A stretch of DNA of 64,000 nucleotides, taken from positions 1,775,501 to 1,839,500 of the forward strand of contig NC_023035.1 of NCBI RefSeq assembly GCF_000507245.1. The letters are read 5' to 3'. The DNA comes from Salinispira pacifica. GTDB lineage: Bacteria > Spirochaetota > Spirochaetia > DSM-27196 > Salinispiraceae. The notes beneath the pieces are model-generated. The model worked only from the letters and a program-made list of their open reading frames with translations, had not been told where the DNA came from and ran no database searches. How positions within the stretch are numbered: position 1 is the first letter of the stretch; every line of letters begins with the position of its first letter. This document shows positions 1 through 64,000 of the stretch, piece after piece. Made by a program: the position numbers and the translations under genes.

Positions 1-1
1 G

Positions 2-1519
2 CAGGCCTCTGGATTTCTTATATACGAACAGATCCACAATACAGTGTTCCAGGACAGCCTGCAGCACATAGCCTACACCCTGGGAGATGTAAAACAGGAA
101 TACATCAATAAGATCGTCTCTGCACTGAGCAACGGCACCAACGGAATACCCCTCACTGAAGACGGCATAGCCATTCTGGTGGAGTACTCCCTTCGTCAGC
201 GAAACGGTAATCCTGCTCCCCAGCTGTACAGGCATCTGCAAACCCTTCTTAATTGCAAGCTCTATGTGGAGTTTCGGAGATTGATTTCCATGCTTGAGCA
301 TCGGCCGAATTTCAGCGATCCGGCACGGCTGCTCAAAGCCCAGTATGCCCTGGACAGGGGCGAGTTTCACAAAGGTCTCATTCCATCAGAATATCCTGAA
401 AATTTACTCTGGAAGGCAGAATGGCAGCTCCTTCAAAGTCTTGCATTTCTAAAGGAACGGGAGTTTCAACACGCCAAGCAATACAGCAAAGAAGCAATTA
501 TCTCGTTTCAACAGCAGGAAGACTCACCCGGGCTCAGCTCGGCCAATACCGTGTTCGGGTACCTTCATCTGCGTCAGCGAAAACACCAGGAAGCTTTTCA
601 TTACTTCACCATTGCCGAGCGTCATGCGGGGGTATCGCCCAATGATCTGAACAGAATGTACGCCCGTTTTCTGCCCGCCTTAAGCGATTTTACTGAAGGC
701 AAGTACAGTCGGGTACGTAAAGAGCTGGAGGGGGAAGAGGGGTTGCTGGCACAGTTTGCCGGCAATGCAGCACACTCATGGTATGCAGTTGCGGCATTTC
801 TGATTTCCCGTACCTATTTTGCCCTTGGGCTGTATGAAAAATGCTACACTCTGCTGTCCAGAATTCTCAACAGTCTCAGCGGAGACCGATGGGTGCAGAT
901 CAGAAGGGTGTTTTATGCCTGGATGGCCAGAAGTCTGAACTATATGGGCAGCTATGAAGCGGGGCGGGCAATCCTGGAAAACCTTCCCCAAAGCCTTGAA
1001 ACGAACCTGTTTTATGCAGAATCCTGTATCATCCGGGGCGAGTTCGAAGATGCCCTGGACAGACTGAAGGAACCCGGGGCCGAAGGTGAAATGCAGTATC
1101 CCACATCCATACTGTTTCCATGGAATAGCGGGTTTTCCTGGGTGGAAGATATGTTTGTAGATGACCTCAGTCAGGATTCTGTGCTCTGGAACCTGTATTA
1201 CGGGATGCGCAGCTATGCCCAGGGAATGATGGGAGAGACGGAAGAAAGCATTCGGGGCTTCCACTGGCTTACCCGGCAGAAGAAAATACTCTCCTCCGAT
1301 CCCCACGAAAGCACCATTCTGTATTGGTATGCAGGGATATTGGAGAGAAGCCGGGAGGATGAAGGGGAGGACCGACTGACCCTTCTGGGCAAGGCGGTGA
1401 AAGCCCTGCAGGAACGTTCCAGCCGGATCGAGGAACCGGCAGACAAGCGGGAGTACTTAAAAAATGTGGTCTGGAACCGGGAACTTCTGGAAAAGGCGAA
1501 ACGGCACAACCTGGTTTAG
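2..1519 (+). CDS. TPR-like helical repeat protein, 5' end outside window
   Basis: The reading frame is open from base 2, so the gene almost certainly starts left of the window; the first possible start inside it is a GTG at 44, giving 491 residues. The visible part is soluble and rich in helix pairs with a tetratricopeptide look (for example the stretch around residues 95-200 with repeated Ala/Leu/Tyr spacing such as LLKAQYALDRGEF and AKQYSKEAI). There is no signal peptide or enzyme motif in the visible part. Such proteins are usually protein-protein scaffolds, but the partner cannot be told. It stands alone upstream of a tRNA gene. Function is not recognised; the TPR assignment is from pattern only. 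Confidence 0.7.
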   Translation, partial: QASGFLIYEQIHNTVFQDSLQHIAYTLGDVKQEYINKIVSALSNGTNGIPLTEDGIAILVEYSLRQRNGNPAPQLYRHLQTLLNCKLYVEFRRLISMLEHRPNFSDPARLLKAQYALDRGEFHKGLIPSEYPENLLWKAEWQLLQSLAFLKEREFQHAKQYSKEAIISFQQQEDSPGLSSANTVFGYLHLRQRKHQEAFHYFTIAERHAGVSPNDLNRMYARFLPALSDFTEGKYSRVRKELEGEEGLLAQFAGNAAHSWYAVAAFLISRTYFALGLYEKCYTLLSRILNSLSGDRWVQIRRVFYAWMARSLNYMGSYEAGRAILENLPQSLETNLFYAESCIIRGEFEDALDRLKEPGAEGEMQYPTSILFPWNSGFSWVEDMFVDDLSQDSVLWNLYYGMRSYAQGMMGETEESIRGFHWLTRQKKILSSDPHESTILYWYAGILERSREDEGEDRLTLLGKAVKALQERSSRIEEPADKREYLKNVVWNRELLEKAKRHNLV

Positions 1520-1578
1520 CTGTTCATAATACCCTGCCCGATGAGCTTTTGTTTCGAAAAATAAAATCCTGAAGGCCG

Positions 1579-1608
1579 TTGACACTGATCAGAACATTTT
1601 GATATATT
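1579..1608 (+). promoter_or_regulatory. Sigma-70-type promoter of tRNA-Met
   Basis: A perfect -35 TTGACA (1579-1584) and a -10 TATATT (1603-1608) are separated by 18 bases and end 15 bases before the tRNA. The tRNA-fMet gene at 40.8 kb has the same two hexamers, which supports the call. Confidence 0.75.
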
Positions 1609-1623
1609 CCCGATCTGTAACAC

Positions 1624-1696
1624 GGTGGCGTAGCTCAGCTGGTAGAGCAAACGGCTCATATCCGTTAGGTCAGGGGTTCAAGTCCCTTCGCCACTA
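1624..1696 (+). tRNA. tRNA-Met (anticodon CAT), elongator type
   Basis: A full cloverleaf can be folded: acceptor GGTGGCG with CGCCACT, D stem GCTC/GAGC, anticodon stem AACGG/CCGTT, loop CTCATAT with CAT at 1657-1659, T arm AGGGG-TTCAAGT-CCCTT, discriminator A. The 73-base gene has no encoded CCA. The anticodon stem lacks the three G-C pairs of initiator tRNAs, so this is elongator Met; an Ile2 tRNA (modified C34) cannot be fully excluded from sequence alone. Confidence 0.92.
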
Positions 1697-1715
1697 TCAA
1701 TAATCAACAGGTCAG

Positions 1716-1750
1716 AAAAAAAGGATATCCGATTTCGGATATCCTTTTTT
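1716..1750 (+). terminator. Rho-independent terminator of tRNA-Met
   Basis: Perfect 12-bp stem (1721-1732 with 1735-1746) and a two-base loop, preceded by A bases and followed by a T run to 1750. It lies 20 bases after the tRNA. The group II intron begins right behind its T run. Confidence 0.9.
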
Positions 1751-2516
1751 GTATGCCCAGCGAAGCGCAGGCATACCCGACCGGTTGGAAGATACCGGTG
1801 TCGCCTCGTTCAGGAGGAAGACAATCCGAATTGCAAGGGCGCAGCTGGCAACGGTTGGGTCTGAAGGAAGCAATAGGAAGTGAACAGCACATAGCGAAAG
1901 CGAACCTGATACGGCACAACAGGGGTGGTAAGCGTGCAAAATAGCGCGAAGCCCGAAACCTGAACAGACCTGTAGTGTGTTTGAGGATGGCGTTGTTTAC
2001 AGGGACTGCGCACAGTATCTGGGGAAACCTGTTGAAATCCCAGCAAAGGGTAGGGAACGACAAGCAGAAATGCAAGTCAGATCGAAGTTTCAGCAGGTGG
2101 CAGATGAGTCCGTAGTAGTGAGTAAGTTCCGGCCAGTGAAAGCCAGTAATGGTGTGGAGGAGAAAACCGGAATGACCTCGTTCCCGGTGACGAGGACTGC
2201 ATTCAGGCCAAAAGCCGGATGCGGATGCGAAGGGACGAAGTTTTTAGTAAATCTTGTTTCGATGAAAAGGCTGGTCGGCAGCTACGCTGCCTGCTCGCCT
2301 ATGCAACCGAAGGAGCGTGAAGCCTAAACAGAAAGTTGCTGGAAAGTGAGCAGAGTATGTGGCCACGGCCGACTGGGGAACCAGGAAGCTGAGCCAGAAT
2401 ACCGTTGACCTGAGTATCTTTTTGACCAGCTGAATATTGCCGGAAAATGGCTAAGAGACAGCTGCAGAGGAGAGAATGAGCAGGAGTTTCACCGCCGAGG
2501 TTTCAAACGAAAGAAG

Positions 2517-3806
2517 ATGCAGACACAAGGAAATCGTAAAATCTGGTACAGCCTCTACGGCAGGATGCTCGAGAGACCACGGCTGGAGGCCGCTTTCAGG
2601 AAGGTGAAGGCAGCGAACGGAGCCCCCGGAGTAGACGGAGTGAGCGTCAAAGCCTTTGCCGACCGTCTGGCGGAGCAACTCGATGTACTTGTGAAGGAAT
2701 TGAAGGACAAGAGCTACCGACCGCTTCCAGTCTTGAGGGTGGAAATACCCAAAGACGGGGGAGGAGTAAGGAAACTCGGGATACCTTCGGTTCGCGACCG
2801 GGTAGTCCAGCAAGCCTTACTGGACATTCTAAACCCAATATTTGACCCGGACTTTCATCCGTCCAGTTACGGATACCGACCGGGCAGAAGCGCACATCAG
2901 GCAATTGAGAAGGCATCTACGTTCATGCGCAGGTATGAATTGGAATGGGTAGTGGATATGGACTTGTCGAAGTGTTTTGACACACTGAAGCATGACTTTT
3001 TACTGACTCAAGTACGAAAACGAGTTGCCGATGGAAGCATCTTGAATCTCATACGCCTCTTTCTTGAAAGTGGTGTGATGACGGATGCTGGTGAAGAGAA
3101 CACTGAAGAAGGGAGTCCCCAGGGCGGGGTGATTAGTCCGCTTCTCGCGAACATCTACCTCGACTTCTTTGACCAGTGGAGCATGGCACGAGGGTATCGC
3201 ATAGTTCGCTATGCCGACGATATCCTCATCTTTGCTTCATCACAAAAAGGTGCGGAACGTCGGCTTGCAGCTGCAACGCATTTTCTGGAAGAAGAAATGG
3301 GACTGGCTGTGAATCGTGAGAAAACTCACATTACAAACCTGTATGAGGGGGTGCGCTACCTTGGAGTAGTAATCTCTCGTCACCACACCCGGATTCAGGA
3401 AAAGAAGGTGAAAGCCTTCAAGGACAAGGTCAGGAAACTGACCCGACGCAACAGCGGGAGACCGCTGGGATCGACAATTTACGAACTCAATCCAGTACTA
3501 CGCGGGTTTGCTAACTATTTCAGGATAGCAAATTGTACGAAGGTATTCAGGGAGCTGATGAGCTGGGTACGCAGGCGATTGCGGGCTATTCAGTTGCGAC
3601 TTTGGAAACGCTCTTCCCGGCTGCACCGCCGATTGCGGCAGCTGGGATTTCAAGGCGAGTTCAAACACATCAAGATGAGTTCGTGGAGATCGGCTAAAAG
3701 TCCGCTTGCAGCCATGGCGCTGCAAAACAAGCACTTTGAAGAGATGAATCTGTTTTCTCTCGACAAGGTACAGGTCGCAATTTCTGTCCGGCAGCTTGCT
3801 GGATAA
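2517..3806 (+). CDS. ltrA: Group II intron reverse transcriptase/maturase
   Basis: A 429-residue RT-maturase. The RT domain spans roughly residues 25-300 with VDGVS near 40, the first catalytic aspartate region VDMDLSKCFD at 146-155, SPQGG at 200-204 and the active-site YADD at 232-235. Residues about 300-429 are basic and helical, as in the maturase (X) domain that helps the intron RNA fold and splice. No H-N-H endonuclease domain follows, consistent with insertion through an unusual target such as a terminator stem. The ATG at 2517 has a purine-rich AAAGAAG just upstream. All key RT residues are intact, so the element may still be active. Confidence 0.95.
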   Translation: MQTQGNRKIWYSLYGRMLERPRLEAAFRKVKAANGAPGVDGVSVKAFADRLAEQLDVLVKELKDKSYRPLPVLRVEIPKDGGGVRKLGIPSVRDRVVQQALLDILNPIFDPDFHPSSYGYRPGRSAHQAIEKASTFMRRYELEWVVDMDLSKCFDTLKHDFLLTQVRKRVADGSILNLIRLFLESGVMTDAGEENTEEGSPQGGVISPLLANIYLDFFDQWSMARGYRIVRYADDILIFASSQKGAERRLAAATHFLEEEMGLAVNREKTHITNLYEGVRYLGVVISRHHTRIQEKKVKAFKDKVRKLTRRNSGRPLGSTIYELNPVLRGFANYFRIANCTKVFRELMSWVRRRLRAIQLRLWKRSSRLHRRLRQLGFQGEFKHIKMSSWRSAKSPLAAMALQNKHFEEMNLFSLDKVQVAISVRQLAG

Positions 3807-3815
3807 CTGAAGACA

Positions 3816-3898
3816 GGAGCCGTATACGAGGTCCGTACGTACGGTTCTGTGAGAGGGACAATAAAGGAGGTCATTCCTCCTTTATTGCCCTACTCGAT
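3816..3898 (+). ncRNA. Group II intron domains V and VI
   Basis: Domain V shows the hallmark paired arms GAGCCGTA and TACGGTTC with the AGC catalytic triad at 3818-3820. Domain VI is a long stem (about 3855-3888, arms around AATAAAGGAGG and CCTCCTTTATT) ending in the intron 3' tail. Together they form the ribozyme core and branch-point region. Confidence 0.8.
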
Positions 3899-3922
3899 AT
3901 TGTACCGGTTTTATTGCGTCGG

Positions 3923-4405
3923 TCAGCTTCGGTTTTTCTGTTGTTTGGCCGATTCGGAGATGGTCTTAATCTCGCTGATAAACCCTTCAAGGCTTTCAAA
4001 ATTCCGGTAGACGGATGCAAAGCGGATGTACGCCACATCATCCATATCGTGCAGCTTTTTCAAGACCATTTCACCCAGCTCCCGGGAGCTTATCTCATGA
4101 CTGCTTTTTGAAAGAATCATGCTTTCATCTTCAATCTGATTCAGGATGCTCTCGATTTCCAGCTGGCTGATTTCCCGTTTCTCAAGGGCCCGCTGCAGCC
4201 CGCGCTCCAGTTTTTCCCGGTTGAAGGGTTCTCTTCGGCCGCTGGTTTTTACTACCATCAGGGGTTTATCTTCAATCCGTTCATAACTGGTGAAGCGGTA
4301 ACTGCAATCACCGCATTCCCGTCTCCGCCGGATTGCCGAGCCGTCTGCCAGAGTTCTGCTTTCTATTACCTTGTCATTTTTACTGCCGCAATGTGGACAT
4401 TTCAT
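3923..4405 (-). CDS. nrdR: Transcriptional repressor NrdR
   Basis: A 160-residue ribonucleotide reductase regulator of standard length. Residues 1-35 form the zinc ribbon with CPHC at 3-6 and CGDC at 31-34; residues about 49-139 are the ATP-cone that senses ATP/dATP. NrdR binds NrdR boxes upstream of nrd operons and represses ribonucleotide reductase when dATP is high. No nrd gene lies in the window, so it acts in trans. It is a single gene between the group II intron and ilvC and is read leftward. Confidence 0.96.
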   Translation of the reverse strand: MKCPHCGSKNDKVIESRTLADGSAIRRRRECGDCSYRFTSYERIEDKPLMVVKTSGRREPFNREKLERGLQRALEKREISQLEIESILNQIEDESMILSKSSHEISSRELGEMVLKKLHDMDDVAYIRFASVYRNFESLEGFISEIKTISESAKQQKNRS

Positions 4406-4445
4406 GGAGTCAATGTATACCGCAGTCCTGGTTTCCGCAAGGGAA

Positions 4446-4476
4446 GAAAAAAGCCCCCGGAGATGAAGCCGGGGGC
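4446..4476 (-). terminator. Rho-independent terminator after ilvC
   Basis: On the minus strand an 8-bp GC-only stem (4469-4476 with 4453-4460) is followed by seven T bases (4446-4452). It lies 15 bases past the ilvC stop and before nrdR. Confidence 0.85.
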
Positions 4477-4491
4477 AGAGGAGGGAAAAGA

Positions 4492-5963
<1,472 letters not shown>

Positions 5964-6057
5964 TTACTCCTTTCCGGGACATACAATCAGGTAATGATTG
6001 TTTTGATATCCGGAATATAGCACAGAATTTTATTTGCAAGAAGTGAAATATATGCAC

Positions 6058-6086
6058 TATATTATTGCAGTAAACGCAATAATATA
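6058..6086. promoter_or_regulatory. IlvY operator between ilvC and ilvY
   Basis: A perfect 11-bp inverted repeat (6058-6068 and 6076-6086, arm TATATTATTGC) with a 7-base spacer. Its core TTGC-N7-GCAA matches the T-N11-A pattern of LysR-type sites and the TTGC-N7-GCAA form of the E. coli IlvY operators. A weaker half-like site TTGCAAGAAGTGAA lies around 6034-6047, nearer ilvC. In the E. coli system IlvY binds here with acetolactate or acetohydroxybutyrate as inducer. Confidence 0.8.
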
Positions 6087-6128
6087 CAGCCCCGAAAGAC
6101 CCGGGAAAATATCATCGAGGAAGATCAT

Positions 6129-7010
6129 ATGAACTATCAGCAGCTTCAATGTTTTGTGGCCCTGGCGGAAACCGGAAATTTCAACCGGGCAAGTTCCAGA
6201 AGCTACATGAGCCCGTCTGCTTTTTCAAGGATTATCCAGCGGACCGAGGAAGAGCTGGGGGTGGAACTCTGTGTACGGAATACCCGTGAGGTGTTTATTA
6301 CCGCCAGCGGAGAGCGCTTTCTTGCCTACGCCCGGGAGGCTCTTTCGGAGTATGAAAATATCCGGCAGCAGCTTCACAGCGGTGAGGTCTCCGGGGAGCT
6401 GAGCATCTTCGCCACGGTAACAGCCTGTTACTCCATCCTTCCCCGGGTGCTCAATCCGTTCCGGAAGGCGTATCCCGGAGTGACCATCCACCTGCGCACC
6501 GGCGATGCCGCCGATGCCCTGGATGAGGTGCGGATGAACCGGGTTGACTGCAGCGTAGCTCCCATCCCTGACAGTTCGGCCGACGATTTGTTTGTACAGG
6601 TGGTGACATCCACCCCTCTGGTGTTTGTGGCTCCCTGGGAGGAGTTCAGGAGCCAGCTGGAGGGATTTCCCGTGGATGCACCCTGGGACGAACTTCCCAT
6701 TATTCTGCCGGAGCGTGGGCTTGCACGGGAACGGATCGATACTTGGTTTCGCAGCAGGGGCATACAGCCCCGTATCCGTGCCGAGGTTGCGGGAAACGAG
6801 GGAATCCTGTCTATGGTGAACCTGGGGCTGGGCATCGGCCTTGTTCCGGAACTGGTGGTTGTAAACAGCCCCCTTACAGAAGGGCTTGAGATACTTCCTC
6901 ACATTGATGAGGTTCCCGACTTTCAGGTAGGTGTTGCGGCCAAGCAGAGCAGGCGGGCGAACCCCGCCCTCAGGGCATTTATGCAGAGCGCCATGGAGAA
7001 TCTGGGCTGA
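6129..7010 (+). CDS. ilvY: LysR-family activator of ilvC, IlvY
   Basis: A 293-residue LysR regulator. Residues 1-60 form the winged helix-turn-helix (MSPSAFSRIIQRTEEELG); residues 90-290 form the inducer-binding domain. Several stretches match the IlvY subgroup closely: SGELSIFATVTACYS, TGDAADAL, ILSMVNLGLGIGLVPELV. It is divergent from ilvC, the arrangement known in enterobacteria, with a 168-base gap that holds the operator. Its inducers should be the ilvC substrates. The ATG is 9 bases after a GAGGAAG site. Confidence 0.93.
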   Translation: MNYQQLQCFVALAETGNFNRASSRSYMSPSAFSRIIQRTEEELGVELCVRNTREVFITASGERFLAYAREALSEYENIRQQLHSGEVSGELSIFATVTACYSILPRVLNPFRKAYPGVTIHLRTGDAADALDEVRMNRVDCSVAPIPDSSADDLFVQVVTSTPLVFVAPWEEFRSQLEGFPVDAPWDELPIILPERGLARERIDTWFRSRGIQPRIRAEVAGNEGILSMVNLGLGIGLVPELVVVNSPLTEGLEILPHIDEVPDFQVGVAAKQSRRANPALRAFMQSAMENLG

Positions 7011-7068
7011 GGCGACCGCGGCAAGAACGCCTCCTACAGCAGCACCGAACCCCCAGCCGGAGCGTCGG

Positions 7069-7848
7069 CTACAGCAGTACCGAACCCGTACCCAGAACGG
7101 CGGCGGAGATGCACACCACGGCATTGGAAAGGGACAACCATCGAATCGCCGGGAGAGAGGCGGGACCGTCTTCCTTCCAGGCTCGAAGCAGGAGGGATGC
7201 GGTGTAGCTTGTGCTGAGATTTCCCATATGCTGAAGCATGAGCAGCCCCATCGCCTTTACATATCGCAGGGGATGCTTTTTAATTTGCAGTCCACGCAGA
7301 CGTATTCGTCGGCCCGAGTCTTTGGCGGCATCCAGCAGCCGGGGAATGGCTCCCAGCATAATTCTCAGCATGGTGGAAATTGTCCAGGCAAATTTGGCAT
7401 TCAGCGGGCGGATGATGCGGTATATTCCATCCTGCAGCTGGGAAAGCCGGGTGGTGGACATGAGAATGTGGGTGCTGATAATTGAATTGGAAATGTGAAG
7501 GATGAGCCGGAGGGTCTCATATGCGCCCTCTTTGTTCCAGTTTATGATGAAGCTGTGCTGGAGGAAGGGGATTTCAACGGGAATCCCGTCGCTCAGATGG
7601 GCCCTGCTGATATAGCTTATCAGGAATATCCAGAAGAAGGCACGCAGCTCTTTTATCACCCGCAATACACGGGTTCCCGCCAGGAAGCTCACAATGATCA
7701 TGGCGGCAAGGTTTATGAGCATTCCCGAATATCCGGCGGCGGAAAACAGCAGGTTTAAGCTGATATAGGCAATGAATTTTACTGATGCGGAGGCATTGTG
7801 GAGAAGACTGCTGCCGCTCTGATAATGAAAGCTCAGGTTTTGAGCCAT
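7069..7848 (-). CDS. bioN: ECF transporter transmembrane T component (BioN type)
   Basis: A 259-residue membrane protein of the CbiQ/EcfT fold, with hydrophobic segments around residues 25-60, 65-85 and 110-130 and a C-terminal one near 235-257. The cytoplasmic coupling region carries the two short Arg motifs of T components (RIRLRGL near 185 and LLLRAW near 224) that touch the ATPases. It is the last gene of bioY-bioM-bioN and overlaps the ATPase gene by 16 bases, so it should serve biotin uptake. A general EcfT shared with other S components remains possible. Confidence 0.88.
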   Translation of the reverse strand: MAQNLSFHYQSGSSLLHNASASVKFIAYISLNLLFSAAGYSGMLINLAAMIIVSFLAGTRVLRVIKELRAFFWIFLISYISRAHLSDGIPVEIPFLQHSFIINWNKEGAYETLRLILHISNSIISTHILMSTTRLSQLQDGIYRIIRPLNAKFAWTISTMLRIMLGAIPRLLDAAKDSGRRIRLRGLQIKKHPLRYVKAMGLLMLQHMGNLSTSYTASLLLRAWKEDGPASLPAIRWLSLSNAVVCISAAVLGTGSVLL

Positions 7849-8567
7849 GTCATATCCTTGATCTTCATGGGAGGTTTCCGCACATCGTGATCTTCCAGAA
7901 AATTCAGCACCCGCTCGGGCAGGGCGTCTGCGATAATCCGCCCTTCCTTGAGAAGAATCAGCCTGTCAGCTAACGCCAGACACTTTTCCAGACCATGGGT
8001 CACAATTACAATTCCCCGGTTCTCCTCCTTCAGCCGGAGAATCTGATGCAGGGTCTCAACAACCCCGGGGTAATCCAGGTTTTCAAAAGGCTCATCCATG
8101 AGAATGTAGTCGGGGTTCATGGCAAGGATGGAGGCCAGAGCAAGTCTCCGTATCTCCCCGCCCGAGAGACTCCGGGGATTCTGATCCCGGTGTTCATGAA
8201 GACCGCTCCACTCCAGGGCGTATTCAAGGCGGGTCTGCCTCTCTTCCTCAGAGATCTTCAGATTTCTCAGGCCGAATAGAATATCCTCTTCCACGGTCTG
8301 TTCAATGACCTGCATCTCCGGCTGCTGGAAAACCAGACCTACACCGGTTCCCAAGGCCTTGCCTTTTGCAGGATATGGAGCGGAGTTGAGCCGGATATCC
8401 CCTTCCATATCATCAAGCAGGCCTGCCAGGGCGTGAATGAGCATGGTTTTCCCCGCACCGTTGGGACCGGTGATAACGGTTATCTCACCCTTATGAAAGC
8501 TGCAGCTGATATTGGAGAGGATTTGATGTCCGTCTATGGATAATGATATGTGATCAGCTTCGAGCAT
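7833..8567 (-). CDS. bioM: ECF transporter ATPase (BioM type)
   Basis: An ABC ATPase of 244 residues from the chosen ATG at 8567 (MLEADHISLSI). Walker A is GPNGAGKT, the Q loop is VFQQPE, the signature is LSGGEIRR, Walker B is YILMDEP and the switch His is VTHG. An earlier in-frame ATG at 8615 would add 16 unlikely residues. The gene overlaps the end of bioY by 14 bases and the start of bioN by 16, so the three are translationally linked. It powers biotin import with BioN and the substrate-binding BioY. Confidence 0.9.
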   Translation of the reverse strand: MLEADHISLSIDGHQILSNISCSFHKGEITVITGPNGAGKTMLIHALAGLLDDMEGDIRLNSAPYPAKGKALGTGVGLVFQQPEMQVIEQTVEEDILFGLRNLKISEEERQTRLEYALEWSGLHEHRDQNPRSLSGGEIRRLALASILAMNPDYILMDEPFENLDYPGVVETLHQILRLKEENRGIVIVTHGLEKCLALADRLILLKEGRIIADALPERVLNFLEDHDVRKPPMKIKDMTWLKT

Positions 8568-9159
8568 TCCCTTGTAATATCCTTCGTCCGGGTATTGCCA
8601 GCAATACTGCGGCAATGATTTTTACCACATCACCGGGAACATAGGGAAGTACGGCCCGTCCAAGTCCGATGCGCCAATCCCAGCCCAGGTTGAGCACAAT
8701 CCAGGGATAGCCGATTGCATAAATAATGAGCGTACCCGCCACGGTCGCCAGAACGTCCCGGAACAGGGGAGAGAGGGCTCCACGGTGCAGATGACCTGCA
8801 TGCTCGGCTGCGCTGGCCTTGTTACCCGGTCTCATGTGCACGATCAGAGACATAATGAGCGCAGCCGGAAGAAAACCGATAATAAATCCTCCGCTGGGGC
8901 CCAGGATTACCGCAAAACCGCTGGTTCCCCCGGCAAACACCGGCAGGCCGGCAATTCCGGCAAAAATATAGAGAGCAGTTGCCCCCAGAGCGTAGAGAGG
9001 CCGAAGGAGAATTCCTGCCAGCAGAATGAAGAAGGTCTGGAGGGTAATGGGTACGGGACTCAGGGGAATGTCGAAGCGGATCATTGCACCCACCGCTATC
9101 AGGGCGGCAAATACGGCTGCCAATACGATATTCCGAATATGTTTGGTTTGATCAGTCAT
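8554..9159 (-). CDS. bioY: Biotin transporter substrate-binding subunit BioY
   Basis: A 201-residue, six-segment membrane protein of the BioY family. Typical stretches are FDIPLSPVPITLQTFF near residue 29, GLPVFAGGTSG near 70 and GGFIIGF near 90, with the C-terminal PYVPGDVVKI. It captures biotin and passes it through BioM/BioN. It is first in the operon and divergent from the carboxypeptidase gene at 9221. No BirA-type operator was recognised in the 61-base gap. A charged insert (about residues 110-130) between two membrane segments is slightly longer than usual. Confidence 0.94.
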   Translation of the reverse strand: MTDQTKHIRNIVLAAVFAALIAVGAMIRFDIPLSPVPITLQTFFILLAGILLRPLYALGATALYIFAGIAGLPVFAGGTSGFAVILGPSGGFIIGFLPAALIMSLIVHMRPGNKASAAEHAGHLHRGALSPLFRDVLATVAGTLIIYAIGYPWIVLNLGWDWRIGLGRAVLPYVPGDVVKIIAAVLLAIPGRRILQGNARS

Positions 9160-9220
9160 GAAAACTCCTGTTCAACGTTTCTATTGCGCGGTAGCCCCGC
9201 GATTGGCTACTATAAAGGCT

Positions 9221-10714
9221 ATGTATAAAAGTGTCAGTAAAATACTCAGGAAAAACCTGAATTTCATTCAGGAATTCCCCCGGGCCCTGCCGTTCAAACG
9301 GGTTTTGAGGGTTGGGGCAGGGAGCCTTTTTTCTTTTCTGCTTCTGTTCATTCTGACCGGCGGACAGCCCTCCGCCTGGGCGCAGAATCTTGACAACCGT
9401 TATCCCGGCAGCATGTATGCCATTACCCAGGATTTTTCCCACGTCACCGAGCAGGGTGACGAAGAGAACGGGGCCGGCGGGACGGAAAAAATTTCGGACA
9501 GCTATCCTCTGAGCTACCAGAGCATCTTTTCTCTTCAGCCTCCCGAACACGACGCACCCATAGCCATGCTCCTTGAGCTGAACACCGGCAGCATCCTCTA
9601 CGGGGAAAATATCTTGCAGGAGTACCCCCCTGCCAGTCTGACCAAACTGTTCACCGTCTATACTGCTCTGGATATCTATGAGGAACTGGGCGTACAGATG
9701 GACGATACCGCCAGGTTCAGCTCCGCAGCCTGGGCGGAAAATGCCCCCCCGAGATCCTCCCTGATGTTTCTGGGGCCGGATCAGGCGCCAAGCATCCGGG
9801 AGATAATTCTGGGTCTCATGGTTTCCAGCGGAAATGATGCGGCCATGGCCATTGCCGAGACCAGCACCGGAAGCATGGAAGGTTTCATGCTCAGGATGAA
9901 CCGGATTGCCGAACAGCTGGGACTTGAAGCAAGCAGATTTGTGGAACCTTCAGGGTACTCTGAGAACAACCGCACAAGCGCCATGGATCTTGCGCGCCTC
10001 ACTCAGCTGTATCTTGAACGCTGGCCCTGGGTCATTCAAGAGTTTCATATGGTGGAGAGCTTCACATACCCCAGAAGGGAACATATGCTCAACGGCGCCA
10101 CCGCCCAATTCATGAATATCACCCAGTACAACAGAAACGGGCTGATCTCCTCGTATGAGGGAGCCACCGGGTTGAAGACCGGGTACATCGATGAATCGGG
10201 CTATAATATTATCGCCACCGCCCGGAGAGACGGAATGCATCTGTTTGCCCTGGTCATGGGGGTTCAGGCCGACAATTCCGTGGAAGGATCCAGACTCAGG
10301 GAGGAAGCTGCCAGGTCGTTGCTGGATTACGGCTTTGAAAATTTCACCAGGGTTGAGCTTCCATTGGCCGAAGGAAACATCCCGGTAAGAAGGGGCGAAG
10401 CGGAAAATCTTGTGCTGAAAGGGGAAACACTCGAGATGATTGTTCCTGTGAATACGGGGGATATTACCGTGGAACGGCGCCGGGCCGCAGCCCTTGCCGC
10501 ACCGGTGGCGGAGGATCAGATCGTGGACCGTTTCCGCTGGATACAGAACGGCAGGGTTGTGGGGGAATATGCCCGGGAGGCGGGAAGAGCGATCCCCCGA
10601 AGCCGGGGGATCAGAGCTTCTGTTCAAAGCATCGGTCAGTTCTTCCGGAGAATTTTCACCGGCGAACGGCCCCTGGAAGGGGACATCGGCGGCTTTTCCG
10701 GTTCAGAGTTGTGA
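9221..10714 (+). CDS. Serine-type D-Ala-D-Ala carboxypeptidase (PBP5/DacF family)
   Basis: A 497-residue penicillin-binding protein that trims pentapeptides in the cell wall. The ATG at 9221 (AAAGG upstream) is preferred over 9158. A membrane/signal segment covers residues 33-55 (FSFLLLFILTGG, cut likely near AWAQ). The catalytic motifs are all present: SLTK at 139-142, SGN at 203-205 and KTG at 319-321. Residues 370-420 match the C-terminal beta domain of PBP5-like enzymes, and the last 80 residues are basic with a possible amphipathic membrane anchor near RGIRASVQSIGQFFRRIF. A low-complexity acidic stretch follows the signal. It ends 1 base before the convergent gene. Confidence 0.93.
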   Translation: MYKSVSKILRKNLNFIQEFPRALPFKRVLRVGAGSLFSFLLLFILTGGQPSAWAQNLDNRYPGSMYAITQDFSHVTEQGDEENGAGGTEKISDSYPLSYQSIFSLQPPEHDAPIAMLLELNTGSILYGENILQEYPPASLTKLFTVYTALDIYEELGVQMDDTARFSSAAWAENAPPRSSLMFLGPDQAPSIREIILGLMVSSGNDAAMAIAETSTGSMEGFMLRMNRIAEQLGLEASRFVEPSGYSENNRTSAMDLARLTQLYLERWPWVIQEFHMVESFTYPRREHMLNGATAQFMNITQYNRNGLISSYEGATGLKTGYIDESGYNIIATARRDGMHLFALVMGVQADNSVEGSRLREEAARSLLDYGFENFTRVELPLAEGNIPVRRGEAENLVLKGETLEMIVPVNTGDITVERRRAAALAAPVAEDQIVDRFRWIQNGRVVGEYAREAGRAIPRSRGIRASVQSIGQFFRRIFTGERPLEGDIGGFSGSEL

Positions 10715-10715
10715 A

Positions 10716-11690
10716 TCAGCTTAATCCGGTAAGAGCCTTGATATACTGAAGACGCTCATAGCTCTCGGGCTTTTCCGAGCGCTTCTGTGCATAGCGGCCT
10801 TTCAGATCCTGAATATCGGACACACCAAGGCTGTCAAGCTGCACTTCCATATCCCTGAGAATGCTTTCCAGAATCTGTGTATTGTTCCGGTAGAAGACCG
10901 AGCACAGCTGCACCGCATCGGCGCCGGCGGCAATCATTTTCAATGCCGTCTCAGCATTGTGCACTCCCGTGGATGCAGCCAGTTCCACTCCGGCACGGTC
11001 GAAAAGGATTGATATCCAGCGGAGAGCCTGATGGTAATCTTCCGGGCTACTCAACGATACCCTGCCTTTGGGCTGCCCTGTACTCAGGTCGAAATCAAAC
11101 TGATAAAAGCGGTTGAACAGTACAAGCGCATCAGCTCCCGCCTTCTGCAGACGGGTTGCAAATTCCGGCAGACTTGTGAAATACGGACCCAGTTTAATGG
11201 CCAGGGGGAGGGAACTGTGCTTTCGGATCGTTTCCACGGTGTGGATCAGCTCCTTCTCAAGGTCGCCGGATTTCTGATCAAAGCGCCGGGGCATGAGGCT
11301 TAGGTTCACCTCAAGTGCATCCGCGCCGGCGGAATCCAGCTGCACTGCATACTCTTTCCACCATTTTCCGTCCACGCAGTTCAGACTTGCGATAACCGGA
11401 ATATCCACCCGGCTTTTGCTCTCCCGCACCAGTTCAAGATACTGGGCCGGGCCCAGGCTCATGCCCATCTGTTCTATGTAATCGTAGGCTTCTGCATGAG
11501 AGAGGGTCTCTCCCATTTCATTGGTTTCCGCCTGTATCTGTTCCTCGAACAGGGATTTCAGTACAACGGCGCCTGCTCCGGCGTCGGCCAGCTTTTCTAT
11601 GCTTTCGATGTTGGATGTGAGGCTGGAACTGGAAACAATCAGGGGATTTTTCAGCTTCAACCCCAGATAACTGGTATGTAATTTCGACAT
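10716..11690 (-). CDS. Dihydroorotate dehydrogenase-like flavoprotein
   Basis: A 324-residue TIM-barrel protein of the class 1 dihydroorotate dehydrogenase superfamily (the uncharacterised branch often found in anaerobes). Recognisable parts are the N-terminal LGLKLKNPLIVSSSSLT, VIASLNCVDG near residue 110, the FMN/substrate region IKLGPYF and the phosphate-binding ASTGVHNAETALKMIAAGA near 260. It may reduce a pyrimidine-like substrate, but no pyr gene is adjacent, so the substrate is unknown. The ATG at 11690 is chosen because AAGGA lies 8 bases upstream; the longer frame from 11786 adds an unlikely leader. Confidence 0.8.
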   Translation of the reverse strand: MSKLHTSYLGLKLKNPLIVSSSSLTSNIESIEKLADAGAGAVVLKSLFEEQIQAETNEMGETLSHAEAYDYIEQMGMSLGPAQYLELVRESKSRVDIPVIASLNCVDGKWWKEYAVQLDSAGADALEVNLSLMPRRFDQKSGDLEKELIHTVETIRKHSSLPLAIKLGPYFTSLPEFATRLQKAGADALVLFNRFYQFDFDLSTGQPKGRVSLSSPEDYHQALRWISILFDRAGVELAASTGVHNAETALKMIAAGADAVQLCSVFYRNNTQILESILRDMEVQLDSLGVSDIQDLKGRYAQKRSEKPESYERLQYIKALTGLS

Positions 11691-11797
11691 GTAAGAATCC
11701 TTATATAGATAATTAGTGGTACAACTCCAAGTATATCCGAAAACCGTCCAGCTGGAAAGCAACAATCTCCAGTTCCGGCTTTTCACAAAGGGTATAT

Positions 11798-11814
11798 ATT
11801 AGTACATTACTAAT
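11798..11814. promoter_or_regulatory. Palindrome in the sodA promoter region
   Basis: A perfect 7-bp inverted repeat ATTAGTA-CAT-TACTAAT, overlapping the end of a possible -10 (TATATT, 11795-11800) and 22 bases before the sodA ATG. Its place suggests an operator for a redox or metal regulator; which one cannot be told from sequence. Confidence 0.5.
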
Positions 11815-11836
11815 AAATAGAACCTAAGGAGGAACT

Positions 11837-12445
11837 ATGTCATTTACTACACCTGATTTACCCTACGGATATGATGCCCTTGAGCCGTATATCGATGCAA
11901 AAACCATGGAGATTCACCATGACAAGCATCATGTCGGATACACCAAGAAAGTGAACGCCGCCCTGGAAGGCAGCGAGTATGCGGGAAAAGATATTGTCAC
12001 TCTCCTAAAAGATCTTCATTCCCTCCCGGAAAGCATTCAGACCAAGGTGCGGAACGCCGGGGGCGGTCATTATAATCACGGCCTGTTCTGGGAAATCATG
12101 TCCCCCAAGGGCGGCGGTGAACCCGAGGGCGTACTGGCAAAGGATATAGAAAAAACCTTCGGAAGTTTCGATGAATTCGTAAAACAGTTCAGCACTGCTG
12201 CAACCGGACGTTTCGGAAGCGGCTGGGCATGGCTCGCAGTGGACGGCGGCAAAAAGCTCAGCATTCTCAGCACTCCCAATCAGGACAGCCCCCTCACACA
12301 GGGTCTCACTCCCATTCTGGGACTTGATGTGTGGGAACATGCCTATTATCTGAAGTATCAGAATCGCCGTCCCGAATACGTGGAAAACTTTTTTAATGTA
12401 ATTAACTGGAACAAGGTCAGCGAAAATTATCAGAATCTAATCTGA
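11837..12445 (+). CDS. sodA: Superoxide dismutase, Mn/Fe family
   Basis: A 202-residue cytoplasmic superoxide dismutase of normal length. Metal ligands are H27, H81 (GGGHYNH), D164 and H168 (LDVWEHAYY). Q149 in NQDSPL is placed as in manganese enzymes, so Mn is the likelier metal, though a cambialistic or Fe enzyme cannot be excluded. The ATG has an AAGGAGG site 6 bases upstream. It is a single-gene unit with its own palindromic operator candidate and terminator. It suggests the cell meets oxygen even if it grows mainly by fermentation. Confidence 0.96.
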
Positions 12446-12488
12446 TTTCTGATACAATACTCACACAGGATGCAATACGTTCCTGAAT

Positions 12489-12518
12489 AAGGCCCGGTTC
12501 CGCCGGGCCTTTCTTGTT
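12489..12518 (+). terminator. Rho-independent terminator after sodA
   Basis: A 9-bp stem (12489-12497 with 12503-12511, AAGGCCCGG/CCGGGCCTT), loop TTCCG, then a T-rich tail TTCTTGTTT. It lies 43 bases after the sodA stop. Confidence 0.85.
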
Positions 12519-12623
12519 TCTCCCTGGTTTACGGGGTTCCAGAGGAGCATGGCCATGGGAATTATTGAGAGATTGATTGGGGAATATCATCGTTGAATGA
12601 CAGAAAGGCCGGATTCGTGTTAT

Positions 12624-12712
12624 AACCCGGGTGAACTAGCGATCTTGCGTGGTTCGCCACGATACAGAGCAGGGGTTACCTCCCATCGGCACACATCAGT
12701 GGGATGGAACCC
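12624..12712 (+). promoter_or_regulatory. Structured untranslated leader of sufS
   Basis: About 90 bases just before sufS fold by eye into a UUCG-capped 5-bp hairpin (CGTGG 12648-12652 with CCACG 12657-12661) and a nested hairpin: GGGTT (12673-12677) pairs with AACCC (12708-12712) and inside it TCCCA (12681-12685) pairs with TGGGA (12700-12704). An upstream AACCC (12624-12628) could compete for GGGTT, giving a possible switch. The region is also an open frame in phase with sufS, but that translation has no homology to SufS. It matches no riboswitch class that I recognise. Confidence 0.45.
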
Positions 12713-12728
12713 GTTACAGGTGATGATT

Positions 12729-13970
12729 ATGGATGTACATATATTGGAACAAGACAAGCGTGACCGGGATTTTCCCATTTTCACACGCACAATGCGCAAG
12801 AAGCCGTTTATCTATCTGGACAGCGGGGCAACCTCTCTTACGCCCGAACCGGTGATTGAGCGCATTCAGCAGTATTACCGTGAGTACGGGGTGAACATTC
12901 ACCGGGGAATCTATGAGTTCAGCGAACGGGCCACCAGGGAATTTCATGAGGTGCGCCTTGCCCTCTCCCGCTTCCTGAATGTCGGCGAAGAGGGTCAGAT
13001 CATCTTCACCCACGGCAGCACCGAATCATCCAACCTGATTGCCTATTCCTGGGGACGAAAATTCCTTAAAAAAGGTGATATCATTCTCACCACCGAGTAC
13101 GAGCACCATTCCTCACTGGTTCCCTGGCATGCGGTGTGCGAGGCCACCGGAGCCGAGCTTCGATTCATCCCCATAGACCGTGAAACCCTGGAACTGGATA
13201 TCTCCTCTTATGAAGATCAACTGGATGAAAAGGTGAAACTGCTGGTGATGAGCGGCATGTCCAATGTCACCGGCTACATGCCTCCTCTCAGGAAGATGAT
13301 ACAAAGCGCCCATGATAACGGAACCGTTGTGGCCCTGGACGGTGCCCAGCTGGTAAGCCATCACAAGGTTGATATTCAGGAGCTGAAGCCCGATTTTCTC
13401 TTTTTCTCCGCACATAAAATGCTCGGCCCCACCGGGGTGGGGGTGCTCTACGGACGAACCGACCTTCTGGACGCCATGGATCCCTTTATGTACGGGGGAG
13501 ATATGATTCTCAAGGTACACAAGGATCATTCCACGTATCATCCCCTGCCGGAAAAGTTCGAGGCCGGTACGCCGAACATTGCCGGTGTTCTGGGTTTCGG
13601 AGCGGCGCTGGAATATTTGGCGGATATCGGGATGGAGCGGATTGAGGCCCACGAGCGCAGCCTCATCGATTACGCCGAAGAGCGGGCCCGGGATGTGAAG
13701 GGGCTGCAGGCCTACCTGGTTCCCGATTCGGGAAAGCGGGGCGGCATTTTCAGCTTCAATGTGGAAGGGCTTCACAGTCACGATCTGGGGGCTGCCCTGG
13801 ACGCCCAGGGGATCGCCGTGAGAACCGGTTTTCACTGCGCCATGCCTCTCATGGAATGGCTGGGCGTACCGGGAACCGCCAGAGCGAGTCTGTATCTCTA
13901 CAACACCCGGGCAGATATAGACGCCCTGTTTCAGGGAATAGAGCAGGCCAAGAACGTCTTCGGCGCATAA
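12729..13970 (+). CDS. sufS: Cysteine desulfurase SufS
   Basis: A PLP enzyme that removes sulfur from cysteine for Fe-S cluster assembly. From the ATG at 12729 (ACAGGTG site 6 bases upstream) it has 413 residues, the normal group II length. The PLP lysine is in SAHKMLGPTG and the persulfide cysteine is in RTGFHCAMP. A further ATG at 12723 is two codons upstream, and an in-frame extension to 12597 lies in the structured leader and is not favoured. It is followed 65 bases later by sufU, its usual sulfur acceptor in Gram-positive-type SUF systems. sufB, sufC and sufD are not in the window. Confidence 0.93.
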   Translation: MDVHILEQDKRDRDFPIFTRTMRKKPFIYLDSGATSLTPEPVIERIQQYYREYGVNIHRGIYEFSERATREFHEVRLALSRFLNVGEEGQIIFTHGSTESSNLIAYSWGRKFLKKGDIILTTEYEHHSSLVPWHAVCEATGAELRFIPIDRETLELDISSYEDQLDEKVKLLVMSGMSNVTGYMPPLRKMIQSAHDNGTVVALDGAQLVSHHKVDIQELKPDFLFFSAHKMLGPTGVGVLYGRTDLLDAMDPFMYGGDMILKVHKDHSTYHPLPEKFEAGTPNIAGVLGFGAALEYLADIGMERIEAHERSLIDYAEERARDVKGLQAYLVPDSGKRGGIFSFNVEGLHSHDLGAALDAQGIAVRTGFHCAMPLMEWLGVPGTARASLYLYNTRADIDALFQGIEQAKNVFGA

Positions 13971-14035
13971 TATGAGGCGCAACTGCGCTCCGGCGCGGGA
14001 AGGCCTGAAAACCTCATAAGGAGCAAGGCAAAGAC

Positions 14036-14533
14036 ATGGATCAGGAGCAATCGAAAAACATCATTATCCGGCACTACCGTGAGCGGCCCTGGGAACGGGT
14101 ACCGGACAGGCCCAGGCTGGAAGGTCATGAGGTAAACCGTTCCTGCGGAGATGAGCTGACCCTCTATGTTCAGATCGACTCTCAGACCGACGACGTTCAG
14201 ACCGAGACCGCCGACATTTCGACTGCCCATGTTTCGACTGAGACTGCCCATGTACAGACCGACGGAAACGTGATCCGCGACCTGGGCTATGAAGGTAAAG
14301 GCTGCTCCATCTGCATCGCATCGGCGGACATCCTCTGCCAGGAACTCAAGGACATGCCGGTTTCCGAAGCTCGGAAAATCGCCCGGGATCTTCTGAAAAT
14401 CCTTGAACCGGGAAGCGAACATAACGCCGAACTTCCCGGGGACATACCTGCGCTGCTTACCCTGAAACAATTCCCCATGCGCCAGAAGTGCGCAACCATG
14501 GGCTGGAAAATTCTGCTGGATATTACCGAATAA
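14036..14533 (+). CDS. sufU: SufU-type Fe-S assembly protein with repeat insertion
   Basis: A 165-residue IscU-fold protein that takes sulfur from SufS. The zinc/acceptor ligands of SufU are present: C37 and D39 (NRSCGDE), C90 (EGKGC) and C152 (RQKCATMGW). Residues 48-77 are an extra low-complexity stretch rich in Thr, Asp and His, encoded by near-repeats around GACTGCCCATGT and CAGACCGA, placed between the first and second beta strands where other SufU proteins have only a short turn. It forms an operon with sufS. An AAGGAGCAAGG-like site precedes the ATG at 14036. Confidence 0.9.
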   Translation: MDQEQSKNIIIRHYRERPWERVPDRPRLEGHEVNRSCGDELTLYVQIDSQTDDVQTETADISTAHVSTETAHVQTDGNVIRDLGYEGKGCSICIASADILCQELKDMPVSEARKIARDLLKILEPGSEHNAELPGDIPALLTLKQFPMRQKCATMGWKILLDITE

Positions 14534-14765
14534 ACTGTTCCCGCCCGAAGCCCTGGCCTTGGAAGCCCGGCTCCGATGAGCTATGACCCGGTGAGCCCGG
14601 TCCAGATAAGTCCGGCCCAGGTAAAACCGGCGATGGGGTATTTTTCCGCCGCTGTCACTGGAGTAAGATCTCCATCTTCGTTAAGATATGGGTGGCATTT
14701 TTTATGAATCCGTGATTCACGAATTTGCCGTAACATTAGAAATTTATAGAAAAAGGAGTTTGTCC

Positions 14766-15512
14766 ATGTACAAACTGGTACTCATCAGACATGGCGAAAG
14801 TGTCTGGAACAAAGAAAACCGCTTCACCGGATGGACCGATGTGGATCTGTCGGAAAAAGGTCTGGAAGAAGCCAGAACCGCTGGTGAAATTCTGAAGTCT
14901 GAAGGGTTCACCTTTGACATCGCATTCAACTCAGTACTGCTGAGGGCCATTAAAACCCTGAATATTGCTCTTGAAACCATGGGGCTGCACTGGATTCCGG
15001 TAATTAAAAGCTGGAGGCTGAACGAGCGCCACTACGGTGCTCTCCAGGGCCTGAACAAGGCGGAAACTGCGGACAAGCACGGCGAAGAGCAGGTGAAAAT
15101 CTGGCGGAGAAGCTACGACGTACCGCCCCCGGAGCTGGACGTGGATGATGAGCGCTACCCCGGCCGGGATCCCCGCTACGCCGAACTCTCCCAGGATGAG
15201 CTTCCCAAAACCGAGTGTCTGAAAGATACCGTTGAGCGGTTCCTGCCGTTCTGGCATGAAGAGATCGCACCCACCATCAAAGCGGGCAAAAAAGTGGTGA
15301 TTGCCGCCCACGGCAACAGCCTCCGCGCCCTGGTGAAATATCTGGACAACATGAGCGACGACGAAATTGTGAAGCTCAACATCCCCACCGGAGTGCCTCT
15401 GGTGTACGAACTGGATGATGATCTGAAACCCTTGAAGCATTACTACCTGGGAGACCAGGACGCAATTGCCGCAAAGATGAGTGCGGTTGCCAACCAGGGT
15501 AAAAAGGGCTGA
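14766..15512 (+). CDS. gpmA: 2,3-bisphosphoglycerate-dependent phosphoglycerate mutase
   Basis: A 248-residue glycolytic mutase that interconverts 3- and 2-phosphoglycerate. The phospho-histidine motif LIRHGES places the catalytic His at residue 9, and the second His is in [12 protein letters not shown] near 180. Substrate-binding segments ([24 protein letters not shown]) match the cofactor-dependent family. The ATG at 14766 has AAGGAG 9 bases upstream; the longer frame from 14688 is rejected. It is a single-gene unit ending in a strong two-way terminator. Confidence 0.97.
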
Positions 15513-15534
15513 ACCGGCCCGCACTAACGAGCAC

Positions 15535-15577
15535 AAAAAAACGACCGGAGGAGCAATCCCCCCGGTCGTTTTTTTTA
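15535..15577. terminator. Bidirectional terminator between gpmA and the PEGA gene
   Basis: Stem ACGACCGG (15541-15548) with CCGGTCGT (15562-15569), an A run before and a T run after, so it works for both the rightward gpmA and the leftward PEGA/lipoprotein operon. Confidence 0.9.
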
Positions 15578-15621
15578 CTCTGTACGCTGTTGTTCAGCGA
15601 ATATGATCAGATAATTCGGGA

Positions 15622-16374
15622 TCAGTCTTCTTCCGAATCAAACTGAAAGGTCATAATAGGTTCAATCTCTAGCCGCTCGTCGGAAGCGATATCGAACTGA
15701 ACCGTACCCACCAGACCGCCGATATCCATCCGCAGTACATAGCTTCCGGGGCTCAGGGCGATATTTTCCAGCTGATTCCGGTTATAGCTCACATCGCCGA
15801 TGCTCACCCGGAAATCCCTCAGGGAGTCGGGTACATCGATGCTCACAAAGCCGGTATCCGGTACAAGGCTCACGTTGAATACCCGGTTTCCGGTTACATT
15901 GATACGCCGGGTAAGCACCTGAAATCCCGGTGCCTCCACCCGGATCACGTAATTGCCCGGGGACAGACTGAAACGGCTGCCGTTCTGCCGGGTATTGTTC
16001 ACAAATACCACCGGATCGGGCACATTCGCGTTAATCCGGATGCTGTACTGTATGGGCTGCAGATTGATGTTCAGGGTTTGATCCCGGTTCAGATTAATCT
16101 GGGCATTATAATCCTGATATCCTGCTGCAGTAACACGTACGCTGTAACGGCCTTCATCCAGCTGAATCCTACGGGAACTGTAACGGTCTCCGTTAATGAA
16201 CAGATCCGCATCGGAAGGATCAAGGTTTACTCTCAGAGTGTGCTGCTCGGTTTTGCTGGCAGAGTTTGAGCTGCTGCCTCCCAGAACACCACCCCGCTGG
16301 GCAAAAACTGCCGTACTCATGAACATCATGAGCACGGTCAGACTGATAATCAGTTTGAAATTCTTATTCACCAT
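15622..16374 (-). CDS. Secreted PEGA-domain protein
   Basis: A 250-residue exported protein with a signal peptide (residues 1-25, cut after VFAQ) and three tandem beta-rich repeats of about 65 residues. Each contains PEGA-like phrases such as LDPSDADLFINGDRY, DEGRYSVRVTAAGYQDY, SPGNYVIRVEAPGFQ and SPGSYVLRMDIGG. PEGA domains are common in spirochaete envelope proteins; their role is not known with certainty, and binding to the wall or other proteins is a guess. It is second in an operon: its ATG overlaps the upstream stop by one base (TAATG). Confidence 0.85.
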   Translation of the reverse strand: MVNKNFKLIISLTVLMMFMSTAVFAQRGGVLGGSSSNSASKTEQHTLRVNLDPSDADLFINGDRYSSRRIQLDEGRYSVRVTAAGYQDYNAQINLNRDQTLNINLQPIQYSIRINANVPDPVVFVNNTRQNGSRFSLSPGNYVIRVEAPGFQVLTRRINVTGNRVFNVSLVPDTGFVSIDVPDSLRDFRVSIGDVSYNRNQLENIALSPGSYVLRMDIGGLVGTVQFDIASDERLEIEPIMTFQFDSEED

Positions 16375-17333
16375 TAGTATTGTCCTTCAACAGAAAGGTA
16401 GACATCGTCGCCGTAATTCCCGCTGGAATACACCTTGAATGCACTGTTTCCGTTCCCGCCGTCATATACATATACGTTGATCATGTTGATGGTTTTCTCT
16501 GCCGAGTTCAAAGGCAGCGTCCATGTTCCGTAATGAAGGTTATCGAACATTACGTACATGGTGGCGTAGGCAGGCGCTTCATTATCGTCCCCGGTAAGAG
16601 ATCCCTCGTCCTCTGCACCGTATGTAGATCCGTCATCTTTGGAGAAAAGATCGGCATAGAAGCGGATCTCATGTCCGCCGTCATAATTTGCGTTGCCGAT
16701 AGCACCGTTGGCTGCGTCTATGGCGATGGTTTCTACCCGGGGCAGATCAGTGGGAGTGTCCAGGGTTACGTCTCTTTCAAGAGTAAGAGAATAACCTGGG
16801 CCTGATCCTGTAGATGCTCCCGTTGTTATCAGTTCGGATTCAAGTAATTTATCATTTTCTGAATCAATTGTTTTACCATACGAAGCTTTCAAATCAATAT
16901 CATAGTCTGTTTCTTCCCAAGCCATTACCACAGTCAGCGCTCCAGCTTCATCCGTAGGATACGCAAGGGTGTCAGGAAGATTCAGAATGCTTCCGCCGAT
17001 GTATACTTCCTGGGGAATGAATGTCCAGCCGCTTTTGCTTCCGCTGATGCGGTACATACCTGCTTTCAGTCCGCCCACGGCGTAGCTTCCATCATCATTG
17101 ACACTCACAGAAACAAAATTGTTTGGCTCATCGATATTTGTCAATGTAATGCTTGCACCTACCAGACTGGCAGCTCCGTCTCCTGTTTTGAAATAGCTTT
17201 CTTCGCTTCCTGAAGAAAGAACATTCACAACCCGGCCGCTTACCAGGCTTCCCAGCACTGCATCACAGGCTGCAAAACTCAGCAGGGTGATTACCGCCAG
17301 TGCGGCGAGTATCATTGGTTTCGTGTGTTTCAT
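16374..17333 (-). CDS. Lipoprotein with carboxypeptidase-regulatory-like domain
   Basis: A 319-residue lipoprotein. Residues 1-23 are a type II signal with the lipobox LSFAAC. Residues about 30-120 resemble the beta-sandwich carboxypeptidase regulatory fold (VGASITLTNI, DDGSYAVGGLKAGMYRI, SGWTFIPQ). Residues 130-319 look like a DUF2135-type beta domain that begins TVVMAWEETDYDIDL, often seen in envelope proteins. No catalytic residues are evident. It is transcribed with the PEGA protein downstream, so both probably sit in the periplasm or outer membrane. Confidence 0.8.
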   Translation of the reverse strand: MKHTKPMILAALAVITLLSFAACDAVLGSLVSGRVVNVLSSGSEESYFKTGDGAASLVGASITLTNIDEPNNFVSVSVNDDGSYAVGGLKAGMYRISGSKSGWTFIPQEVYIGGSILNLPDTLAYPTDEAGALTVVMAWEETDYDIDLKASYGKTIDSENDKLLESELITTGASTGSGPGYSLTLERDVTLDTPTDLPRVETIAIDAANGAIGNANYDGGHEIRFYADLFSKDDGSTYGAEDEGSLTGDDNEAPAYATMYVMFDNLHYGTWTLPLNSAEKTINMINVYVYDGGNGNSAFKVYSSGNYGDDVYLSVEGQY

Positions 17334-17369
17334 GGATTACCTCCCGTCCCCTGTGGGGGACATGTTTGT

Positions 17370-17397
17370 AATATACTGCGCATTATGTTGAATTCAA
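17370..17397 (-). promoter_or_regulatory. Promoter of the lipoprotein-PEGA operon
   Basis: On the minus strand -35 TTGAAT (17392-17397) and -10 TATATT (17370-17375) with a 16-base spacer. The -35 lies inside a perfect 12-bp palindrome GTTGAATTCAAC (17387-17398), which could be an operator. Confidence 0.5.
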
Positions 17398-17500
17398 CAA
17401 ACGCCGTTCAAAAAAGTGACACCGAAATATTTTTTCAGATGGTATGGATTCGGATGTGACAGCGGGCTTGCAGAGGCATTGGGAAGATAGTGAATAATTA

Positions 17501-17529
17501 TTGACACCCGATGGATTTTTATTCAGAAT
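17501..17529 (+). promoter_or_regulatory. Likely promoter of purU
   Basis: A perfect -35 TTGACA (17501-17506), 17 bases, then a weak -10 CAGAAT (17524-17529), 85 bases before the purU start. Confidence 0.4.
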
Positions 17530-17613
17530 TGAACCTCTTTCCGTGTAGATACCGGCCCCCAGTATTCAGGGGATGAGGCTGAGCGGAAGTGAAGCAAGCA
17601 AGGAGCAACGTAA

Positions 17614-18480
17614 ATGGCAGATTCAGATACGCAGAGGGCGATTCTTCTTCTTTCCTGTCCGGATACCCGGGGGATCGTTGCGGAGGTGAGCTATTTTATC
17701 ACCACATATAACGGGAATATTTTGGATTCCCAGCAGCATTCGGACCCGGATACCAGGACATTTTTCATGAGAGTGGAGTGGGATCTTGCTGAGTTCACCA
17801 TCCCGGCGGGAAAGATTGCGTCGGCATTTGAGCCCATTGCCGAAAAATATGCCATGGACTGGCGGATTGAGTTCAGTTCCCGGCAGCATCGGATGGCCAT
17901 TTTTGTGAGCCAGTATGATCACTGCCTCTACGATCTGATTCTTCGCAACAGGGAAGGGGAGACCCATGCGGATATCCGCTGCGTCATCGGAAACCACGGG
18001 AAAATGCAGGAGATCGCCGATATTTTTGATATCCCCTTTTATCATATGAAAGTGACCAAGTCCAATAAAGCCGAGGTTGAGAAGCAGCAGCTTGATATTC
18101 TTGAGAAGGAACAGATCGATGTAATTGTTCTGGCCCGGTATATGCAGATTCTCAGCGATGATTTTGTATCCCATTACCCGAATCAGATTATCAACATTCA
18201 CCATTCCTTTCTGCCGGCTTTCATCGGTGCTAAACCCTATCATCAGGCGTATCAGCGGGGGGTGAAGATAATCGGAGCCACCAGCCATTATGTGACCGCA
18301 GACCTTGATGAAGGGCCGATTATCGCCCAGGATGTTGCACGGATAAGCCACCGGGATTCTGTGAAGAATCTGGTTGCCCGGGGACGGGATCTGGAGAAGC
18401 TGGTTCTCACCAGGGCGGTGAAGCTCCATCTCGAGCACAGGATTCTGCCCTACGGAAATAAAACGGTGGTGTTTGATTAG
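17614..18480 (+). CDS. purU: Formyltetrahydrofolate deformylase PurU
   Basis: A 288-residue enzyme that releases formate from 10-formyl-tetrahydrofolate, feeding PurT and balancing one-carbon units. Residues 5-85 are an ACT domain (SCPDTRGIVAEVSYF); residues 90-285 are the formyltransferase-like catalytic domain with NIHHSFLPAF and the catalytic Asp region DLDEGPII. The length is normal. AAGGAG lies 10 bases before the ATG. A CYTH protein gene follows 26 bases later, probably in the same transcript. Confidence 0.95.
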   Translation: MADSDTQRAILLLSCPDTRGIVAEVSYFITTYNGNILDSQQHSDPDTRTFFMRVEWDLAEFTIPAGKIASAFEPIAEKYAMDWRIEFSSRQHRMAIFVSQYDHCLYDLILRNREGETHADIRCVIGNHGKMQEIADIFDIPFYHMKVTKSNKAEVEKQQLDILEKEQIDVIVLARYMQILSDDFVSHYPNQIINIHHSFLPAFIGAKPYHQAYQRGVKIIGATSHYVTADLDEGPIIAQDVARISHRDSVKNLVARGRDLEKLVLTRAVKLHLEHRILPYGNKTVVFD

Positions 18481-18506
18481 CAGCATGATTGACGGGGAGG
18501 GAGTAG

Positions 18507-19049
18507 ATGAACACGGAAATCGAGATGAAAGCATGGGTGGAATCCCCGGAGCGCACCCGGGAACTGATTCTCCGCATGGGGGCATCCCTTCTCAGAACGT
18601 ATGAAAAATCAGACAGTTACTACGCCCAGACGGTTCCCCAGGCGGGAAACCGGGATGTACGGCTGCGGATGGACGGCGATTCGGCGGTGGTGACCATGAA
18701 GGACAAAACACTGCATGAAGGTCTTGAAACCAACAGCGAACGGGAGTTCACCGTCTCCCATCCCGAAAACTTTACATTCCTGCTGGAGAACTCGGGCTAC
18801 CGGCTGAAAATCACCAAACATAAAGAGGGCGAAGCCTACCGGTTCGGGGAATACCTGCTGGAGCTATCCCATGTCCGTGACCTGGGCTGGTTTCTGGAAA
18901 TTGAACGGGTTATTCCCGGGGATGCACGCCCTGAGCAGGTGGAGCAAAGTAGAACGGATATTCAAAAGATGTTCAGCACTCTGGAAATCCCCCCCTCGGC
19001 GGTGGAAAGCCGCCGCTATACCCAGATGCTGGAAGAACGGAAGGGCTGA
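18507..19049 (+). CDS. CYTH-domain protein (class IV adenylate cyclase / triphosphatase type)
   Basis: A 180-residue protein of the CYTH fold, a tunnel-shaped enzyme acting on triphosphorylated substrates with Mg2+ or Mn2+. The signature EIEMKAW (ExExK) is at residues 4-10; charged strand motifs VRLRMDG, VTMKDK, TNSEREF and FLEIERV follow in family order. The closest named group is CyaB-like adenylate cyclases, but many relatives hydrolyse thiamine triphosphate or polyphosphate, so cAMP synthesis is not proven. A cNMP-binding protein is coded at the right edge of the window. A strong GGAGGGAG precedes the ATG. Confidence 0.85.
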   Translation: MNTEIEMKAWVESPERTRELILRMGASLLRTYEKSDSYYAQTVPQAGNRDVRLRMDGDSAVVTMKDKTLHEGLETNSEREFTVSHPENFTFLLENSGYRLKITKHKEGEAYRFGEYLLELSHVRDLGWFLEIERVIPGDARPEQVEQSRTDIQKMFSTLEIPPSAVESRRYTQMLEERKG

Positions 19050-19077
19050 TCCGCCGGCGCTTTTCTGGTGTTTTTTC

Positions 19078-19100
19078 AGTGCACCAAAGCTTGTAAAAAA
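19078..19100 (+). repeat. Left inverted repeat of the insertion sequence
   Basis: AGTGCACCAAAGCTTGT followed by six A bases; perfect inverse of the repeat at 20450-20472. The sequence just outside is TTTTTTC, so the end is embedded in T/A runs. Confidence 0.9.
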
Positions 19101-19206
19101 CTTTCAAAGAATTTCAGCCGATAAGCATCAAAAATCGATCCAGAATCCAGTGCACTTGCGGGGGCACAACCAGCTCCGACCGAAGCGGTCGCACACCTCA
19201 GTTCAG

Positions 19207-20403
19207 TCACACCCACACATGAAACGGCAGTCTGCGGCCTGATGGTATCCCCCGGTTTCGCCATCCAAGCAGCCAGGTCATCTTCTCAGGTTCCCATAAG
19301 CTGCATTTGTTCAGAAACACTCTCCTATCCCAGTGTTTTCTGATTACCTCATGAAGCTTCCATCCCGGAACGCCAAGCTGTTCTCCTCTGGTCTTCCAGT
19401 TTCCTTTTCTCTGATCCCGTACTCTCCGGGGCATGAGATAATTGTGCACCATCTGATAAATGCTCAGCCGCACCATCATTGCGGCAGGAGATCGGGCGAA
19501 CTGTACCGACTCCCGCACGTGGTTCGCCTGATCTTTGCGAAACTGCCGGTCCACATAATTCACCGGGAACAGCCGGTTTGACGGGGTGCGCGGCAGGGTG
19601 GATGAATGCTGACGATGATGTATCCGGGACCTGCCCTCAGGCACCTTCGAAAGGGCCCGAACATACGCCTTGTGATAGTCGGTATTCAGCGTAACATCCG
19701 GTATGTCTTTATCTTTCATGTATTTACACAAGTGGGTAAGGATGGACTGGACCGATTTCTCAACGGCATTTCCCGGAGCCTTGCCCAGGGTTTGCTCCAA
19801 GTCAGTTCGCTTCTGCTTCTGTTTATCTGTCATCTGTCCTTTACGCCTCAGCTGGGAGTAGCCCATTGCGTATATCAACTCTGAGCCGCTTCCCACCAGG
19901 ATATTGATGTTGTTGGGGAAGAACTGACTCACGCTGAAGGATTCAAAGCCGTCCAGGGCGAACTCATCTTCCGGTTTGATCAGCTTGCGCATATCAGAAT
20001 GGATGGCCAGAAGTACCCGGCAGATGCGCTCGTATCTGTTCTGGATCTGCTCATAGCGCATACCGGTGAAGCGGGTCATGTTGCCCTGCCCGCTGGAAGA
20101 GACAAGCTGGCGAATCAGCTGGATGTAGTCCACCGGCTTTTTCACGTAGTAATCCATGCGGAATGTCTGGAGGGAAAAGGTCTTGCCGCAATCCTGACAG
20201 CGGTAGCGCGGAACCCTGCCGAAGGCTTTGGTGAAGTAGCATCCATGAAACCTGAACCATGACTGATCATGGGGTTTCTGGTCTGCAAACCGGGGGCAAT
20301 GGGGGTTTGAGCAGTGGGGGACCGGGCTGTGGTGAGTAAAATCAAGGGAATTTGTGCTGATTTGGGTCAGCAGTCTGGTGATGTATGGTTGTAATGTGTT
20401 CAT
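19207..20403 (-). CDS. DDE-type transposase
   Basis: A 398-residue transposase. Residues 28-78 hold two cysteine pairs (CSNPHC and CQDCGKTF), a zinc ribbon for DNA binding. Candidate acidic residues of a DDE core are in FALDGFES near 153, LNTDYHKAY near 245 and the helix HVRESVQFARS near 300. The C-terminal third is basic. The start is 47 bases inside the right inverted repeat. The gene is intact, so the element may be mobile. I place it near IS1/IS1595-like zinc-ribbon transposases only loosely. Confidence 0.8.
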   Translation of the reverse strand: MNTLQPYITRLLTQISTNSLDFTHHSPVPHCSNPHCPRFADQKPHDQSWFRFHGCYFTKAFGRVPRYRCQDCGKTFSLQTFRMDYYVKKPVDYIQLIRQLVSSSGQGNMTRFTGMRYEQIQNRYERICRVLLAIHSDMRKLIKPEDEFALDGFESFSVSQFFPNNINILVGSGSELIYAMGYSQLRRKGQMTDKQKQKRTDLEQTLGKAPGNAVEKSVQSILTHLCKYMKDKDIPDVTLNTDYHKAYVRALSKVPEGRSRIHHRQHSSTLPRTPSNRLFPVNYVDRQFRKDQANHVRESVQFARSPAAMMVRLSIYQMVHNYLMPRRVRDQRKGNWKTRGEQLGVPGWKLHEVIRKHWDRRVFLNKCSLWEPEKMTWLLGWRNRGIPSGRRLPFHVWV

Positions 20404-20449
20404 AAACCATACACCGGAAAAGAATTACTGCTGCTTGTATTTGCTGTGT

Positions 20450-20472
20450 TTTTTTACAAGCTTTGGTGCACT
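20450..20472 (+). repeat. Right inverted repeat of the insertion sequence
   Basis: Six T bases then ACAAGCTTTGGTGCACT; perfect inverse of 19078-19100. Its outer two bases, with the next A, form the TAG stop of the DUF6765 gene. Confidence 0.9.
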
Positions 20473-21505
20473 AGCAAAGGTTTTTGATTATTCTCCGGGC
20501 ATCTTCAAGCTGGGCTTTTGCCGCTTCTGACCATCGGTATATGTGACTCTCCTGGAAATTGTCCCGGGGTTTTCTGGGCGCCATCCGGCGGAACTGCAGA
20601 AGTTTTCTGATCTCGTGTTCCGCGGCGGTGAAGCGGTCGGTATTGCCCCGCCTCAAGAGACTGCCGGTGGGAAGGTCCTCAAGGGCTTCGTTGAACCACA
20701 ACGCATCGTCCAGCTCATCCACACCAAGCTTCAGCCTGAACTCAACCTCCAGCCGGTGATCCCCCGCCACTCCGTTGGGCCTGGGGTAGGTGTTTGCCGC
20801 CGACGGTTCCTTCCCGCTGCTTCCGGAAAAGAGTATGTCCTCCAGTTCCATTTTTACCAGTTCCCAGTCATGAAAACTCCGCCTGCTGTAGGTGGCCAGG
20901 TACTTGTAAATCTTTTCCGCCGCAGCCATGAACCTCCGGGAATTGTCAGCAATCTGCAGTTCGGGCTTCAGACGGGGATCTATCCAGTTGAGATTCCAGA
21001 TGTCCGGGTTCCGGCCGATCTGGGCATGTCCTGCAGGGGGAATGGGGTTGAAGTTCTCTATCCGGTTGATGCCGCTGTTCCGCCCCAGAAAGTTCTGGTG
21101 TGCCCAGCTGTCGGCATAGCTGTGCAGAGCGATGCCCACCCGGTAGGGGTTGCGGGTTTTCAGCCCGGTTATGAGCAGTTCCTTCACCGGCGGGGAGTCG
21201 GGAATGACCAGTTCAGGTGTTTCCGGCCGCTTCCCTTTCAGCCGCGTTGCCGCCTGGACTGCATCCCCCGAAGGAAAAAAATGGAAGGGGATCCACACCT
21301 CATCCTCCTGGGATTTATCCCAGAATCCGAAGTGATGGGTGGGCTGAATGACGTAGGGCGCTCCGGCGCCGGTATCAACCTGGACGGGGATGAGGGATCG
21401 GTCAACCAGCTGACTGGAAAATGCAATAATCTCCGCATTATCCTCGTCAATTCCCCCTCGCAAAGCCAGGAATTTTACTGCATAATAATGAAAAATCCGG
21501 TTCAT
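20471..21505 (-). CDS. DUF6765 family protein, 3' end at insertion sequence
   Basis: A 344-residue soluble protein. The start region FHYYAVKFLALRGG and IIAFSSQLVDRS, the phrase PTHHFGFW and YRVGIALHSYADSWAHQNF are typical of the DUF6765 family, whose function is unknown; the spaced His and Asp residues hint at a metal-dependent, phospholipase C/S1-nuclease-like helical fold (inference). Its TAG stop is made partly from the terminal bases of the insertion sequence; removing the element would give TGA at the same codon, so little may have been lost. It is divergent from the HAD gene with only 30 bases between starts. The opposite strand also has long open frames here, which I regard as shadows before 21536. 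Confidence 0.72.
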   Translation of the reverse strand: MNRIFHYYAVKFLALRGGIDEDNAEIIAFSSQLVDRSLIPVQVDTGAGAPYVIQPTHHFGFWDKSQEDEVWIPFHFFPSGDAVQAATRLKGKRPETPELVIPDSPPVKELLITGLKTRNPYRVGIALHSYADSWAHQNFLGRNSGINRIENFNPIPPAGHAQIGRNPDIWNLNWIDPRLKPELQIADNSRRFMAAAEKIYKYLATYSRRSFHDWELVKMELEDILFSGSSGKEPSAANTYPRPNGVAGDHRLEVEFRLKLGVDELDDALWFNEALEDLPTGSLLRRGNTDRFTAAEHEIRKLLQFRRMAPRKPRDNFQESHIYRWSEAAKAQLEDARRIIKNLC

Positions 21506-21535
21506 ACCGGCAATGTACACAATTTTCGGAGTCCA

Positions 21536-22246
21536 ATGAAGATATTTAGCATTCCCCGGACCATTGATTTGATCTGTTTTGATATTGACAGCACACTTTA
21601 CACACATGTTGAGTATGCCGCCCATCAGTATGACGTGCTCTACGCTGCTCTCTCCCGCCATCTGGGGCAGGATGTGGAAGAGCTGCGCCAAGAAATTGAA
21701 GCGTGGAGGAAGCAGCAGGCCGGCGGGTCCGAAGGGAACAAGCCTTCCCTGGGTACGGCATTCACCCGTTTCGGTGCTGATATTTCCCTGAGCATCCGCT
21801 GGCGCTCTGAATTTATCCGGCCCGAGGATTTTCTCAATGAAGATATCCGGCTCCGTAAGACGCTGGAGATCCTGGCTTCCCCGGAGCATAGATCCCCTCC
21901 TGCCGATGCCCCCAGAGGCCGGGGCACCGGGAACGGGGTTGAGTTTGCAGCGGTGACCAACAATCCGACGGATATCGCCCGGCGCACTCTGCGCAGGCTT
22001 GGGGTGGATAAGTATTTCTCCCGCATTGTGGGGCTGGATACCGCAGGCGAGTCCAAACCCCGTTCCAGGCATTACGATATCGCCCTGAAATCGACTGATC
22101 CCGCCAACAGCCTGGCGGTGGGGGACCGATACCACGTAGACATCCAGCCGGCACTGGAGCGAAATATGGGGGCGGTGCTGGTGGACGGAGTGGAAGACGT
22201 GTATCATCTTCCTGAGGCCATTGAAGAAGCCTGGAGAAGGGGTTGA
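21536..22246 (+). CDS. HAD-superfamily hydrolase (pyrimidine 5'-nucleotidase-like)
   Basis: A 236-residue phosphatase. Motif I is FDIDSTLY (residues 12-19; DxD nucleophile), motif II is AAVTNNP, the lysine of motif III is in ESKPRSRHY and motif IV is VGDRYHVDI, all in order. The cap around residues 20-120 is helical as in subfamily IA. FDIDSTLY with SIxxR-like pieces resembles nucleotidases of the Sdt1/PpaX kind; the substrate is not defined. The ATG has GGAG 6 bases upstream. An in-frame extension far upstream (to 20543) is antisense to DUF6765 and rejected. Confidence 0.85.
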   Translation: MKIFSIPRTIDLICFDIDSTLYTHVEYAAHQYDVLYAALSRHLGQDVEELRQEIEAWRKQQAGGSEGNKPSLGTAFTRFGADISLSIRWRSEFIRPEDFLNEDIRLRKTLEILASPEHRSPPADAPRGRGTGNGVEFAAVTNNPTDIARRTLRRLGVDKYFSRIVGLDTAGESKPRSRHYDIALKSTDPANSLAVGDRYHVDIQPALERNMGAVLVDGVEDVYHLPEAIEEAWRRG

Positions 22247-22337
22247 TGACAGACTCCCCCTGATATCAACAGCAGAATATAGATCTGCTGCACATATGCG
22301 CCGCCGCAATTTGAAGGCAGCTGAAGGAGTACGTCTC

Positions 22338-23438
22338 ATGGGAGACCGCAGATATAATTTTTTTCATGTGGAGGAAAGTTTCCGCCGGGTGCTGCGGCAT
22401 TCAACCCTGCTTCCCCACGATCAATGGGAGTTTCATCTTCTGATTAACCCCGGGGCCGGAGGCTTTAATCTTGCGGGTCTGAGGCAGACCTTTTCCGGAT
22501 CATTGCCCCAGGGCATCCGTACCCTGATTGACAGCAGCATGGAAGCTGTTCAGAACCGCAGCGAACAGTGTTCAGGGGAAGAGGTGGAACTGTATCTGCA
22601 CCTCAGTGCGTATCCCGGACAGGCGGGGCACACCGCATCCACAATTGCGGAATCCGCCCGTCACTCGGATTTGAACGTGATGATCGTGAGTATCGGCGGC
22701 GACGGCACCCACCGGGAAATTATGGATGCCCTTCAGGGCCACCGGGATCTGGAAGAGTCATCCCTGTGTCTGTTCCGTTTTCCCCTGGGGTCGGGCAATG
22801 ATGCGGCGGATGCGAAAACTCCGGAGGAAGCCTGGCTGCTGCTCCTTGAGACCGGGGGGACCCGGCGTTCCAAAGCCCTGGAGATTCATTACGCCTCCCG
22901 GAAAATACGCCGGGCATACAATATTGCCAGTCTGGGTATCGACGCCCACATTGTGCGGCTTACCAACCATCTGAAGGATCGTCTTCCGGGAAATTTCTAC
23001 AAATTCGTCACAGACATCTCGGTACCGTTTTACCCCAGGATTTACCGAATCAGAGATATCGTGGTGAAGGGCCGGGATGCAGGGGGCGGGGATATCAGCC
23101 TCAAATTCCCCCTGGGACTTATCGCCATGGGGATCAGCGGTCGCCGCACCTACGGTCACGGACTGAATATCCTGCCTTCGGATGAAAACCTCTGCGCAAT
23201 CCGACTGGGCGGGCTTGGAAAAAATATCAGAATGAAGAAGGCATTGTATGAGTCACGCCACGGTGACCTGGATTTTGTCAGTCTGTACAGCTGCAGCGAC
23301 CTCCGGGTGGAGTATCCCGGAGCCGTACCCATTCAGTTTGACGGAGAGGTGGAGATGCTGGACCCCCGGGATTTTCCTCTCAACATGCGTGTAGTGGATA
23401 CGGACATACCGGTATTCGGGTATCAGAAGAAGTCGTAA
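22338..23438 (+). CDS. Diacylglycerol kinase-like lipid kinase
   Basis: A 366-residue protein of the diacylglycerol/sphingosine kinase catalytic family. Typical parts are LLINPGAGG at 34-42, the nucleotide-binding SIGGDGTHREIM at 118-129 and the FPLGSGNDAA region near 152, with a beta-rich C-terminal domain containing YGHGLNILPSDE and VQFDGE-like PIQFDGEVEML. It should phosphorylate a lipid or long-chain base at the membrane; the exact lipid is unknown. AAGGAG lies 10 bases before the ATG at 22338; upstream in-frame ATGs at 22221 and 22296 lack such sites. It follows the HAD gene by 91 bases and overlaps the convergent MBL gene by 16. Confidence 0.85.
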   Translation: MGDRRYNFFHVEESFRRVLRHSTLLPHDQWEFHLLINPGAGGFNLAGLRQTFSGSLPQGIRTLIDSSMEAVQNRSEQCSGEEVELYLHLSAYPGQAGHTASTIAESARHSDLNVMIVSIGGDGTHREIMDALQGHRDLEESSLCLFRFPLGSGNDAADAKTPEEAWLLLLETGGTRRSKALEIHYASRKIRRAYNIASLGIDAHIVRLTNHLKDRLPGNFYKFVTDISVPFYPRIYRIRDIVVKGRDAGGGDISLKFPLGLIAMGISGRRTYGHGLNILPSDENLCAIRLGGLGKNIRMKKALYESRHGDLDFVSLYSCSDLRVEYPGAVPIQFDGEVEMLDPRDFPLNMRVVDTDIPVFGYQKKS

Positions 23439-24286
23439 TATGTATGGGCTTTCACGAAGCTGTGGAACCCTTCATCGCTGATTGTATCGCTGTAATCCAG
23501 GTAATTGTCCGGGTAATGCATGAGAATGGTCTTCGCCTTGATCTCCGGAGCCAGGGTTTTCAGTTCATCGAAGGGAGCGTGTACACCTCCCGGGAAAAAC
23601 TGCACATCGTGAAAGATGTACTCGATGGGGAAACGGGAGGTGATGGTTTCAACCATGCTTCTGTCGAAGCGGGTATCTCCGCTGAACAGCACCTTTTTAT
23701 CGATAATCAGGCCGGTACTGAATGCACTGTCCTTCCAGCTTTCCGAGTTATCCGGATAATGCATGGTCCGAAAAATAATAAGGTTAAAACCTTCGTAATC
23801 GATTTCCCAGGCATCACGGTCCAGACCCCTGTACTTTTTGGGGCGGTGGGGGACAAAGAAATCATCGAACCCAAGGTATCCGTGTTTCTTGGATTCATTC
23901 CATGCGGAACCCCCTTTGAGGCTGTCGTTCCACAGCAGCTTTTCATATTTGGGGGTGATAACAATATGAGGCTTTTGTTTTTTCACGTATCGGCCCAAAA
24001 GGATGGCCTCTTCCAGCCCGCCGATGTGGTCGGCATGGGAATGGGTGATCAGAAAGTTTTTGATATCCGTGACGGCATGCCCCAGTTGGTACAGGGCTTC
24101 CGGAGCCCGAGTACCGCAATCAATCATGATGTGTTTGTCGCCTTTTATCAGAATATAATTGTTCTGGTAGTTTTTCTTGGTAAATGCGCTCCCTGTACCC
24201 ACAGGGAAAACAGTCAGCTGACCGTCATTATGCAGTTGAAGCGTCTTGTCCAGTTCCCGTATTTGCAAAAACGATTCCTTTTTCAT
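23423..24286 (-). CDS. MBL-fold metallo-hydrolase
   Basis: A 287-residue metallo-beta-lactamase-fold hydrolase. The metal site HSHADHIGG is near residues 81-89, the second Asp is in FSGDTRFD near 200 and the last His in LMHYPDN near 258. The order matches the phosphodiesterase/RNase Z-like branch rather than lactamases. The substrate is unknown. The gene is alone and convergent with the lipid kinase gene. Confidence 0.85.
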   Translation of the reverse strand: MKKESFLQIRELDKTLQLHNDGQLTVFPVGTGSAFTKKNYQNNYILIKGDKHIMIDCGTRAPEALYQLGHAVTDIKNFLITHSHADHIGGLEEAILLGRYVKKQKPHIVITPKYEKLLWNDSLKGGSAWNESKKHGYLGFDDFFVPHRPKKYRGLDRDAWEIDYEGFNLIIFRTMHYPDNSESWKDSAFSTGLIIDKKVLFSGDTRFDRSMVETITSRFPIEYIFHDVQFFPGGVHAPFDELKTLAPEIKAKTILMHYPDNYLDYSDTISDEGFHSFVKAHTYYDFF

Positions 24287-24432
24287 GAATTATTAACAGT
24301 ATAAATCTACAGCACATATCAAGTAAATGTATAATTTATTAAATACGATTATACCCTGCCTGAAATATACACCTATGAGCTTCGGGTTTCCAGTAAAAAA
24401 CACGGTAAGTGAATGATTATTCGTGAATTGCA

Positions 24433-25236
24433 TCAGCGTTTCCAGACCGATACCATTCGGGAAAATTCTACAGCGCTTTCACATTCCTTAAGAATATGAT
24501 GATACTCAATTGCATCCGAATCTTCATGGACGGTTCTCACTTCGGATACCAGCACCTGGTCCAGCACGGCCTCCCGCAGATATTTAATCCGAAAGCTGGA
24601 GGGGCGAAGGGAGGAGCGCAGTTCAACGGGGATGGCTTCAACGGCTCCGGCGATATAGCGGATGTTGCTCACATGTCCGTTAAAGTCGATGTCGTAGGAG
24701 CGGATGGGCTGACAGATGCTCCAGGCTTTCTGGTCTTCCTCCCATGGATGTCTCAGCCCGCAGGCGCCGTAGGGAAGGGGTGACGGGGAGCCGTCCAGAT
24801 CAGGCTCGTGAAATCTGTAGCCGGGGTACAGGGGGGAGTGGGGTTCACCCAGTTTCCTGGCGTAGGGTTCGATCTTCTCCGGTCTGTTCCCCGGCTTTTT
24901 CACAATTACCCAGCTGCTGCTGCCCTGGGAAATTGGTGTACCCCTGCTGTCGGAGACCCGGAAATCTATGGTGAGCCGGAAACCTCTTATGCTGCTCACC
25001 CAGGTCTCCACCAGGACGCTGGTTCTCCACCGTGGCATCTGATGAAGAAAATCGATGCATAAATCACTGAGCACCCAGGTGCGGCCCTCTTTCTGCAGGT
25101 CATATGCCGCCAGCATGTTGTCGGCAAAGTTTTGGGCCATGGCATCCTGAAAGTAGGAGGCGATGTGGTAGGGCTTGAGATGGTAATTCTCATCGATTTC
25201 AAATCCCCGAACTTCGTATTCACGGCTGAATTTCAT
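24433..25236 (-). CDS. Acyl-ACP thioesterase
   Basis: A 267-residue protein with two hot-dog domains, as in bacterial relatives of plant FatA/FatB. The first domain contains the substrate-side stretch MAQNFADNMLAAYDL and WVLSDLCIDF; the second holds the catalytic pattern DFNGHVSNIRY (Asp, Asn, His) near residue 184. It releases fatty acids from acyl carrier protein, setting chain length for membrane or fermentation products. Start at 25236 is chosen because GGAG lies 7 bases upstream, within the earlier ATG of the longer frame. Confidence 0.88.
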   Translation of the reverse strand: MKFSREYEVRGFEIDENYHLKPYHIASYFQDAMAQNFADNMLAAYDLQKEGRTWVLSDLCIDFLHQMPRWRTSVLVETWVSSIRGFRLTIDFRVSDSRGTPISQGSSSWVIVKKPGNRPEKIEPYARKLGEPHSPLYPGYRFHEPDLDGSPSPLPYGACGLRHPWEEDQKAWSICQPIRSYDIDFNGHVSNIRYIAGAVEAIPVELRSSLRPSSFRIKYLREAVLDQVLVSEVRTVHEDSDAIEYHHILKECESAVEFSRMVSVWKR

Positions 25237-25356
25237 GTTCCGCTCCATATGGGTACATCCGAGTATATATTTACCTGAGTACGGAAAACTGACCGGGGGA
25301 CAGCCGGGCGATGCCCATGGCCAGGGGTCCGATGGTGCCCGGCACTGTTTTTCCGG

Positions 25357-26139
25357 TCAGGTCAGTTCTATCCTGTGGCGCATATCCGGGAGAAACTGAA
25401 ATTTCTGACGAATGGTTTCAACTTCACCCAGGTCAATCTCTGCGCTGAGTACTTCATCTTCCAGCGGATTTCCGTTCAACCGAACAGTTCTGCCGTCGGG
25501 TGCTGCGATCATGGATTCTCCGGGATATTCCACACCGTTTCCGTCTGACCCCAGGCGGTTCACCGCGGCAACGAAGCATTGGTTCTCCACCGCCCGTGCG
25601 GTGATCAGGGTTTTCCAGTGGCCGATCCGTGATGTGGGCCAGTTGGCGATAATTACGATCAGATTCGTTTGCCGGGCACTTACCCGAAACATTTCCGGAA
25701 AGCGCAGGTCGTAGCAGATACCCGGAGTGATTCGCATATGCTTATGGCCAAAAATTTCACCCCCTGCGGGACCGGGGGAAAAGTATTCCTGTTCGTGAAC
25801 AAAGCTGAAGGGATGAATCTTTCTGTATATGCCCCGTTGTTTTCCTTCAGCATCCAGGAAAACGGCGCTGTTGAAAAAATGACCCCCGGTCGATTCAACC
25901 GTCCCGGCAATCACTGCGGAAGCTGTTTCGCACGCCAGGTGTGAGAATACGGCATCGGCTTCATCCTGAATCTCCGGAGTAAAAATTTCGGGGTTCATGG
26001 CAAAGCCCGAAGTGCACATTTCCGGGAAGATAATCAGATCACAGTCGTCCGGGAGTTCAGACGAACGGTTCATGAGGGCGGTGAAATTCTTTCGGGGATC
26101 CAGCCAGCTGGGTTGAAACTGTACCATGCAAACTTTCAT
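25357..26139 (-). CDS. Nitrilase-superfamily amidohydrolase (omega-amidase type)
   Basis: A 260-residue carbon-nitrogen hydrolase. The catalytic triad is visible: Glu in LIIFPEMCTSGF, Lys in YRKIHPF and Cys in GICYDLRFPE. The length and these stretches fit the omega-amidase/YafV branch, which repairs deaminated glutamine or methionine keto-acids; this role is by family only. The ATG at 26139 has GGAGG 8 bases upstream. The region upstream to 26410 carries the leader of the divergent amylase gene. Confidence 0.87.
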   Translation of the reverse strand: MKVCMVQFQPSWLDPRKNFTALMNRSSELPDDCDLIIFPEMCTSGFAMNPEIFTPEIQDEADAVFSHLACETASAVIAGTVESTGGHFFNSAVFLDAEGKQRGIYRKIHPFSFVHEQEYFSPGPAGGEIFGHKHMRITPGICYDLRFPEMFRVSARQTNLIVIIANWPTSRIGHWKTLITARAVENQCFVAAVNRLGSDGNGVEYPGESMIAAPDGRTVRLNGNPLEDEVLSAEIDLGEVETIRQKFQFLPDMRHRIELT

Positions 26140-26410
26140 TGCTTCCTCCAAAATCATAGTACTATCCAAATCCTTGCGGTTCAAGGAGTTGGAGATATTT
26201 TTCCTTGCAGTCTGGGTTTTCTGTAGTAAAATTATTCCAACCCCGCCGCAGTTTTGGGGACTGCGGAATAGTGCTTTGAAGTGGAAAGGTTTCCAATCAG
26301 GGCCTGCGCATCGGTTTTCCGGGGAATGTGAAAGGCCGGTGCTTCAACAGGAATCAGGCGGGCTTACGGCATGCACCGCCTGTTTGGAAATACGGCATTC
26401 AGGAGGAGTA

Positions 26411-28540
26411 ATGCACCCGAAACATCAAGGGCGTACAACTGCAGCAGTCTGGAAGGCATCGGCCTTCAGAATAGTGCTGCTGAGCATAATGGCAGCCGCA
26501 TTGGTTTCATGCAGCAATGTGGTAATGAATCAGGACGGCAGCAGTGCCGCCGCTGAACTGGAAGCTCTCAGCAGAAGTGCGGGAACCGGAGAGCTTCCGG
26601 AAATTCCCTCATACCAGGTGAACCCCACCATTTATCAGGCGTTTTACTGGGATGCGTATCCCGGACTGTGGACGCAGCTTGAGGATATTGCAGCACCTCT
26701 GGCAGAAGCGGGGATAACCGATATGTGGCTCCCCCCTGCAGCCAAAGGATTCTCGGGTACCTACAGCGTGGGCTACGATGTATACGATTTCTGGGACCTG
26801 GGTGAATTTGATCAGAAAGGCACCGTTCCCACACGATACGGAACCAGAAGCGAACTGGATGCCGCATTGCAGGCTCTTGACAATATGGGAATCGACGCCT
26901 ATTTCGATGTTGTATTCAATCACCGCATGGGTGCGGACCGGCAGCAGTACATCGACGGAATGGGCAACGTCTGGACCGATTTCGACCTGAACGGCCGGGA
27001 CGTGTACTACACCCCTGAAGCCTGGGGAGGCCTGTACCACGATTTCGACTGGGACTGGACCGCCTTCAACGGCATAGACGGACAGCTGTTCCCCGGCAAG
27101 TACTGGGGCAATAACTATCACTGGCCGTACCTGATGGGAAATGACGTTGACCACAACCGGCCTGAAATTGTTGATGAAATGAAAGCCTGGGGCGAGTGGA
27201 TTATTGAAGATGTGGGCTTCGACGGTTTCCGAATGGATGCGGTGGCCCATGTTGACAGCGATTTTACCCGGGACTGGGTGAACCATGTGCAGGCGGTTAC
27301 CGACAAGGATGTGTTTTTTGTTGGAGAAGCATGGGTAGGCGATGTGGGCGGATACCTGGATCATGTGGGAACCGGTCATCTCAGTGCCTTTGACTTTGCT
27401 CTCCGGGAAGATTTTGTGAGTCTCAGCAGCGGAAATAAAGATATGCGCTGGTGGGGCGGCTTGGTGAACAGCGACAAGGGATCACAGGCAGTAACCTTTG
27501 TTGATAATCACGACACCAGCCGTGAAGGCAACCCCTACGGTAACCCTCAGGTTATCAACTATAAAAACCAGGCCTATGCATACATTCTCATGAAAGAGCA
27601 GGGCGTACCCACAGTATTTGCCCGAGATTATGAAGAGTTCGGCATGGCGCCCACCCTGGACACCCTCATCGAAGCCCGCCGGTATTTTGCCTACGGAGCA
27701 GGTCATGAGCAGAGTGCGAACACCGAAGCGGTGTACACATACGTCCGGGAAGGCCTGGATTCAGTACCGGGAACCGGTCTGGTAATGCTGATCTCCGGCC
27801 GGGACTGGGGGATTCAGGAAACTTTTTCCATCAACTCCCATCAGCCCAACACTGAGTTCTACGACTACACCGGCAATGTGGGCGGAACCGTTGTGACCGA
27901 TGCCTCGGGCTATGGAAATTTTCCGGTGAGTATCAGCGAAAGCAGCGGATGGTCCATCTGGGTACCGGTTGCAGACCAGGAACCTCCTGCCCCTGCAGGA
28001 TGGAGTCAGGCCTATTTCCGGGGAACACCCAATTCCTGGAGCACCTCGCAGATGGTGAAGGATGCCGACACCGGCCTGTGGGAATTTACTGCGGTATTCG
28101 GCAGTGATAATCCCCGGTTCAAGATCGACCGTTACGGCGATTGGACTGAAAGCTATCCCCAGCAGGATTACCTGATAACAGACGGATCCGGGGAGTACCT
28201 CATCAGCTTCGATGATGACGGAAAAGAAATTACCGCAGAAAAAATCGATGACGGGGGCACGGGAAGCGTAACCATTCACTACGCGGAATACGAGTATGCT
28301 TCTGAGTACATCATCCATCCATGGGACGGACTGAGCGGAAATATCAGCATGAGCTACGACGGCTTCTATAACGACCGTCACTGGTGGAGTGCAACCCTTG
28401 AGAATGCTCCTGCAAGCTTCATGTTCTGTTTCACCAACAGCAACGGCAGCTGGGACGGAGTGAACCGTGAATACGGCGGACAGTCCGGCGACATCTATGT
28501 TCTCCCCGGTGAATCACAGCTCTATGAACTCAGGCCCTAG
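26411..28540 (+). CDS. Alpha-amylase lipoprotein (GH13) with starch-binding modules
   Basis: A 709-residue lipoprotein amylase that should cut starch outside or at the cell surface. The lipobox is LVSC with C34. The GH13 barrel covers about residues 65-440: VVFNHRMG, DGFRMDAVAH with the nucleophile D276, FFVGEAWVG with the acid E306, FVDNHDTS with D368. A beta-sandwich C domain follows (about 440-525). Residues 530-610 (FRGTPNSWSTSQM) and 630-705 (VTIHYAEY, NDRHWWSATL) look like two carbohydrate-binding modules of the CBM25/26 or SusE kind. GGAGGAG precedes the ATG. A sugar porter gene follows. Confidence 0.93.
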   Translation: MHPKHQGRTTAAVWKASAFRIVLLSIMAAALVSCSNVVMNQDGSSAAAELEALSRSAGTGELPEIPSYQVNPTIYQAFYWDAYPGLWTQLEDIAAPLAEAGITDMWLPPAAKGFSGTYSVGYDVYDFWDLGEFDQKGTVPTRYGTRSELDAALQALDNMGIDAYFDVVFNHRMGADRQQYIDGMGNVWTDFDLNGRDVYYTPEAWGGLYHDFDWDWTAFNGIDGQLFPGKYWGNNYHWPYLMGNDVDHNRPEIVDEMKAWGEWIIEDVGFDGFRMDAVAHVDSDFTRDWVNHVQAVTDKDVFFVGEAWVGDVGGYLDHVGTGHLSAFDFALREDFVSLSSGNKDMRWWGGLVNSDKGSQAVTFVDNHDTSREGNPYGNPQVINYKNQAYAYILMKEQGVPTVFARDYEEFGMAPTLDTLIEARRYFAYGAGHEQSANTEAVYTYVREGLDSVPGTGLVMLISGRDWGIQETFSINSHQPNTEFYDYTGNVGGTVVTDASGYGNFPVSISESSGWSIWVPVADQEPPAPAGWSQAYFRGTPNSWSTSQMVKDADTGLWEFTAVFGSDNPRFKIDRYGDWTESYPQQDYLITDGSGEYLISFDDDGKEITAEKIDDGGTGSVTIHYAEYEYASEYIIHPWDGLSGNISMSYDGFYNDRHWWSATLENAPASFMFCFTNSNGSWDGVNREYGGQSGDIYVLPGESQLYELRP

Positions 28541-28653
28541 CAATACCTCCTGCCCCGGACCGGGCCGCTGATCAAATGCCCGCATGGAGCAATACGGCCC
28601 GGGGTGCAGAAGGTGTGCTATAGGCATACAGTACAAAAGCAGTACAAAAACAG

Positions 28654-28686
28654 GGACGTCCGGCCAATCGCCGGGCGTCTTTTTTG
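28654..28686 (+). terminator. Rho-independent terminator after the amylase gene
   Basis: Imperfect stem GACGTCCGG with CCGGGCGTC followed by TTTTTT. It separates the amylase from the transporter gene, so the two probably have separate promoters. Confidence 0.75.
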
Positions 28687-28766
28687 TGGCGAAATCGGAA
28701 AAACCGGGGTAAAGTCGTAGCTGCGGCTTCGGTCCGACGCATGAGCATCATGAGGGAGAGCAGGGT

Positions 28767-30176
28767 ATGAATTCAAACCTGAACAGGTTCACCTACGGTC
28801 TGGGCACCATCGGCAGGGACATGGTCTATTCCCTGGTAAGCATGTATCTGATTTTTTATCTCTCGGATATTCTTCAGCTGAGCAATCTTGCCCTGGGGTG
28901 GATTACCACCATCATTGTGGGAGCCCGCATTTTTGATGCCATGAACGATCCGGTAATGGGGATTATCGTGGATAACACCCGCACACGCTGGGGGAAATTC
29001 AAACCCTGGATCAGTTTCGGGGCGGTCAGCTCGGCGGTGTTCACCGTGCTGCTTTTCACCGACTTCGGACTGCGGGGGACGGCGTATACCATCTCCTTTG
29101 CGGTTATTTACCTCTTCTGGGGAATTACCTATACGGCGAATGATATCTCCTACTGGTCCATGCTGCCGTCTCTTTCGGTGAGCCAGAATGAGCGGGAGAA
29201 ACTCGGGGCGTTCGCCCGGATATGCGCGAACCTGGGACTGTTTGCAGTGGTGGTTGGAATCGTCCCGGTAACCACCGCCCTGGGAGAGAGCCTGGGAAGC
29301 ATGAAGCAGGCGTATTTCGTCTTTGCACTGATTGTAGCGGGAATTCTGATCGCCGGTCAGAGTATTACCGTGTTTGGGGTCCGGGAACCCCGCTCCATGT
29401 TTCAGAATTATCAGCATACCACCCTGAAGGGGCTGCTTGAAGCGATTTTCAAAAATGATCAGCTTCTGTTTACCGCCGTCTCCTACTCACTGTTTATGAT
29501 AGGCTATGTGACCACCACCAGCTTCGGCCTCTACTTTTTCAAGTACGCCTACGGCAATGAGAGCATGTACTCCATATTTGCCCTGGTGCTGGGTGTGAGT
29601 CAGATCAGCGCCCTGCTGATCTTTCCCCTGATCAGTAAGCGCATACCGCGGCGGCGGTTTTACAGCATCGCAACGGTTCTGGTGCTCCTGGGCTATGTGG
29701 TGTTTTTCTTCGCTCCCATGAATATGATTTATATCGGGACTGCCGGTATTCTCCTGTTTGTTGGGCAGGCGTTTATTCAGCTTCTCATGCTGCTGTTTCT
29801 TTCGGATACCATCGAGTACGGTCAGCGGAAACTTGGGCGGCGGAATGAAAGTGTCACCTTTGCACTCCAGCCCTTCATCAACAAGATAGGGGGCGCAGCA
29901 GCCTCGGGAGTGGTGGGGGCCACCATTATAATTTCCGGGATTAACGACGCGGAAACTGCCGCAGATGTGAGTGCACAGGGTCTGATGATGATGAAGGTTG
30001 CCATGATGGTTCTCCCGCTGATTCTCATCGTCGCCGGCTACATTATCTATCTGAAAAAGTACAAGATCAGCGAGGAATACTACGCAGAGATCATCAACGA
30101 CCTGGAACAGCGCGGCGACCTGAACCTGGATGCCGGGGATGAAAACCAGCGTCCCGACAGCGACATCCCCGAATAG
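28767..30176 (+). CDS. GPH-family sugar:cation symporter
   Basis: A 469-residue membrane protein with about 12 hydrophobic segments. Hallmarks of the glycoside-pentoside-hexuronide family are NDPVMGIIVDNTRTRWGKFKPW near residues 60-81 (read in two parts) and the middle loop before segment 7. It should import a di- or oligosaccharide with Na+ or H+. Its place behind an alpha-amylase suggests maltose or maltodextrin, which is inference. The last 40 residues are acidic and cytoplasmic. A GGGAGAGCAGGG site precedes the ATG. Confidence 0.88.
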   Translation: MNSNLNRFTYGLGTIGRDMVYSLVSMYLIFYLSDILQLSNLALGWITTIIVGARIFDAMNDPVMGIIVDNTRTRWGKFKPWISFGAVSSAVFTVLLFTDFGLRGTAYTISFAVIYLFWGITYTANDISYWSMLPSLSVSQNEREKLGAFARICANLGLFAVVVGIVPVTTALGESLGSMKQAYFVFALIVAGILIAGQSITVFGVREPRSMFQNYQHTTLKGLLEAIFKNDQLLFTAVSYSLFMIGYVTTTSFGLYFFKYAYGNESMYSIFALVLGVSQISALLIFPLISKRIPRRRFYSIATVLVLLGYVVFFFAPMNMIYIGTAGILLFVGQAFIQLLMLLFLSDTIEYGQRKLGRRNESVTFALQPFINKIGGAAASGVVGATIIISGINDAETAADVSAQGLMMMKVAMMVLPLILIVAGYIIYLKKYKISEEYYAEIINDLEQRGDLNLDAGDENQRPDSDIPE

Positions 30177-30276
30177 CCGGGGCTGTGAATATCGCCTCTG
30201 TGTGCAGGGGTGCTTGTTTATCCACTGCCATCGGTAGCGGCCTGAAAGGCAAAAAATCTGAAAACAGCAGCTTTAC

Positions 30277-30300
30277 ACAAGCTTTGGTGCACTGTAAAAA
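30277..30300 (+). repeat. Solo end of the insertion sequence
   Basis: ACAAGCTTTGGTGCACT (30277-30293) equals the outer 17 bp of the insertion sequence ends at 19 and 20.5 kb, and the following GTAAAAAAC resembles the DNA just outside the left end. No transposase is near. It may be a relic of excision or a small related repeat. Confidence 0.75.
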
Positions 30301-30338
30301 ACATAGACGATTTTCGTGACAGTTTGTATACTTAGAGT

Positions 30339-30524
30339 ATGAGTTCGATATCAAACATTCAGGAAATGAGCACCGCCATGAGCAACCAGCAGGTACGCCA
30401 GGAAGCTGCGGTGAATATTCTCGACAGCTCACTGGATACCGCCCAGGCCCAGGCCGATCAGTTGATACAGATGATGGAGTTCAAGGATCCCATGGTGGGA
30501 AATCTTGTGGATGTGAAGGCATAG
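30339..30524 (+). CDS. YjfB-type putative motility protein
   Basis: A 61-residue soluble, helical protein. The pattern (a short N-terminal helix ending in SNQQVRQEAAVNILDSSLDTAQ, then a second helix with QMM) fits the YjfB family, small proteins under flagellar control in Bacillus and found in spirochaetes. Function is unproven. It is a lone gene; TTAGAG lies just before the ATG. The frame is supported mainly by this similarity, since it is short. Confidence 0.7.
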   Translation: MSSISNIQEMSTAMSNQQVRQEAAVNILDSSLDTAQAQADQLIQMMEFKDPMVGNLVDVKA

Positions 30525-30612
30525 ATCTTCGTCCACCCCTTCTTTCATCTTACCGGCACACATCTTCTCATACTTCAACACAATAATGTAAAATTCAGCA
30601 TCACTGCGGCTC

Positions 30613-31971
30613 TCACCCCTGTGCCATGGCCGAATCCGGCGCGGTTCGGGGCACAACGTCCCCGGGTACATTCCATCCCTGTTCGGCAACCCATTTACGG
30701 TAGCTGCCCTGGGGATCGTAAGCGGCGGCTTGTTTGGGGATATTAAAATGGCGCACAGGCCGGGAATCTGCACCAACTCCGGCGATGTATGCCCAGTTTC
30801 CCCAGTTTGAAAGAGGATGATAATCCAACAACAGGTACTCGAACCACCAGGCTCCCCACCACCAGGGGCAGTTCAGGTCGTGGATCAAGTAGCTGGCTGC
30901 ACATTGCCGTGCCCGGTTGCTGGATTCAGCGGTTGCATAAAGTTCCCGCATGATTGCATCTATGAAATCCTGACCGGTGGTTCCCCGTACCCAGCTGCGG
31001 AACCTGTGCCAGATATCTTTATCGCTTCTCCAGCTCTCCTGCAGACCCGGGCTTTGTATCATTTTAAAGCCCCTGGGGGTAAACATCAGATCTCCCACAG
31101 AACGGAAGAGGTAGTAGTAAAAGTCCCGCCATAATAATTCAAAAATGAGCCAGTAGGTGGATTCATTTGCCACCCGCTGCTGCTCATATTCCCGTATACT
31201 TCGTCCCACATCATGGGCGTGCAGCGCGTCCACTGCAAGCCATTTGGATAGACGGCTGGAGTAATTTCCCGGCCCCAGCCCGTTGCGGGTCTCCTTGTAA
31301 CGGGAAATTGCATCGCTTTCAAACAAAAAAAACTTCAGGCGATCGGCCGCCGGTCCGTCCATATGGAGGTCAGGAGCTGATCCCTGCGCAAATCGGTATT
31401 CGTCATAGCTTCGTTTTTCGATTCGTCTCCGGAATGCCGAGAAAGTTCCGGGCATGTCCCGGATATAAAATGGCAGCTCGTCCGGATCAATGAGGGTATT
31501 CGGGGGGAGAATGAGAATCTCGGGAGGTTGTGCCAGCCGGGAAGTCTCGGCGCGGATCCGGGTCAGATCGTCCCGTTCTTCGCTGCCCTTGGGCGAAGGA
31601 ATGCAGAGAAGGGAAGGAAGCTCCGCCGCATCCAGTTTTTGCAGATATTCAACGAGGGATGCATGGGTTCTGATGAGTTGTAATCCTGCAGACATGTACT
31701 GCCGTTCCAGAGTATGGATAACTTCAGAATAAAACCGCTGCCGCCCTGCGGATACCCGGGGAATTCCCAGGGGTGAAACATGCTGTGAACCGCTGCGGTG
31801 GATGGAATCCGCAGTTATCAGACCCGCAATCTCTATTTCCTCGGCGCTGTCCGATGTTTTTCCGCCGGCATGTTCCAGGTGCGAACGGATATGGGGGAGA
31901 ACCGTATGTAGATCAAACGACATCATATGCCATATAAGGCAGTCGGCCCTCAGATTTTTTATGGGTGTCAT
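30613..31971 (-). CDS. Cryptochrome DASH-type photolyase
   Basis: A 452-residue flavoprotein of the photolyase family. The FAD-binding C-terminal domain is well kept: RLSKWLAVDALHAHDVGRSI, ELLWRDFYYYLF, and the DASH-like end NWGNWAYIAGVGADSR followed by FNIPKQAAAYDPQG. The N-terminal antenna domain is divergent. DASH proteins repair UV lesions, best on single-stranded DNA, using blue light, and some act as light sensors. It overlaps the upstream photolyase gene by 4 bases (ATGA) and so is made from the same message. Confidence 0.88.
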   Translation of the reverse strand: MTPIKNLRADCLIWHMMSFDLHTVLPHIRSHLEHAGGKTSDSAEEIEIAGLITADSIHRSGSQHVSPLGIPRVSAGRQRFYSEVIHTLERQYMSAGLQLIRTHASLVEYLQKLDAAELPSLLCIPSPKGSEERDDLTRIRAETSRLAQPPEILILPPNTLIDPDELPFYIRDMPGTFSAFRRRIEKRSYDEYRFAQGSAPDLHMDGPAADRLKFFLFESDAISRYKETRNGLGPGNYSSRLSKWLAVDALHAHDVGRSIREYEQQRVANESTYWLIFELLWRDFYYYLFRSVGDLMFTPRGFKMIQSPGLQESWRSDKDIWHRFRSWVRGTTGQDFIDAIMRELYATAESSNRARQCAASYLIHDLNCPWWWGAWWFEYLLLDYHPLSNWGNWAYIAGVGADSRPVRHFNIPKQAAAYDPQGSYRKWVAEQGWNVPGDVVPRTAPDSAMAQG

Positions 31972-33683
31972 GGTCGTTTCCTTCTATTTCCAAGCCGTGA
32001 TCCATGCTTCTTCAGCACCCGCTCTGCTTCCATTTTCGCAGCGTCTGATTTCTTAATTGTGAAGTATTCCTTCTTATAAATTCCGCTCTCAGTTTTGTAT
32101 TCTACTCCGGAGGTCGAATAACCTGAAATCTGCAGCTCCGGCAGAGCATGAATCTCTTCCGGATACGCAGTTTGCAGTTCAGGGATTTCAGCCTGTACGA
32201 ATTCGCATTCTGGATCGTGATCAGCCAGCTGCTTTGTGGGATTATACACCCGGAGAGTATTGATCCCTGTGAGTCCCGCTTGCATCTGAAGCTGACTGAT
32301 GTGTATGCCCGGAACATAATCCGCCATCATTTGCGCCATCGGGTACATGACCAGCCTCCAGGGAAGGTGGAGAACGTGAATTGCGAAGCTGGTAATCATT
32401 GCCCGTGCACGGAAACTCAGATAGCCGCTGCGCCGAAAATGCCTGATGCTGGCATCCACGTAGGGATATCCGGTGCTCCCAAGCACCCATGCCCAAAACC
32501 GTCTTTGCCAGTCCTGGGGAAGGGAGAATCCCGTATACGCTCTATTGAGAGGATGAAGCTCAATTTCCGGCTCATCCTCCAACCGTTGAGAAAAATGGTC
32601 GTGCCAGTGAAGGCGTTTCATAAATGATTGAAGGCTTTTCCCCCATGGAGGTGACGGAGAATTTCGCAGTTCACTCTGGCGGCTTTGGGTTCGCTGTATG
32701 GCTCTTCGCATGCTCATTGTCCCCCAGGCCAGGTGAACTGAGAACCTGCTGCAGGCGTCCGGAGCGCTGTTCATTGAGCTCATTCCGCCGGAATACCCAA
32801 CCCCGCGATGGAACAGAAAACTTTCAATTGTTTCTTCGGCAGCTTTCTCGCTGCATAATTGAAATGAGTGTTCATTCAGAGCTACGCGTTCACCCGGCGG
32901 TTTGAGGCTCTCTACCAAAACGGCTGTCTCATTATCAGGGAAGAAGCGAGGAATATCTCTTTGAAGTGAATCGGTAAGCTGAGAAGCATAGTTTTCTGAG
33001 GCGGGATCCGGAGCAAGAGGGATTATATCTGATACAAGCAGTCCGGAATGATAGTGAACATCTTTCATTTTCATTTCAAGGATGCTCAAAAGTCTCTTTT
33101 GCACATCTGCCTGACCTGAGCTCTGAATGGTATTCGAACTCATTGCGTCGTCCCCGGGGTGAACCAGGCTGTCCGGAGTGTTGAACACGGTACCATTCAT
33201 TCTTTCCCGAAAAATACTTATCCGCTTTTCCCGGTCAGATAACCCTCGAATAACTCCGTTACGATATTCTTCTGTCCAGGAAATCCCGTATTTCTGAAAC
33301 AAAACCTTTAACGCTCTGTCCCGTTTATAGCCTGCAGCAGTTCCTGTTTCCTGGTGGGAATGAACGGAAATCACATTCAGGCCTGTAGCGTGCAGGTTTT
33401 CCAGCACATTGGAAAACTCCGATTGACTGTACAGAAGGGGAATATTCAGTCTGTCTAATCGATTCTTTACATCTGTAAGTGCCGGATCAATCATCCGGGC
33501 ATGGTGAAGGCTGGTCTCAGGATGATTTTTCACCGCATCATCCAGTAGGTAGAGGGCAGCAATTGCACCCTCAGTTTCCCGGGCCCGTTCAAGAGCGCTA
33601 TTCAATGCCGCATTATCTGCAATGCGAATATCCCTCTTAATCCACCATATATGGAGGGGAATCTGCGTATTGTTTCGATCCAT
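31968..33683 (-). CDS. Photolyase/cryptochrome family protein
   Basis: A 571-residue protein. The antenna domain starts IPLHIWWIKRDIRIADN (residues 8-24), and the FAD domain holds WHDHFSQRLEDEPE, GYPYVDASIRHFRRSGYLSF, RAMITSFAIHVLHLPW and the end IHISQLQMQAG with RVYNPTKQLADHDPE. This resembles the two-gene cyanobacterial and haloarchaeal branch rather than classical CPD photolyase PhrB. It probably uses light to repair DNA, though a sensor role is possible. An approximately 40-residue C-terminal basic extension follows. First gene of a two-gene unit. Confidence 0.85.
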   Translation of the reverse strand: MDRNNTQIPLHIWWIKRDIRIADNAALNSALERARETEGAIAALYLLDDAVKNHPETSLHHARMIDPALTDVKNRLDRLNIPLLYSQSEFSNVLENLHATGLNVISVHSHQETGTAAGYKRDRALKVLFQKYGISWTEEYRNGVIRGLSDREKRISIFRERMNGTVFNTPDSLVHPGDDAMSSNTIQSSGQADVQKRLLSILEMKMKDVHYHSGLLVSDIIPLAPDPASENYASQLTDSLQRDIPRFFPDNETAVLVESLKPPGERVALNEHSFQLCSEKAAEETIESFLFHRGVGYSGGMSSMNSAPDACSRFSVHLAWGTMSMRRAIQRTQSRQSELRNSPSPPWGKSLQSFMKRLHWHDHFSQRLEDEPEIELHPLNRAYTGFSLPQDWQRRFWAWVLGSTGYPYVDASIRHFRRSGYLSFRARAMITSFAIHVLHLPWRLVMYPMAQMMADYVPGIHISQLQMQAGLTGINTLRVYNPTKQLADHDPECEFVQAEIPELQTAYPEEIHALPELQISGYSTSGVEYKTESGIYKKEYFTIKKSDAAKMEAERVLKKHGSRLGNRRKRP

Positions 33684-33774
33684 TCATCAAACATACTGAT
33701 TTGAGAACCCGTCGTCATGTATTGTCGGACCGCAGCAGTTACACCATTTCGCTCTTTTGCAGGATGTTTGAGCT

Positions 33775-33814
33775 TTTCTATTGAGTCTTAAAAATTTCTA
33801 TTGAGTCGTAAAAA
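33775..33814. repeat. Tandem 20-bp repeat before the binding-protein/kinase operon
   Basis: Two head-to-tail copies of TTTCTATTGAGTCNTAAAAA (33775-33794 and 33795-33814) differing at one base. They lie between the divergent photolyase and binding-protein genes and could bind a regulator. Confidence 0.8.
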
Positions 33815-33880
33815 ACTGTGTTTCCATGCAAAACACAGGCGGTTGTATTATTATCTAAAAGGTCATACATAACATTATTC

Positions 33881-34774
33881 ATGAAGAACGGTAGTACTAT
33901 GTACGGTGCATATACGATGTCTCCTATTGTAAAAATCATCTCATATTTTATTATTGCCCTGTGGCTTGGCAGCAGCTTTGCTGCGCACAGTCAAGCTGAT
34001 TCACTGCAGCAGGCCGGTATAGGTACCAAGGACGCACCCCTTCAAATTCAACTTGTAGAATACGATAACGGAGGCCACCGGTATTTTCATGAATTGATAT
34101 CCCGATCCCTGGAGCACATTGGAGTCTCCAGCGTTATCAGGACGCTTCCTCAGATGCCGCAGCCCAGATTGGAACGGATGCTGGAAAGCGGTGCCGTCAC
34201 GGTTCATTGGTTCTTCCCGAATGCTGAACGTGAGAGCAGGTATCTCAAAATTCCTGTTGATATTACCGGGGGCTTAGCGGGCAGGAGGGTGTTTTTCATC
34301 CCTTCGGGTACACAGCATTTGTTTGACAATATACGAAACCTGGAAGATTTCCGTTCCCGGAATCTGGTTGGAGGTTTTGGCGCCGGCTGGTATGATATTG
34401 AGGTCTGGCGTCAGAATACCCTTGAGTTCAGGGTAATCCCCGGAGACCCCCTGGATATTTTTAGAATGCTGGAATCCGGAAACAGGGGTATCGATTATTT
34501 CAGCAGAAGTGTTCTGGAAATTATTGCTGAGATCCCCCGGTATCCGGGATTGGAGATTGAACAACATCTTCTGTTTTCATACCCAAGGGATTTCATGTTT
34601 TTTGTTTCGGCAAATGAACCGTTAGTCCATGAAGTATTATCTTTTGCTTTGTCAAGCGCACAGGAAGACGGAATACTGGAAGAGATCAGATCGGTTTATT
34701 TGCCTCCTGTATATCAGATTCTGAATCTTGATGACCGGGTGAATATACAACTGGATCTTCCCCCTGAGGGATAA
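33881..34774 (+). CDS. Periplasmic solute-binding-like protein paired with a sensor kinase
   Basis: A protein of 297 residues from ATG 33881 (the frame opens at GTG 33818; ATGs at 33899 and 33917 are also possible and none has a good ribosome site). A signal peptide ISYFIIALWLGSSFAAHSQA is followed by a type-3 binding-protein-like domain: IQLVEYDNGGHRYFHELISRSL, then paired lobes with FFIPSGTQHLF and RFMLESG-like IFRMLESGNRGIDYF. It is shorter and more divergent than amino-acid binding proteins and no transporter gene is near. Four bases separate it from the kinase gene, so it may sense a ligand for that kinase. Confidence 0.7.
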   Translation: MKNGSTMYGAYTMSPIVKIISYFIIALWLGSSFAAHSQADSLQQAGIGTKDAPLQIQLVEYDNGGHRYFHELISRSLEHIGVSSVIRTLPQMPQPRLERMLESGAVTVHWFFPNAERESRYLKIPVDITGGLAGRRVFFIPSGTQHLFDNIRNLEDFRSRNLVGGFGAGWYDIEVWRQNTLEFRVIPGDPLDIFRMLESGNRGIDYFSRSVLEIIAEIPRYPGLEIEQHLLFSYPRDFMFFVSANEPLVHEVLSFALSSAQEDGILEEIRSVYLPPVYQILNLDDRVNIQLDLPPEG

Positions 34775-34778
34775 TGAA

Positions 34779-36164
34779 ATGGAATCTTTTGCAACCTATT
34801 CTGCTCAATCCAACGGATCCGACACGCATGTAAAAATCAGAATGTCCCGTCGAAGAAAGCTGTTTCTTATGTTTCTGGCAGTCATTATTGCACTGGGAAA
34901 TGTTCTCGCTGTTGTAAACTACCGCGATTTTGAAATGAAGCGTTATGAAAAATTTGCTGCTGACATCAGCAAGAATATATCATCTGCGGTCTGGGGCTAC
35001 GAGTTTGAGGTAATAGAAGAAGTCTTAAAGGATTACGCCCAGTGGCTGAGATTTTCCCGGGTGGATCTTTATGAAAATAATAATCCGGTATTATTTCAGT
35101 GGGAAGAAACTGTGCTGTTTCAATGGTTTAATTCAGATGTTCTCGAACTGCAGCAGCGATGGAGCTGGTTTCTTCCCCTTGTGCGGGTGGAGCAGGCTGT
35201 ATCCTATCAGAATCAGGACATTGCCACCCTTATGTTTCAGTATCCGTCAATAACGGCCCCGTTCGGCCTGCTGGTATTTCTGGCTTCATGCCTTGTGTAC
35301 GGTATAATCTTTGCTATTCTATCGTTGAGAGATCGCAATCTCTATTTGAAGAATGCAATGAACGAGCTCGTGAAAACTCAAAAAAAACTGCTGGATAGCA
35401 CAAAACAGATTTTGCTGGGAGATGTAATTGTTGGGCTCTCCCATGAGCTGAATACTCCCCTGGGAAACGCCATAGTGGTTCAGGATGTGTTTTCCGCAGC
35501 TACACGTTTTCTGGAGCAGGAAACTGATCAATCCAATCCGGCTATTCAATCGGCAATTAAGGAGATGACGGAGACCACTCCCATCTTTCAAGACAGCCTT
35601 GATAGAATCAGGCAGATTCTCAGCAGATTGAAGGAGCTTGAAGTTCTCAGAAAAGACATTCATATGCAGGAGAAGAAGGCGGAACAGATGATCTCCGATC
35701 AAGTTGAGCTGGTCCTGGCAAACAATCCGCTGTGCAACATGAAAATAGATACGGAAATCCGGGAAGAATACCGGGAGATCCTGTTGCCGGGTGAGTTCAT
35801 GGTCCTGCTCAAGGAACTGTTGGAGAATTCGTGCTTCCACAAAGGCGATAAAGCTGAACCCCATGTGGTTATCCAGCTGTTCAGTAAAAATAATGGCAGA
35901 ATGGTATTCCGATATTTTGATAATGGTCCGGCAATACCCGCAGATATTGCCCCCCGGATATTTGAGCCGTTTATTACCACGGCCCGGGGAAGTGGAGCAG
36001 TCGGTCTCGGCCTCTATATTTCCCATGGCATAACCACAATGATTCTTAACGGGCAGCTGACCTATACCCGCACAGCGAACAATTGGAATCTATTTGAGCT
36101 GCACTGGGAGCCTCAGGAATGGACGAAAACAGGGCAAAGCCTACACGCTAATGGATTATCCTGA
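34779..36164 (+). CDS. Membrane sensor histidine kinase
   Basis: A 461-residue kinase. Membrane segments at about 26-46 and 162-182 enclose a periplasmic domain of about 115 residues. Residues 205-285 form the dimer/phosphate-acceptor region with H222 in GLSHELNTPLGN, a variant of the usual H-box. The ATPase domain has an N box ELLENS, DNGP, and a glycine box GSGAVGLGLYISHG. No response regulator is encoded next to it. Its partner is probably the binding protein just upstream; the output regulator lies elsewhere. Confidence 0.88.
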   Translation: MESFATYSAQSNGSDTHVKIRMSRRRKLFLMFLAVIIALGNVLAVVNYRDFEMKRYEKFAADISKNISSAVWGYEFEVIEEVLKDYAQWLRFSRVDLYENNNPVLFQWEETVLFQWFNSDVLELQQRWSWFLPLVRVEQAVSYQNQDIATLMFQYPSITAPFGLLVFLASCLVYGIIFAILSLRDRNLYLKNAMNELVKTQKKLLDSTKQILLGDVIVGLSHELNTPLGNAIVVQDVFSAATRFLEQETDQSNPAIQSAIKEMTETTPIFQDSLDRIRQILSRLKELEVLRKDIHMQEKKAEQMISDQVELVLANNPLCNMKIDTEIREEYREILLPGEFMVLLKELLENSCFHKGDKAEPHVVIQLFSKNNGRMVFRYFDNGPAIPADIAPRIFEPFITTARGSGAVGLGLYISHGITTMILNGQLTYTRTANNWNLFELHWEPQEWTKTGQSLHANGLS

Positions 36165-36288
36165 AGAGGGCGATCCTTCTTCTGTTGCTATTTCAAGCTT
36201 AAATTTCCGGGAACAAATATTTTTTGAAATTTTTCAATTGACAGATGGCTTTTGCAGGTAAACGGATGTATAATTGTATTAAAGTAAT

Positions 36289-36312
36289 GGTACAATGGTA
36301 CAATTGTACAAT
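36289..36312. promoter_or_regulatory. Repeated GTACAAT operator before the ABC-2 operon
   Basis: Two direct GGTACAAT copies (36289-36296 and 36297-36304) run into an inverse ATTGTAC, so that GTACAATTGTAC (36298-36309) is a perfect 12-bp palindrome. It is 27 bases before the ATPase start. Such sites often bind GntR-type repressors of ABC operons, but no regulator gene is adjacent. Confidence 0.6.
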
Positions 36313-36338
36313 GGGTATACCGGTTCGAGGAGGAAGCT

Positions 36339-37190
36339 ATGTCGATGATCGATGTTTCCAATCTGTCGTACACCTACAAAAAAGGGGCCGTGAATGGCGT
36401 GAGTTTTAAGATAGGGAAGGGGGAAATTTTCGGTTTCCTGGGCCCCAGCGGGGCGGGAAAATCCACCACCCAGGCGGTGCTTGCCGGCCTGCTGTCCATC
36501 CAGTCCGGAAGCATTTCCATCGACGGGAACCTGAGAAGCGGAAGTCCTGGAAAGGAATTCTTTAACCGCATCGGCATGGGCTTTGAAATCCCGAATGTGT
36601 ACAAGAAGCTCAGCGGCCTGGATAATCTGAAATTCCATGCCCGGCTCTATGACCGGGAGACCATGGATCCCATGGAAGTGCTGGAAATGGTCGGTCTGGC
36701 CGAAGACGCCGATAAAAAAGCAGGTCAGTATTCCAAGGGAATGAAACAGCGCCTGGGGTTCGCACGTTCAATGATTAATAATCCTGATATCTGGTTCCTG
36801 GACGAACCGACTATGGGACTGGATCCCACTACGGCCAATAGCATCAAATCGATTATCCGTCGCCGTCAGGCCGAGGGCACCACCATCTTCCTCACCACCC
36901 ATAACATGTTTGTGGCCGACGAACTCTGCGACCGGGTTGCTTTTATTGTGGACGGCGCTTTGGTGGCGGTGGACAGCCCCAAGAACCTGAAACTGAAACA
37001 TGGAAAGCCGGTGGCCAGGGTGGAATACCTGGACGGCGGTGCAATGAAAGAACATGAGTTCAGTATGGAAGGGAAGGGCAAGTCGGAGCTTCAGCAGTTT
37101 ATCGGCACCCATGACGTGAAAACCATCCACTCCCTGGAGCCGTCCCTTGAGGATATTTTTATCAAACTTACCGGCCGGGGACTCGAATAG
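36339..37190 (+). CDS. ABC-2 type transporter ATPase
   Basis: A 283-residue ATPase. Walker A is GPSGAGKST near residue 35, the signature is YSKGMKQRL near 131, Walker B is IWFLDEPTMGLD, and the switch His is TTHN. The C-terminal 70 residues form the accessory domain usual in exporters of drugs, lipids or peptides (ending EPSLEDIFIKLTGRG). It is first of four genes: ATPase, two permeases and a small membrane protein. AGGAGG lies 6 bases before the ATG. The substrate is unknown. Confidence 0.92.
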   Translation: MSMIDVSNLSYTYKKGAVNGVSFKIGKGEIFGFLGPSGAGKSTTQAVLAGLLSIQSGSISIDGNLRSGSPGKEFFNRIGMGFEIPNVYKKLSGLDNLKFHARLYDRETMDPMEVLEMVGLAEDADKKAGQYSKGMKQRLGFARSMINNPDIWFLDEPTMGLDPTTANSIKSIIRRRQAEGTTIFLTTHNMFVADELCDRVAFIVDGALVAVDSPKNLKLKHGKPVARVEYLDGGAMKEHEFSMEGKGKSELQQFIGTHDVKTIHSLEPSLEDIFIKLTGRGLE

Positions 37191-37199
37191 GAGGATGCC

Positions 37200-38269
37200 A
37201 TGAAAAAACTCGGCAATCTTCTGCGCAAGGATATCGTCCTGGGCATCAAGGACGTATTTTTGCTCCTTGAAATCGTATTTTCGGTGATTTTTATGTTGGT
37301 CCTGCTTTTCCTCATCCCCGAGAGCATCCGTACAGAGGGCCATGTATACATCTGGGATCGCACAGGTATCATCGAAGATTTCGTCACAGAAATCCCCCCG
37401 ATCACGAACAGAGCCTTTGGGAATACTTTGTATCCAATCGGGATGATCTTATCGCGGGCATCACCGAGGACCGCAACGCCGTCGGTCTTATCATCAGGGC
37501 AAATGGACAGGAACGCTATGATGTGGAGATGCTCTCCCAGCCCTATACCAAGGATTCTTTAGTGCAATTTATCCAGGCGGATATGGAAGATCTGATGAAC
37601 ATTCTCCACCCGCCAACGGGCCGGTATCCAGCAGACGTGTATTCTTCGGTGCGTATTGAGGCGTTCCAGCGCGGGGCGGATGAAGTTCACCCCTTTAATC
37701 AGCGCCTTTTGGCTCCGGTCATCGTGTTCAATATCGGGCTGATCGGCCTGTTTGCCATGGTCTCCCTCATCGGTCAGGAAAGGATGGACGCCACCCTCCG
37801 GGCATATAGGCTTTCACCGAGCAGCCTTGGGCTATTCCTGCTGAGCAAGAACATAGTAATAACCGCTGTGAGCATTCTGAACTTCAGCATTCTCTACCTG
37901 CCGATTATGGGATTTTCAGGTTATCTGGAAGCATTGGCGGTGATGGTGGTTACGGTGATTACAATGTCCTCACTCGGAGTCGCTCTGGCGACGTTCTATC
38001 AGGGACCGTTGGAAGCCATCGGGTGGGTATTCGTCCTGATGCTGATATTCGCCTTACCGGGAGTATCGCTGCTGAATCCTGTATTTTCACCGGGGTGGCT
38101 GCAGGCGATTCCCACCTTCCACAGCCTGTTCGGACTGGATGCGGCCATGTTCCCCGATAATAATGCGGACCTGATCTGGCGGAGCGTGGGCATTTTGGCC
38201 CTGCTGTCGGCGGTACTGGTCCCCCTCACCGGATTGTTTTTTTCGTACCGCATTCAAAAGGAGGCATGA
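37200..38269 (+). pseudogene. ABC-2 type permease with one-base frameshift
   Basis: The first frame (37200-37562) encodes a membrane segment (VFLLLEIVFSVIFMLVLLFL) and the start of an extracytoplasmic domain, then turns to nonsense after TEIPP. The second frame is open from about 37395, reading PDHEQSLWEYFVSNRDDLIAG and then the membrane half with six hydrophobic segments. Adding one C to the six-C run at 37394-37399 joins them into a 356-residue permease, nearly the length of its sister gene (351). Either a sequence error or a recent null mutation. It starts 9 bases after the ATPase stop. Confidence 0.88.
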
Positions 38270-38270
38270 G

Positions 38271-39326
38271 ATGAAACAGTTATGGAGAATTTTCCTGTTC
38301 GATATCATGATGAGTTTCAAAAACTTCATGGGTGCCTACCTTCTTATCGTTCCCATGATAATCCTGCTGATCCTCAGGAGTTTCCTGCCGGCGGTGGACA
38401 GCGCGTCGGCAAATTTCGCCGTGGTCAACGACGGGCCCAATGCCGTGGATCGGGAACTCATTGCTACTTTGGATGAAATCGGCGACGTATCGTTGTATCC
38501 CAACATAGAGGAACTGAAGGACCGGATGGCAGCAATAGGCGAAATCGAAGGACTGTACTGGGATCCGGTAGCCGGGCAGTATGTCTCCCTGGTGGAGAAG
38601 ACCGGCGAGGACAACGAAATGTTCACCCTGGCGGCCCGCTACATCCGTCAGCAGTATTTGAAAGATAACTATCCCGAACTCCCACGGATGGTCAACTTCA
38701 GCGAGGCAGTTCCCCCTGAGTTGTCAGAGCGCACTGAGATCTCACCTGTGGCAAGCATGGGAGGATCGCTGTTTATCGTCTTTATCACTATCATGACTGC
38801 TTTTATGATGGGTTTGGCCATCGTGGAGGATAAGGATCAGGGTACCATCCTGGCGCTGCGCATCAGCCCGGTTTCCAGCAGCGATTATTATGTGGGAAGA
38901 AGCCTCTTTCCATTCCTGGTAACCATCGCTTATGCAGTTATCGGGGTGTTCATGCTCGGGCTTGCCGGTATCAATTTATTGCAGATGCTCATGGTGGTGA
39001 CCCTCTCTTTCTCCACGGCAATGGTGTTCGGCCTGTTCATCGGCGGCATGGGGAAGAACGAAATCGAGGCCATGGGAATCGGAAAGGTGGGAGCCATGCT
39101 GTTTATTTTCGCCCTGGTTGCTGCGGCATTGCTGCCGGATAATTGGCATTGGACCCTCTGGTGGATGCCGGTGTACTGGACCTTCGATGCCCTGGAGGAA
39201 ATATTTATCCAGCAGGCCGACTGGTTTACGGTTGCCTGGAAATCTCTGTTGGCCTTTGTACTGGCAGGGGGATATTTCCTCCTGCTGCGAAAGCGCATCG
39301 TTCGCGGCCTGGGAGCCACCGAATAG
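38271..39326 (+). CDS. ABC-2 type permease
   Basis: A 351-residue membrane protein with the ABC-2 exporter layout: one N-terminal membrane segment (residues 14-37), an extracytoplasmic domain of about 130 residues, then five segments from about residue 165 to 340. It starts 1 base after the preceding permease and should form a heterodimer with it. KDQGTILALRISPVSSSDYYVGR is the usual coupling-helix region. The substrate is not known. Confidence 0.88.
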   Translation: MKQLWRIFLFDIMMSFKNFMGAYLLIVPMIILLILRSFLPAVDSASANFAVVNDGPNAVDRELIATLDEIGDVSLYPNIEELKDRMAAIGEIEGLYWDPVAGQYVSLVEKTGEDNEMFTLAARYIRQQYLKDNYPELPRMVNFSEAVPPELSERTEISPVASMGGSLFIVFITIMTAFMMGLAIVEDKDQGTILALRISPVSSSDYYVGRSLFPFLVTIAYAVIGVFMLGLAGINLLQMLMVVTLSFSTAMVFGLFIGGMGKNEIEAMGIGKVGAMLFIFALVAAALLPDNWHWTLWWMPVYWTFDALEEIFIQQADWFTVAWKSLLAFVLAGGYFLLLRKRIVRGLGATE

Positions 39327-39395
39327 TCCCGGATCTTTTTGTCGGGATAAGACTATGCAATCAATTGGGGCCATCGCGCCCCGAAGGAGTACAAT

Positions 39396-39599
39396 ATGCT
39401 GTATCTGGGTATTTTTCTATTGGTCTACGGGCTGTTCTGTCTGCTGCTTGCAATATTCAAGTTCCCGTTCCTGTGGAATATCAGCAAAATACAGGGCTTT
39501 GTGAAGCTGATGGGCGAGACCGGAACCACCATATTTATCGGTGTATGGGGTGTGGTTGCACTTGGCTTCGGCATCTGGCTGACGTTCTTTCTGGCATAG
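39396..39599 (+). CDS. Small two-segment membrane protein of the ABC-2 operon
   Basis: A 67-residue protein with two hydrophobic segments (residues 2-27 and 45-66) joined by a short charged loop KIQGFVKLMGETG. A clear CGAAGGAG site lies 8 bases before the ATG, which supports real translation. It follows the exporter genes by 69 bases and may be an accessory or an independent small gene. No family is recognised with certainty. Confidence 0.65.
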   Translation: MLYLGIFLLVYGLFCLLLAIFKFPFLWNISKIQGFVKLMGETGTTIFIGVWGVVALGFGIWLTFFLA

Positions 39600-39771
39600 G
39601 CCGGCCAGGAAGCACCCTGCAACCTGTCTCACCACCTCTCCAGCCATTCATGGCGATTTGCCCGCCCTTTATGGATGCATGTGAGAGCAGCAAGCGACGC
39701 TTGCGATCAGCACCGGTCGGGCCGGTTCCTTGTTGCGAGTCCTTCCTATATCAATGCATAAATAAAAAAGA

Positions 39772-39790
39772 TATCACCGTATGGCGATAG
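39772..39790. repeat. Left direct repeat of the islet beside tRNA-fMet
   Basis: TATCACCGTATGGCGATAG, identical at 18 of 19 bases to the hairpin at 40743-40761, and preceded by a similar A run. Together they frame the toxin-antitoxin islet. Confidence 0.75.
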
Positions 39791-39862
39791 GATTTGGTGT
39801 CAGTTTCCTGGTTACAGTTGGTATCTACTTTCCGAGATCTATATCAGATCTTAGGAGCCTAT

Positions 39863-40123
39863 TCACTTATCAGAATAATGGAATCGGCATTGAATGATGG
39901 TGATTGAATCATCATCGTAGGTGTAAACCAATACATCTTTCTTGTTGATATGCCGGGAGAAGTAACCTGAAAGGTCTCCCTTTAATGATTCGGCTCCTTC
40001 TTCCGGCGTTCGTCGTGCTGCCTTTATTAAATTATTAATCTTCTTAAGTGTTTTGCGGTCTTGACTTTGCCAGTACTCATAATCCTCCCATGCCGACTCA
40101 TGCCAGTTGACCCCTCTACTCAT
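39863..40123 (-). CDS. yoeB: Toxin YoeB (Txe family)
   Basis: An 86-residue RelE-fold mRNA interferase toxin that would cleave mRNA on the ribosome. Family marks are WEDYEYWQ at 12-19, LKGDLSGYFSRHIN at 47-60 and the end CRFHY with H82 and Y83; E45 matches the general base E46 of the E. coli protein. The position of catalytic R65 of E. coli YoeB appears to be V64 here, so activity may be reduced. It is translated after its antitoxin with an 8-base overlap. Confidence 0.9.
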   Translation of the reverse strand: MSRGVNWHESAWEDYEYWQSQDRKTLKKINNLIKAARRTPEEGAESLKGDLSGYFSRHINKKDVLVYTYDDDSITIIQCRFHYSDK

Positions 40124-40370
40124 CTAATAGATCTCGCTTGATAACTCTCCCGGCCTTAACATCTTCAACGGCCTTTAACAGGCGGCTAGCGTTCTCAGGT
40201 GTACTAAGCAGGTGGTTGGTGGTTGTCCAGCCATTGTAATCTGCAAGGGACATCACCACTACATCCCGGCCTTCCTTTGAGGTGATGACAGTTTCTGTAG
40301 AGGTATCTACAACGTCATTAATCAATTGCCTGAGATTGTTCCGCGCATCAGTATAGGTTGTAATTCTCAT
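40116..40370 (-). CDS. yefM: Antitoxin YefM (Phd/YefM family)
   Basis: An 84-residue antitoxin. The N-terminal DNA-binding domain has the family start TYTDARNNLRQLINDVV and the strand EGRDVVVMSLADYNGW; the C-terminal tail (residues 55-84) wraps the toxin. It represses its own operon together with YoeB. GGAGG lies 6 bases before the ATG. Confidence 0.92.
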   Translation of the reverse strand: MRITTYTDARNNLRQLINDVVDTSTETVITSKEGRDVVVMSLADYNGWTTTNHLLSTPENASRLLKAVEDVKAGRVIKRDLLDE

Positions 40371-40443
40371 GACATCCTCCTATCACAATATACTTCATGT
40401 TCAGGATTCTGTACAGATTTCTGGGTAGAATGTTTCCAAGTAA

Positions 40444-40680
40444 TTATCCAAAATCCTCCAACTCAGCAATACGTTCCATCATTTGCTCGGAGGATAAGTT
40501 GAGGATCTCAGCCGCTCGGGAGATGGAAATCTTCTCATTCTCTACGGTCTTCCTGACCAGACGGCTCAACCGACGGAGTCAAAGCCCCGTTCGGGCATGA
40601 GTAAGAATGCGGCAAAGAGATCCGCTTCTTACTCATCCCTGGTTCTGGTGGATCTTCCAGACCCGATTTCACCGGTTAAG
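40444..40680 (-). pseudogene. Decayed ImmA/IrrE-type metallopeptidase gene fragment
   Basis: Minus-strand pieces in different frames match the C-terminal half of ImmA/IrrE-domain regulators. EADLFAAFLLMPERGF (about 40628-40580) is the family helix EAxxFAxxLLMP; it is preceded by an in-frame TAA (40629-40631) and ends in a TGA. A second frame then gives RLSRLVRKTVENEKISISR and RAAEILNLSSEQMMERI, the usual C-terminus, ending at TAA 40444-40446. The HExxH part is missing. It is a relic, not a working gene, and lies next to the toxin-antitoxin pair. Confidence 0.7.
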
Positions 40681-40732
40681 GGGGTCCGGTATTTCACATA
40701 AATGGGTCCCGAGGGGGTACGGGTGTACAATT

Positions 40733-40769
40733 AAAAAAAGGCTATCACCGTTTGGCGATAGCCTTTTTT
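40733..40769. terminator. Terminator of tRNA-fMet, bidirectional
   Basis: Stem GGCTATC with GATAGCC (40740-40763 overall) between an A run (40733-40739) and a T run (40764-40769). It terminates the leftward tRNA-fMet. Its core is the right-hand direct repeat of the islet. Confidence 0.85.
40743..40761. repeat. Right direct repeat of the islet, inside the tRNA-fMet terminator
   Basis: TATCACCGTTTGGCGATAG; one mismatch to 39772-39790. The two copies are 971 bases apart in the same direction. Confidence 0.75.
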
Positions 40770-40774
40770 CTATT

Positions 40775-40847
40775 TAGCAGGGGCAGGACTCGAACCTGCG
40801 ACCTCCGGGTTATGAGCCCGACGAGCTGCCAACTGCTCTACCCTGCG
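40775..40847 (-). tRNA. Initiator tRNA-fMet (anticodon CAT)
   Basis: A 73-base cloverleaf on the minus strand. The anticodon stem is TCGGG/CCCGG with the three G-C pairs that mark initiators, and the loop is CTCATAA. The acceptor 1-72 position is unpaired (C1 and T72), as required for formylation, although most bacteria have C1-A72. The T arm is GCAGG-TTCGAGT-CCTGC. No CCA is encoded. Confidence 0.95.
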
Positions 40848-40861
40848 TCGAATGTGTCGGT

Positions 40862-40890
40862 AATATATAGGGCACTGAAAAAAGTGTCAA
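40862..40890 (-). promoter_or_regulatory. Promoter of tRNA-fMet
   Basis: On the minus strand TTGACA (40885-40890) and TATATT (40862-40867) with a 17-base spacer, ending 14 bases before the tRNA. Confidence 0.8.
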
Positions 40891-40908
40891 GGGATTGTGT
40901 GAAAAAAA

Positions 40909-41568
40909 TTATACATCATCCGATGAGGGGTCCCGGGGAGCGGTAAGGAGATTCAGAAGGGCGATGCTTCCCAGAAGGAGTATCAATAATGAAATATAAC
41001 TGAGGGGCACCGGCAGTACCAGCAGCTGGTTATAGATTATGTGACCGGTGACAACGATGAGGACATAAAATATCCGTTTGTTTCGGCTCGCATTGACGGC
41101 GGCTGCAAAGCCCAGAAATCCTGCGCTCACCATATGCAGGGGCAGGCTGCCCAGCAGAATGATGCTGCTCAGCAGCTCCATCTGACGGATTATATACAGA
41201 TAGGTTTCCATGAGACCGAAGCCCATCCCTACAATGATCCCTGCAAGTACGGTCTGGCGGAAAAGCTGAAGCTTTTCTCCCGCAGGATATGCCAGTTTCA
41301 GCAGCAATATCAGGGTGAAATATTTCAGACTTTCTTCTATAAGAGGGGAGATGAATGTACGGATAATGTGGTGCAGATTCTCCCACGCAAGATCCTTAAT
41401 GCCGCTGAGAATGAAATATGCCAGGATTGTTATGGCAACGGAGGCAAAAAAGTAAAGGAGAATATTCGTCAGGCGCAGCTGCATGCCGGTTGTACGCGTG
41501 AAACCCCGAAAATACACCAGGGAGAACAGAACGAAGGCTGCGGCTGGGAATAAAATTATACCGGCCAT
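40909..41568 (-). CDS. PrsW-family intramembrane protease
   Basis: A 219-residue membrane protein with about seven or eight hydrophobic segments. PrsW-type motifs are present: PLIEESLKY (EExxK) near residue 75, GFGLMETYLY near 117 and LPLHMVSAGFLG near 140, whose Glu and His residues form the glutamic protease site. Known relatives cut anti-sigma factors (Bacillus PrsW), but no such target is near. It starts 2 bases after the hisC stop and is likely co-transcribed. Confidence 0.82.
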   Translation of the reverse strand: MAGIILFPAAAFVLFSLVYFRGFTRTTGMQLRLTNILLYFFASVAITILAYFILSGIKDLAWENLHHIIRTFISPLIEESLKYFTLILLLKLAYPAGEKLQLFRQTVLAGIIVGMGFGLMETYLYIIRQMELLSSIILLGSLPLHMVSAGFLGFAAAVNASRNKRIFYVLIVVTGHIIYNQLLVLPVPLSYISLLILLLGSIALLNLLTAPRDPSSDDV

Positions 41569-41570
41569 GA

Positions 41571-42620
41571 TTACCCTTTCAGGATGTCGGCAATCTGTTT
41601 CATCCGTGCCGGTTCGGAAAATGTGATCCGCATATATTCCTTCATGCCGAAGCTGTGTAAATCCCGCACGGTAATTCCATGTTCCTGAAGCCGGCGGACA
41701 TCTCCTGCAGCATCCGATGAAGGACTGCGGACACAGAGAAAATTGCTTTCGCTGGGGAAAAATTCCAGGCCGGCTTCGCTGAACAGTTTACTGCTGTATT
41801 CCCGGGAGTTTCTGTTAAACTCAATGCTGCGCGTTATAAATTCATTATCACGTACCGCAGCAATGGCTGCAGACTGGGCAAGTGAACTGTTGTTAAAGGG
41901 GCTTTTTACCCTCAGAAGCATGTGAATAACCTCCGGTCTGGCAATTCCATAGCCTATGCGCAGAGCTGCAAGACCGAAGATTTTGGAGAATGTTCCGGTG
42001 ATCAGAAGGTTGGGGTGCTCTTTCAGGAGATCCAGGGTTTCCGGGTACTTTTCCGATTCCGCATACTCACGGTACGCCTGATCGATGATAACCAGAATAT
42101 CCTTGGGAACGGCAGCCAAAAATTCCCGCAGCTCCGGTTCGGGAATGATCATCCCCGTAGGGTTGTTGGGGCTGCAGAGAAACACCACTGATGTTGAGGA
42201 ATCAATAAGCGAAAGCATTGCCTGTAGATCGTACTGATAGTTTCGGGTGGGAGCGGCTCGATACTCTGCCCCGAACATCCGGGCGGCAAATTCGTACTGG
42301 CTGAACGTGTTTTCACTTCCCACTGCATTTCTGCCGGGACCTAACAGGGTTGCTCCCACCATGGTGAATACTTCATCGCTGCCGTTGCCGAAAATAATCT
42401 CATCCGCTGCGCAGCCCCGCCAGTCAGCCACTGTTTCACAGAGCTGAGAGGAGACGACGGGAGGATATATATGAACGGAGTCCAGTGCGCCCCTCATGGC
42501 CTCCAACGCCTTGGGACTGGGGCCAAGGGGATTTTCATTTGAGGAAAGCTTGATGCTGCCGGGCATTTTTTTCCCGGGATGGTATGGGGGAATTTGATAA
42601 AGATCCTTTTTCCATTTCAT
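41571..42620 (-). CDS. hisC: Histidinol-phosphate aminotransferase
   Basis: A 349-residue PLP enzyme of the class I/II fold, seventh step of histidine synthesis. Marks are SNENPLGPSPKAL at the N-terminus, FLCSPNNPTG near 147, DQAYREYAE near 179 and the PLP lysine in TGTFSKIFGLAALRIGYG. The length is normal. No other his gene is near; hisC-like enzymes may also act on aromatic amino acids. The start is 48 bases from the divergent YgjV-like gene, with no good ribosome site. Confidence 0.9.
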   Translation of the reverse strand: MKWKKDLYQIPPYHPGKKMPGSIKLSSNENPLGPSPKALEAMRGALDSVHIYPPVVSSQLCETVADWRGCAADEIIFGNGSDEVFTMVGATLLGPGRNAVGSENTFSQYEFAARMFGAEYRAAPTRNYQYDLQAMLSLIDSSTSVVFLCSPNNPTGMIIPEPELREFLAAVPKDILVIIDQAYREYAESEKYPETLDLLKEHPNLLITGTFSKIFGLAALRIGYGIARPEVIHMLLRVKSPFNNSSLAQSAAIAAVRDNEFITRSIEFNRNSREYSSKLFSEAGLEFFPSESNFLCVRSPSSDAAGDVRRLQEHGITVRDLHSFGMKEYMRITFSEPARMKQIADILKG

Positions 42621-42668
42621 TTTTATAGTATACTGAAAGATCAGCGATTTGGTACAGGAGGTATGAAA

Positions 42669-43412
42669 ATGACAGTACAGACGGTGGAACTTTTCGGATA
42701 TGCGGCCAGTTTTTTTGTTGCCGTTTCACTGCTTATGGCGTCACTTGTTAAATTGAGGGTTCTCAACCTCATAGGCTGTACGTTTTTTGTGGTGTATGGA
42801 TTATTGCTGAATGCCATCCCCATTGTTATTACCAATGGATTTATCATGATCGTGAATACGGTGTATCTGATTCAGATGTATCGGAAAGATATCAGCAGCT
42901 TCAGGTATGAACCGGTCGCAGGAACCCAGATAGATCAGCTGATGGAGTTTGTGCAGATCAAGAAAAAGGATATCCAGAAATTTTATCCCTATTTCAGCGA
43001 ATGTCAACTCCGGGCGGCCAGCGGCGAGAACGGTATTATTTACAGCGCCAGACGAGGCGGCAGAAATCAGGGCTTTGCCTATGCGTTGAAACACGGCGGA
43101 TTGGAGCTGAGCCGTCACTGTAAGGATTCAAAGGATTTGCAGAACGCATTGACCGAGGTTCAGAAATCCGAGTATTCCCAGGCCCCTGTGTTTTTTGCGG
43201 ATTACATCGTACCCAAGTACCGGGATCTGGGGTTGGCCCATACGTTTCATGAGCAGCTGATTGAGGATCTTCGCAACACCTACCGGGAGATTCTTTGGAT
43301 CAATCACCAGGGCAACCGTACCATGTCCAGGCTGCTGAAGAATGAGGGCTACACGCTGCTGTCTGTGCAGGGAGATTACGAAATACTCATGCTGCGGCTG
43401 CAGAAGCCGTAA
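42669..43412 (+). CDS. YgjV-like membrane protein with C-terminal acetyltransferase-like domain
   Basis: A 247-residue protein. Residues 1-80 hold three hydrophobic segments of the YgjV/sugar-sensing membrane fold (ELFGYAASFFVAVSLLM, LNLIGCTFFVVYGLLLNA, GFIMIVNTVYLI). Residues 90-247 form a soluble domain with GNAT-like phrases VPKYRDLGLAHTFHEQLI and NRTMSRLLKNEGY, which would bind acetyl-CoA; this is inference. AGGAGG lies 8 bases before the ATG at 42669 (another ATG is two codons earlier). Function unknown. Confidence 0.75.
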   Translation: MTVQTVELFGYAASFFVAVSLLMASLVKLRVLNLIGCTFFVVYGLLLNAIPIVITNGFIMIVNTVYLIQMYRKDISSFRYEPVAGTQIDQLMEFVQIKKKDIQKFYPYFSECQLRAASGENGIIYSARRGGRNQGFAYALKHGGLELSRHCKDSKDLQNALTEVQKSEYSQAPVFFADYIVPKYRDLGLAHTFHEQLIEDLRNTYREILWINHQGNRTMSRLLKNEGYTLLSVQGDYEILMLRLQKP

Positions 43413-43481
43413 TTCCCGGTACGGTCGTTCCGGGAAATCCTGCTGCAGCCGGATGAGGGTATGTGCCCTGGCTTGAAGCTG

Positions 43482-43724
43482 TTATTCGCTTTTTTTGTTG
43501 ATATTCGGCGGATTGGCCTGGAGATATGCATGATCGGCACTGATATCTTCAATCAGGTCGGTCAGCTTCATCTGCACCGACCGTTCGGTTGTTTTGGCGA
43601 AAATCAGCTCTTTCGGATTATCGAAAAGCTTCTTCACTTCGCCCATAATTTTAACAATTTCCTCGTTGGAAAAACCGTTCAGTATGACAACCTTGTTATC
43701 TAAATGTTTCTGTGATTCGCTCAT
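43482..43724 (-). CDS. DUF3783 family protein
   Basis: An 80-residue soluble protein. VVILNGFSNEEIVKIM near the N-terminus and ELIFAKTT in the middle are typical of DUF3783, small proteins of unknown role in Firmicutes and spirochaetes. It is a single gene, convergent with the YgjV-like gene and divergent from clpB (99 bases between starts). Confidence 0.78.
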   Translation of the reverse strand: MSESQKHLDNKVVILNGFSNEEIVKIMGEVKKLFDNPKELIFAKTTERSVQMKLTDLIEDISADHAYLQANPPNINKKSE

Positions 43725-43823
43725 GACATCAAAATAGTACGGGGACGCTGAACTGTCCAGTGCGGGACAGATATTCCTGTTCCGTCTCTTGCCTAAGACC
43801 TGATTGATGGGTAGTTTTATCTC

Positions 43824-46424
43824 ATGAACTACGATCGAATGACAGAAAAAGCACGGGAGGCCGTTCAGGGAGCCTCATCAATTGTGCTGAGAAAAAACCA
43901 AAGTACTCTCAATCCCTGGCATCTCCTCCATTCACTGGTAAGTCAGAAGGAGGGAATGGTACCCGTGGTAATTAGTCACCTGAATGTTTCCCCGGATGCG
44001 GTAATTCAGGAGGCTGAGACCCGAATAGAAAAAATGCCCAAAGTCTACGGGGAAGGATCCCAGATCCAGATGGATCAGGCCTCAGCCAAGGTGCTGGCCA
44101 TTGCTGAACAGCTGGCACAGCAGATGAAGGACGAGTATGTGTCAACTGAACATCTGCTCATGGCCATGCTGGATGCCGGGGGAGAAACGGGAACCTATCT
44201 TAAGCGCCTGGGTCTGAAAAAAGATGAAATTGAAAAGGCCGTGTTGGAACTGCGGGGAAACCGACGGGTAAGCGATGAAAACCCTGAGGGAAAAATGAAG
44301 GTTCTGGAAAAATACACCCGTGATTATACGGCATTAGCCCGGGAGGAAAAGCTGGATCCGGTTATCGGTCGGGATGAAGAGATCCGCCGGGTTATGCAGG
44401 TCCTGAGCAGAAGAACCAAAAACAATCCCGTACTGATCGGTGAACCGGGAGTGGGAAAAACTGCAATAGTTGAAGGACTTGCGAGAAGAATTGTCAGCGG
44501 TGATGTGCCGGATTCTCTCCGGGAGAAGCGGGTGCTGGCTCTGGATCTGGGAAGCCTGCTTGCGGGTACCAAGTTCCGGGGCGAGTTTGAAGAACGTCTG
44601 AAAGCCGTTATTGAAGAGATCGCCTCCTCCAAGGGAAAAATCATCCTGTTTATCGATGAGCTTCATACGCTCATGGGAGCCGGCGCCGCCGAAGGCGCAA
44701 TGGATGCCTCCAATCTCCTGAAACCCGCATTAGCCCGGGGCGAACTGCGCACAGTAGGTGCCACCACCCTGGACGAGTACCGAAAGCATATTGAGAAAGA
44801 TGCGGCTTTTGAGCGCCGCTTCCAGACGGTATTCACCAATGAACCCAGTGTTGAAAATGCGATCTCAATTCTCAGAGGATTGAGAGAACGCTATGAAGTG
44901 CATCATGGGGTTCGTATCAGGGACGATGCGCTGGTTGCCGCAGCAACCCTTTCGGACCGCTATATCACCAGCCGCTTTCTTCCCGACAAGGCAATCGACC
45001 TGGTTGACGAGGCTGCAAGCCGTCTGAAGATGGAAATCGAAAGTCAGCCCACCGAACTGGATCAGCTTGAACGGAGAATTCTTCAGCTCACCATTGAAAA
45101 GCAGGCCCTGTCCAAGGAGACAGATGATGTGAGCCGCGAGCGACTTGAGAATCTCAGCAATGAGCTTGGGCAGCTGCAGAGCAAGCGTGACAGGCTGGCA
45201 GCCCGGTGGAACCAGGAGAAGACCACAATCGGCCGTATGCGGGAAATCAAGGAAGAGCTTGAGAAACTCCACGGGGAAGAGAATTATTATACCCGGGAAG
45301 GAAATCTGGAGAAGGCGGCGGAGATCCGCCACGGCCGGATTCCCCAGCTTCAGCGGGAGCTGGAGGAAGTAAGTGGAATTATCGAAAAGCAGCACGATGA
45401 GCAGACCCTCCTGCGTGAAGAAGTGGGGGAAGAAGATATCGCCAAGGTTGTATCAACCTGGACCGGCATACCCATCAGCAAAATGATGAAAAGCGATATG
45501 GAGAAACTTCTGAATCTTGAACAGATTCTGGGGCGCAGAGTTATCGGCCAGTCCGATGCCATCTCGGCGGTATCCGATGCCATCAGGCGGAACAAGAGCG
45601 GACTGTCCGATATTAACCGTCCCATGGGCGTATTCATGTTCATGGGACCCACAGGGGTGGGGAAAACCGAAACTGCCAAAACCCTTGCGGAGTTTCTCTT
45701 CGATGACGAGAAGGCCCTCACCAGGATCGATATGAGTGAGTACATGGAGAAATTCTCCGTCAGCAGGCTGATTGGCGCACCTCCGGGATATGTGGGCTAC
45801 GATCAGGGAGGACAGCTCACGGAAGTGATCCGCCGCCGGCCCTATTCGGTCATACTCCTGGATGAAATTGAAAAGGCCCATCCCGATGTTTTCAACATTC
45901 TCCTTCAGGTTTTTGATGACGGCCGTCTGACCGACGGTCAGGGCCGGGTGGTGAATTTCCGCAACACCATCATCATCATGACCAGTAATCTGGCATCGGA
46001 TATTATTCTTGAAGCGGAGAATACGGAAGATGTAATGGATCAGGTCAATCAGCGGCTGAAGCTCCAGTTCAGACCTGAATTCCTCAACCGCCTGGATGAA
46101 ATTATCAGTTTTCACCGTCTGGAACCTGAGCACCTCACACGGATTCTCGATCTCGAGATCGCCAAGCTGGAAAAACGGCTTGCGGAGCGCCATCTGAATA
46201 TCGAGCTGAGCCCACAGGCCCGGGATTTCATCATCTCCGTGAGCTATGACGCGCAGTTCGGTGCCCGCCCCCTGAAGCGGGCGGTACAGAACTATGTCCA
46301 GAATCCTCTGGCCCGTCATCTTCTCGCCGGGGAATTTCCCGAGGGAAGCGAGATTGAAGTGGGGGTTGAAAAGGATGCTGAGGGTACCGTACACGCCCTG
46401 AGTTTCAGTTCCGATAACGGCTGA
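43824..46424 (+). CDS. clpB: ATP-dependent disaggregase ClpB
   Basis: An 866-residue Hsp100 chaperone of full length that pulls proteins out of aggregates with DnaK. The N domain covers residues 1-145; NBD1 has Walker [10 protein letters not shown] near 207 and Walker B ILFIDELH; the coiled-coil middle domain covers about 410-530, which marks ClpB rather than ClpA/ClpC; NBD2 has GPTGVGKTE near 610 and [13 protein letters not shown]. The 99-base upstream gap shows no clear CIRCE element or heat-shock promoter. It stands alone. Confidence 0.97.
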
Positions 46425-46675
46425 TTCCCGCCGGGGCGTTTCTGAACATTCAGGGACATTCCGAGGCAGTCGGAAAAACTCAGGGAAAGCCGGGGACAGA
46501 GCGGCGAGCACAGGGTTCTCTGCGTGACTATATTTCTCGAAATTTACAACTGAAGGCGTAATTGACAGATAAATCCTCGTCGGGCTACCGTTCAGCCTGA
46601 AGGTTCAATCCTGGGGTCTACGGGGTAATCCTGAGCTGGTAATGAACAGTTGCTGTTTCAAAAAACGAGGTGTCT

Positions 46676-48048
46676 ATGGCCAAGATCTGGCAGAAAGGTT
46701 ATGAGGTTGATAAGATTCTGGAAGAGTTCTCTGTGGGGCTGGATTATATGCTGGACCGGGAGCTTGTTGCAGCCGATTGCGCAGGCAGCGTTGCCCATGC
46801 CCGCATGCTGGCCGGCCAGGGCTATCTTGACTCCGGCGATGCCCGCGCCCTTGAGAAGGCTCTGAGAGAGATCTACGCCGGATTTCACTCTGAGGGTTTC
46901 GTGATCCCCAGGGAACTTGAGGACGCCCACAGCGCCATTGAGCAGCTTCTGATTGAGAAGACCGGTGATGCGGGAAAGCGGATCCACCTGGGCAGATCCC
47001 GGAACGATCAGGTGATGACCATGCTCCGGCTTTACGGAAGAGAGTATCTGCTGAATATCCGGGAGGCGGCACTTGAGCTGACGGAAGAAATTCGGGGCTT
47101 TGCCGCAGAACATGAACACACCCCCATGCCGGGGCGCACTCATATGCAGATTGCCATGCCTTCCACCCTGGGGTTATGGGCGGCGGCCTACGCCGAGGAA
47201 CTGGCGGATGATTATGAGCTTCTGAATACTGCGTACCGTTTATATGACCGTTCGCCCCTGGGAACCGCCGCAGGCTACGGAGTTCCGCTGAATATTGACC
47301 GGGAGTTCACCGCTTCTCTCATGGGCTTTCCTGAGGTGCAGAACAATATTCAGGCGGTACAGAACTCCAGAGGCAAGCTTGAAGGAGCCGTGTGCGATGC
47401 TCTGAGCGCCATGGTTCAAACTCTGAGCAAAGCAGCCCAGGACCTCATCCTGTTTTCCCTTCCGGAATTCGGCTATGTCTCCCTTCCCGATGAGCTGTGC
47501 ACAGGTTCATCCATCATGCCGCAGAAAAAAAATCCCGACGGGCTTGAGCTGCTGCGTTCCCGGGCGGCAAGCATGTACGGGTGGAGTAATCAGATCCACC
47601 AGATCATCCAGTCTCTGCCGGGGGCTATAACCGGGATCTTCAGGACAGCAAGGAGCCCTTTCTCCGGTCCCTCCAGACCGCATTGCCGGCCCTGAAAATT
47701 ATGACCCTGAGTTTCCGAAAGCTTGTTGTTCATGAGGACCGGCTGCGCTCGGCAATCACCCCGGAACTGTTCGCAACCGATGAGGCCATTAAACTGGTGG
47801 AGGAGGGGATGAGTTTCCGGGACGCATACCGTCAGGTGGGAACGCATCTGGACGCTCTGTCGGGATACGATATCGATACGGTTCTTCAAAGCCGGAAATC
47901 CACCGGGTATTCGGGGAATCTGGGGCTGGATCGTGTGGATAATTGGCTGGGAAAAGAGAAGCTTCAGCTGAAAGAACTGCAGGCGGTTCATCACGGTGCA
48001 GTCACCAACCTTCTGGGAGAGCCGGGGACCCTTATTCGCCGGGACTGA
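46676..48048 (+). pseudogene. argH: Argininosuccinate lyase with one-base frameshift
   Basis: ArgH splits argininosuccinate into arginine and fumarate. The first frame (to 47695) has GRSRNDQVMT, the loop GSSIMPQKKNPD and the long helices; after SLPG it turns to nonsense. The second frame continues YNRDLQDSKEPFLRSL and TLSFRKLVVHEDRL to 48048. Adding one G in the five-G run at 47620-47624 gives SLPGGYNRDLQ and a 457-residue enzyme, the usual length. The loss is most likely a sequence error, since every active-site region is intact. ATG 46676 has GAGG 5 bases upstream; the end overlaps the convergent permease gene by 17 bases. Confidence 0.93.
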
Positions 48049-48880
48049 TTCGTTGCCGCATGATCCGGTACAGAATGAGAGCCAGAAGAGTGATAATAAA
48101 CGGAAGCCCCAAAAGGAGACCCGGGGTTTCCAGAAAGCGTTGAATTTCGTTGGCGAATATCTGCGTAAACGCGAAAAACAGGGCTGCAAATATCATGGGC
48201 ACAACCTTGCGGTTTCCCAGAAATACAATCACCAGAGCAATCCAGCCTTTCCCCGCACTGAGATTCGGCACATAACTGCCAAGGTAGAGTGCAATATAAC
48301 CGCCGGCCAGCCCCGCCAATGCCGAGGAAACGATTATTGCGGTGAAGCGGTATGCAGCCACAGCAGTTCCCATCTCCAATGCGAGTTTTTCATTGAGATA
48401 AATTTTACTGAGCCGCATACCCCTAATATGAAACCGGAGATATGCCGCCACTCCCGCTGCAAGAATGAGAGCGGCGGCTACGGATATCCAGGCGATGGTC
48501 ATTTTCACATCGGGTGAGATGTTCAGGGGAACCACTCCTTTCCTGCCGAGTATCAGCTGGCTGAGAAGAGGGATAATTCCCACTGCAAGCAGATTAATCC
48601 CCAGCCCCGCAATAAAGACATTGGCGGAATAGCGTACGTGAAGGACGGCAATGATCAGCCCGGATACTCCTCCCACCAGAATCGCCGCAAGGAGGGCCGT
48701 TACAACAGATGATACAGGCCCGGGAAACAGCAGATAGGTCAGCGACGCAAAAAATGCACCCAGCAGAATGGCCCCTTCCAGGCCGATATTCAAACGGCCG
48801 CTCAACTCGCTGAGAAGCCCTCCCAGCGCTGCAATCAGCAGGGGAGCGGTACTGAATAACGCCGTAAGCAGTATGCTCAT
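48032..48880 (-). CDS. BMP-type ABC importer permease (NupQ-like)
   Basis: A 282-residue membrane permease of the branched-chain/ribose fold with about eight hydrophobic segments. SGRLNIGLEGAILLGAF near residue 27 and GGYIALYLGSY near 195 are typical of nucleoside or simple sugar importers that use a BMP/PnrA binding protein. It is last in the order binding protein, ATPase, permease, permease, overlapping the previous permease by 4 bases. Confidence 0.9.
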   Translation of the reverse strand: MSILLTALFSTAPLLIAALGGLLSELSGRLNIGLEGAILLGAFFASLTYLLFPGPVSSVVTALLAAILVGGVSGLIIAVLHVRYSANVFIAGLGINLLAVGIIPLLSQLILGRKGVVPLNISPDVKMTIAWISVAAALILAAGVAAYLRFHIRGMRLSKIYLNEKLALEMGTAVAAYRFTAIIVSSALAGLAGGYIALYLGSYVPNLSAGKGWIALVIVFLGNRKVVPMIFAALFFAFTQIFANEIQRFLETPGLLLGLPFIITLLALILYRIMRQRISPGE

Positions 48881-50009
48881 GATTCCTCCCCCGGGGGCAC
48901 AATCTTTTTCTCCGCTGTGTGGCTTCGGGTCAGTCCATTTTCCGGAGCGGCGGATGAAAAAGTCTTAGAACTGACGTTCCGTCGGATGAGAAAATTTCCG
49001 GTTACAGTTAAAAACACCAGGGCCTGAATGAGGGCTGATAGTTCAAAGCTGAAATCTGTGTACACCATCGCCGCATTTGATGCAGTGATGAGATAGGCAA
49101 AAACCAGGGAGCCCACAGGCAGCAGCTCTCTGCGGTTCCCGGCAATAAGGCTGACGGCGATCCCGTTCCAGCCTATTCCGCTGGAAAAGCCGAGAATGGC
49201 GGCATGACTTACTGCGGTAAGAGCGATGAACCCGGCCACACCATGAAAAAGAGCCGATAAAACCATTCCAAGAATTACAATCCGATGCACGTTTATGCCG
49301 CTGTGACCGGCGAAATCCCTGTTCGCTCCGGTTACTTTAAACTCGAATCCCAGCCTGCTTCGGCGAAACCAGAACACAACCGCCAGCCAAATGGCAATTG
49401 CGACGGGAATTCCCCATGAAGCCTGGGGAGGGCATCCAGGGCCGGCAGGCGGTAACTTTCCGCCAGAGCCGGCATACTCAACAGATTGCTTTGTTGATCC
49501 CTCAGTGGACCGATGATCAGGCCGTCAAGAAAGGGAATCAATGCTGAAGAGAGAAGGAAGCTGCTGATAAGAGGTTCTATGTTCAACCGTGTTTTCAGTA
49601 CGCCGGATATCCAGCCAAGGGCGGCTGATACCAGCACGGCTGCAGCCAGTGCCAGAAGGAGCACAAGGGGGCTCAAGGCGGGGGAACCGGTTGCATACAG
49701 CAGTATGAGCGCCGCCGCAAGCCCCCCTGCATAGCTCTGCCCCTCTCCTCCAAGATTGAAGGATCCCGATGAAAAGGCAATGCTTACCCCTAATCCGCTG
49801 AGCAACAGAAGGGAAGAGAGGGACAGCAGGGAACTTCCGTAATACGAGTTGGTGAATGGAGCAAGAAAAAACGCATACATGGCCTGTCCAGGCTGATCGG
49901 TACCCAGAGTTATGAGAAGTACAATAATCAGTGTGGAGATGCCCAACGGAATGGTTGGGTTCAGTATTCCCCTGCCTCTATTCAGCTTCAACGCAGCCTC
50001 CGTCATCAT
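48877..50009 (-). pseudogene. BMP-type ABC importer permease (NupP-like) with one-base frameshift
   Basis: The first frame (50009 to about 49423) has membrane segments and the typical SGSFNLGGEGQSYAGG and then turns to nonsense after LPALDALP. The second frame continues QASWGIPVAIAIWLAVVF and SRLGFEFKVTGANRDFA, the usual coupling loop, to 48877. Adding one C to the four-C run (plus strand GGGG at 49425-49428) joins them into a 377-residue protein, normal for this family. The start is uncertain: ATG 50009 or a TTG at 49991 with GGAGG just upstream, both overlapping the ATPase end. Confidence 0.88.
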
Positions 50010-51690
50010 GAATTCCCGGGGAGGATTGTTCTCCCGATCCCTGCATGCCGGGTTCATTGCCTTCAGGCATCTGCCCCAGAAAATACCGTTCCATCAGTTG
50101 AAGATCGGCGTACGCCTCAGGATCCGGAAATCGGATTTTTCCCTCATGAATAATGGCGACCCGGTCCCCAAGTGCAATGGCTTCGGTCAGCTCACTGCTG
50201 ATCACCAGTGCTGCGGCGTTGGATTGTACGCAGCTTCTAATATCATCATAGAGTTTCTCTCTGCGCTGAGCATCCAGCCCCCAGCTGGGGTCTGCAAGGA
50301 TAAATAAAGCCGGATGCCGGGAGAGGGGAGAAAACAGCTCCCGGTGAAGTATCATCCGCTGAACCATTCCTCCGGAGTATTCACCGCTTGGACGCAATAG
50401 GTCCAGGCCGGATGTATCAAATACTTTCAGAATCTCCCGTTTCAGATGTTTCCATGGAATGTTCTGCTCGCGGATCATATGTATTCCGATATTTTCAAAT
50501 CCCCGCAAGCTCCGGGCCAGGCCGAAACGATTCCGCTGACTTGGAACAAAACGTATGCCTCGTTTTCGCATATCGCTCATGTTTTTCAGGGAGAGGGCTT
50601 TTCCCATATACCCCACAGATCCTTTGAGCCGTCCGAAACGTCCGCTGAGCAGGCGTTCAAGCTGCTCAAGACCTTCATCCCGGATTCCGGTGATTGAAAG
50701 AACCTCTCCGGGTTCCAGGGAAAACGATACATCCTGGAGAGGACAGAGGTCGGGAAAATCCGCATGCACGTTATGGAGACTGAAGAGGGGAGTTCCATCT
50801 CCCAGGGTTTGTCCATCTCTCTGGGGTTCTCCATTTCCCTGGGGTTCTCCGCAGTCCCGCAGGGCAGCGAAGGACCGATGATCTGATGCCGGGATCTCCC
50901 GGGGGACCTGATGTGAATTTCCTCCGCCGAACATCGCCCGGTGAATGACATCTTTCTGATCAGCTGCAGTGTTGGTTGAACCTGCAGCGATCCTGCCGTT
51001 GCGAATAACCGTGTATCGGTCGGAAAACGGCAGTGCTTCATCCAGACGATGGGTAATTACCGTTACGTGGAGACCGCTGCGGGTTTTCCGGGTGATGTTT
51101 TCATAGAGAATGCCGGCTTCCTGTTCAGATAATACCGCTGTAGGTTCATCCAGAATTACCATCCGGGCGTCTGTGCGGTTCAAAAGCAGAATTGCTGCAT
51201 ACAGATGCTGCAGGTTGCTGCTTGTGAGCGCAACCTGTTCGTCCAGGGATTCGGGGTTGAAAAATTCTCCCAGAGCCTCTTCAAGAATTGAACTGAGTTT
51301 GCGTTTCCGTGACCCCGGAGTGCTCCAGTGGGGCAGCCTCCCGGAGCCTTGGGTGAAGATCAGCCACAGGTATTCCTGAAATGTGGTCTCGGGAATTGAT
51401 ATAAGATGCTGGCTGAGAAGCCGGGTAGAGGGACTGCCGGAAATTCTGCCCGACCCCGGCTTTCTGTTTCCGGCAATGCATGAGGCCAGAGTGCTTTTTC
51501 CGGCTCCGTTTTCCCCGATGAGCAAATGAAGTTCACCGGGGAACAGATCCAGATTAATATTTGAAAGTACCCGCTTTGCTCCGGGAAAATAGGAGAAGCT
51601 GAGATTGCTAATACTGAGCAGCGGGGTGCGGTCTTCCAAGGGAAGGTACCCGTTACCGGATCTGAATGCTGCCGTCGGCGATGCCGTCAA
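49978..51690 (-). CDS. BMP-type ABC importer ATPase, two fused domains
   Basis: A 570-residue fusion of two nucleotide-binding domains that drives sugar or nucleoside import. Domain 1 has Walker A GENGAGKST at 59-67 and Walker B MVILDEP at 177-183, but its signature is degenerate (LTSSNLQH at 155-162). Domain 2 lacks a working Walker A (GIRDEGLEQ at 335-343) but keeps the signature YSGGMVQ at 438-444. One composite site should remain. The linker near residues 280-300 has repeats GEPQGN and GEPQRDG. It overlaps the binding-protein gene by 38 bases if the ATG at 51690 is used. Confidence 0.9.
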   Translation of the reverse strand: MTASPTAAFRSGNGYLPLEDRTPLLSISNLSFSYFPGAKRVLSNINLDLFPGELHLLIGENGAGKSTLASCIAGNRKPGSGRISGSPSTRLLSQHLISIPETTFQEYLWLIFTQGSGRLPHWSTPGSRKRKLSSILEEALGEFFNPESLDEQVALTSSNLQHLYAAILLLNRTDARMVILDEPTAVLSEQEAGILYENITRKTRSGLHVTVITHRLDEALPFSDRYTVIRNGRIAAGSTNTAADQKDVIHRAMFGGGNSHQVPREIPASDHRSFAALRDCGEPQGNGEPQRDGQTLGDGTPLFSLHNVHADFPDLCPLQDVSFSLEPGEVLSITGIRDEGLEQLERLLSGRFGRLKGSVGYMGKALSLKNMSDMRKRGIRFVPSQRNRFGLARSLRGFENIGIHMIREQNIPWKHLKREILKVFDTSGLDLLRPSGEYSGGMVQRMILHRELFSPLSRHPALFILADPSWGLDAQRREKLYDDIRSCVQSNAAALVISSELTEAIALGDRVAIIHEGKIRFPDPEAYADLQLMERYFLGQMPEGNEPGMQGSGEQSSPGIHDDGGCVEAE

Positions 51691-52741
51691 TCAGTTCATC
51701 CATCCGGCGGCGTATATCTTCGGGGACAAATTCACGGTATTCGTCGTAATCCCGGGCGTAATCCACCGCAGCTTCACTGATGCCCACATACCGTGTTTCT
51801 CCGTATTTCAGTTCTCGGCGAATGGCTCTGCCTACCATTTCACGGGTGAGCTCATCAATGTTTACCATGCTGGAGCCAAGCACAGTACCCGGTGCATATT
51901 CGTATCCCGGAGAATCATACCAGAGAACATAGGTGCCGGCAGCCTCAGCTGCGGAAACAACACCCTGATTTCCGCTTCCGGCAATTGTGAGGATCACGTC
52001 TACGCCGCCGCGTATCATGGAATCCGCCAGTTCCCTGGCCTTTTCTGCATCATACCAGTTTCCCAGAACACGGATATCAACTTCCAGTTCCGGTGAGGCT
52101 GCGTCTCTGGCACCCTGAATATATCCGGGCTGAATTTCATTATTCATTACTGGATATTCCTGCCCTGCGAGCAGGCCCACCTTGAGTTGGCTATTTGCGC
52201 CTTCCAGGGAATCATGGGCGGACACCAGGCCTGCAAAATATCCTGAAAGATATGCCTGTTCATACTGATTCAGCATGACCGCTGCGGTGTATTCCTGACC
52301 GCTGTTTTCTGCATCCATTACCAGATATTTCTGTTCTGGAAAAAGCGGTTCAATGTTGCTGATCAGGTCGGGAATGGAAGGATTGGAGCTGACGATAAGG
52401 TCATAGGAACCTGTTGCAGTGAGGTTCCGCAGTTTTTCACCCCATTCAGCCTGGTTGTATCCTGCTTCAAAAACCTTCACCGAAACGGCTTCAGCATTAT
52501 CCATGGAATCATTGGCCTCATCGGCGGCCTGCTGAACGCCCCGGGCAAGCAGTTCATATGTGGGGCTTCCCTGAATTTGTCCGGGTATGAACACTGCAAT
52601 TGTGAAGTTTTCTGAAGCAGCTTCTCCGTTTCCCCCTGCCCATAATCCGGCAGCGGTGAATAACATCATAGCGGCGGCCAGAACAATCATTCTGATGGGG
52701 TTTATATTCTTTCTCTGAGCGGATTTGCCAATACTCGTCAT
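51653..52741 (-). CDS. BMP family (PnrA-like) substrate-binding protein
   Basis: A 362-residue exported binding protein. The signal region has a long membrane stretch (MIVLAAAMMLFTAAGLWA) and no lipobox cysteine is seen, unlike typical BMP lipoproteins, so it is probably free in the periplasm. The domain starts IAVFIPGQIQGSPTYELLARG and includes VVSAAEAAGTYVLWYDSPGYE. Known relatives bind purine nucleosides or autoinducer-like sugars. It is first in the importer operon. The adjacent divergent FGGY kinase suggests a sugar ligand. Confidence 0.88.
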   Translation of the reverse strand: MTSIGKSAQRKNINPIRMIVLAAAMMLFTAAGLWAGGNGEAASENFTIAVFIPGQIQGSPTYELLARGVQQAADEANDSMDNAEAVSVKVFEAGYNQAEWGEKLRNLTATGSYDLIVSSNPSIPDLISNIEPLFPEQKYLVMDAENSGQEYTAAVMLNQYEQAYLSGYFAGLVSAHDSLEGANSQLKVGLLAGQEYPVMNNEIQPGYIQGARDAASPELEVDIRVLGNWYDAEKARELADSMIRGGVDVILTIAGSGNQGVVSAAEAAGTYVLWYDSPGYEYAPGTVLGSSMVNIDELTREMVGRAIRRELKYGETRYVGISEAAVDYARDYDEYREFVPEDIRRRMDELIDGIADGSIQIR

Positions 52742-52835
52742 AGGGTTCTCCTTCTGTACTGAGGCTAAGATATAATCAAAAACGGGTTATGAAAAGGGGG
52801 GAAACAATATATAGTGGAGACCAGCGGAGGCTCAC

Positions 52836-54284
52836 ATGGAAGGAATATTTGCCCTGGATTTCGGTACATCGTCTCTGAAAGCCGGGCTCATCGGCCCCGG
52901 AGGAAACTTGCTGTGGAGCAGCTCCCGGGTCTTTCCCCAGGTACCGGATTATTCAAACTGGCACAGCAACCAGTGGCTGTTTACCCTGGAGCAGGTTTTT
53001 TCCGAGTTCAACCGGGACAGGGAGCGCTTGAACCTTGACCATCCCGAAGGGGTGGTGGTCAGCGGAAACGGTCCGACCATGGTGCTGCTGGGGAAGAATT
53101 ATTCCAGACAGCGCAGGGGGAACTGGCCGGTTCTATTGTGGATGACATCTCCGGATGAGGCCAGGGAAGGGGAGCCAAGTTTTTACCTTCCCAAGCTCAA
53201 TCATGTTTCTTCATCCGATCCCGCACTTTTTCAGGAAACGACCAGAGTGATGTCCGGCCCGGAATACATTTCCTGGGTGATCAGCGGTTCTGAGCACACC
53301 ATCAGTCCCCACGGGGAATTTCAGCCGTATATCTGGACCGGAGAAGGTGTTCGAAATTACGGGTTTCCCCCGGAGCTGTTTCCTCCTTTTGTCCGGCCTG
53401 GAACCGTCACCGGCGAAGTGGACGGAGTGGGAAGCGCCATCACCGGTCTGAAGGAGGGTACGCCGGTTATTGCCGGGGGCTCCGACTTTTTCATGAGCCT
53501 GCTGGGAACAGGAGTGATCGAGGAAGGACTGACATGCGACAGAGCCGGAACATCAGAGGGAATCAACTACTGCAGCGCCAGCCCTGTGGATAATCCCCAT
53601 CTGCGCACCTTACCTCATATTATTGAAGGGAAATACAATGTTGCCGGCATACTTTCCAGTACCGGAAGAATGTTCGAATGGTTCAGAACTTTCTCTCACC
53701 AAAGGTCCACGTCCTATCAGGAAATGATGGAAGCCATTTCCCGGGTTTCCCTGGATGCCCCGGCGCCCTGGTTTTTTCCCTCGGTTCATCATGGAAGCAG
53801 CTGGGATTTCAAAGGGGGGATTTTTGCCGGTCTTCAGCCTGAGCACAGCAGTGCAGAATTAGGCAGGGCGGTGGTGCATGCCATCGGTTTCAGCATCCGT
53901 TCGGCACTTGAATATTTATCCGGGGAAAACTGTAAGGTGAATGAGATGCGCAGCTGCGGCGGTCAGGCAAAGAATCCCCTGTGGTGCCAGATGAAGGCTG
54001 ATATTACCGGGGTACGCATACTGGTACCCAGGATCAAGGATGCGGAATTGAGCGGATGCGCCGTTCTGGGCTATTCGGCTCTGGGCAGATTTTCGGGAAT
54101 AGCTGAGGCAGTGGAAGGTCTGGTTTCCATTGAGCATGTATATGAACCTGATACCGGGCGAAGCCGCCAATATCAAAAAAAATACATTGCTTGGAGAGAA
54201 TCCTATGAATATATTCAGGAAGCAGCGGTACATTTACCGTATCTGCAAGACGAGGCAGAACAGGAAGACTCCGGGGGGAGGTAA
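52836..54284 (+). CDS. FGGY-family carbohydrate kinase
   Basis: A 482-residue sugar kinase with the two-domain actin-like fold. Phosphate 1 is ALDFGTSSLKAGLI at 6-19, the catalytic Asp region is GGSDFFMSLLG near 220, adenosine contacts are in STGRMFEWF near 278 and RSCGGQAKNPLWCQMKADI near 370. The first-domain substrate motif WxDxR appears as WMTSPDEAR, so the sugar is likely unusual. It is divergent from the BMP importer (94-base gap), which probably brings in its substrate. GGAGG precedes the ATG region. Followed after 5 bases by a small gene. Confidence 0.9.
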   Translation: MEGIFALDFGTSSLKAGLIGPGGNLLWSSSRVFPQVPDYSNWHSNQWLFTLEQVFSEFNRDRERLNLDHPEGVVVSGNGPTMVLLGKNYSRQRRGNWPVLLWMTSPDEAREGEPSFYLPKLNHVSSSDPALFQETTRVMSGPEYISWVISGSEHTISPHGEFQPYIWTGEGVRNYGFPPELFPPFVRPGTVTGEVDGVGSAITGLKEGTPVIAGGSDFFMSLLGTGVIEEGLTCDRAGTSEGINYCSASPVDNPHLRTLPHIIEGKYNVAGILSSTGRMFEWFRTFSHQRSTSYQEMMEAISRVSLDAPAPWFFPSVHHGSSWDFKGGIFAGLQPEHSSAELGRAVVHAIGFSIRSALEYLSGENCKVNEMRSCGGQAKNPLWCQMKADITGVRILVPRIKDAELSGCAVLGYSALGRFSGIAEAVEGLVSIEHVYEPDTGRSRQYQKKYIAWRESYEYIQEAAVHLPYLQDEAEQEDSGGR

Positions 54285-54289
54285 CTGAC

Positions 54290-54667
54290 ATGTTTGGAAT
54301 AATGTTTTTCCCATTTGCAATTCTCATTCCGTTTCTGGTTATCTCTCTGACCTTCCGCCTTGTGCGGATGATCTCCCAGCGCCAGTTACATGAACACCGA
54401 AAAGATTCCCCCCTCACAGGCATACTCCCTTCAAGATCCAGGCTGAAATCCAATGCAAGCGATGAAGAGTTCGAGGTGTACGTATACCGTCTGGCTTCAA
54501 AATCCGGGGGAATTCTCAGTTCCGCCCGAATTGTAGTAGATTCAGGGCTCCCGATGAAGGAAGTGGATTCCAGGATGGCATCCATGGTGGATAACGTCCA
54601 TGTGTGCATGGATGTGAAGGACAGCGGTCTTATCGAATACCGATTCCCCGAATTAACCGAAGACTAA
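54290..54667 (+). CDS. Membrane-anchored small protein of the FGGY operon, unknown function
   Basis: A 125-residue protein with one N-terminal hydrophobic segment (residues 2-27) and a soluble part from about 50. The pattern FEVYVYRLASKSGGILSSARIVVDSGLPMKEVDSRMASMV looks like a winged-helix repeat that ends in a strand (here cited as the stretch 60-100). Such anchored wHTH-like modules are not assigned to any known process. It follows the FGGY kinase by 5 bases and is certainly in its operon. No family recognised with certainty. Confidence 0.7.
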   Translation: MFGIMFFPFAILIPFLVISLTFRLVRMISQRQLHEHRKDSPLTGILPSRSRLKSNASDEEFEVYVYRLASKSGGILSSARIVVDSGLPMKEVDSRMASMVDNVHVCMDVKDSGLIEYRFPELTED

Positions 54668-54718
54668 TGTCAATCATGCTATGGCAAATCACAACTTATC
54701 TGCATTACACTGATTAAT

Positions 54719-55402
54719 ATGGGAAGAAAGCCCCAGAGCGAAGCATCCAAACAGCGCAAAATCGAATCCATTCTCAAAACTGCCCAGGAAATGATTCTGG
54801 AGACCAGTTATGACGGGGTGAAAATATCAGAGTTGGCCCGGCGCAGCGGGATGGCCAAGGGCACCGTATTTCTGTATTTTCCCACAAAAGAAGAAATTTT
54901 TTTCAGCCTCTTTACCCATTCCATCAGATCCTGGTTTCACCGGTTCGGGGAAGCACTGGAGGCCCAGATTAACGCCGGGATAACGCTGGATGTGGAAATT
55001 TTTCTCCAGGAACTATTTGAATCACTGAATGATGTGCCCCATCTGCCCCGGATGATGGTGCTGCTTCACAGCAGAATTGCCCCGGGCCTGGAACAGCGTG
55101 AGGAATACAGCGATTTTCAGATACAGATTCTGGATGCCGGAGGCGAACTCCTTGAATCCTATTTTTCCTTTCTGGAAAAAGGTGTGGGAGCCGCCGTTTT
55201 CGGCCGAATTCTCGCGTCCCTTTCGGGACTGGAAACCTTCGGAGAGATATGGGCGGGGTTTGCCATTGAAGCATGCCAGAACATCCAGGACCCGCTTTTG
55301 CAGCATTCATCCCTCGGAGATGCCGAGCACGGGAAGCTGCATGCCCTGGATTTTTATATTCAAACAGTCAGGAGAATTCTCAAAGGTTACTCAATCCAGT
55401 GA
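54719..55402 (+). CDS. TetR-family transcriptional regulator
   Basis: A 227-residue regulator. Residues 10-60 form the helix-turn-helix (ISELARRSGMAKGTVFLYF), the rest an all-helical ligand domain. It is 51 bases after the FGGY unit and could control that operon or the divergent BMP importer. No start-site Shine-Dalgarno is clear; the ATG at 54719 lies close to a possible TGATTAAT promoter element. The ligand is unknown. Confidence 0.9.
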   Translation: MGRKPQSEASKQRKIESILKTAQEMILETSYDGVKISELARRSGMAKGTVFLYFPTKEEIFFSLFTHSIRSWFHRFGEALEAQINAGITLDVEIFLQELFESLNDVPHLPRMMVLLHSRIAPGLEQREEYSDFQIQILDAGGELLESYFSFLEKGVGAAVFGRILASLSGLETFGEIWAGFAIEACQNIQDPLLQHSSLGDAEHGKLHALDFYIQTVRRILKGYSIQ

Positions 55403-55460
55403 TCCCTCATGTCAGGGATCCTTCCTGCAGTTCACCTGCCGGCGGATTATATACTGCCGA

Positions 55461-55820
55461 TCAAATACCGAAGAGCCGGTCCACGGCAATCATTACCCGG
55501 TTGGGGTCGAAAGGCTTTACAATGAAGTCTCTTGCTCCTATTCCCAGGGCATTGAAAACCATCTTTTTCTGTCCCACTGCGCTGACGATGATAACCCTGG
55601 CTTTCTGATCGAACGACAGAAGCTGCTCCAGCACCTGTATGCCGTCAACTCTGGGCATGGTGATATCCAGGGTGACAAAATCGGGAGTGTGGTTTTTGTA
55701 CAATTCCACCGCCTGTTCGCCGTTTTCCGCTTCTCCTATTACATGATATTTGGGTTCGAGAATGTCCCTCAGCCGCATGCGCATGACAGCGGCATCGTCA
55801 ACTATTAGTGCCGTTTTCAT
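55461..55820 (-). CDS. cheY: CheY-like response regulator
   Basis: A 119-residue single-domain receiver. Acid pocket D8 and D9, phosphoacceptor D52 (VTLDITMP), S80 and K102 (IVKPF) are all present. It probably signals to the flagellar motor or to other proteins. It is third in an operon: CheA-like kinase, CheX, CheY (12-base gap after cheX), so it is the likely substrate of both. Confidence 0.94.
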   Translation of the reverse strand: MKTALIVDDAAVMRMRLRDILEPKYHVIGEAENGEQAVELYKNHTPDFVTLDITMPRVDGIQVLEQLLSFDQKARVIIVSAVGQKKMVFNALGIGARDFIVKPFDPNRVMIAVDRLFGI

Positions 55821-55832
55821 AGGTTCTCCATA

Positions 55833-56300
55833 TCAGCCTGCGTCGGCCAGGGCAATATTCACTTCCATTGTGCCGAATTGGGAAAGGAAATTCAGGCTCA
55901 CCGTGGGCAGATTCAAAAAATCAATTCTCAGAGCAGGCCCGGTGAAGACCGTGGGCGGGGTTATGCTAATCAGCTTATCTTCTCCCGCAAGATCAATGGA
56001 CGCCATACCGGTTATCATGTTCGCCAGTTCGCTCACGGCGCTGTGGGTCATTTTTCGAACCTCCGCCGGGAGTTTGCCCGGGAGCATGGCCTTGCTCACC
56101 GATTCGGCAAAACTCTGGTCCATGGAATACACCACCTGTCCCCGTACCGGCCCGGTCACTCCGATAATAATGGAGATGTGAAGGCTTGGCATGGGACTGG
56201 TTTTTTTGGTCAGGCTTTTTCGTGTCAGCTCAACTCCGATTTCCTTTCTGAATACTTTCACTGCAGAAGTGATGAAGGGGTTGGCGATTTGTGCCTTCAT
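55833..56300 (-). CDS. cheX: CheX-type CheY-phosphate phosphatase
   Basis: A 155-residue CheC/CheX-fold protein. The catalytic Glu and Asn are in SELANM (E91, N94), and the region GVTGPVRGQVVYSM near 47-60 is typical of CheX. In Borrelia and Thermotoga CheX removes phosphate from CheY, replacing CheZ. It overlaps the kinase gene by 4 bases (ATGA). Confidence 0.9.
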   Translation of the reverse strand: MKAQIANPFITSAVKVFRKEIGVELTRKSLTKKTSPMPSLHISIIIGVTGPVRGQVVYSMDQSFAESVSKAMLPGKLPAEVRKMTHSAVSELANMITGMASIDLAGEDKLISITPPTVFTGPALRIDFLNLPTVSLNFLSQFGTMEVNIALADAG

Positions 56301-57877
56301 ATTGATCCATCCTTTATGGGCAGTTCGACAGTGAACGTAGTGCCCTTATTTTCTTGTGTCTTCACTTTGATACTTCCACGGAGCTTTTTAACTTCCTGCT
56401 TCACTGCAGATAATCCCACTCCTTTTCCGGATATATTCATGGTATTGGCAGAAGTGCTGAAGCCGGAGCGGAAAAGGACTTTAATGAGCTCGGCCTTGTT
56501 CGGACTGTCCGCACTGCCGATAAGTCCCCGGTTATATGCTTTCCGTGCCACTTTTGAAAAATCTATGCCCCGCCCGTCATCCGAGAACTGCAGAACAATT
56601 GAAGAATTCTGCCGTCGGATTTTCAGCTGGATACTCCCCCGGGGATCCTTGCCCAGCTCCTCACGCTCAAGTACAGATTCGATCCCGTGGTCGATCATGT
56701 TCCGTATGAGGTGAATGCAGCTCGAGCTGAACTCCCTGTAGGTATCCGGAAGAACCAGGAAATCTCCACCCTCTATTTGAAGGGCCTCAATATTTTTTCC
56801 CAGTTTTGATGCAATATCCCGGCTTAAATGGGGATACTGTGAAAAGAGGCTTTTCATGGGAACCTTATAAAATGTCTGTAACGATGAGAGAAGCCGTGAA
56901 TCATCAGGATAATATTCTCGTATGTAATTCATCAGCTGCTGGAATTGCCTGCGCGGTACCTGTACCGAGTCAACACCCTGAAGCCAGTCCTCTCCCAGAG
57001 TGTTCACAATATTTCTCAGTTCCTGAAAATAGACACGCTTCAGAGCAAGCCCCGAACCGTGAAACTCTACGGCTTCCTCCAGATTGAGCATATCTCCGAT
57101 ATATGTCTCCAGTTCATCCACCAGCTGGTGGGTGTTCTCAAAGTGGAAAAACGACAGATTTCCCCGGAAGGTGTGCAGGCTGTTCTGAAGGGTGCGGATC
57201 CGGGAGACATCCTGATTCTCGGTGGCGATGATGGAATCCAGCAGGAAAAAAATATCTTCTGCATCTCTCAGCAGATCCCGGAAATAGCTCTGATGACTCA
57301 CCGCTGTAAAGATCATCTCCTTATTGCGTTCCTCCTTCTGGAGCTGGATGTTCAGTTCCTTGCTCTCGCTGACATCCGTAATCCCCACAAGCACCCTGTC
57401 AGGTTTAATGAATCGGTATACCACCCGGGCAAGCTTTTCCTGAATCACCATTTCATCTTCCAGTAGGTCGAACACCACATCCGGCTGTGCCTTGTGATTA
57501 AAGAGAAGGTTCATTCCCTGGGTGAAGTCCTCCCTCTCTGCATCTTTTTCAAACAGGAGCCGCCGTACATCAAGGCCGGCAATTTCCATTCGGAAGAAAT
57601 CCCGGCAGACACTGCTGTATTCAGGCAGCACCTTGAAACCAGAATCAAAGGTGAACACCGCCTGACCGCTTATGTCCAGCATGATGCGCACCGATTCAGT
57701 TCGCTGATGAATCCTGGTTTCAAGTTCCTCTCTCAGCATCATGTTTCGGTCCCTGGATGCACCTGTTACAATACCGGCAACAAGAAGAATGAGCGGAGCG
57801 GTTGAGATAATCAGAATCAGACCGGAGACGGATACATCTGTATAGCTTGTGAGCAGAAGGGCGGAAATGGGAATCAC
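56297..57877 (-). CDS. Membrane CheA-like histidine kinase with Hpt domain
   Basis: A protein of 526 residues from the GTG at 57877; the frame stays open further upstream (adding FKWRYGLISFLLGG, part of the first membrane segment), so the true start is probably an uncommon codon upstream. Two membrane segments (about 3-10 plus the upstream part, and 18-40), a PAS-like domain (about 65-180), then an Hpt-like domain with H235 in LHTFRGN, a dimer region, and a CheA-type ATPase with HLIRNMIDHGIES and DDGRGID. The CheW-like P5 domain is absent. It should phosphorylate the CheY coded two genes downstream. Confidence 0.85.
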   Translation of the reverse strand: MIPISALLLTSYTDVSVSGLILIISTAPLILLVAGIVTGASRDRNMMLREELETRIHQRTESVRIMLDISGQAVFTFDSGFKVLPEYSSVCRDFFRMEIAGLDVRRLLFEKDAEREDFTQGMNLLFNHKAQPDVVFDLLEDEMVIQEKLARVVYRFIKPDRVLVGITDVSESKELNIQLQKEERNKEMIFTAVSHQSYFRDLLRDAEDIFFLLDSIIATENQDVSRIRTLQNSLHTFRGNLSFFHFENTHQLVDELETYIGDMLNLEEAVEFHGSGLALKRVYFQELRNIVNTLGEDWLQGVDSVQVPRRQFQQLMNYIREYYPDDSRLLSSLQTFYKVPMKSLFSQYPHLSRDIASKLGKNIEALQIEGGDFLVLPDTYREFSSSCIHLIRNMIDHGIESVLEREELGKDPRGSIQLKIRRQNSSIVLQFSDDGRGIDFSKVARKAYNRGLIGSADSPNKAELIKVLFRSGFSTSANTMNISGKGVGLSAVKQEVKKLRGSIKVKTQENKGTTFTVELPIKDGSI

Positions 57878-58031
57878 ACCGCCCAGCAGGAAGGAGATCA
57901 GGCCGTATCGCCATTTGAATGTTGAAAACAGTGCAGTGTTACTGATAAATAAAATGTTATAGAGTTATTTTAAATTTGTCAAATCTAATGTGTATTGCCA
58001 TCATCATCCCGGCAGGGTATATTCCCGGAAT

Positions 58032-58883
58032 ATGCAAAAACAGATTCTTCTCATGCTCGCCGCAAGTTTGAGCTTCGCTGTCATGGGCGTATTTGTCCGT
58101 GAAGCCGAGACCACCCATGTAATCTGGAAAGTATTTTTCAGAAACCTGGTGGTAAGCATGCTCATACTCGCCTCCATGCATCCCTCACGGTGGAAACTTC
58201 TTCTGGGGCGTCCTCACAACCGTCCAAAACTGCTGATCCGCGGTATTTCCGGAACCCTGGGAGTGCTGGGGTTTTTTATCGGACTGACATATCTGCCTCT
58301 GGCGAATGCCTCGCTCCTCAACCGGCTGAATCCGTTTTTTGTTGCTTTATTCAGTTTTTTTCTTCTGTCACAAACCTTGAACCTCAAGCAGGTAATTTCC
58401 ATGATTCTTGCTTTCACCGGAGCGGTGTTTATTATTAATCCCGGAGGCAGCTATCAGCTGCTTCCCAGTCTCGCTGCCCTGGGTTCCGCCGCATTCGCCG
58501 CCCTGGCATACACCGTCATTCGGATGCTCGGGGATGGCGAAGACCCCAGAGCAATCATGATATATTTTGCAGGAATCAGCTGCATTTCCGCAGTCCCTTT
58601 TCTGGTGATTTTTCAGCCTGTTTTGGACCCCACAGAGCTCTGGGCTCTGCTGGGTATCGGGGTTTTCGCAGGACTGGGGCAGGCGCTTCTCACCATGGCA
58701 TACCGAGGGGGACATGCAGCCACCATTTCTGTTTTCGGCTATTCCACTGTGGTTTTTGCTGGTATTCTGGGATTCTTCATTTATGATGAGACAGGGAGTG
58801 CTGAATTTTTTATCGGAGCCTCTTTTGTGGCTGTCAGTCTGTTGATTCTCTATATCAGGAGGGGAAATCGTGAAACCAGTTGA
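58032..58883 (+). CDS. EamA/RhaT-family transporter
   Basis: A 283-residue protein with ten hydrophobic segments and two EamA domains (each of about 140 residues: SFAVMGVFVREAE in the first, AFAALAYTVIRM in the second). Relatives export amino acids or other metabolites. The ATG at 58032 is chosen over 57990. It overlaps the asparaginase-like gene by 14 bases, so they act together, possibly in asparagine or aspartate handling (inference). Confidence 0.88.
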   Translation: MQKQILLMLAASLSFAVMGVFVREAETTHVIWKVFFRNLVVSMLILASMHPSRWKLLLGRPHNRPKLLIRGISGTLGVLGFFIGLTYLPLANASLLNRLNPFFVALFSFFLLSQTLNLKQVISMILAFTGAVFIINPGGSYQLLPSLAALGSAAFAALAYTVIRMLGDGEDPRAIMIYFAGISCISAVPFLVIFQPVLDPTELWALLGIGVFAGLGQALLTMAYRGGHAATISVFGYSTVVFAGILGFFIYDETGSAEFFIGASFVAVSLLILYIRRGNRETS

Positions 58884-59388
58884 AATCAGAATTATTATAA
58901 CCGGAGGAACCTTCGACAAGGAATATGATCCTCTCAAGGGAGAACTGAGTTTCCGGGACTCCCACCTGCCGGGCATTCTGAAAACCGTGCGCTGCACGCT
59001 GGAGACATCACTGGAAATCAATGAGCTCACAGACAGCCTGGATATGACCGATGTTCACCGTGAGGGGATTGCGAAATCCTGTCTGGCGAGTCCTCAGAAA
59101 CGCATTGTGATCACCCACGGCACCGATACCATGACCCTGACTGCGGAATATCTTCAAAAACGCTTTCAGGAAGAAGGAGTGAGCCGCACGGTGGTCTTCA
59201 CCGGAGCCATGGTTCCTTACTCGGTAAACGGATCCGATGCCCTGTTCAACCTGGGGGCGGCGGTGAGTGCAGCCCAGCTGCTGGATGAAGGCATATACAT
59301 ATGTATGAACGGAAGAGTGTTTCAGGCGGGTAAGGTGATGAAAGACCGGGGGAAAGGGATTTTCACTGATGCAGAAACTGATGGGTGA
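58870..59388 (+). CDS. Short asparaginase-domain protein
   Basis: A 172-residue protein equal to the N-terminal domain of type I/II asparaginases. The first catalytic motif is ITGGTFDKEY near 10 and the second is THGTDTM near 82, followed by VFTGAMVPY. The C-terminal domain of classical asparaginases is absent, but single-domain relatives of about 165 residues exist, so this is probably complete. Activity on asparagine is unproven. Confidence 0.85.
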   Translation: MKPVEIRIIITGGTFDKEYDPLKGELSFRDSHLPGILKTVRCTLETSLEINELTDSLDMTDVHREGIAKSCLASPQKRIVITHGTDTMTLTAEYLQKRFQEEGVSRTVVFTGAMVPYSVNGSDALFNLGAAVSAAQLLDEGIYICMNGRVFQAGKVMKDRGKGIFTDAETDG

Positions 59389-59524
59389 AATTTGATGCCT
59401 GCAGTGTGATGCCTGCCCGGTCCGGCTTGGTCTCCGGCTTGGTTAATGAGGACGGGCGTGCGGGGATGCACCTTGAAAAAACGGGGCACAGTGCCCTTAT
59501 GCAGTGAAGCAATCCGGCCGGGTT

Positions 59525-60652
59525 TTAAACTTCCTGAACATCCCGGATAATGGTTGCGGAAACCAGCAATCCCGGCCGGAATACCGTGGTACGGTTTCGG
59601 CCGTTGGATTTACTTTCGTACAGTGCGGTATCAGCCTGACGAATCAACTCTTCTGCATTTACTGCATTGAGCACATGCACCGATGAGCACCCCAGACTTG
59701 CGGTTACCGAAAGCTTATGTCCGTCATAATTCACAATTTCATCTGAAATTGCAGTGCGAAGCCGTTCTGCAATCCTCCAGGTCTGCTGACGGTTGGTGTT
59801 GGGCAGGAGTACGGTAAACTCTTCTCCTCCGAAACGTGCCGCCACGTCGGTGCGCCTGAGGGTATGATTCAGCGCAGAGGCAATCCGCTGAATCACCATA
59901 TCACCCGCCAAATGTCCGTAGTTGTCATTGAAATTCTTAAAATGGTCGATGTCCAATACAATCAGCCCCAGTCCAAGTGAGTACTCCTCGGCACTTTCTA
60001 TCTCCTCATTCAGACGTTTCATGAAAAAGATATGGTTGTACAAATGGGTTTTTGAATCGGTTACTGCACTGAGATAGTGAATGTTATTCTGAATAGAAAT
60101 TGAGGTGAAATTCATCAGCCTGTCGATGTAATGAATTTCCTCATCGGTATAGTGGCTTTCAAGTATTTTCGAACTGATAAGAATGATTCCATACAAACCG
60201 TTCAGCCCCACGATGGGTACGATGATTTCGGGTTCAAAATTCTTGAGCTTATCGGTAATCTCAGGCCTCTGGAACTGGAATTCGAACAGTTCAAAATGAA
60301 TGGTGCGGGGATATTTTACAAAGAAATCTTCAAAAGGTTCCAGGGACGATAACTCAATGTTGAAATTGTGATTTCGGAGGTTTTTATAACCATAAAAGCG
60401 GGGCCTGGCATTTCTGTCCTGAAGAATGAAAATCAGTTTACCGGGGATAAAGTTGTCAGATATACAATCGATCACATAGTCAAGCAGACTTTCCAGATTT
60501 GTCTTGGAAAAAATATCCGTTGCCTGTTTCAACAACTGCTCCAGCTCGCTTATCCGCTTTTTATGATTGTCTATTTCGCGGAAAACCCCGATCTGCTGGA
60601 GGAGTGTATAGTTTTCGATTACCTTTGGGTTGTTGCCGAATTCTCTGTACAT
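59525..60652 (-). CDS. GAF-GGDEF diguanylate cyclase
   Basis: A 375-residue cytoplasmic protein. A short coiled coil (residues 25-55) leads to a GAF-like sensor domain (about 50-195) and a GGDEF domain with the active motif RFGGEEF near 289 and DIDHFKNFNDNYGH near 237. All active-site residues are present, so it should make c-di-GMP. No inhibitory RxxD site is seen just before GGEEF. It is read toward the left, next to slyD and the EAL protein. Confidence 0.92.
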   Translation of the reverse strand: MYREFGNNPKVIENYTLLQQIGVFREIDNHKKRISELEQLLKQATDIFSKTNLESLLDYVIDCISDNFIPGKLIFILQDRNARPRFYGYKNLRNHNFNIELSSLEPFEDFFVKYPRTIHFELFEFQFQRPEITDKLKNFEPEIIVPIVGLNGLYGIILISSKILESHYTDEEIHYIDRLMNFTSISIQNNIHYLSAVTDSKTHLYNHIFFMKRLNEEIESAEEYSLGLGLIVLDIDHFKNFNDNYGHLAGDMVIQRIASALNHTLRRTDVAARFGGEEFTVLLPNTNRQQTWRIAERLRTAISDEIVNYDGHKLSVTASLGCSSVHVLNAVNAEELIRQADTALYESKSNGRNRTTVFRPGLLVSATIIRDVQEV

Positions 60653-60685
60653 GAGCTATCGCCGGTGGATGATGCTATTCACTGA

Positions 60686-61177
60686 TTAATGGTCGTGATG
60701 ATGACCGTGCTCATCGTGAACATGACCGTGATCAAGTTCTTCTGCCGTGGCATCCCGAATAGCAAGCACCTCAGCCTGAAAGTGAATATTAACGCCCGCC
60801 AGAGGATGGTTCGCGTTAATCACCACCTTATCTTCCTGCACATCTTCGATAAGACAATAGCGGATTTCCCCTCGTACCTCCGCTTCAAATTCCAATCCTT
60901 TTTTCAAATCCGTATCGTCTATATTGATATCTTTTTTATTGATGGTGAATACCAGATCATCACTGTATGTACCGAATGCTTTATCCGCAGAGATATGCTC
61001 ATCCACGGTATCTCCAATGGACTTTCCCTCCAGGCTGGCCTCGATTCCCGGTGCAAGAAACTCCGTGCCGTGGATATAGGGGAGGTTTCCATTCTCATCC
61101 GAGCTGTCCAGTACGCTTCCCTGCTCATCGCTCATGGTGTATGAAATTGTGACAACCTTGTGCGTATCAACCTTCAT
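60686..61177 (-). CDS. slyD: FKBP-type peptidyl-prolyl isomerase SlyD
   Basis: A 163-residue chaperone-isomerase. The FKBP domain is split by the flap domain typical of SlyD (VDEHISADKAFGTYSDDLVF), and the last 13 residues are His-rich (HVHDEHGHHHDH), a nickel or zinc binding tail. AAGGAG lies 8 bases before the ATG at 61177. It overlaps the end of the REC-EAL gene by 11 bases and so is co-translated with it. Confidence 0.93.
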   Translation of the reverse strand: MKVDTHKVVTISYTMSDEQGSVLDSSDENGNLPYIHGTEFLAPGIEASLEGKSIGDTVDEHISADKAFGTYSDDLVFTINKKDINIDDTDLKKGLEFEAEVRGEIRYCLIEDVQEDKVVINANHPLAGVNIHFQAEVLAIRDATAEELDHGHVHDEHGHHHDH

Positions 61178-63413
61178 GTTTTTCTCCTTGTTTTTTGAAT
61201 TCCTTATACCATTTTTCAAATTCGGTACAGTTCACCGGTTTACTGTAGTAAAAACCCTGGGCATCCTTACAGCCGAGGTTTCTGATAAACTCCAGCTGAC
61301 CCTCGGTTTCAATGCCTTCGGCTATGGTCATAATTCCCAGATTGTTTGCCATACTCACGATAAGACCGCTGATAGTGCGGGCCTTCTCATCATGTTCCAC
61401 GTTCATGACAAACGAGCGGTCAACCTTCAATCGCTGAATAGGGAGCCTGAGAAGATAGTTTAATGAAGAATAGCCGGTTCCGAAATCATCGATTGAAATG
61501 GCAAACCCCACATCATTCAATTCCTCAAGCAGTTTAATGGTTGACTCAACCTCGTTCATCAGGGTGCTTTCGGTAATCTCCAGCTCAAAATAGGAAGACT
61601 CAACTTCCTCTTCCCGCAGAATCTGTTTCAGGCTGGGTACAAAATCAGGATCGCTGAATTGTCTTACAGACACATTAATGGCAATTTTGAAATTCAGCAT
61701 TCCCTTTTCACGCCATTCCCGGGCCTGCCTGCATGATTTGCGAAATACCTGTTTTCCGATATCGATAATGACGCCGGTGGATTCGGCCACAGGGATGAAA
61801 TGATCCGGCCGGATAATTGTTCCATCGGATTTAATCCAGCGAACCAGACTTTCCACTCCGGTAAGCTTGTTGGTTGTCAGATCTACCTGGGGCTGATAAT
61901 ACACCTCAAACTCATTCCGTGCCAGAGCAGGGTGAAGGTCCTTGGTAATTTCCAGACGCTGCTCGGCGGCCCGGGCCATATCTTCCGAATAGTACATGAA
62001 GGAGATCCCGGTGGTATGTTTTGCCATCTTCATTGCCATATCGGCATTTTTCAACACTGAAAAGCTTTGGGCGTGCATGGGTTCAACGGGAGCCAATCCG
62101 AGAGTTGCGCCGATGGGGAAGGGGGTGTTTTTTATCACAAACGGCCGGTCGAAGGGCCGAAGCAGATCGTCAGGATTCATCATATCTGCAGGTCCCAGCA
62201 GACCAAAGGTATCTCCCCCGATCCTGGCAATCAGAAGATCCCCGGGAAGACTGTTTGCAAGTCGGTCGGCTATGGCCTGGATCAGAAGGTCGCCGTTTTT
62301 GTGGCCCAGTGCATTATTCACAGCAGAAAAATTATCAATGTCCAGAACACCAAGCATATAATTTGAATGTTCAGATCCAAGCCTGTTCACTTCAAGGAGA
62401 AATTGCGTCCGATTGGGCAGTCGGCTGAGCTGGTCAAAATAGGCATATTGATTGAGCTGGGTGATCAGATTGATATTGTTAAAACCGACCCCAATGCTTA
62501 CCGCAAAAACTTCTATGAGACTCCTGGCTACCTGGTCAATGGGGCCTGATGTGTCCAGAAACAGACAGCCCCGTTTACCATCGTTTTCAAAAAAAACCGC
62601 CACAGAATTTGGCGAAAAAAGGGTGCTCTGCTGATCAATGCAGTGTTCGATTTCTTCTTTCACAGCAGCCTGGGGAATGTCGTTGATGGATGCATTCAGA
62701 CTCTGGGAATACTTCCCTGTTGCTCCGGAAACGTACATATGGCGGTAATTTCCCCCGTTTCCAAGAGAACGCATTTCAATCACCACCAGACCATGGGGGG
62801 AATTAATGTTTAATAATTTTGCAGTGTATTTAATGATGTCTGCGGAGTAGTATTCGTGATCCCGGGTATTGAAAATATGATTTGTCGCCTCGATGATGGT
62901 TCGCATGCCTACTTCACCCCGCTTGATCTTATGCACCTGCTGATAACTTCGTACTGCGGTTGTCAATGCGGTGATGAGACGTGTCCGGGTAAGTTCCGAT
63001 TTCATCCGGTAATCGTTTATATCGTAATTCTGGATAACTTCGAGTTCCGGGGCGTATCCCGGCTGGCCGGTGCGGAGTATGATTCTGGGGGCATCCAGCT
63101 GCATTTCGGTGCGAATGGTCTTCGCAAGCTCCAAACCTGAGTTGTCGTACTCCATCACCACATCCAGGAGGATTACTGCGATGTCACTCTCTTGTTCCAG
63201 CATGCTCCTGGCTTCTGCAGCGGAGTATGCATGGATGAAATGTAGAGGACGATCGAGAATTCTGATGTCTGAAAGCGCCAGGGACGTGACCTTGTGAACC
63301 TGTTCATCATCATCCACAACAAGTATCTTCCACGGCAGACCCTGATCCGAGGGATTTTCATTTTCAGATTTGAATACCAATAGATCATCCATCGATGCAG
63401 TCTTAGCTGACAA
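61167..63413 (-). CDS. REC-DUF3369-GGDEF-EAL signalling protein
   Basis: A protein of 748 residues from a TTG at 63413 with AAGGAGG 7 bases upstream (the open frame runs to 63452). Order: receiver with DDDEQVH and the phosphoacceptor in ILLDVVMEYDNSG; DUF3369 sensor domain; a degenerate GGDEF (RIGGDTFGLL) that should not make c-di-GMP; an EAL domain with GVESLVRW, NVSVRQF and DDFGTGYSSL, which keeps the catalytic residues. It should break down c-di-GMP under control of an unknown kinase. Confidence 0.9.
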   Translation of the reverse strand: MSAKTASMDDLLVFKSENENPSDQGLPWKILVVDDDEQVHKVTSLALSDIRILDRPLHFIHAYSAAEARSMLEQESDIAVILLDVVMEYDNSGLELAKTIRTEMQLDAPRIILRTGQPGYAPELEVIQNYDINDYRMKSELTRTRLITALTTAVRSYQQVHKIKRGEVGMRTIIEATNHIFNTRDHEYYSADIIKYTAKLLNINSPHGLVVIEMRSLGNGGNYRHMYVSGATGKYSQSLNASINDIPQAAVKEEIEHCIDQQSTLFSPNSVAVFFENDGKRGCLFLDTSGPIDQVARSLIEVFAVSIGVGFNNINLITQLNQYAYFDQLSRLPNRTQFLLEVNRLGSEHSNYMLGVLDIDNFSAVNNALGHKNGDLLIQAIADRLANSLPGDLLIARIGGDTFGLLGPADMMNPDDLLRPFDRPFVIKNTPFPIGATLGLAPVEPMHAQSFSVLKNADMAMKMAKHTTGISFMYYSEDMARAAEQRLEITKDLHPALARNEFEVYYQPQVDLTTNKLTGVESLVRWIKSDGTIIRPDHFIPVAESTGVIIDIGKQVFRKSCRQAREWREKGMLNFKIAINVSVRQFSDPDFVPSLKQILREEEVESSYFELEITESTLMNEVESTIKLLEELNDVGFAISIDDFGTGYSSLNYLLRLPIQRLKVDRSFVMNVEHDEKARTISGLIVSMANNLGIMTIAEGIETEGQLEFIRNLGCKDAQGFYYSKPVNCTEFEKWYKEFKKQGEKHEG

Positions 63414-63507
63414 GAAACATCCTCCTTGAAGCATCATTGACAGTTCTGCCAAATCTCAATATCAGTTTAATAGAAAAGCCGATGAATTACTATGAAATTC
63501 TCTCTAC

Positions 63508-63552
63508 TTTGTAACACCGGGCTGTATAACACCAAGCCGTACAACACCGGTC
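63508..63552. repeat. Three imperfect 15-base tandem repeats
   Basis: Units at 63508-63522, 63523-63537 and 63538-63552 share the core TAACACC or CAACACC. They lie between the cNMP-binding gene and the REC-EAL gene. Their role is unknown; they could be a regulator site. Confidence 0.6.
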
Positions 63553-63564
63553 TCTCAGGATGGC

Positions 63565-64000
63565 TTAGTCATCCGGGGTTATTTCAGATAAAATGGAGTC
63601 GATATCTTCCTGATTAACATCATCCTTTCTTTCATACGCCAATTCTTCATTTACACCCCGGAGTTTTGACAACATGCCGAAAATGATCATGAACATAAAC
63701 TTCACTGCAGCCTTGGGTTTTTTATTGATGCTCTTCAAAAACCCCTGCCGGGTAATTTGAACCAGTGTAACCCGGTCCTGAGCGATAATGCTGGCTGTGC
63801 GTTCGGTATTGCTGAACAATCCTGCTTCGCCGAAAATCTCTCCCTGTCCCAGGGTTGTGATGTACACATGTTTCTCGCCGCTGCCGACTTCCACTGAAAC
63901 ATTTCCATCCACCACCAGATAGAGATTCTGGTCAATTTCATGTTCTTCAATTACCGATTCCCCGGTACTGAATTCATATGTGGATGCAAAATCAAGGATG
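63565..64000 (-). CDS. Cyclic nucleotide-binding domain protein, cut by window edge
   Basis: The frame is open through base 64000, so the N-terminus lies to the right. The visible 144 residues contain most of a CRP/cNMP-binding beta-roll: YLVVDGNVSVEV, GQGEIFGEAGLFSNTERTASI with the phosphate-binding loop, and VTLVQITRQGFL. No DNA-binding helix-turn-helix follows; the tail (RKDDVNQEDIDSILSEI) is short and acidic. It may sense cAMP or c-di-GMP. A CYTH cyclase-like gene is present at 18.5 kb. Confidence 0.85.
   Translation of the reverse strand, partial: ILDFASTYEFSTGESVIEEHEIDQNLYLVVDGNVSVEVGSGEKHVYITTLGQGEIFGEAGLFSNTERTASIIAQDRVTLVQITRQGFLKSINKKPKAAVKFMFMIIFGMLSKLRGVNEELAYERKDDVNQEDIDSILSEITPDD

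Follow-up and report, generated by a model that had tools for sequence, protein, structure and literature searches.

The window considered here, that is, the whole 64,000-nucleotide stretch of the Salinispira pacifica genome that was analyzed (contig NC_023035.1, positions 1,775,501 to 1,839,500 of the forward strand), carries a tRNA-fMet (CAU) gene on the minus strand (40775..40847; ARAGORN), the presumed docking gene of a small islet at its 3′ side. The upstream side, with hisC and a prsW-like gene (40909..41568, minus strand; Pfam and locus comparison), is the conserved side of the locus: hisC is present in 11 of 13 relatives' loci that hold tRNA-fMet, and the prsW flank is conserved in part of the relatives. 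Recognizable islet sequence begins ~0.1 kb past the tRNA, and includes the remnants of an ImmA/IrrE gene followed by a yefM-yoeB toxin-antitoxin (TA) pair, all on the minus strand and set between two copies of a terminator hairpin (T1 and T2). No integrase was found in or near the islet, the nearest PF00589 match being more than 0.39 Mb from the window (PF00589 matches of the genome lie at 1.24, 2.24, and 2.44 Mb, and the window at 1.78–1.84 Mb). A copy of the tRNA-fMet 3′ end was not found within 10.7 kb downstream in the window, so that the terminator hairpin is the sole repeated part. Because no tRNA 3′ copy is left and no integrase lies near, we describe the islet as a remnant, not a complete tRNA island. 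Group II intron domains (RF02001 and RF00029) occur elsewhere in the window, at 1842–2009 and 3815–3898 on the plus strand, just downstream of the other tRNA-Met (1624–1696) and its terminator; in another genome (G009, locus L021), a sequence resembling the start of a group II intron lies, as judged by eye, directly behind the tRNA-fMet terminator. Docking of such an intron at the islet was rejected, as the domains are found at those two places and not here.

T1 (40730..40774, minus strand; core at 40743–40761), identified by repeat search and folding, is the intact intrinsic terminator of tRNA-fMet (−25.1 kcal/mol). T2 (39764..39795, minus strand; core at 39772–39790), identified by repeat search, shuffles, and folding, is an eroded second copy of this hairpin that keeps the inner stem only (−8.2 kcal/mol), with a T run after it on the minus strand. 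A repeat search of the window recovers the two as a 32-nt direct repeat (39764–39795 and 40735–40766; 84% identity, spacing 971 bp), within which the 19-bp repeat with one mismatch reported in the preliminary description was confirmed at exactly 39772–39790 and 40743–40761. Two such 19-mer sites arose in none of 100 dinucleotide shuffles of the window, and none of 200 shuffles gave a 19-mer shared, at one mismatch or fewer, by the terminator zone and the ~10 kb around it. A search of the 3,782,798-bp genome for the 18-base core, allowing three mismatches, gives two matches, both exact to the W-degenerate pattern, and no third copy; the reversed-pattern control gave four genome matches at up to three mismatches, so that three-mismatch matches alone would carry little weight. 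The sequence of the tRNA-fMet terminator varies even within the family. An integron attC reading of the hairpins was discarded because the attC core motifs are absent, a judgment made by eye rather than with a model.

The yefM antitoxin gene (40116..40370, minus strand; PF02604, 65.6 bits over a cut-off of 29.8) and the yoeB toxin gene (39863..40123, minus strand; PF06769, 99.1 over 27; TIGR02116, 81.2 over 51.8) are both intact, with yefM first, yoeB second, and an 8-base overlap. The YefM protein scores below the cut-off of the YefM equivalog model NF008499 (63.1 of 121), and the closest solved structure to YoeB is PDB 2a6q (1.3e-22). The closest counterpart of the pair is in Spirochaeta smaragdinae (G404), a member of another family, to which yefM is 91% identical at the nucleotide level; among 392 genomes of the phylum, 20 have a YefM match (S. 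pacifica included), with 92% identity in S. smaragdinae and 45% in the next. Among 80 relatives retained out of 168, the top identity is 61%, and the absence of S. smaragdinae from these marks the list as incomplete. No close carrier was found among mobile genetic elements: YefM has no relative in viral contigs and four in phage records (37–42%), and the 685 YoeB relatives in plasmid records are all below 60%. Relative to S. smaragdinae, dN is 0.048 and dS 0.278 for yefM (dN/dS ~0.17), and dN is 0.030 and dS 0.332 for yoeB (dN/dS ~0.09), third codon positions holding 14 of 23 and 12 of 20 differences, respectively. The genes thus bear a signature of purifying selection, which would have acted since the collapse of their carrier, and the pair is probably still functional as toxin and antidote.

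Between yefM and T1 lies a pseudogene of an XRE-HTH + ImmA/IrrE (RmrA-like) antitoxin (40447..40664, minus strand), recognized by comparison with intact relatives. Only residues 216–245 and 328–369 of a 369-aa intact relative are recognizable, in two frames; the N-terminal ~215 residues, including the HExxH motif, and ~82 internal codons are lost, and a stop and a frameshift are present. The content of the islet proposed in the preliminary description, a yefM-yoeB pair together with a decayed ImmA/IrrE gene between the repeats, therefore holds, as the pair passes the Pfam and TIGR02116 cut-offs and the ImmA gene is reduced to two fragments. Long open HTH + ImmA genes exist in four other genomes (G430, G461, G404, and G590): the gene is full length (369 aa) in G430 and G461, and the match runs without stops over at least 368 residues in G590 and over 363 in one G404 copy. 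The G430 ImmA protein, the one that was scanned, contains HTH_3 and Peptidase_M78 domains and matches the RmrA antitoxin models of the RosmerTA system (best 7.6e-36). What lies downstream of the ImmA gene differs from genome to genome. In G430 it is followed by Phd, a ParE-type toxin, YefM, and a nucleotidyltransferase. One G404 copy precedes a relative of the G430 nucleotidyltransferase, whereas the other precedes YefM-YoeB. In G461 (and by eye in G590), it is followed by a ~174-aa protein that is PIN-like by eye, the G461 protein having no Pfam match. Three neighbors in G461 and G430, other than the G430 ParE-type toxin and its Phd partner, were scanned and gave no match to an RmrT model.

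A DNA search of 394 genomes of the class detects islet DNA in seven (S. pacifica itself [G000], G404, G410, G430, G436, G461, and G590), in five of which, S. pacifica included, tRNA-fMet precedes it on the same strand. The closest relatives compared are three family members of other genera (G001–G003, the last 57% complete), and none has an islet match. The S. smaragdinae copy aligns over 731 bp at 89% identity, and homology ends at window position 39789, which is the edge of T2. In that genome, the first ImmA copy follows tRNA-fMet at ~6 kb and the yefM-yoeB copy at ~12 kb, on the same strand, with genes that by eye look metabolic between the tRNA and both copies. A third, decayed ImmA fragment is also present there (C1:3638368–3638601; 65% identity, internal stops), on the strand of tRNA-fMet and ~27 kb past it. 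The cassette lies ~15 kb past tRNA-fMet in G430 and ~0.6 kb past it in G461, and in G410 a 134-bp piece of yoeB follows tRNA-fMet at ~2.3 kb, beyond genes that by eye resemble an IS66 transposase. The G590 ImmA relative, a close one, is on a 97,958-bp contig on which tRNA-Met was not found, and the G436 contig (6.8 kb) is too short to place the islet DNA relative to tRNA-fMet. A T2-type hairpin was not found at the islets of the six other genomes, in which there are 25 matches, all with three mismatches and none at an islet, and the reversed control gives 22. The 17-base tRNA-fMet 3′ pattern is matched in 96 of the 394 genomes; in none of the nine in which both could be placed are distant ImmA homologs (31–49% identity) near this pattern, these homologs being on other draft contigs or, in G404, more than 2 Mb away. 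The link to the hotspot therefore holds for the close clade only. Within that clade, the comparison supports the view that the islet is horizontally shared DNA at a probable tRNA-fMet integration hotspot.

Several of the related cassettes lie within repeat-flanked stretches. In G430, a 99-bp repeat (93%) encloses ~17.4 kb including the cassette, together with genes that by eye resemble type I restriction-modification systems and a second ImmA-type gene; the repeat consists of copies of the tRNA tail further down, and tRNA nucleotides 30–46 are found again at the far end. G404 has a 49-bp repeat (94%) around ~7.7 kb and a weaker one (148 bp, 78%) around ~10 kb, and G461 has weaker repeats of 37 and 34 bp at 85–86%; in G410 and G590 a direct repeat was not found, short inverted matches being the only ones. 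Decayed pieces of tRNA-fMet lie behind the cassette in G461 (nucleotides ~25–57) and G590 (33–54). In a member of the same order (G536), an 8.5-kb element encodes a 465-aa tyrosine recombinase (PF00589, 42.7 bits) directly behind tRNA-fMet, carries a D5_N gene, and is flanked by exact 44-bp repeats, 42 bases of which come from the tRNA-fMet 3′ part. Islet DNA was not detected in G536. Its element indicates that a recombinase-bearing element does use tRNA-fMet in this order, and that the repeat is the 3′ part of the tRNA, not the terminator. The earlier notion that the terminator itself served as the attachment site is not sustained, given that the repeats and tRNA pieces of relatives are the tRNA 3′ half or tail copies and that the left edge of the islet is a probable deletion joint.

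At their end, the related cassettes have a motif that opens with TGTAACCAGG or similar. Its second arm (CCTGGTTACA or similar) can be seen clearly in three of five copies, namely both G404 copies and that of G430; G590 keeps part of it, and in G461 it is changed. Aligned with the G404, G461, and G430 ends, the S. pacifica islet keeps the first arm and loop of this element-end motif (the TGTAACCAGG... arm; 39789..39821, minus strand) and then runs straight into T2, the partner arm being missing. Because the left edge stops inside the end hairpin, T2 was probably brought adjacent by deletion. The near edge is a cut within ImmA, ~0.1 kb from the tRNA, and the ~65 bp that separate T1 from the ImmA fragment are unplaced. 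From these alignments we infer that both edges are deletion joints; the change in the second arm in G461, which has no T2, counts against this reading.

Directly behind T2 is a possible eroded tRNA-tail unit (39601..39745, minus strand), the best match to a unit model in 39500–40800 (9.8 bits, E 0.015) and the third best over the 64-kb window (E 0.72); it is missed with default filters, and its score by itself is not significant. It is on the expected strand, and its spacing behind T2 is similar to that of units behind other tRNA terminators. T2 is probably the displaced original tail of tRNA-fMet; the argument for its identity as the original terminator is drawn from the position of the unit-like sequence behind it, not from the score of that sequence.

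The units themselves have a regular layout, in which an inverted T-arm is followed by a conserved folded body, a 3′-end copy of the same tRNA, and a terminator of their own; where they are in tandem, the period is ~180–230 bp. In an alignment of 14 units from six genomes, 20 of 28 predicted pairs have compensatory changes. The model finds at least one match in 29 of 41 genomes (S. pacifica included) and 28 matches in the S. pacifica genome at E up to 0.01, six of which built the model; 27 of these are behind a tRNA, singly or in a row, and for the one at 2447808 there is no tRNA in the 2 kb examined. Eight S. pacifica tRNAs bear units (Met, Pro cgg, Leu cag, Leu taa, Asn, Leu gag, Pro ggg, and Val), in tandem in seven cases, and for seven of the eight the 3′ 18-mer of the tRNA matches the DNA behind that tRNA better than the DNA behind any other, tRNA-Val being the exception. 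Unit loci of this genome on C1 are 737203–737813, 1331939–1332251, 1553930–1555207, 2259352–2260223, 2691322–2691912, 3216616–3217505, and 3575548–3575872 (L198–L200, L236, L237, L239, and L240), and L161, L168, L204, L201, and L202 are further unit loci. Among 30 returned unit loci (L222 being from S. pacifica), 26 have a same-strand tRNA within ~140 bp upstream, three lie no more than 175 bp from the end of a contig, and the remaining one is a weak match that overlaps a tRNA. No Rfam family reaches its gathering score over the units at seven loci; a sub-threshold match to rnk_pseudo (E 0.087) overlaps a G308 unit on the other strand. A shorter type (~95–115 bp), with repeats of the tRNA-fMet 3′ end and/or terminator, occurs behind tRNA-fMet at L022 (G007), L146 (G461), and L163 (G448). 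The units may be DNA docking sites or RNAs that pair with the T-arm.

The reading that we favor, with a probability of roughly 0.68, is that an integrative island once docked at the 3′ part of tRNA-fMet and that the islet is what remains of it after its collapse. The island would have been inserted between the tRNA and its original tail (T2 and the unit) by integrase-type recombination within the 3′ region of the tRNA, the tRNA end and the near-identical terminator T1 both coming from the incoming DNA. Whether still complete or already reduced, the island would have carried an XRE-ImmA antitoxin gene of the RosmerTA type, followed by exchangeable cargo, here yefM-yoeB. Later deletions would have taken out the N-terminus of ImmA, a segment within ImmA, and the distal end, so that the end hairpin came to abut T2, and yefM-yoeB alone would have been retained, under purifying selection. 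This scenario starts from observed features, namely the repeat, the common cassette, its recurrent site behind tRNA-fMet, the gutted ImmA gene, and the selection signature, to which it adds a presumed recombinase step and a presumed order of events. Several observations speak against it: the islet has neither an integrase nearby nor a tRNA-fMet 3′ copy within 10.7 kb downstream; G590 has a close ImmA relative on a contig on which tRNA-Met was not found; G590 and G410 gave no direct repeat; genes of metabolic appearance separate tRNA-fMet from both copies in S. smaragdinae; and the ~65 bp next to T1 are unplaced. Of the worn tRNA-fMet element put forward in the preliminary description, the element is supported, through the shared DNA at the hotspot and the G536 element in the same order, and the terminator as its attachment site is not.

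An origin without an integrase at this site, in which T1 and T2 would be consecutive terminators in a tandem array of tRNA tails and yefM-yoeB later replaced the intervening unit by illegitimate recombination, appears rather unlikely, even with so many tandem units behind tRNAs of this genome. By eye, terminators are repeated at tRNA-Pro; units lie behind tRNA-fMet in other genomes; in G007, a 41-bp exact repeat of the tRNA-fMet end and terminator recurs at ~180 bp; and T2 is itself followed by unit-like sequence. Yet a unit or tRNA-tail copy was not found between T1 and T2, and in G430 and G404 similar cassettes at this tRNA are located in stretches bounded by repeats. An array origin and an integrated island both place the islet inside a duplicated tRNA-fMet tail.

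The small size of the islet (~0.9 kb left) and its lack of a mobility gene, along with the G590 contig on which tRNA-Met was not found, would suit a free TA operon captured by homologous or illegitimate recombination and unlinked to tRNA islands; the repeated siting downstream of tRNA-fMet across families and the common end motif make such a capture improbable. Lying past yoeB and reading on the minus strand as a hairpin and T run, T2 could also be an independent terminator, serving yefM-yoeB or an opposing gene and resembling T1 by chance or convergence. This we regard as very improbable: the likeness extends over 19 bases with one mismatch, loop included, and was not reproduced in either set of shuffles; the genome has just two copies; and homology with S. 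smaragdinae, whose islet has no such hairpin, stops exactly where the hairpin starts.

The islet resembles known systems in part. Its TA genes belong to the same families as the YefM-YoeB type II TA system (Phd/YefM antitoxin and Txe/YoeB ribosome-dependent mRNA interferase), with the antitoxin first and overlapping genes; the difference lies in the setting, a tRNA-fMet islet in which the pair follows the remains of an ImmA gene. PMC10440598 describes ImmA antitoxins that are combined with various toxins, among them PIN-like toxins. As in RosmerTA (RmrA, an HTH + ImmA antitoxin, with swapped RmrT toxins), the intact G430 relative matches RmrA and such genes precede varied small toxin-like genes, whereas in the window the RmrA-like gene is destroyed (two fragments) and the cargo is itself a complete TA pair. 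In E. coli, defense islands and satellites at tRNA genes form hotspots, according to PMC10121019. The likeness to these lies in the tRNA-gene site, the variable defense-type cargo, and, in some relatives, the flanking repeats; the differences are that the site is tRNA-fMet in Spirochaetia and that the window copy is without an integrase and without a tRNA repeat.

No description of the islet or of the tail units was found in open-license PMC papers on tRNA-fMet islands, initiator-tRNA elements, tRNA-tail repeats, or TA remnants. We tentatively suggest, as a possibility with somewhat worse than even prospects, that the spirochete tail units, often in tandem behind many tRNAs, form an undescribed class that opens with an inverted T-arm and closes with the 3′ end and terminator of the same tRNA; those at tRNA-fMet would be docking or recombination sites for defense and TA islands, and T1, T2, and the unit-like sequence behind T2 would be the scar of such an event. 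By duplicating tRNA ends and terminators, the units could be how islands dock at tRNA-fMet. For the Spirochaetia, the comparison would make tRNA-fMet a concrete integration hotspot, at which a TA pair appears to have been retained under selection after the collapse of its carrier.
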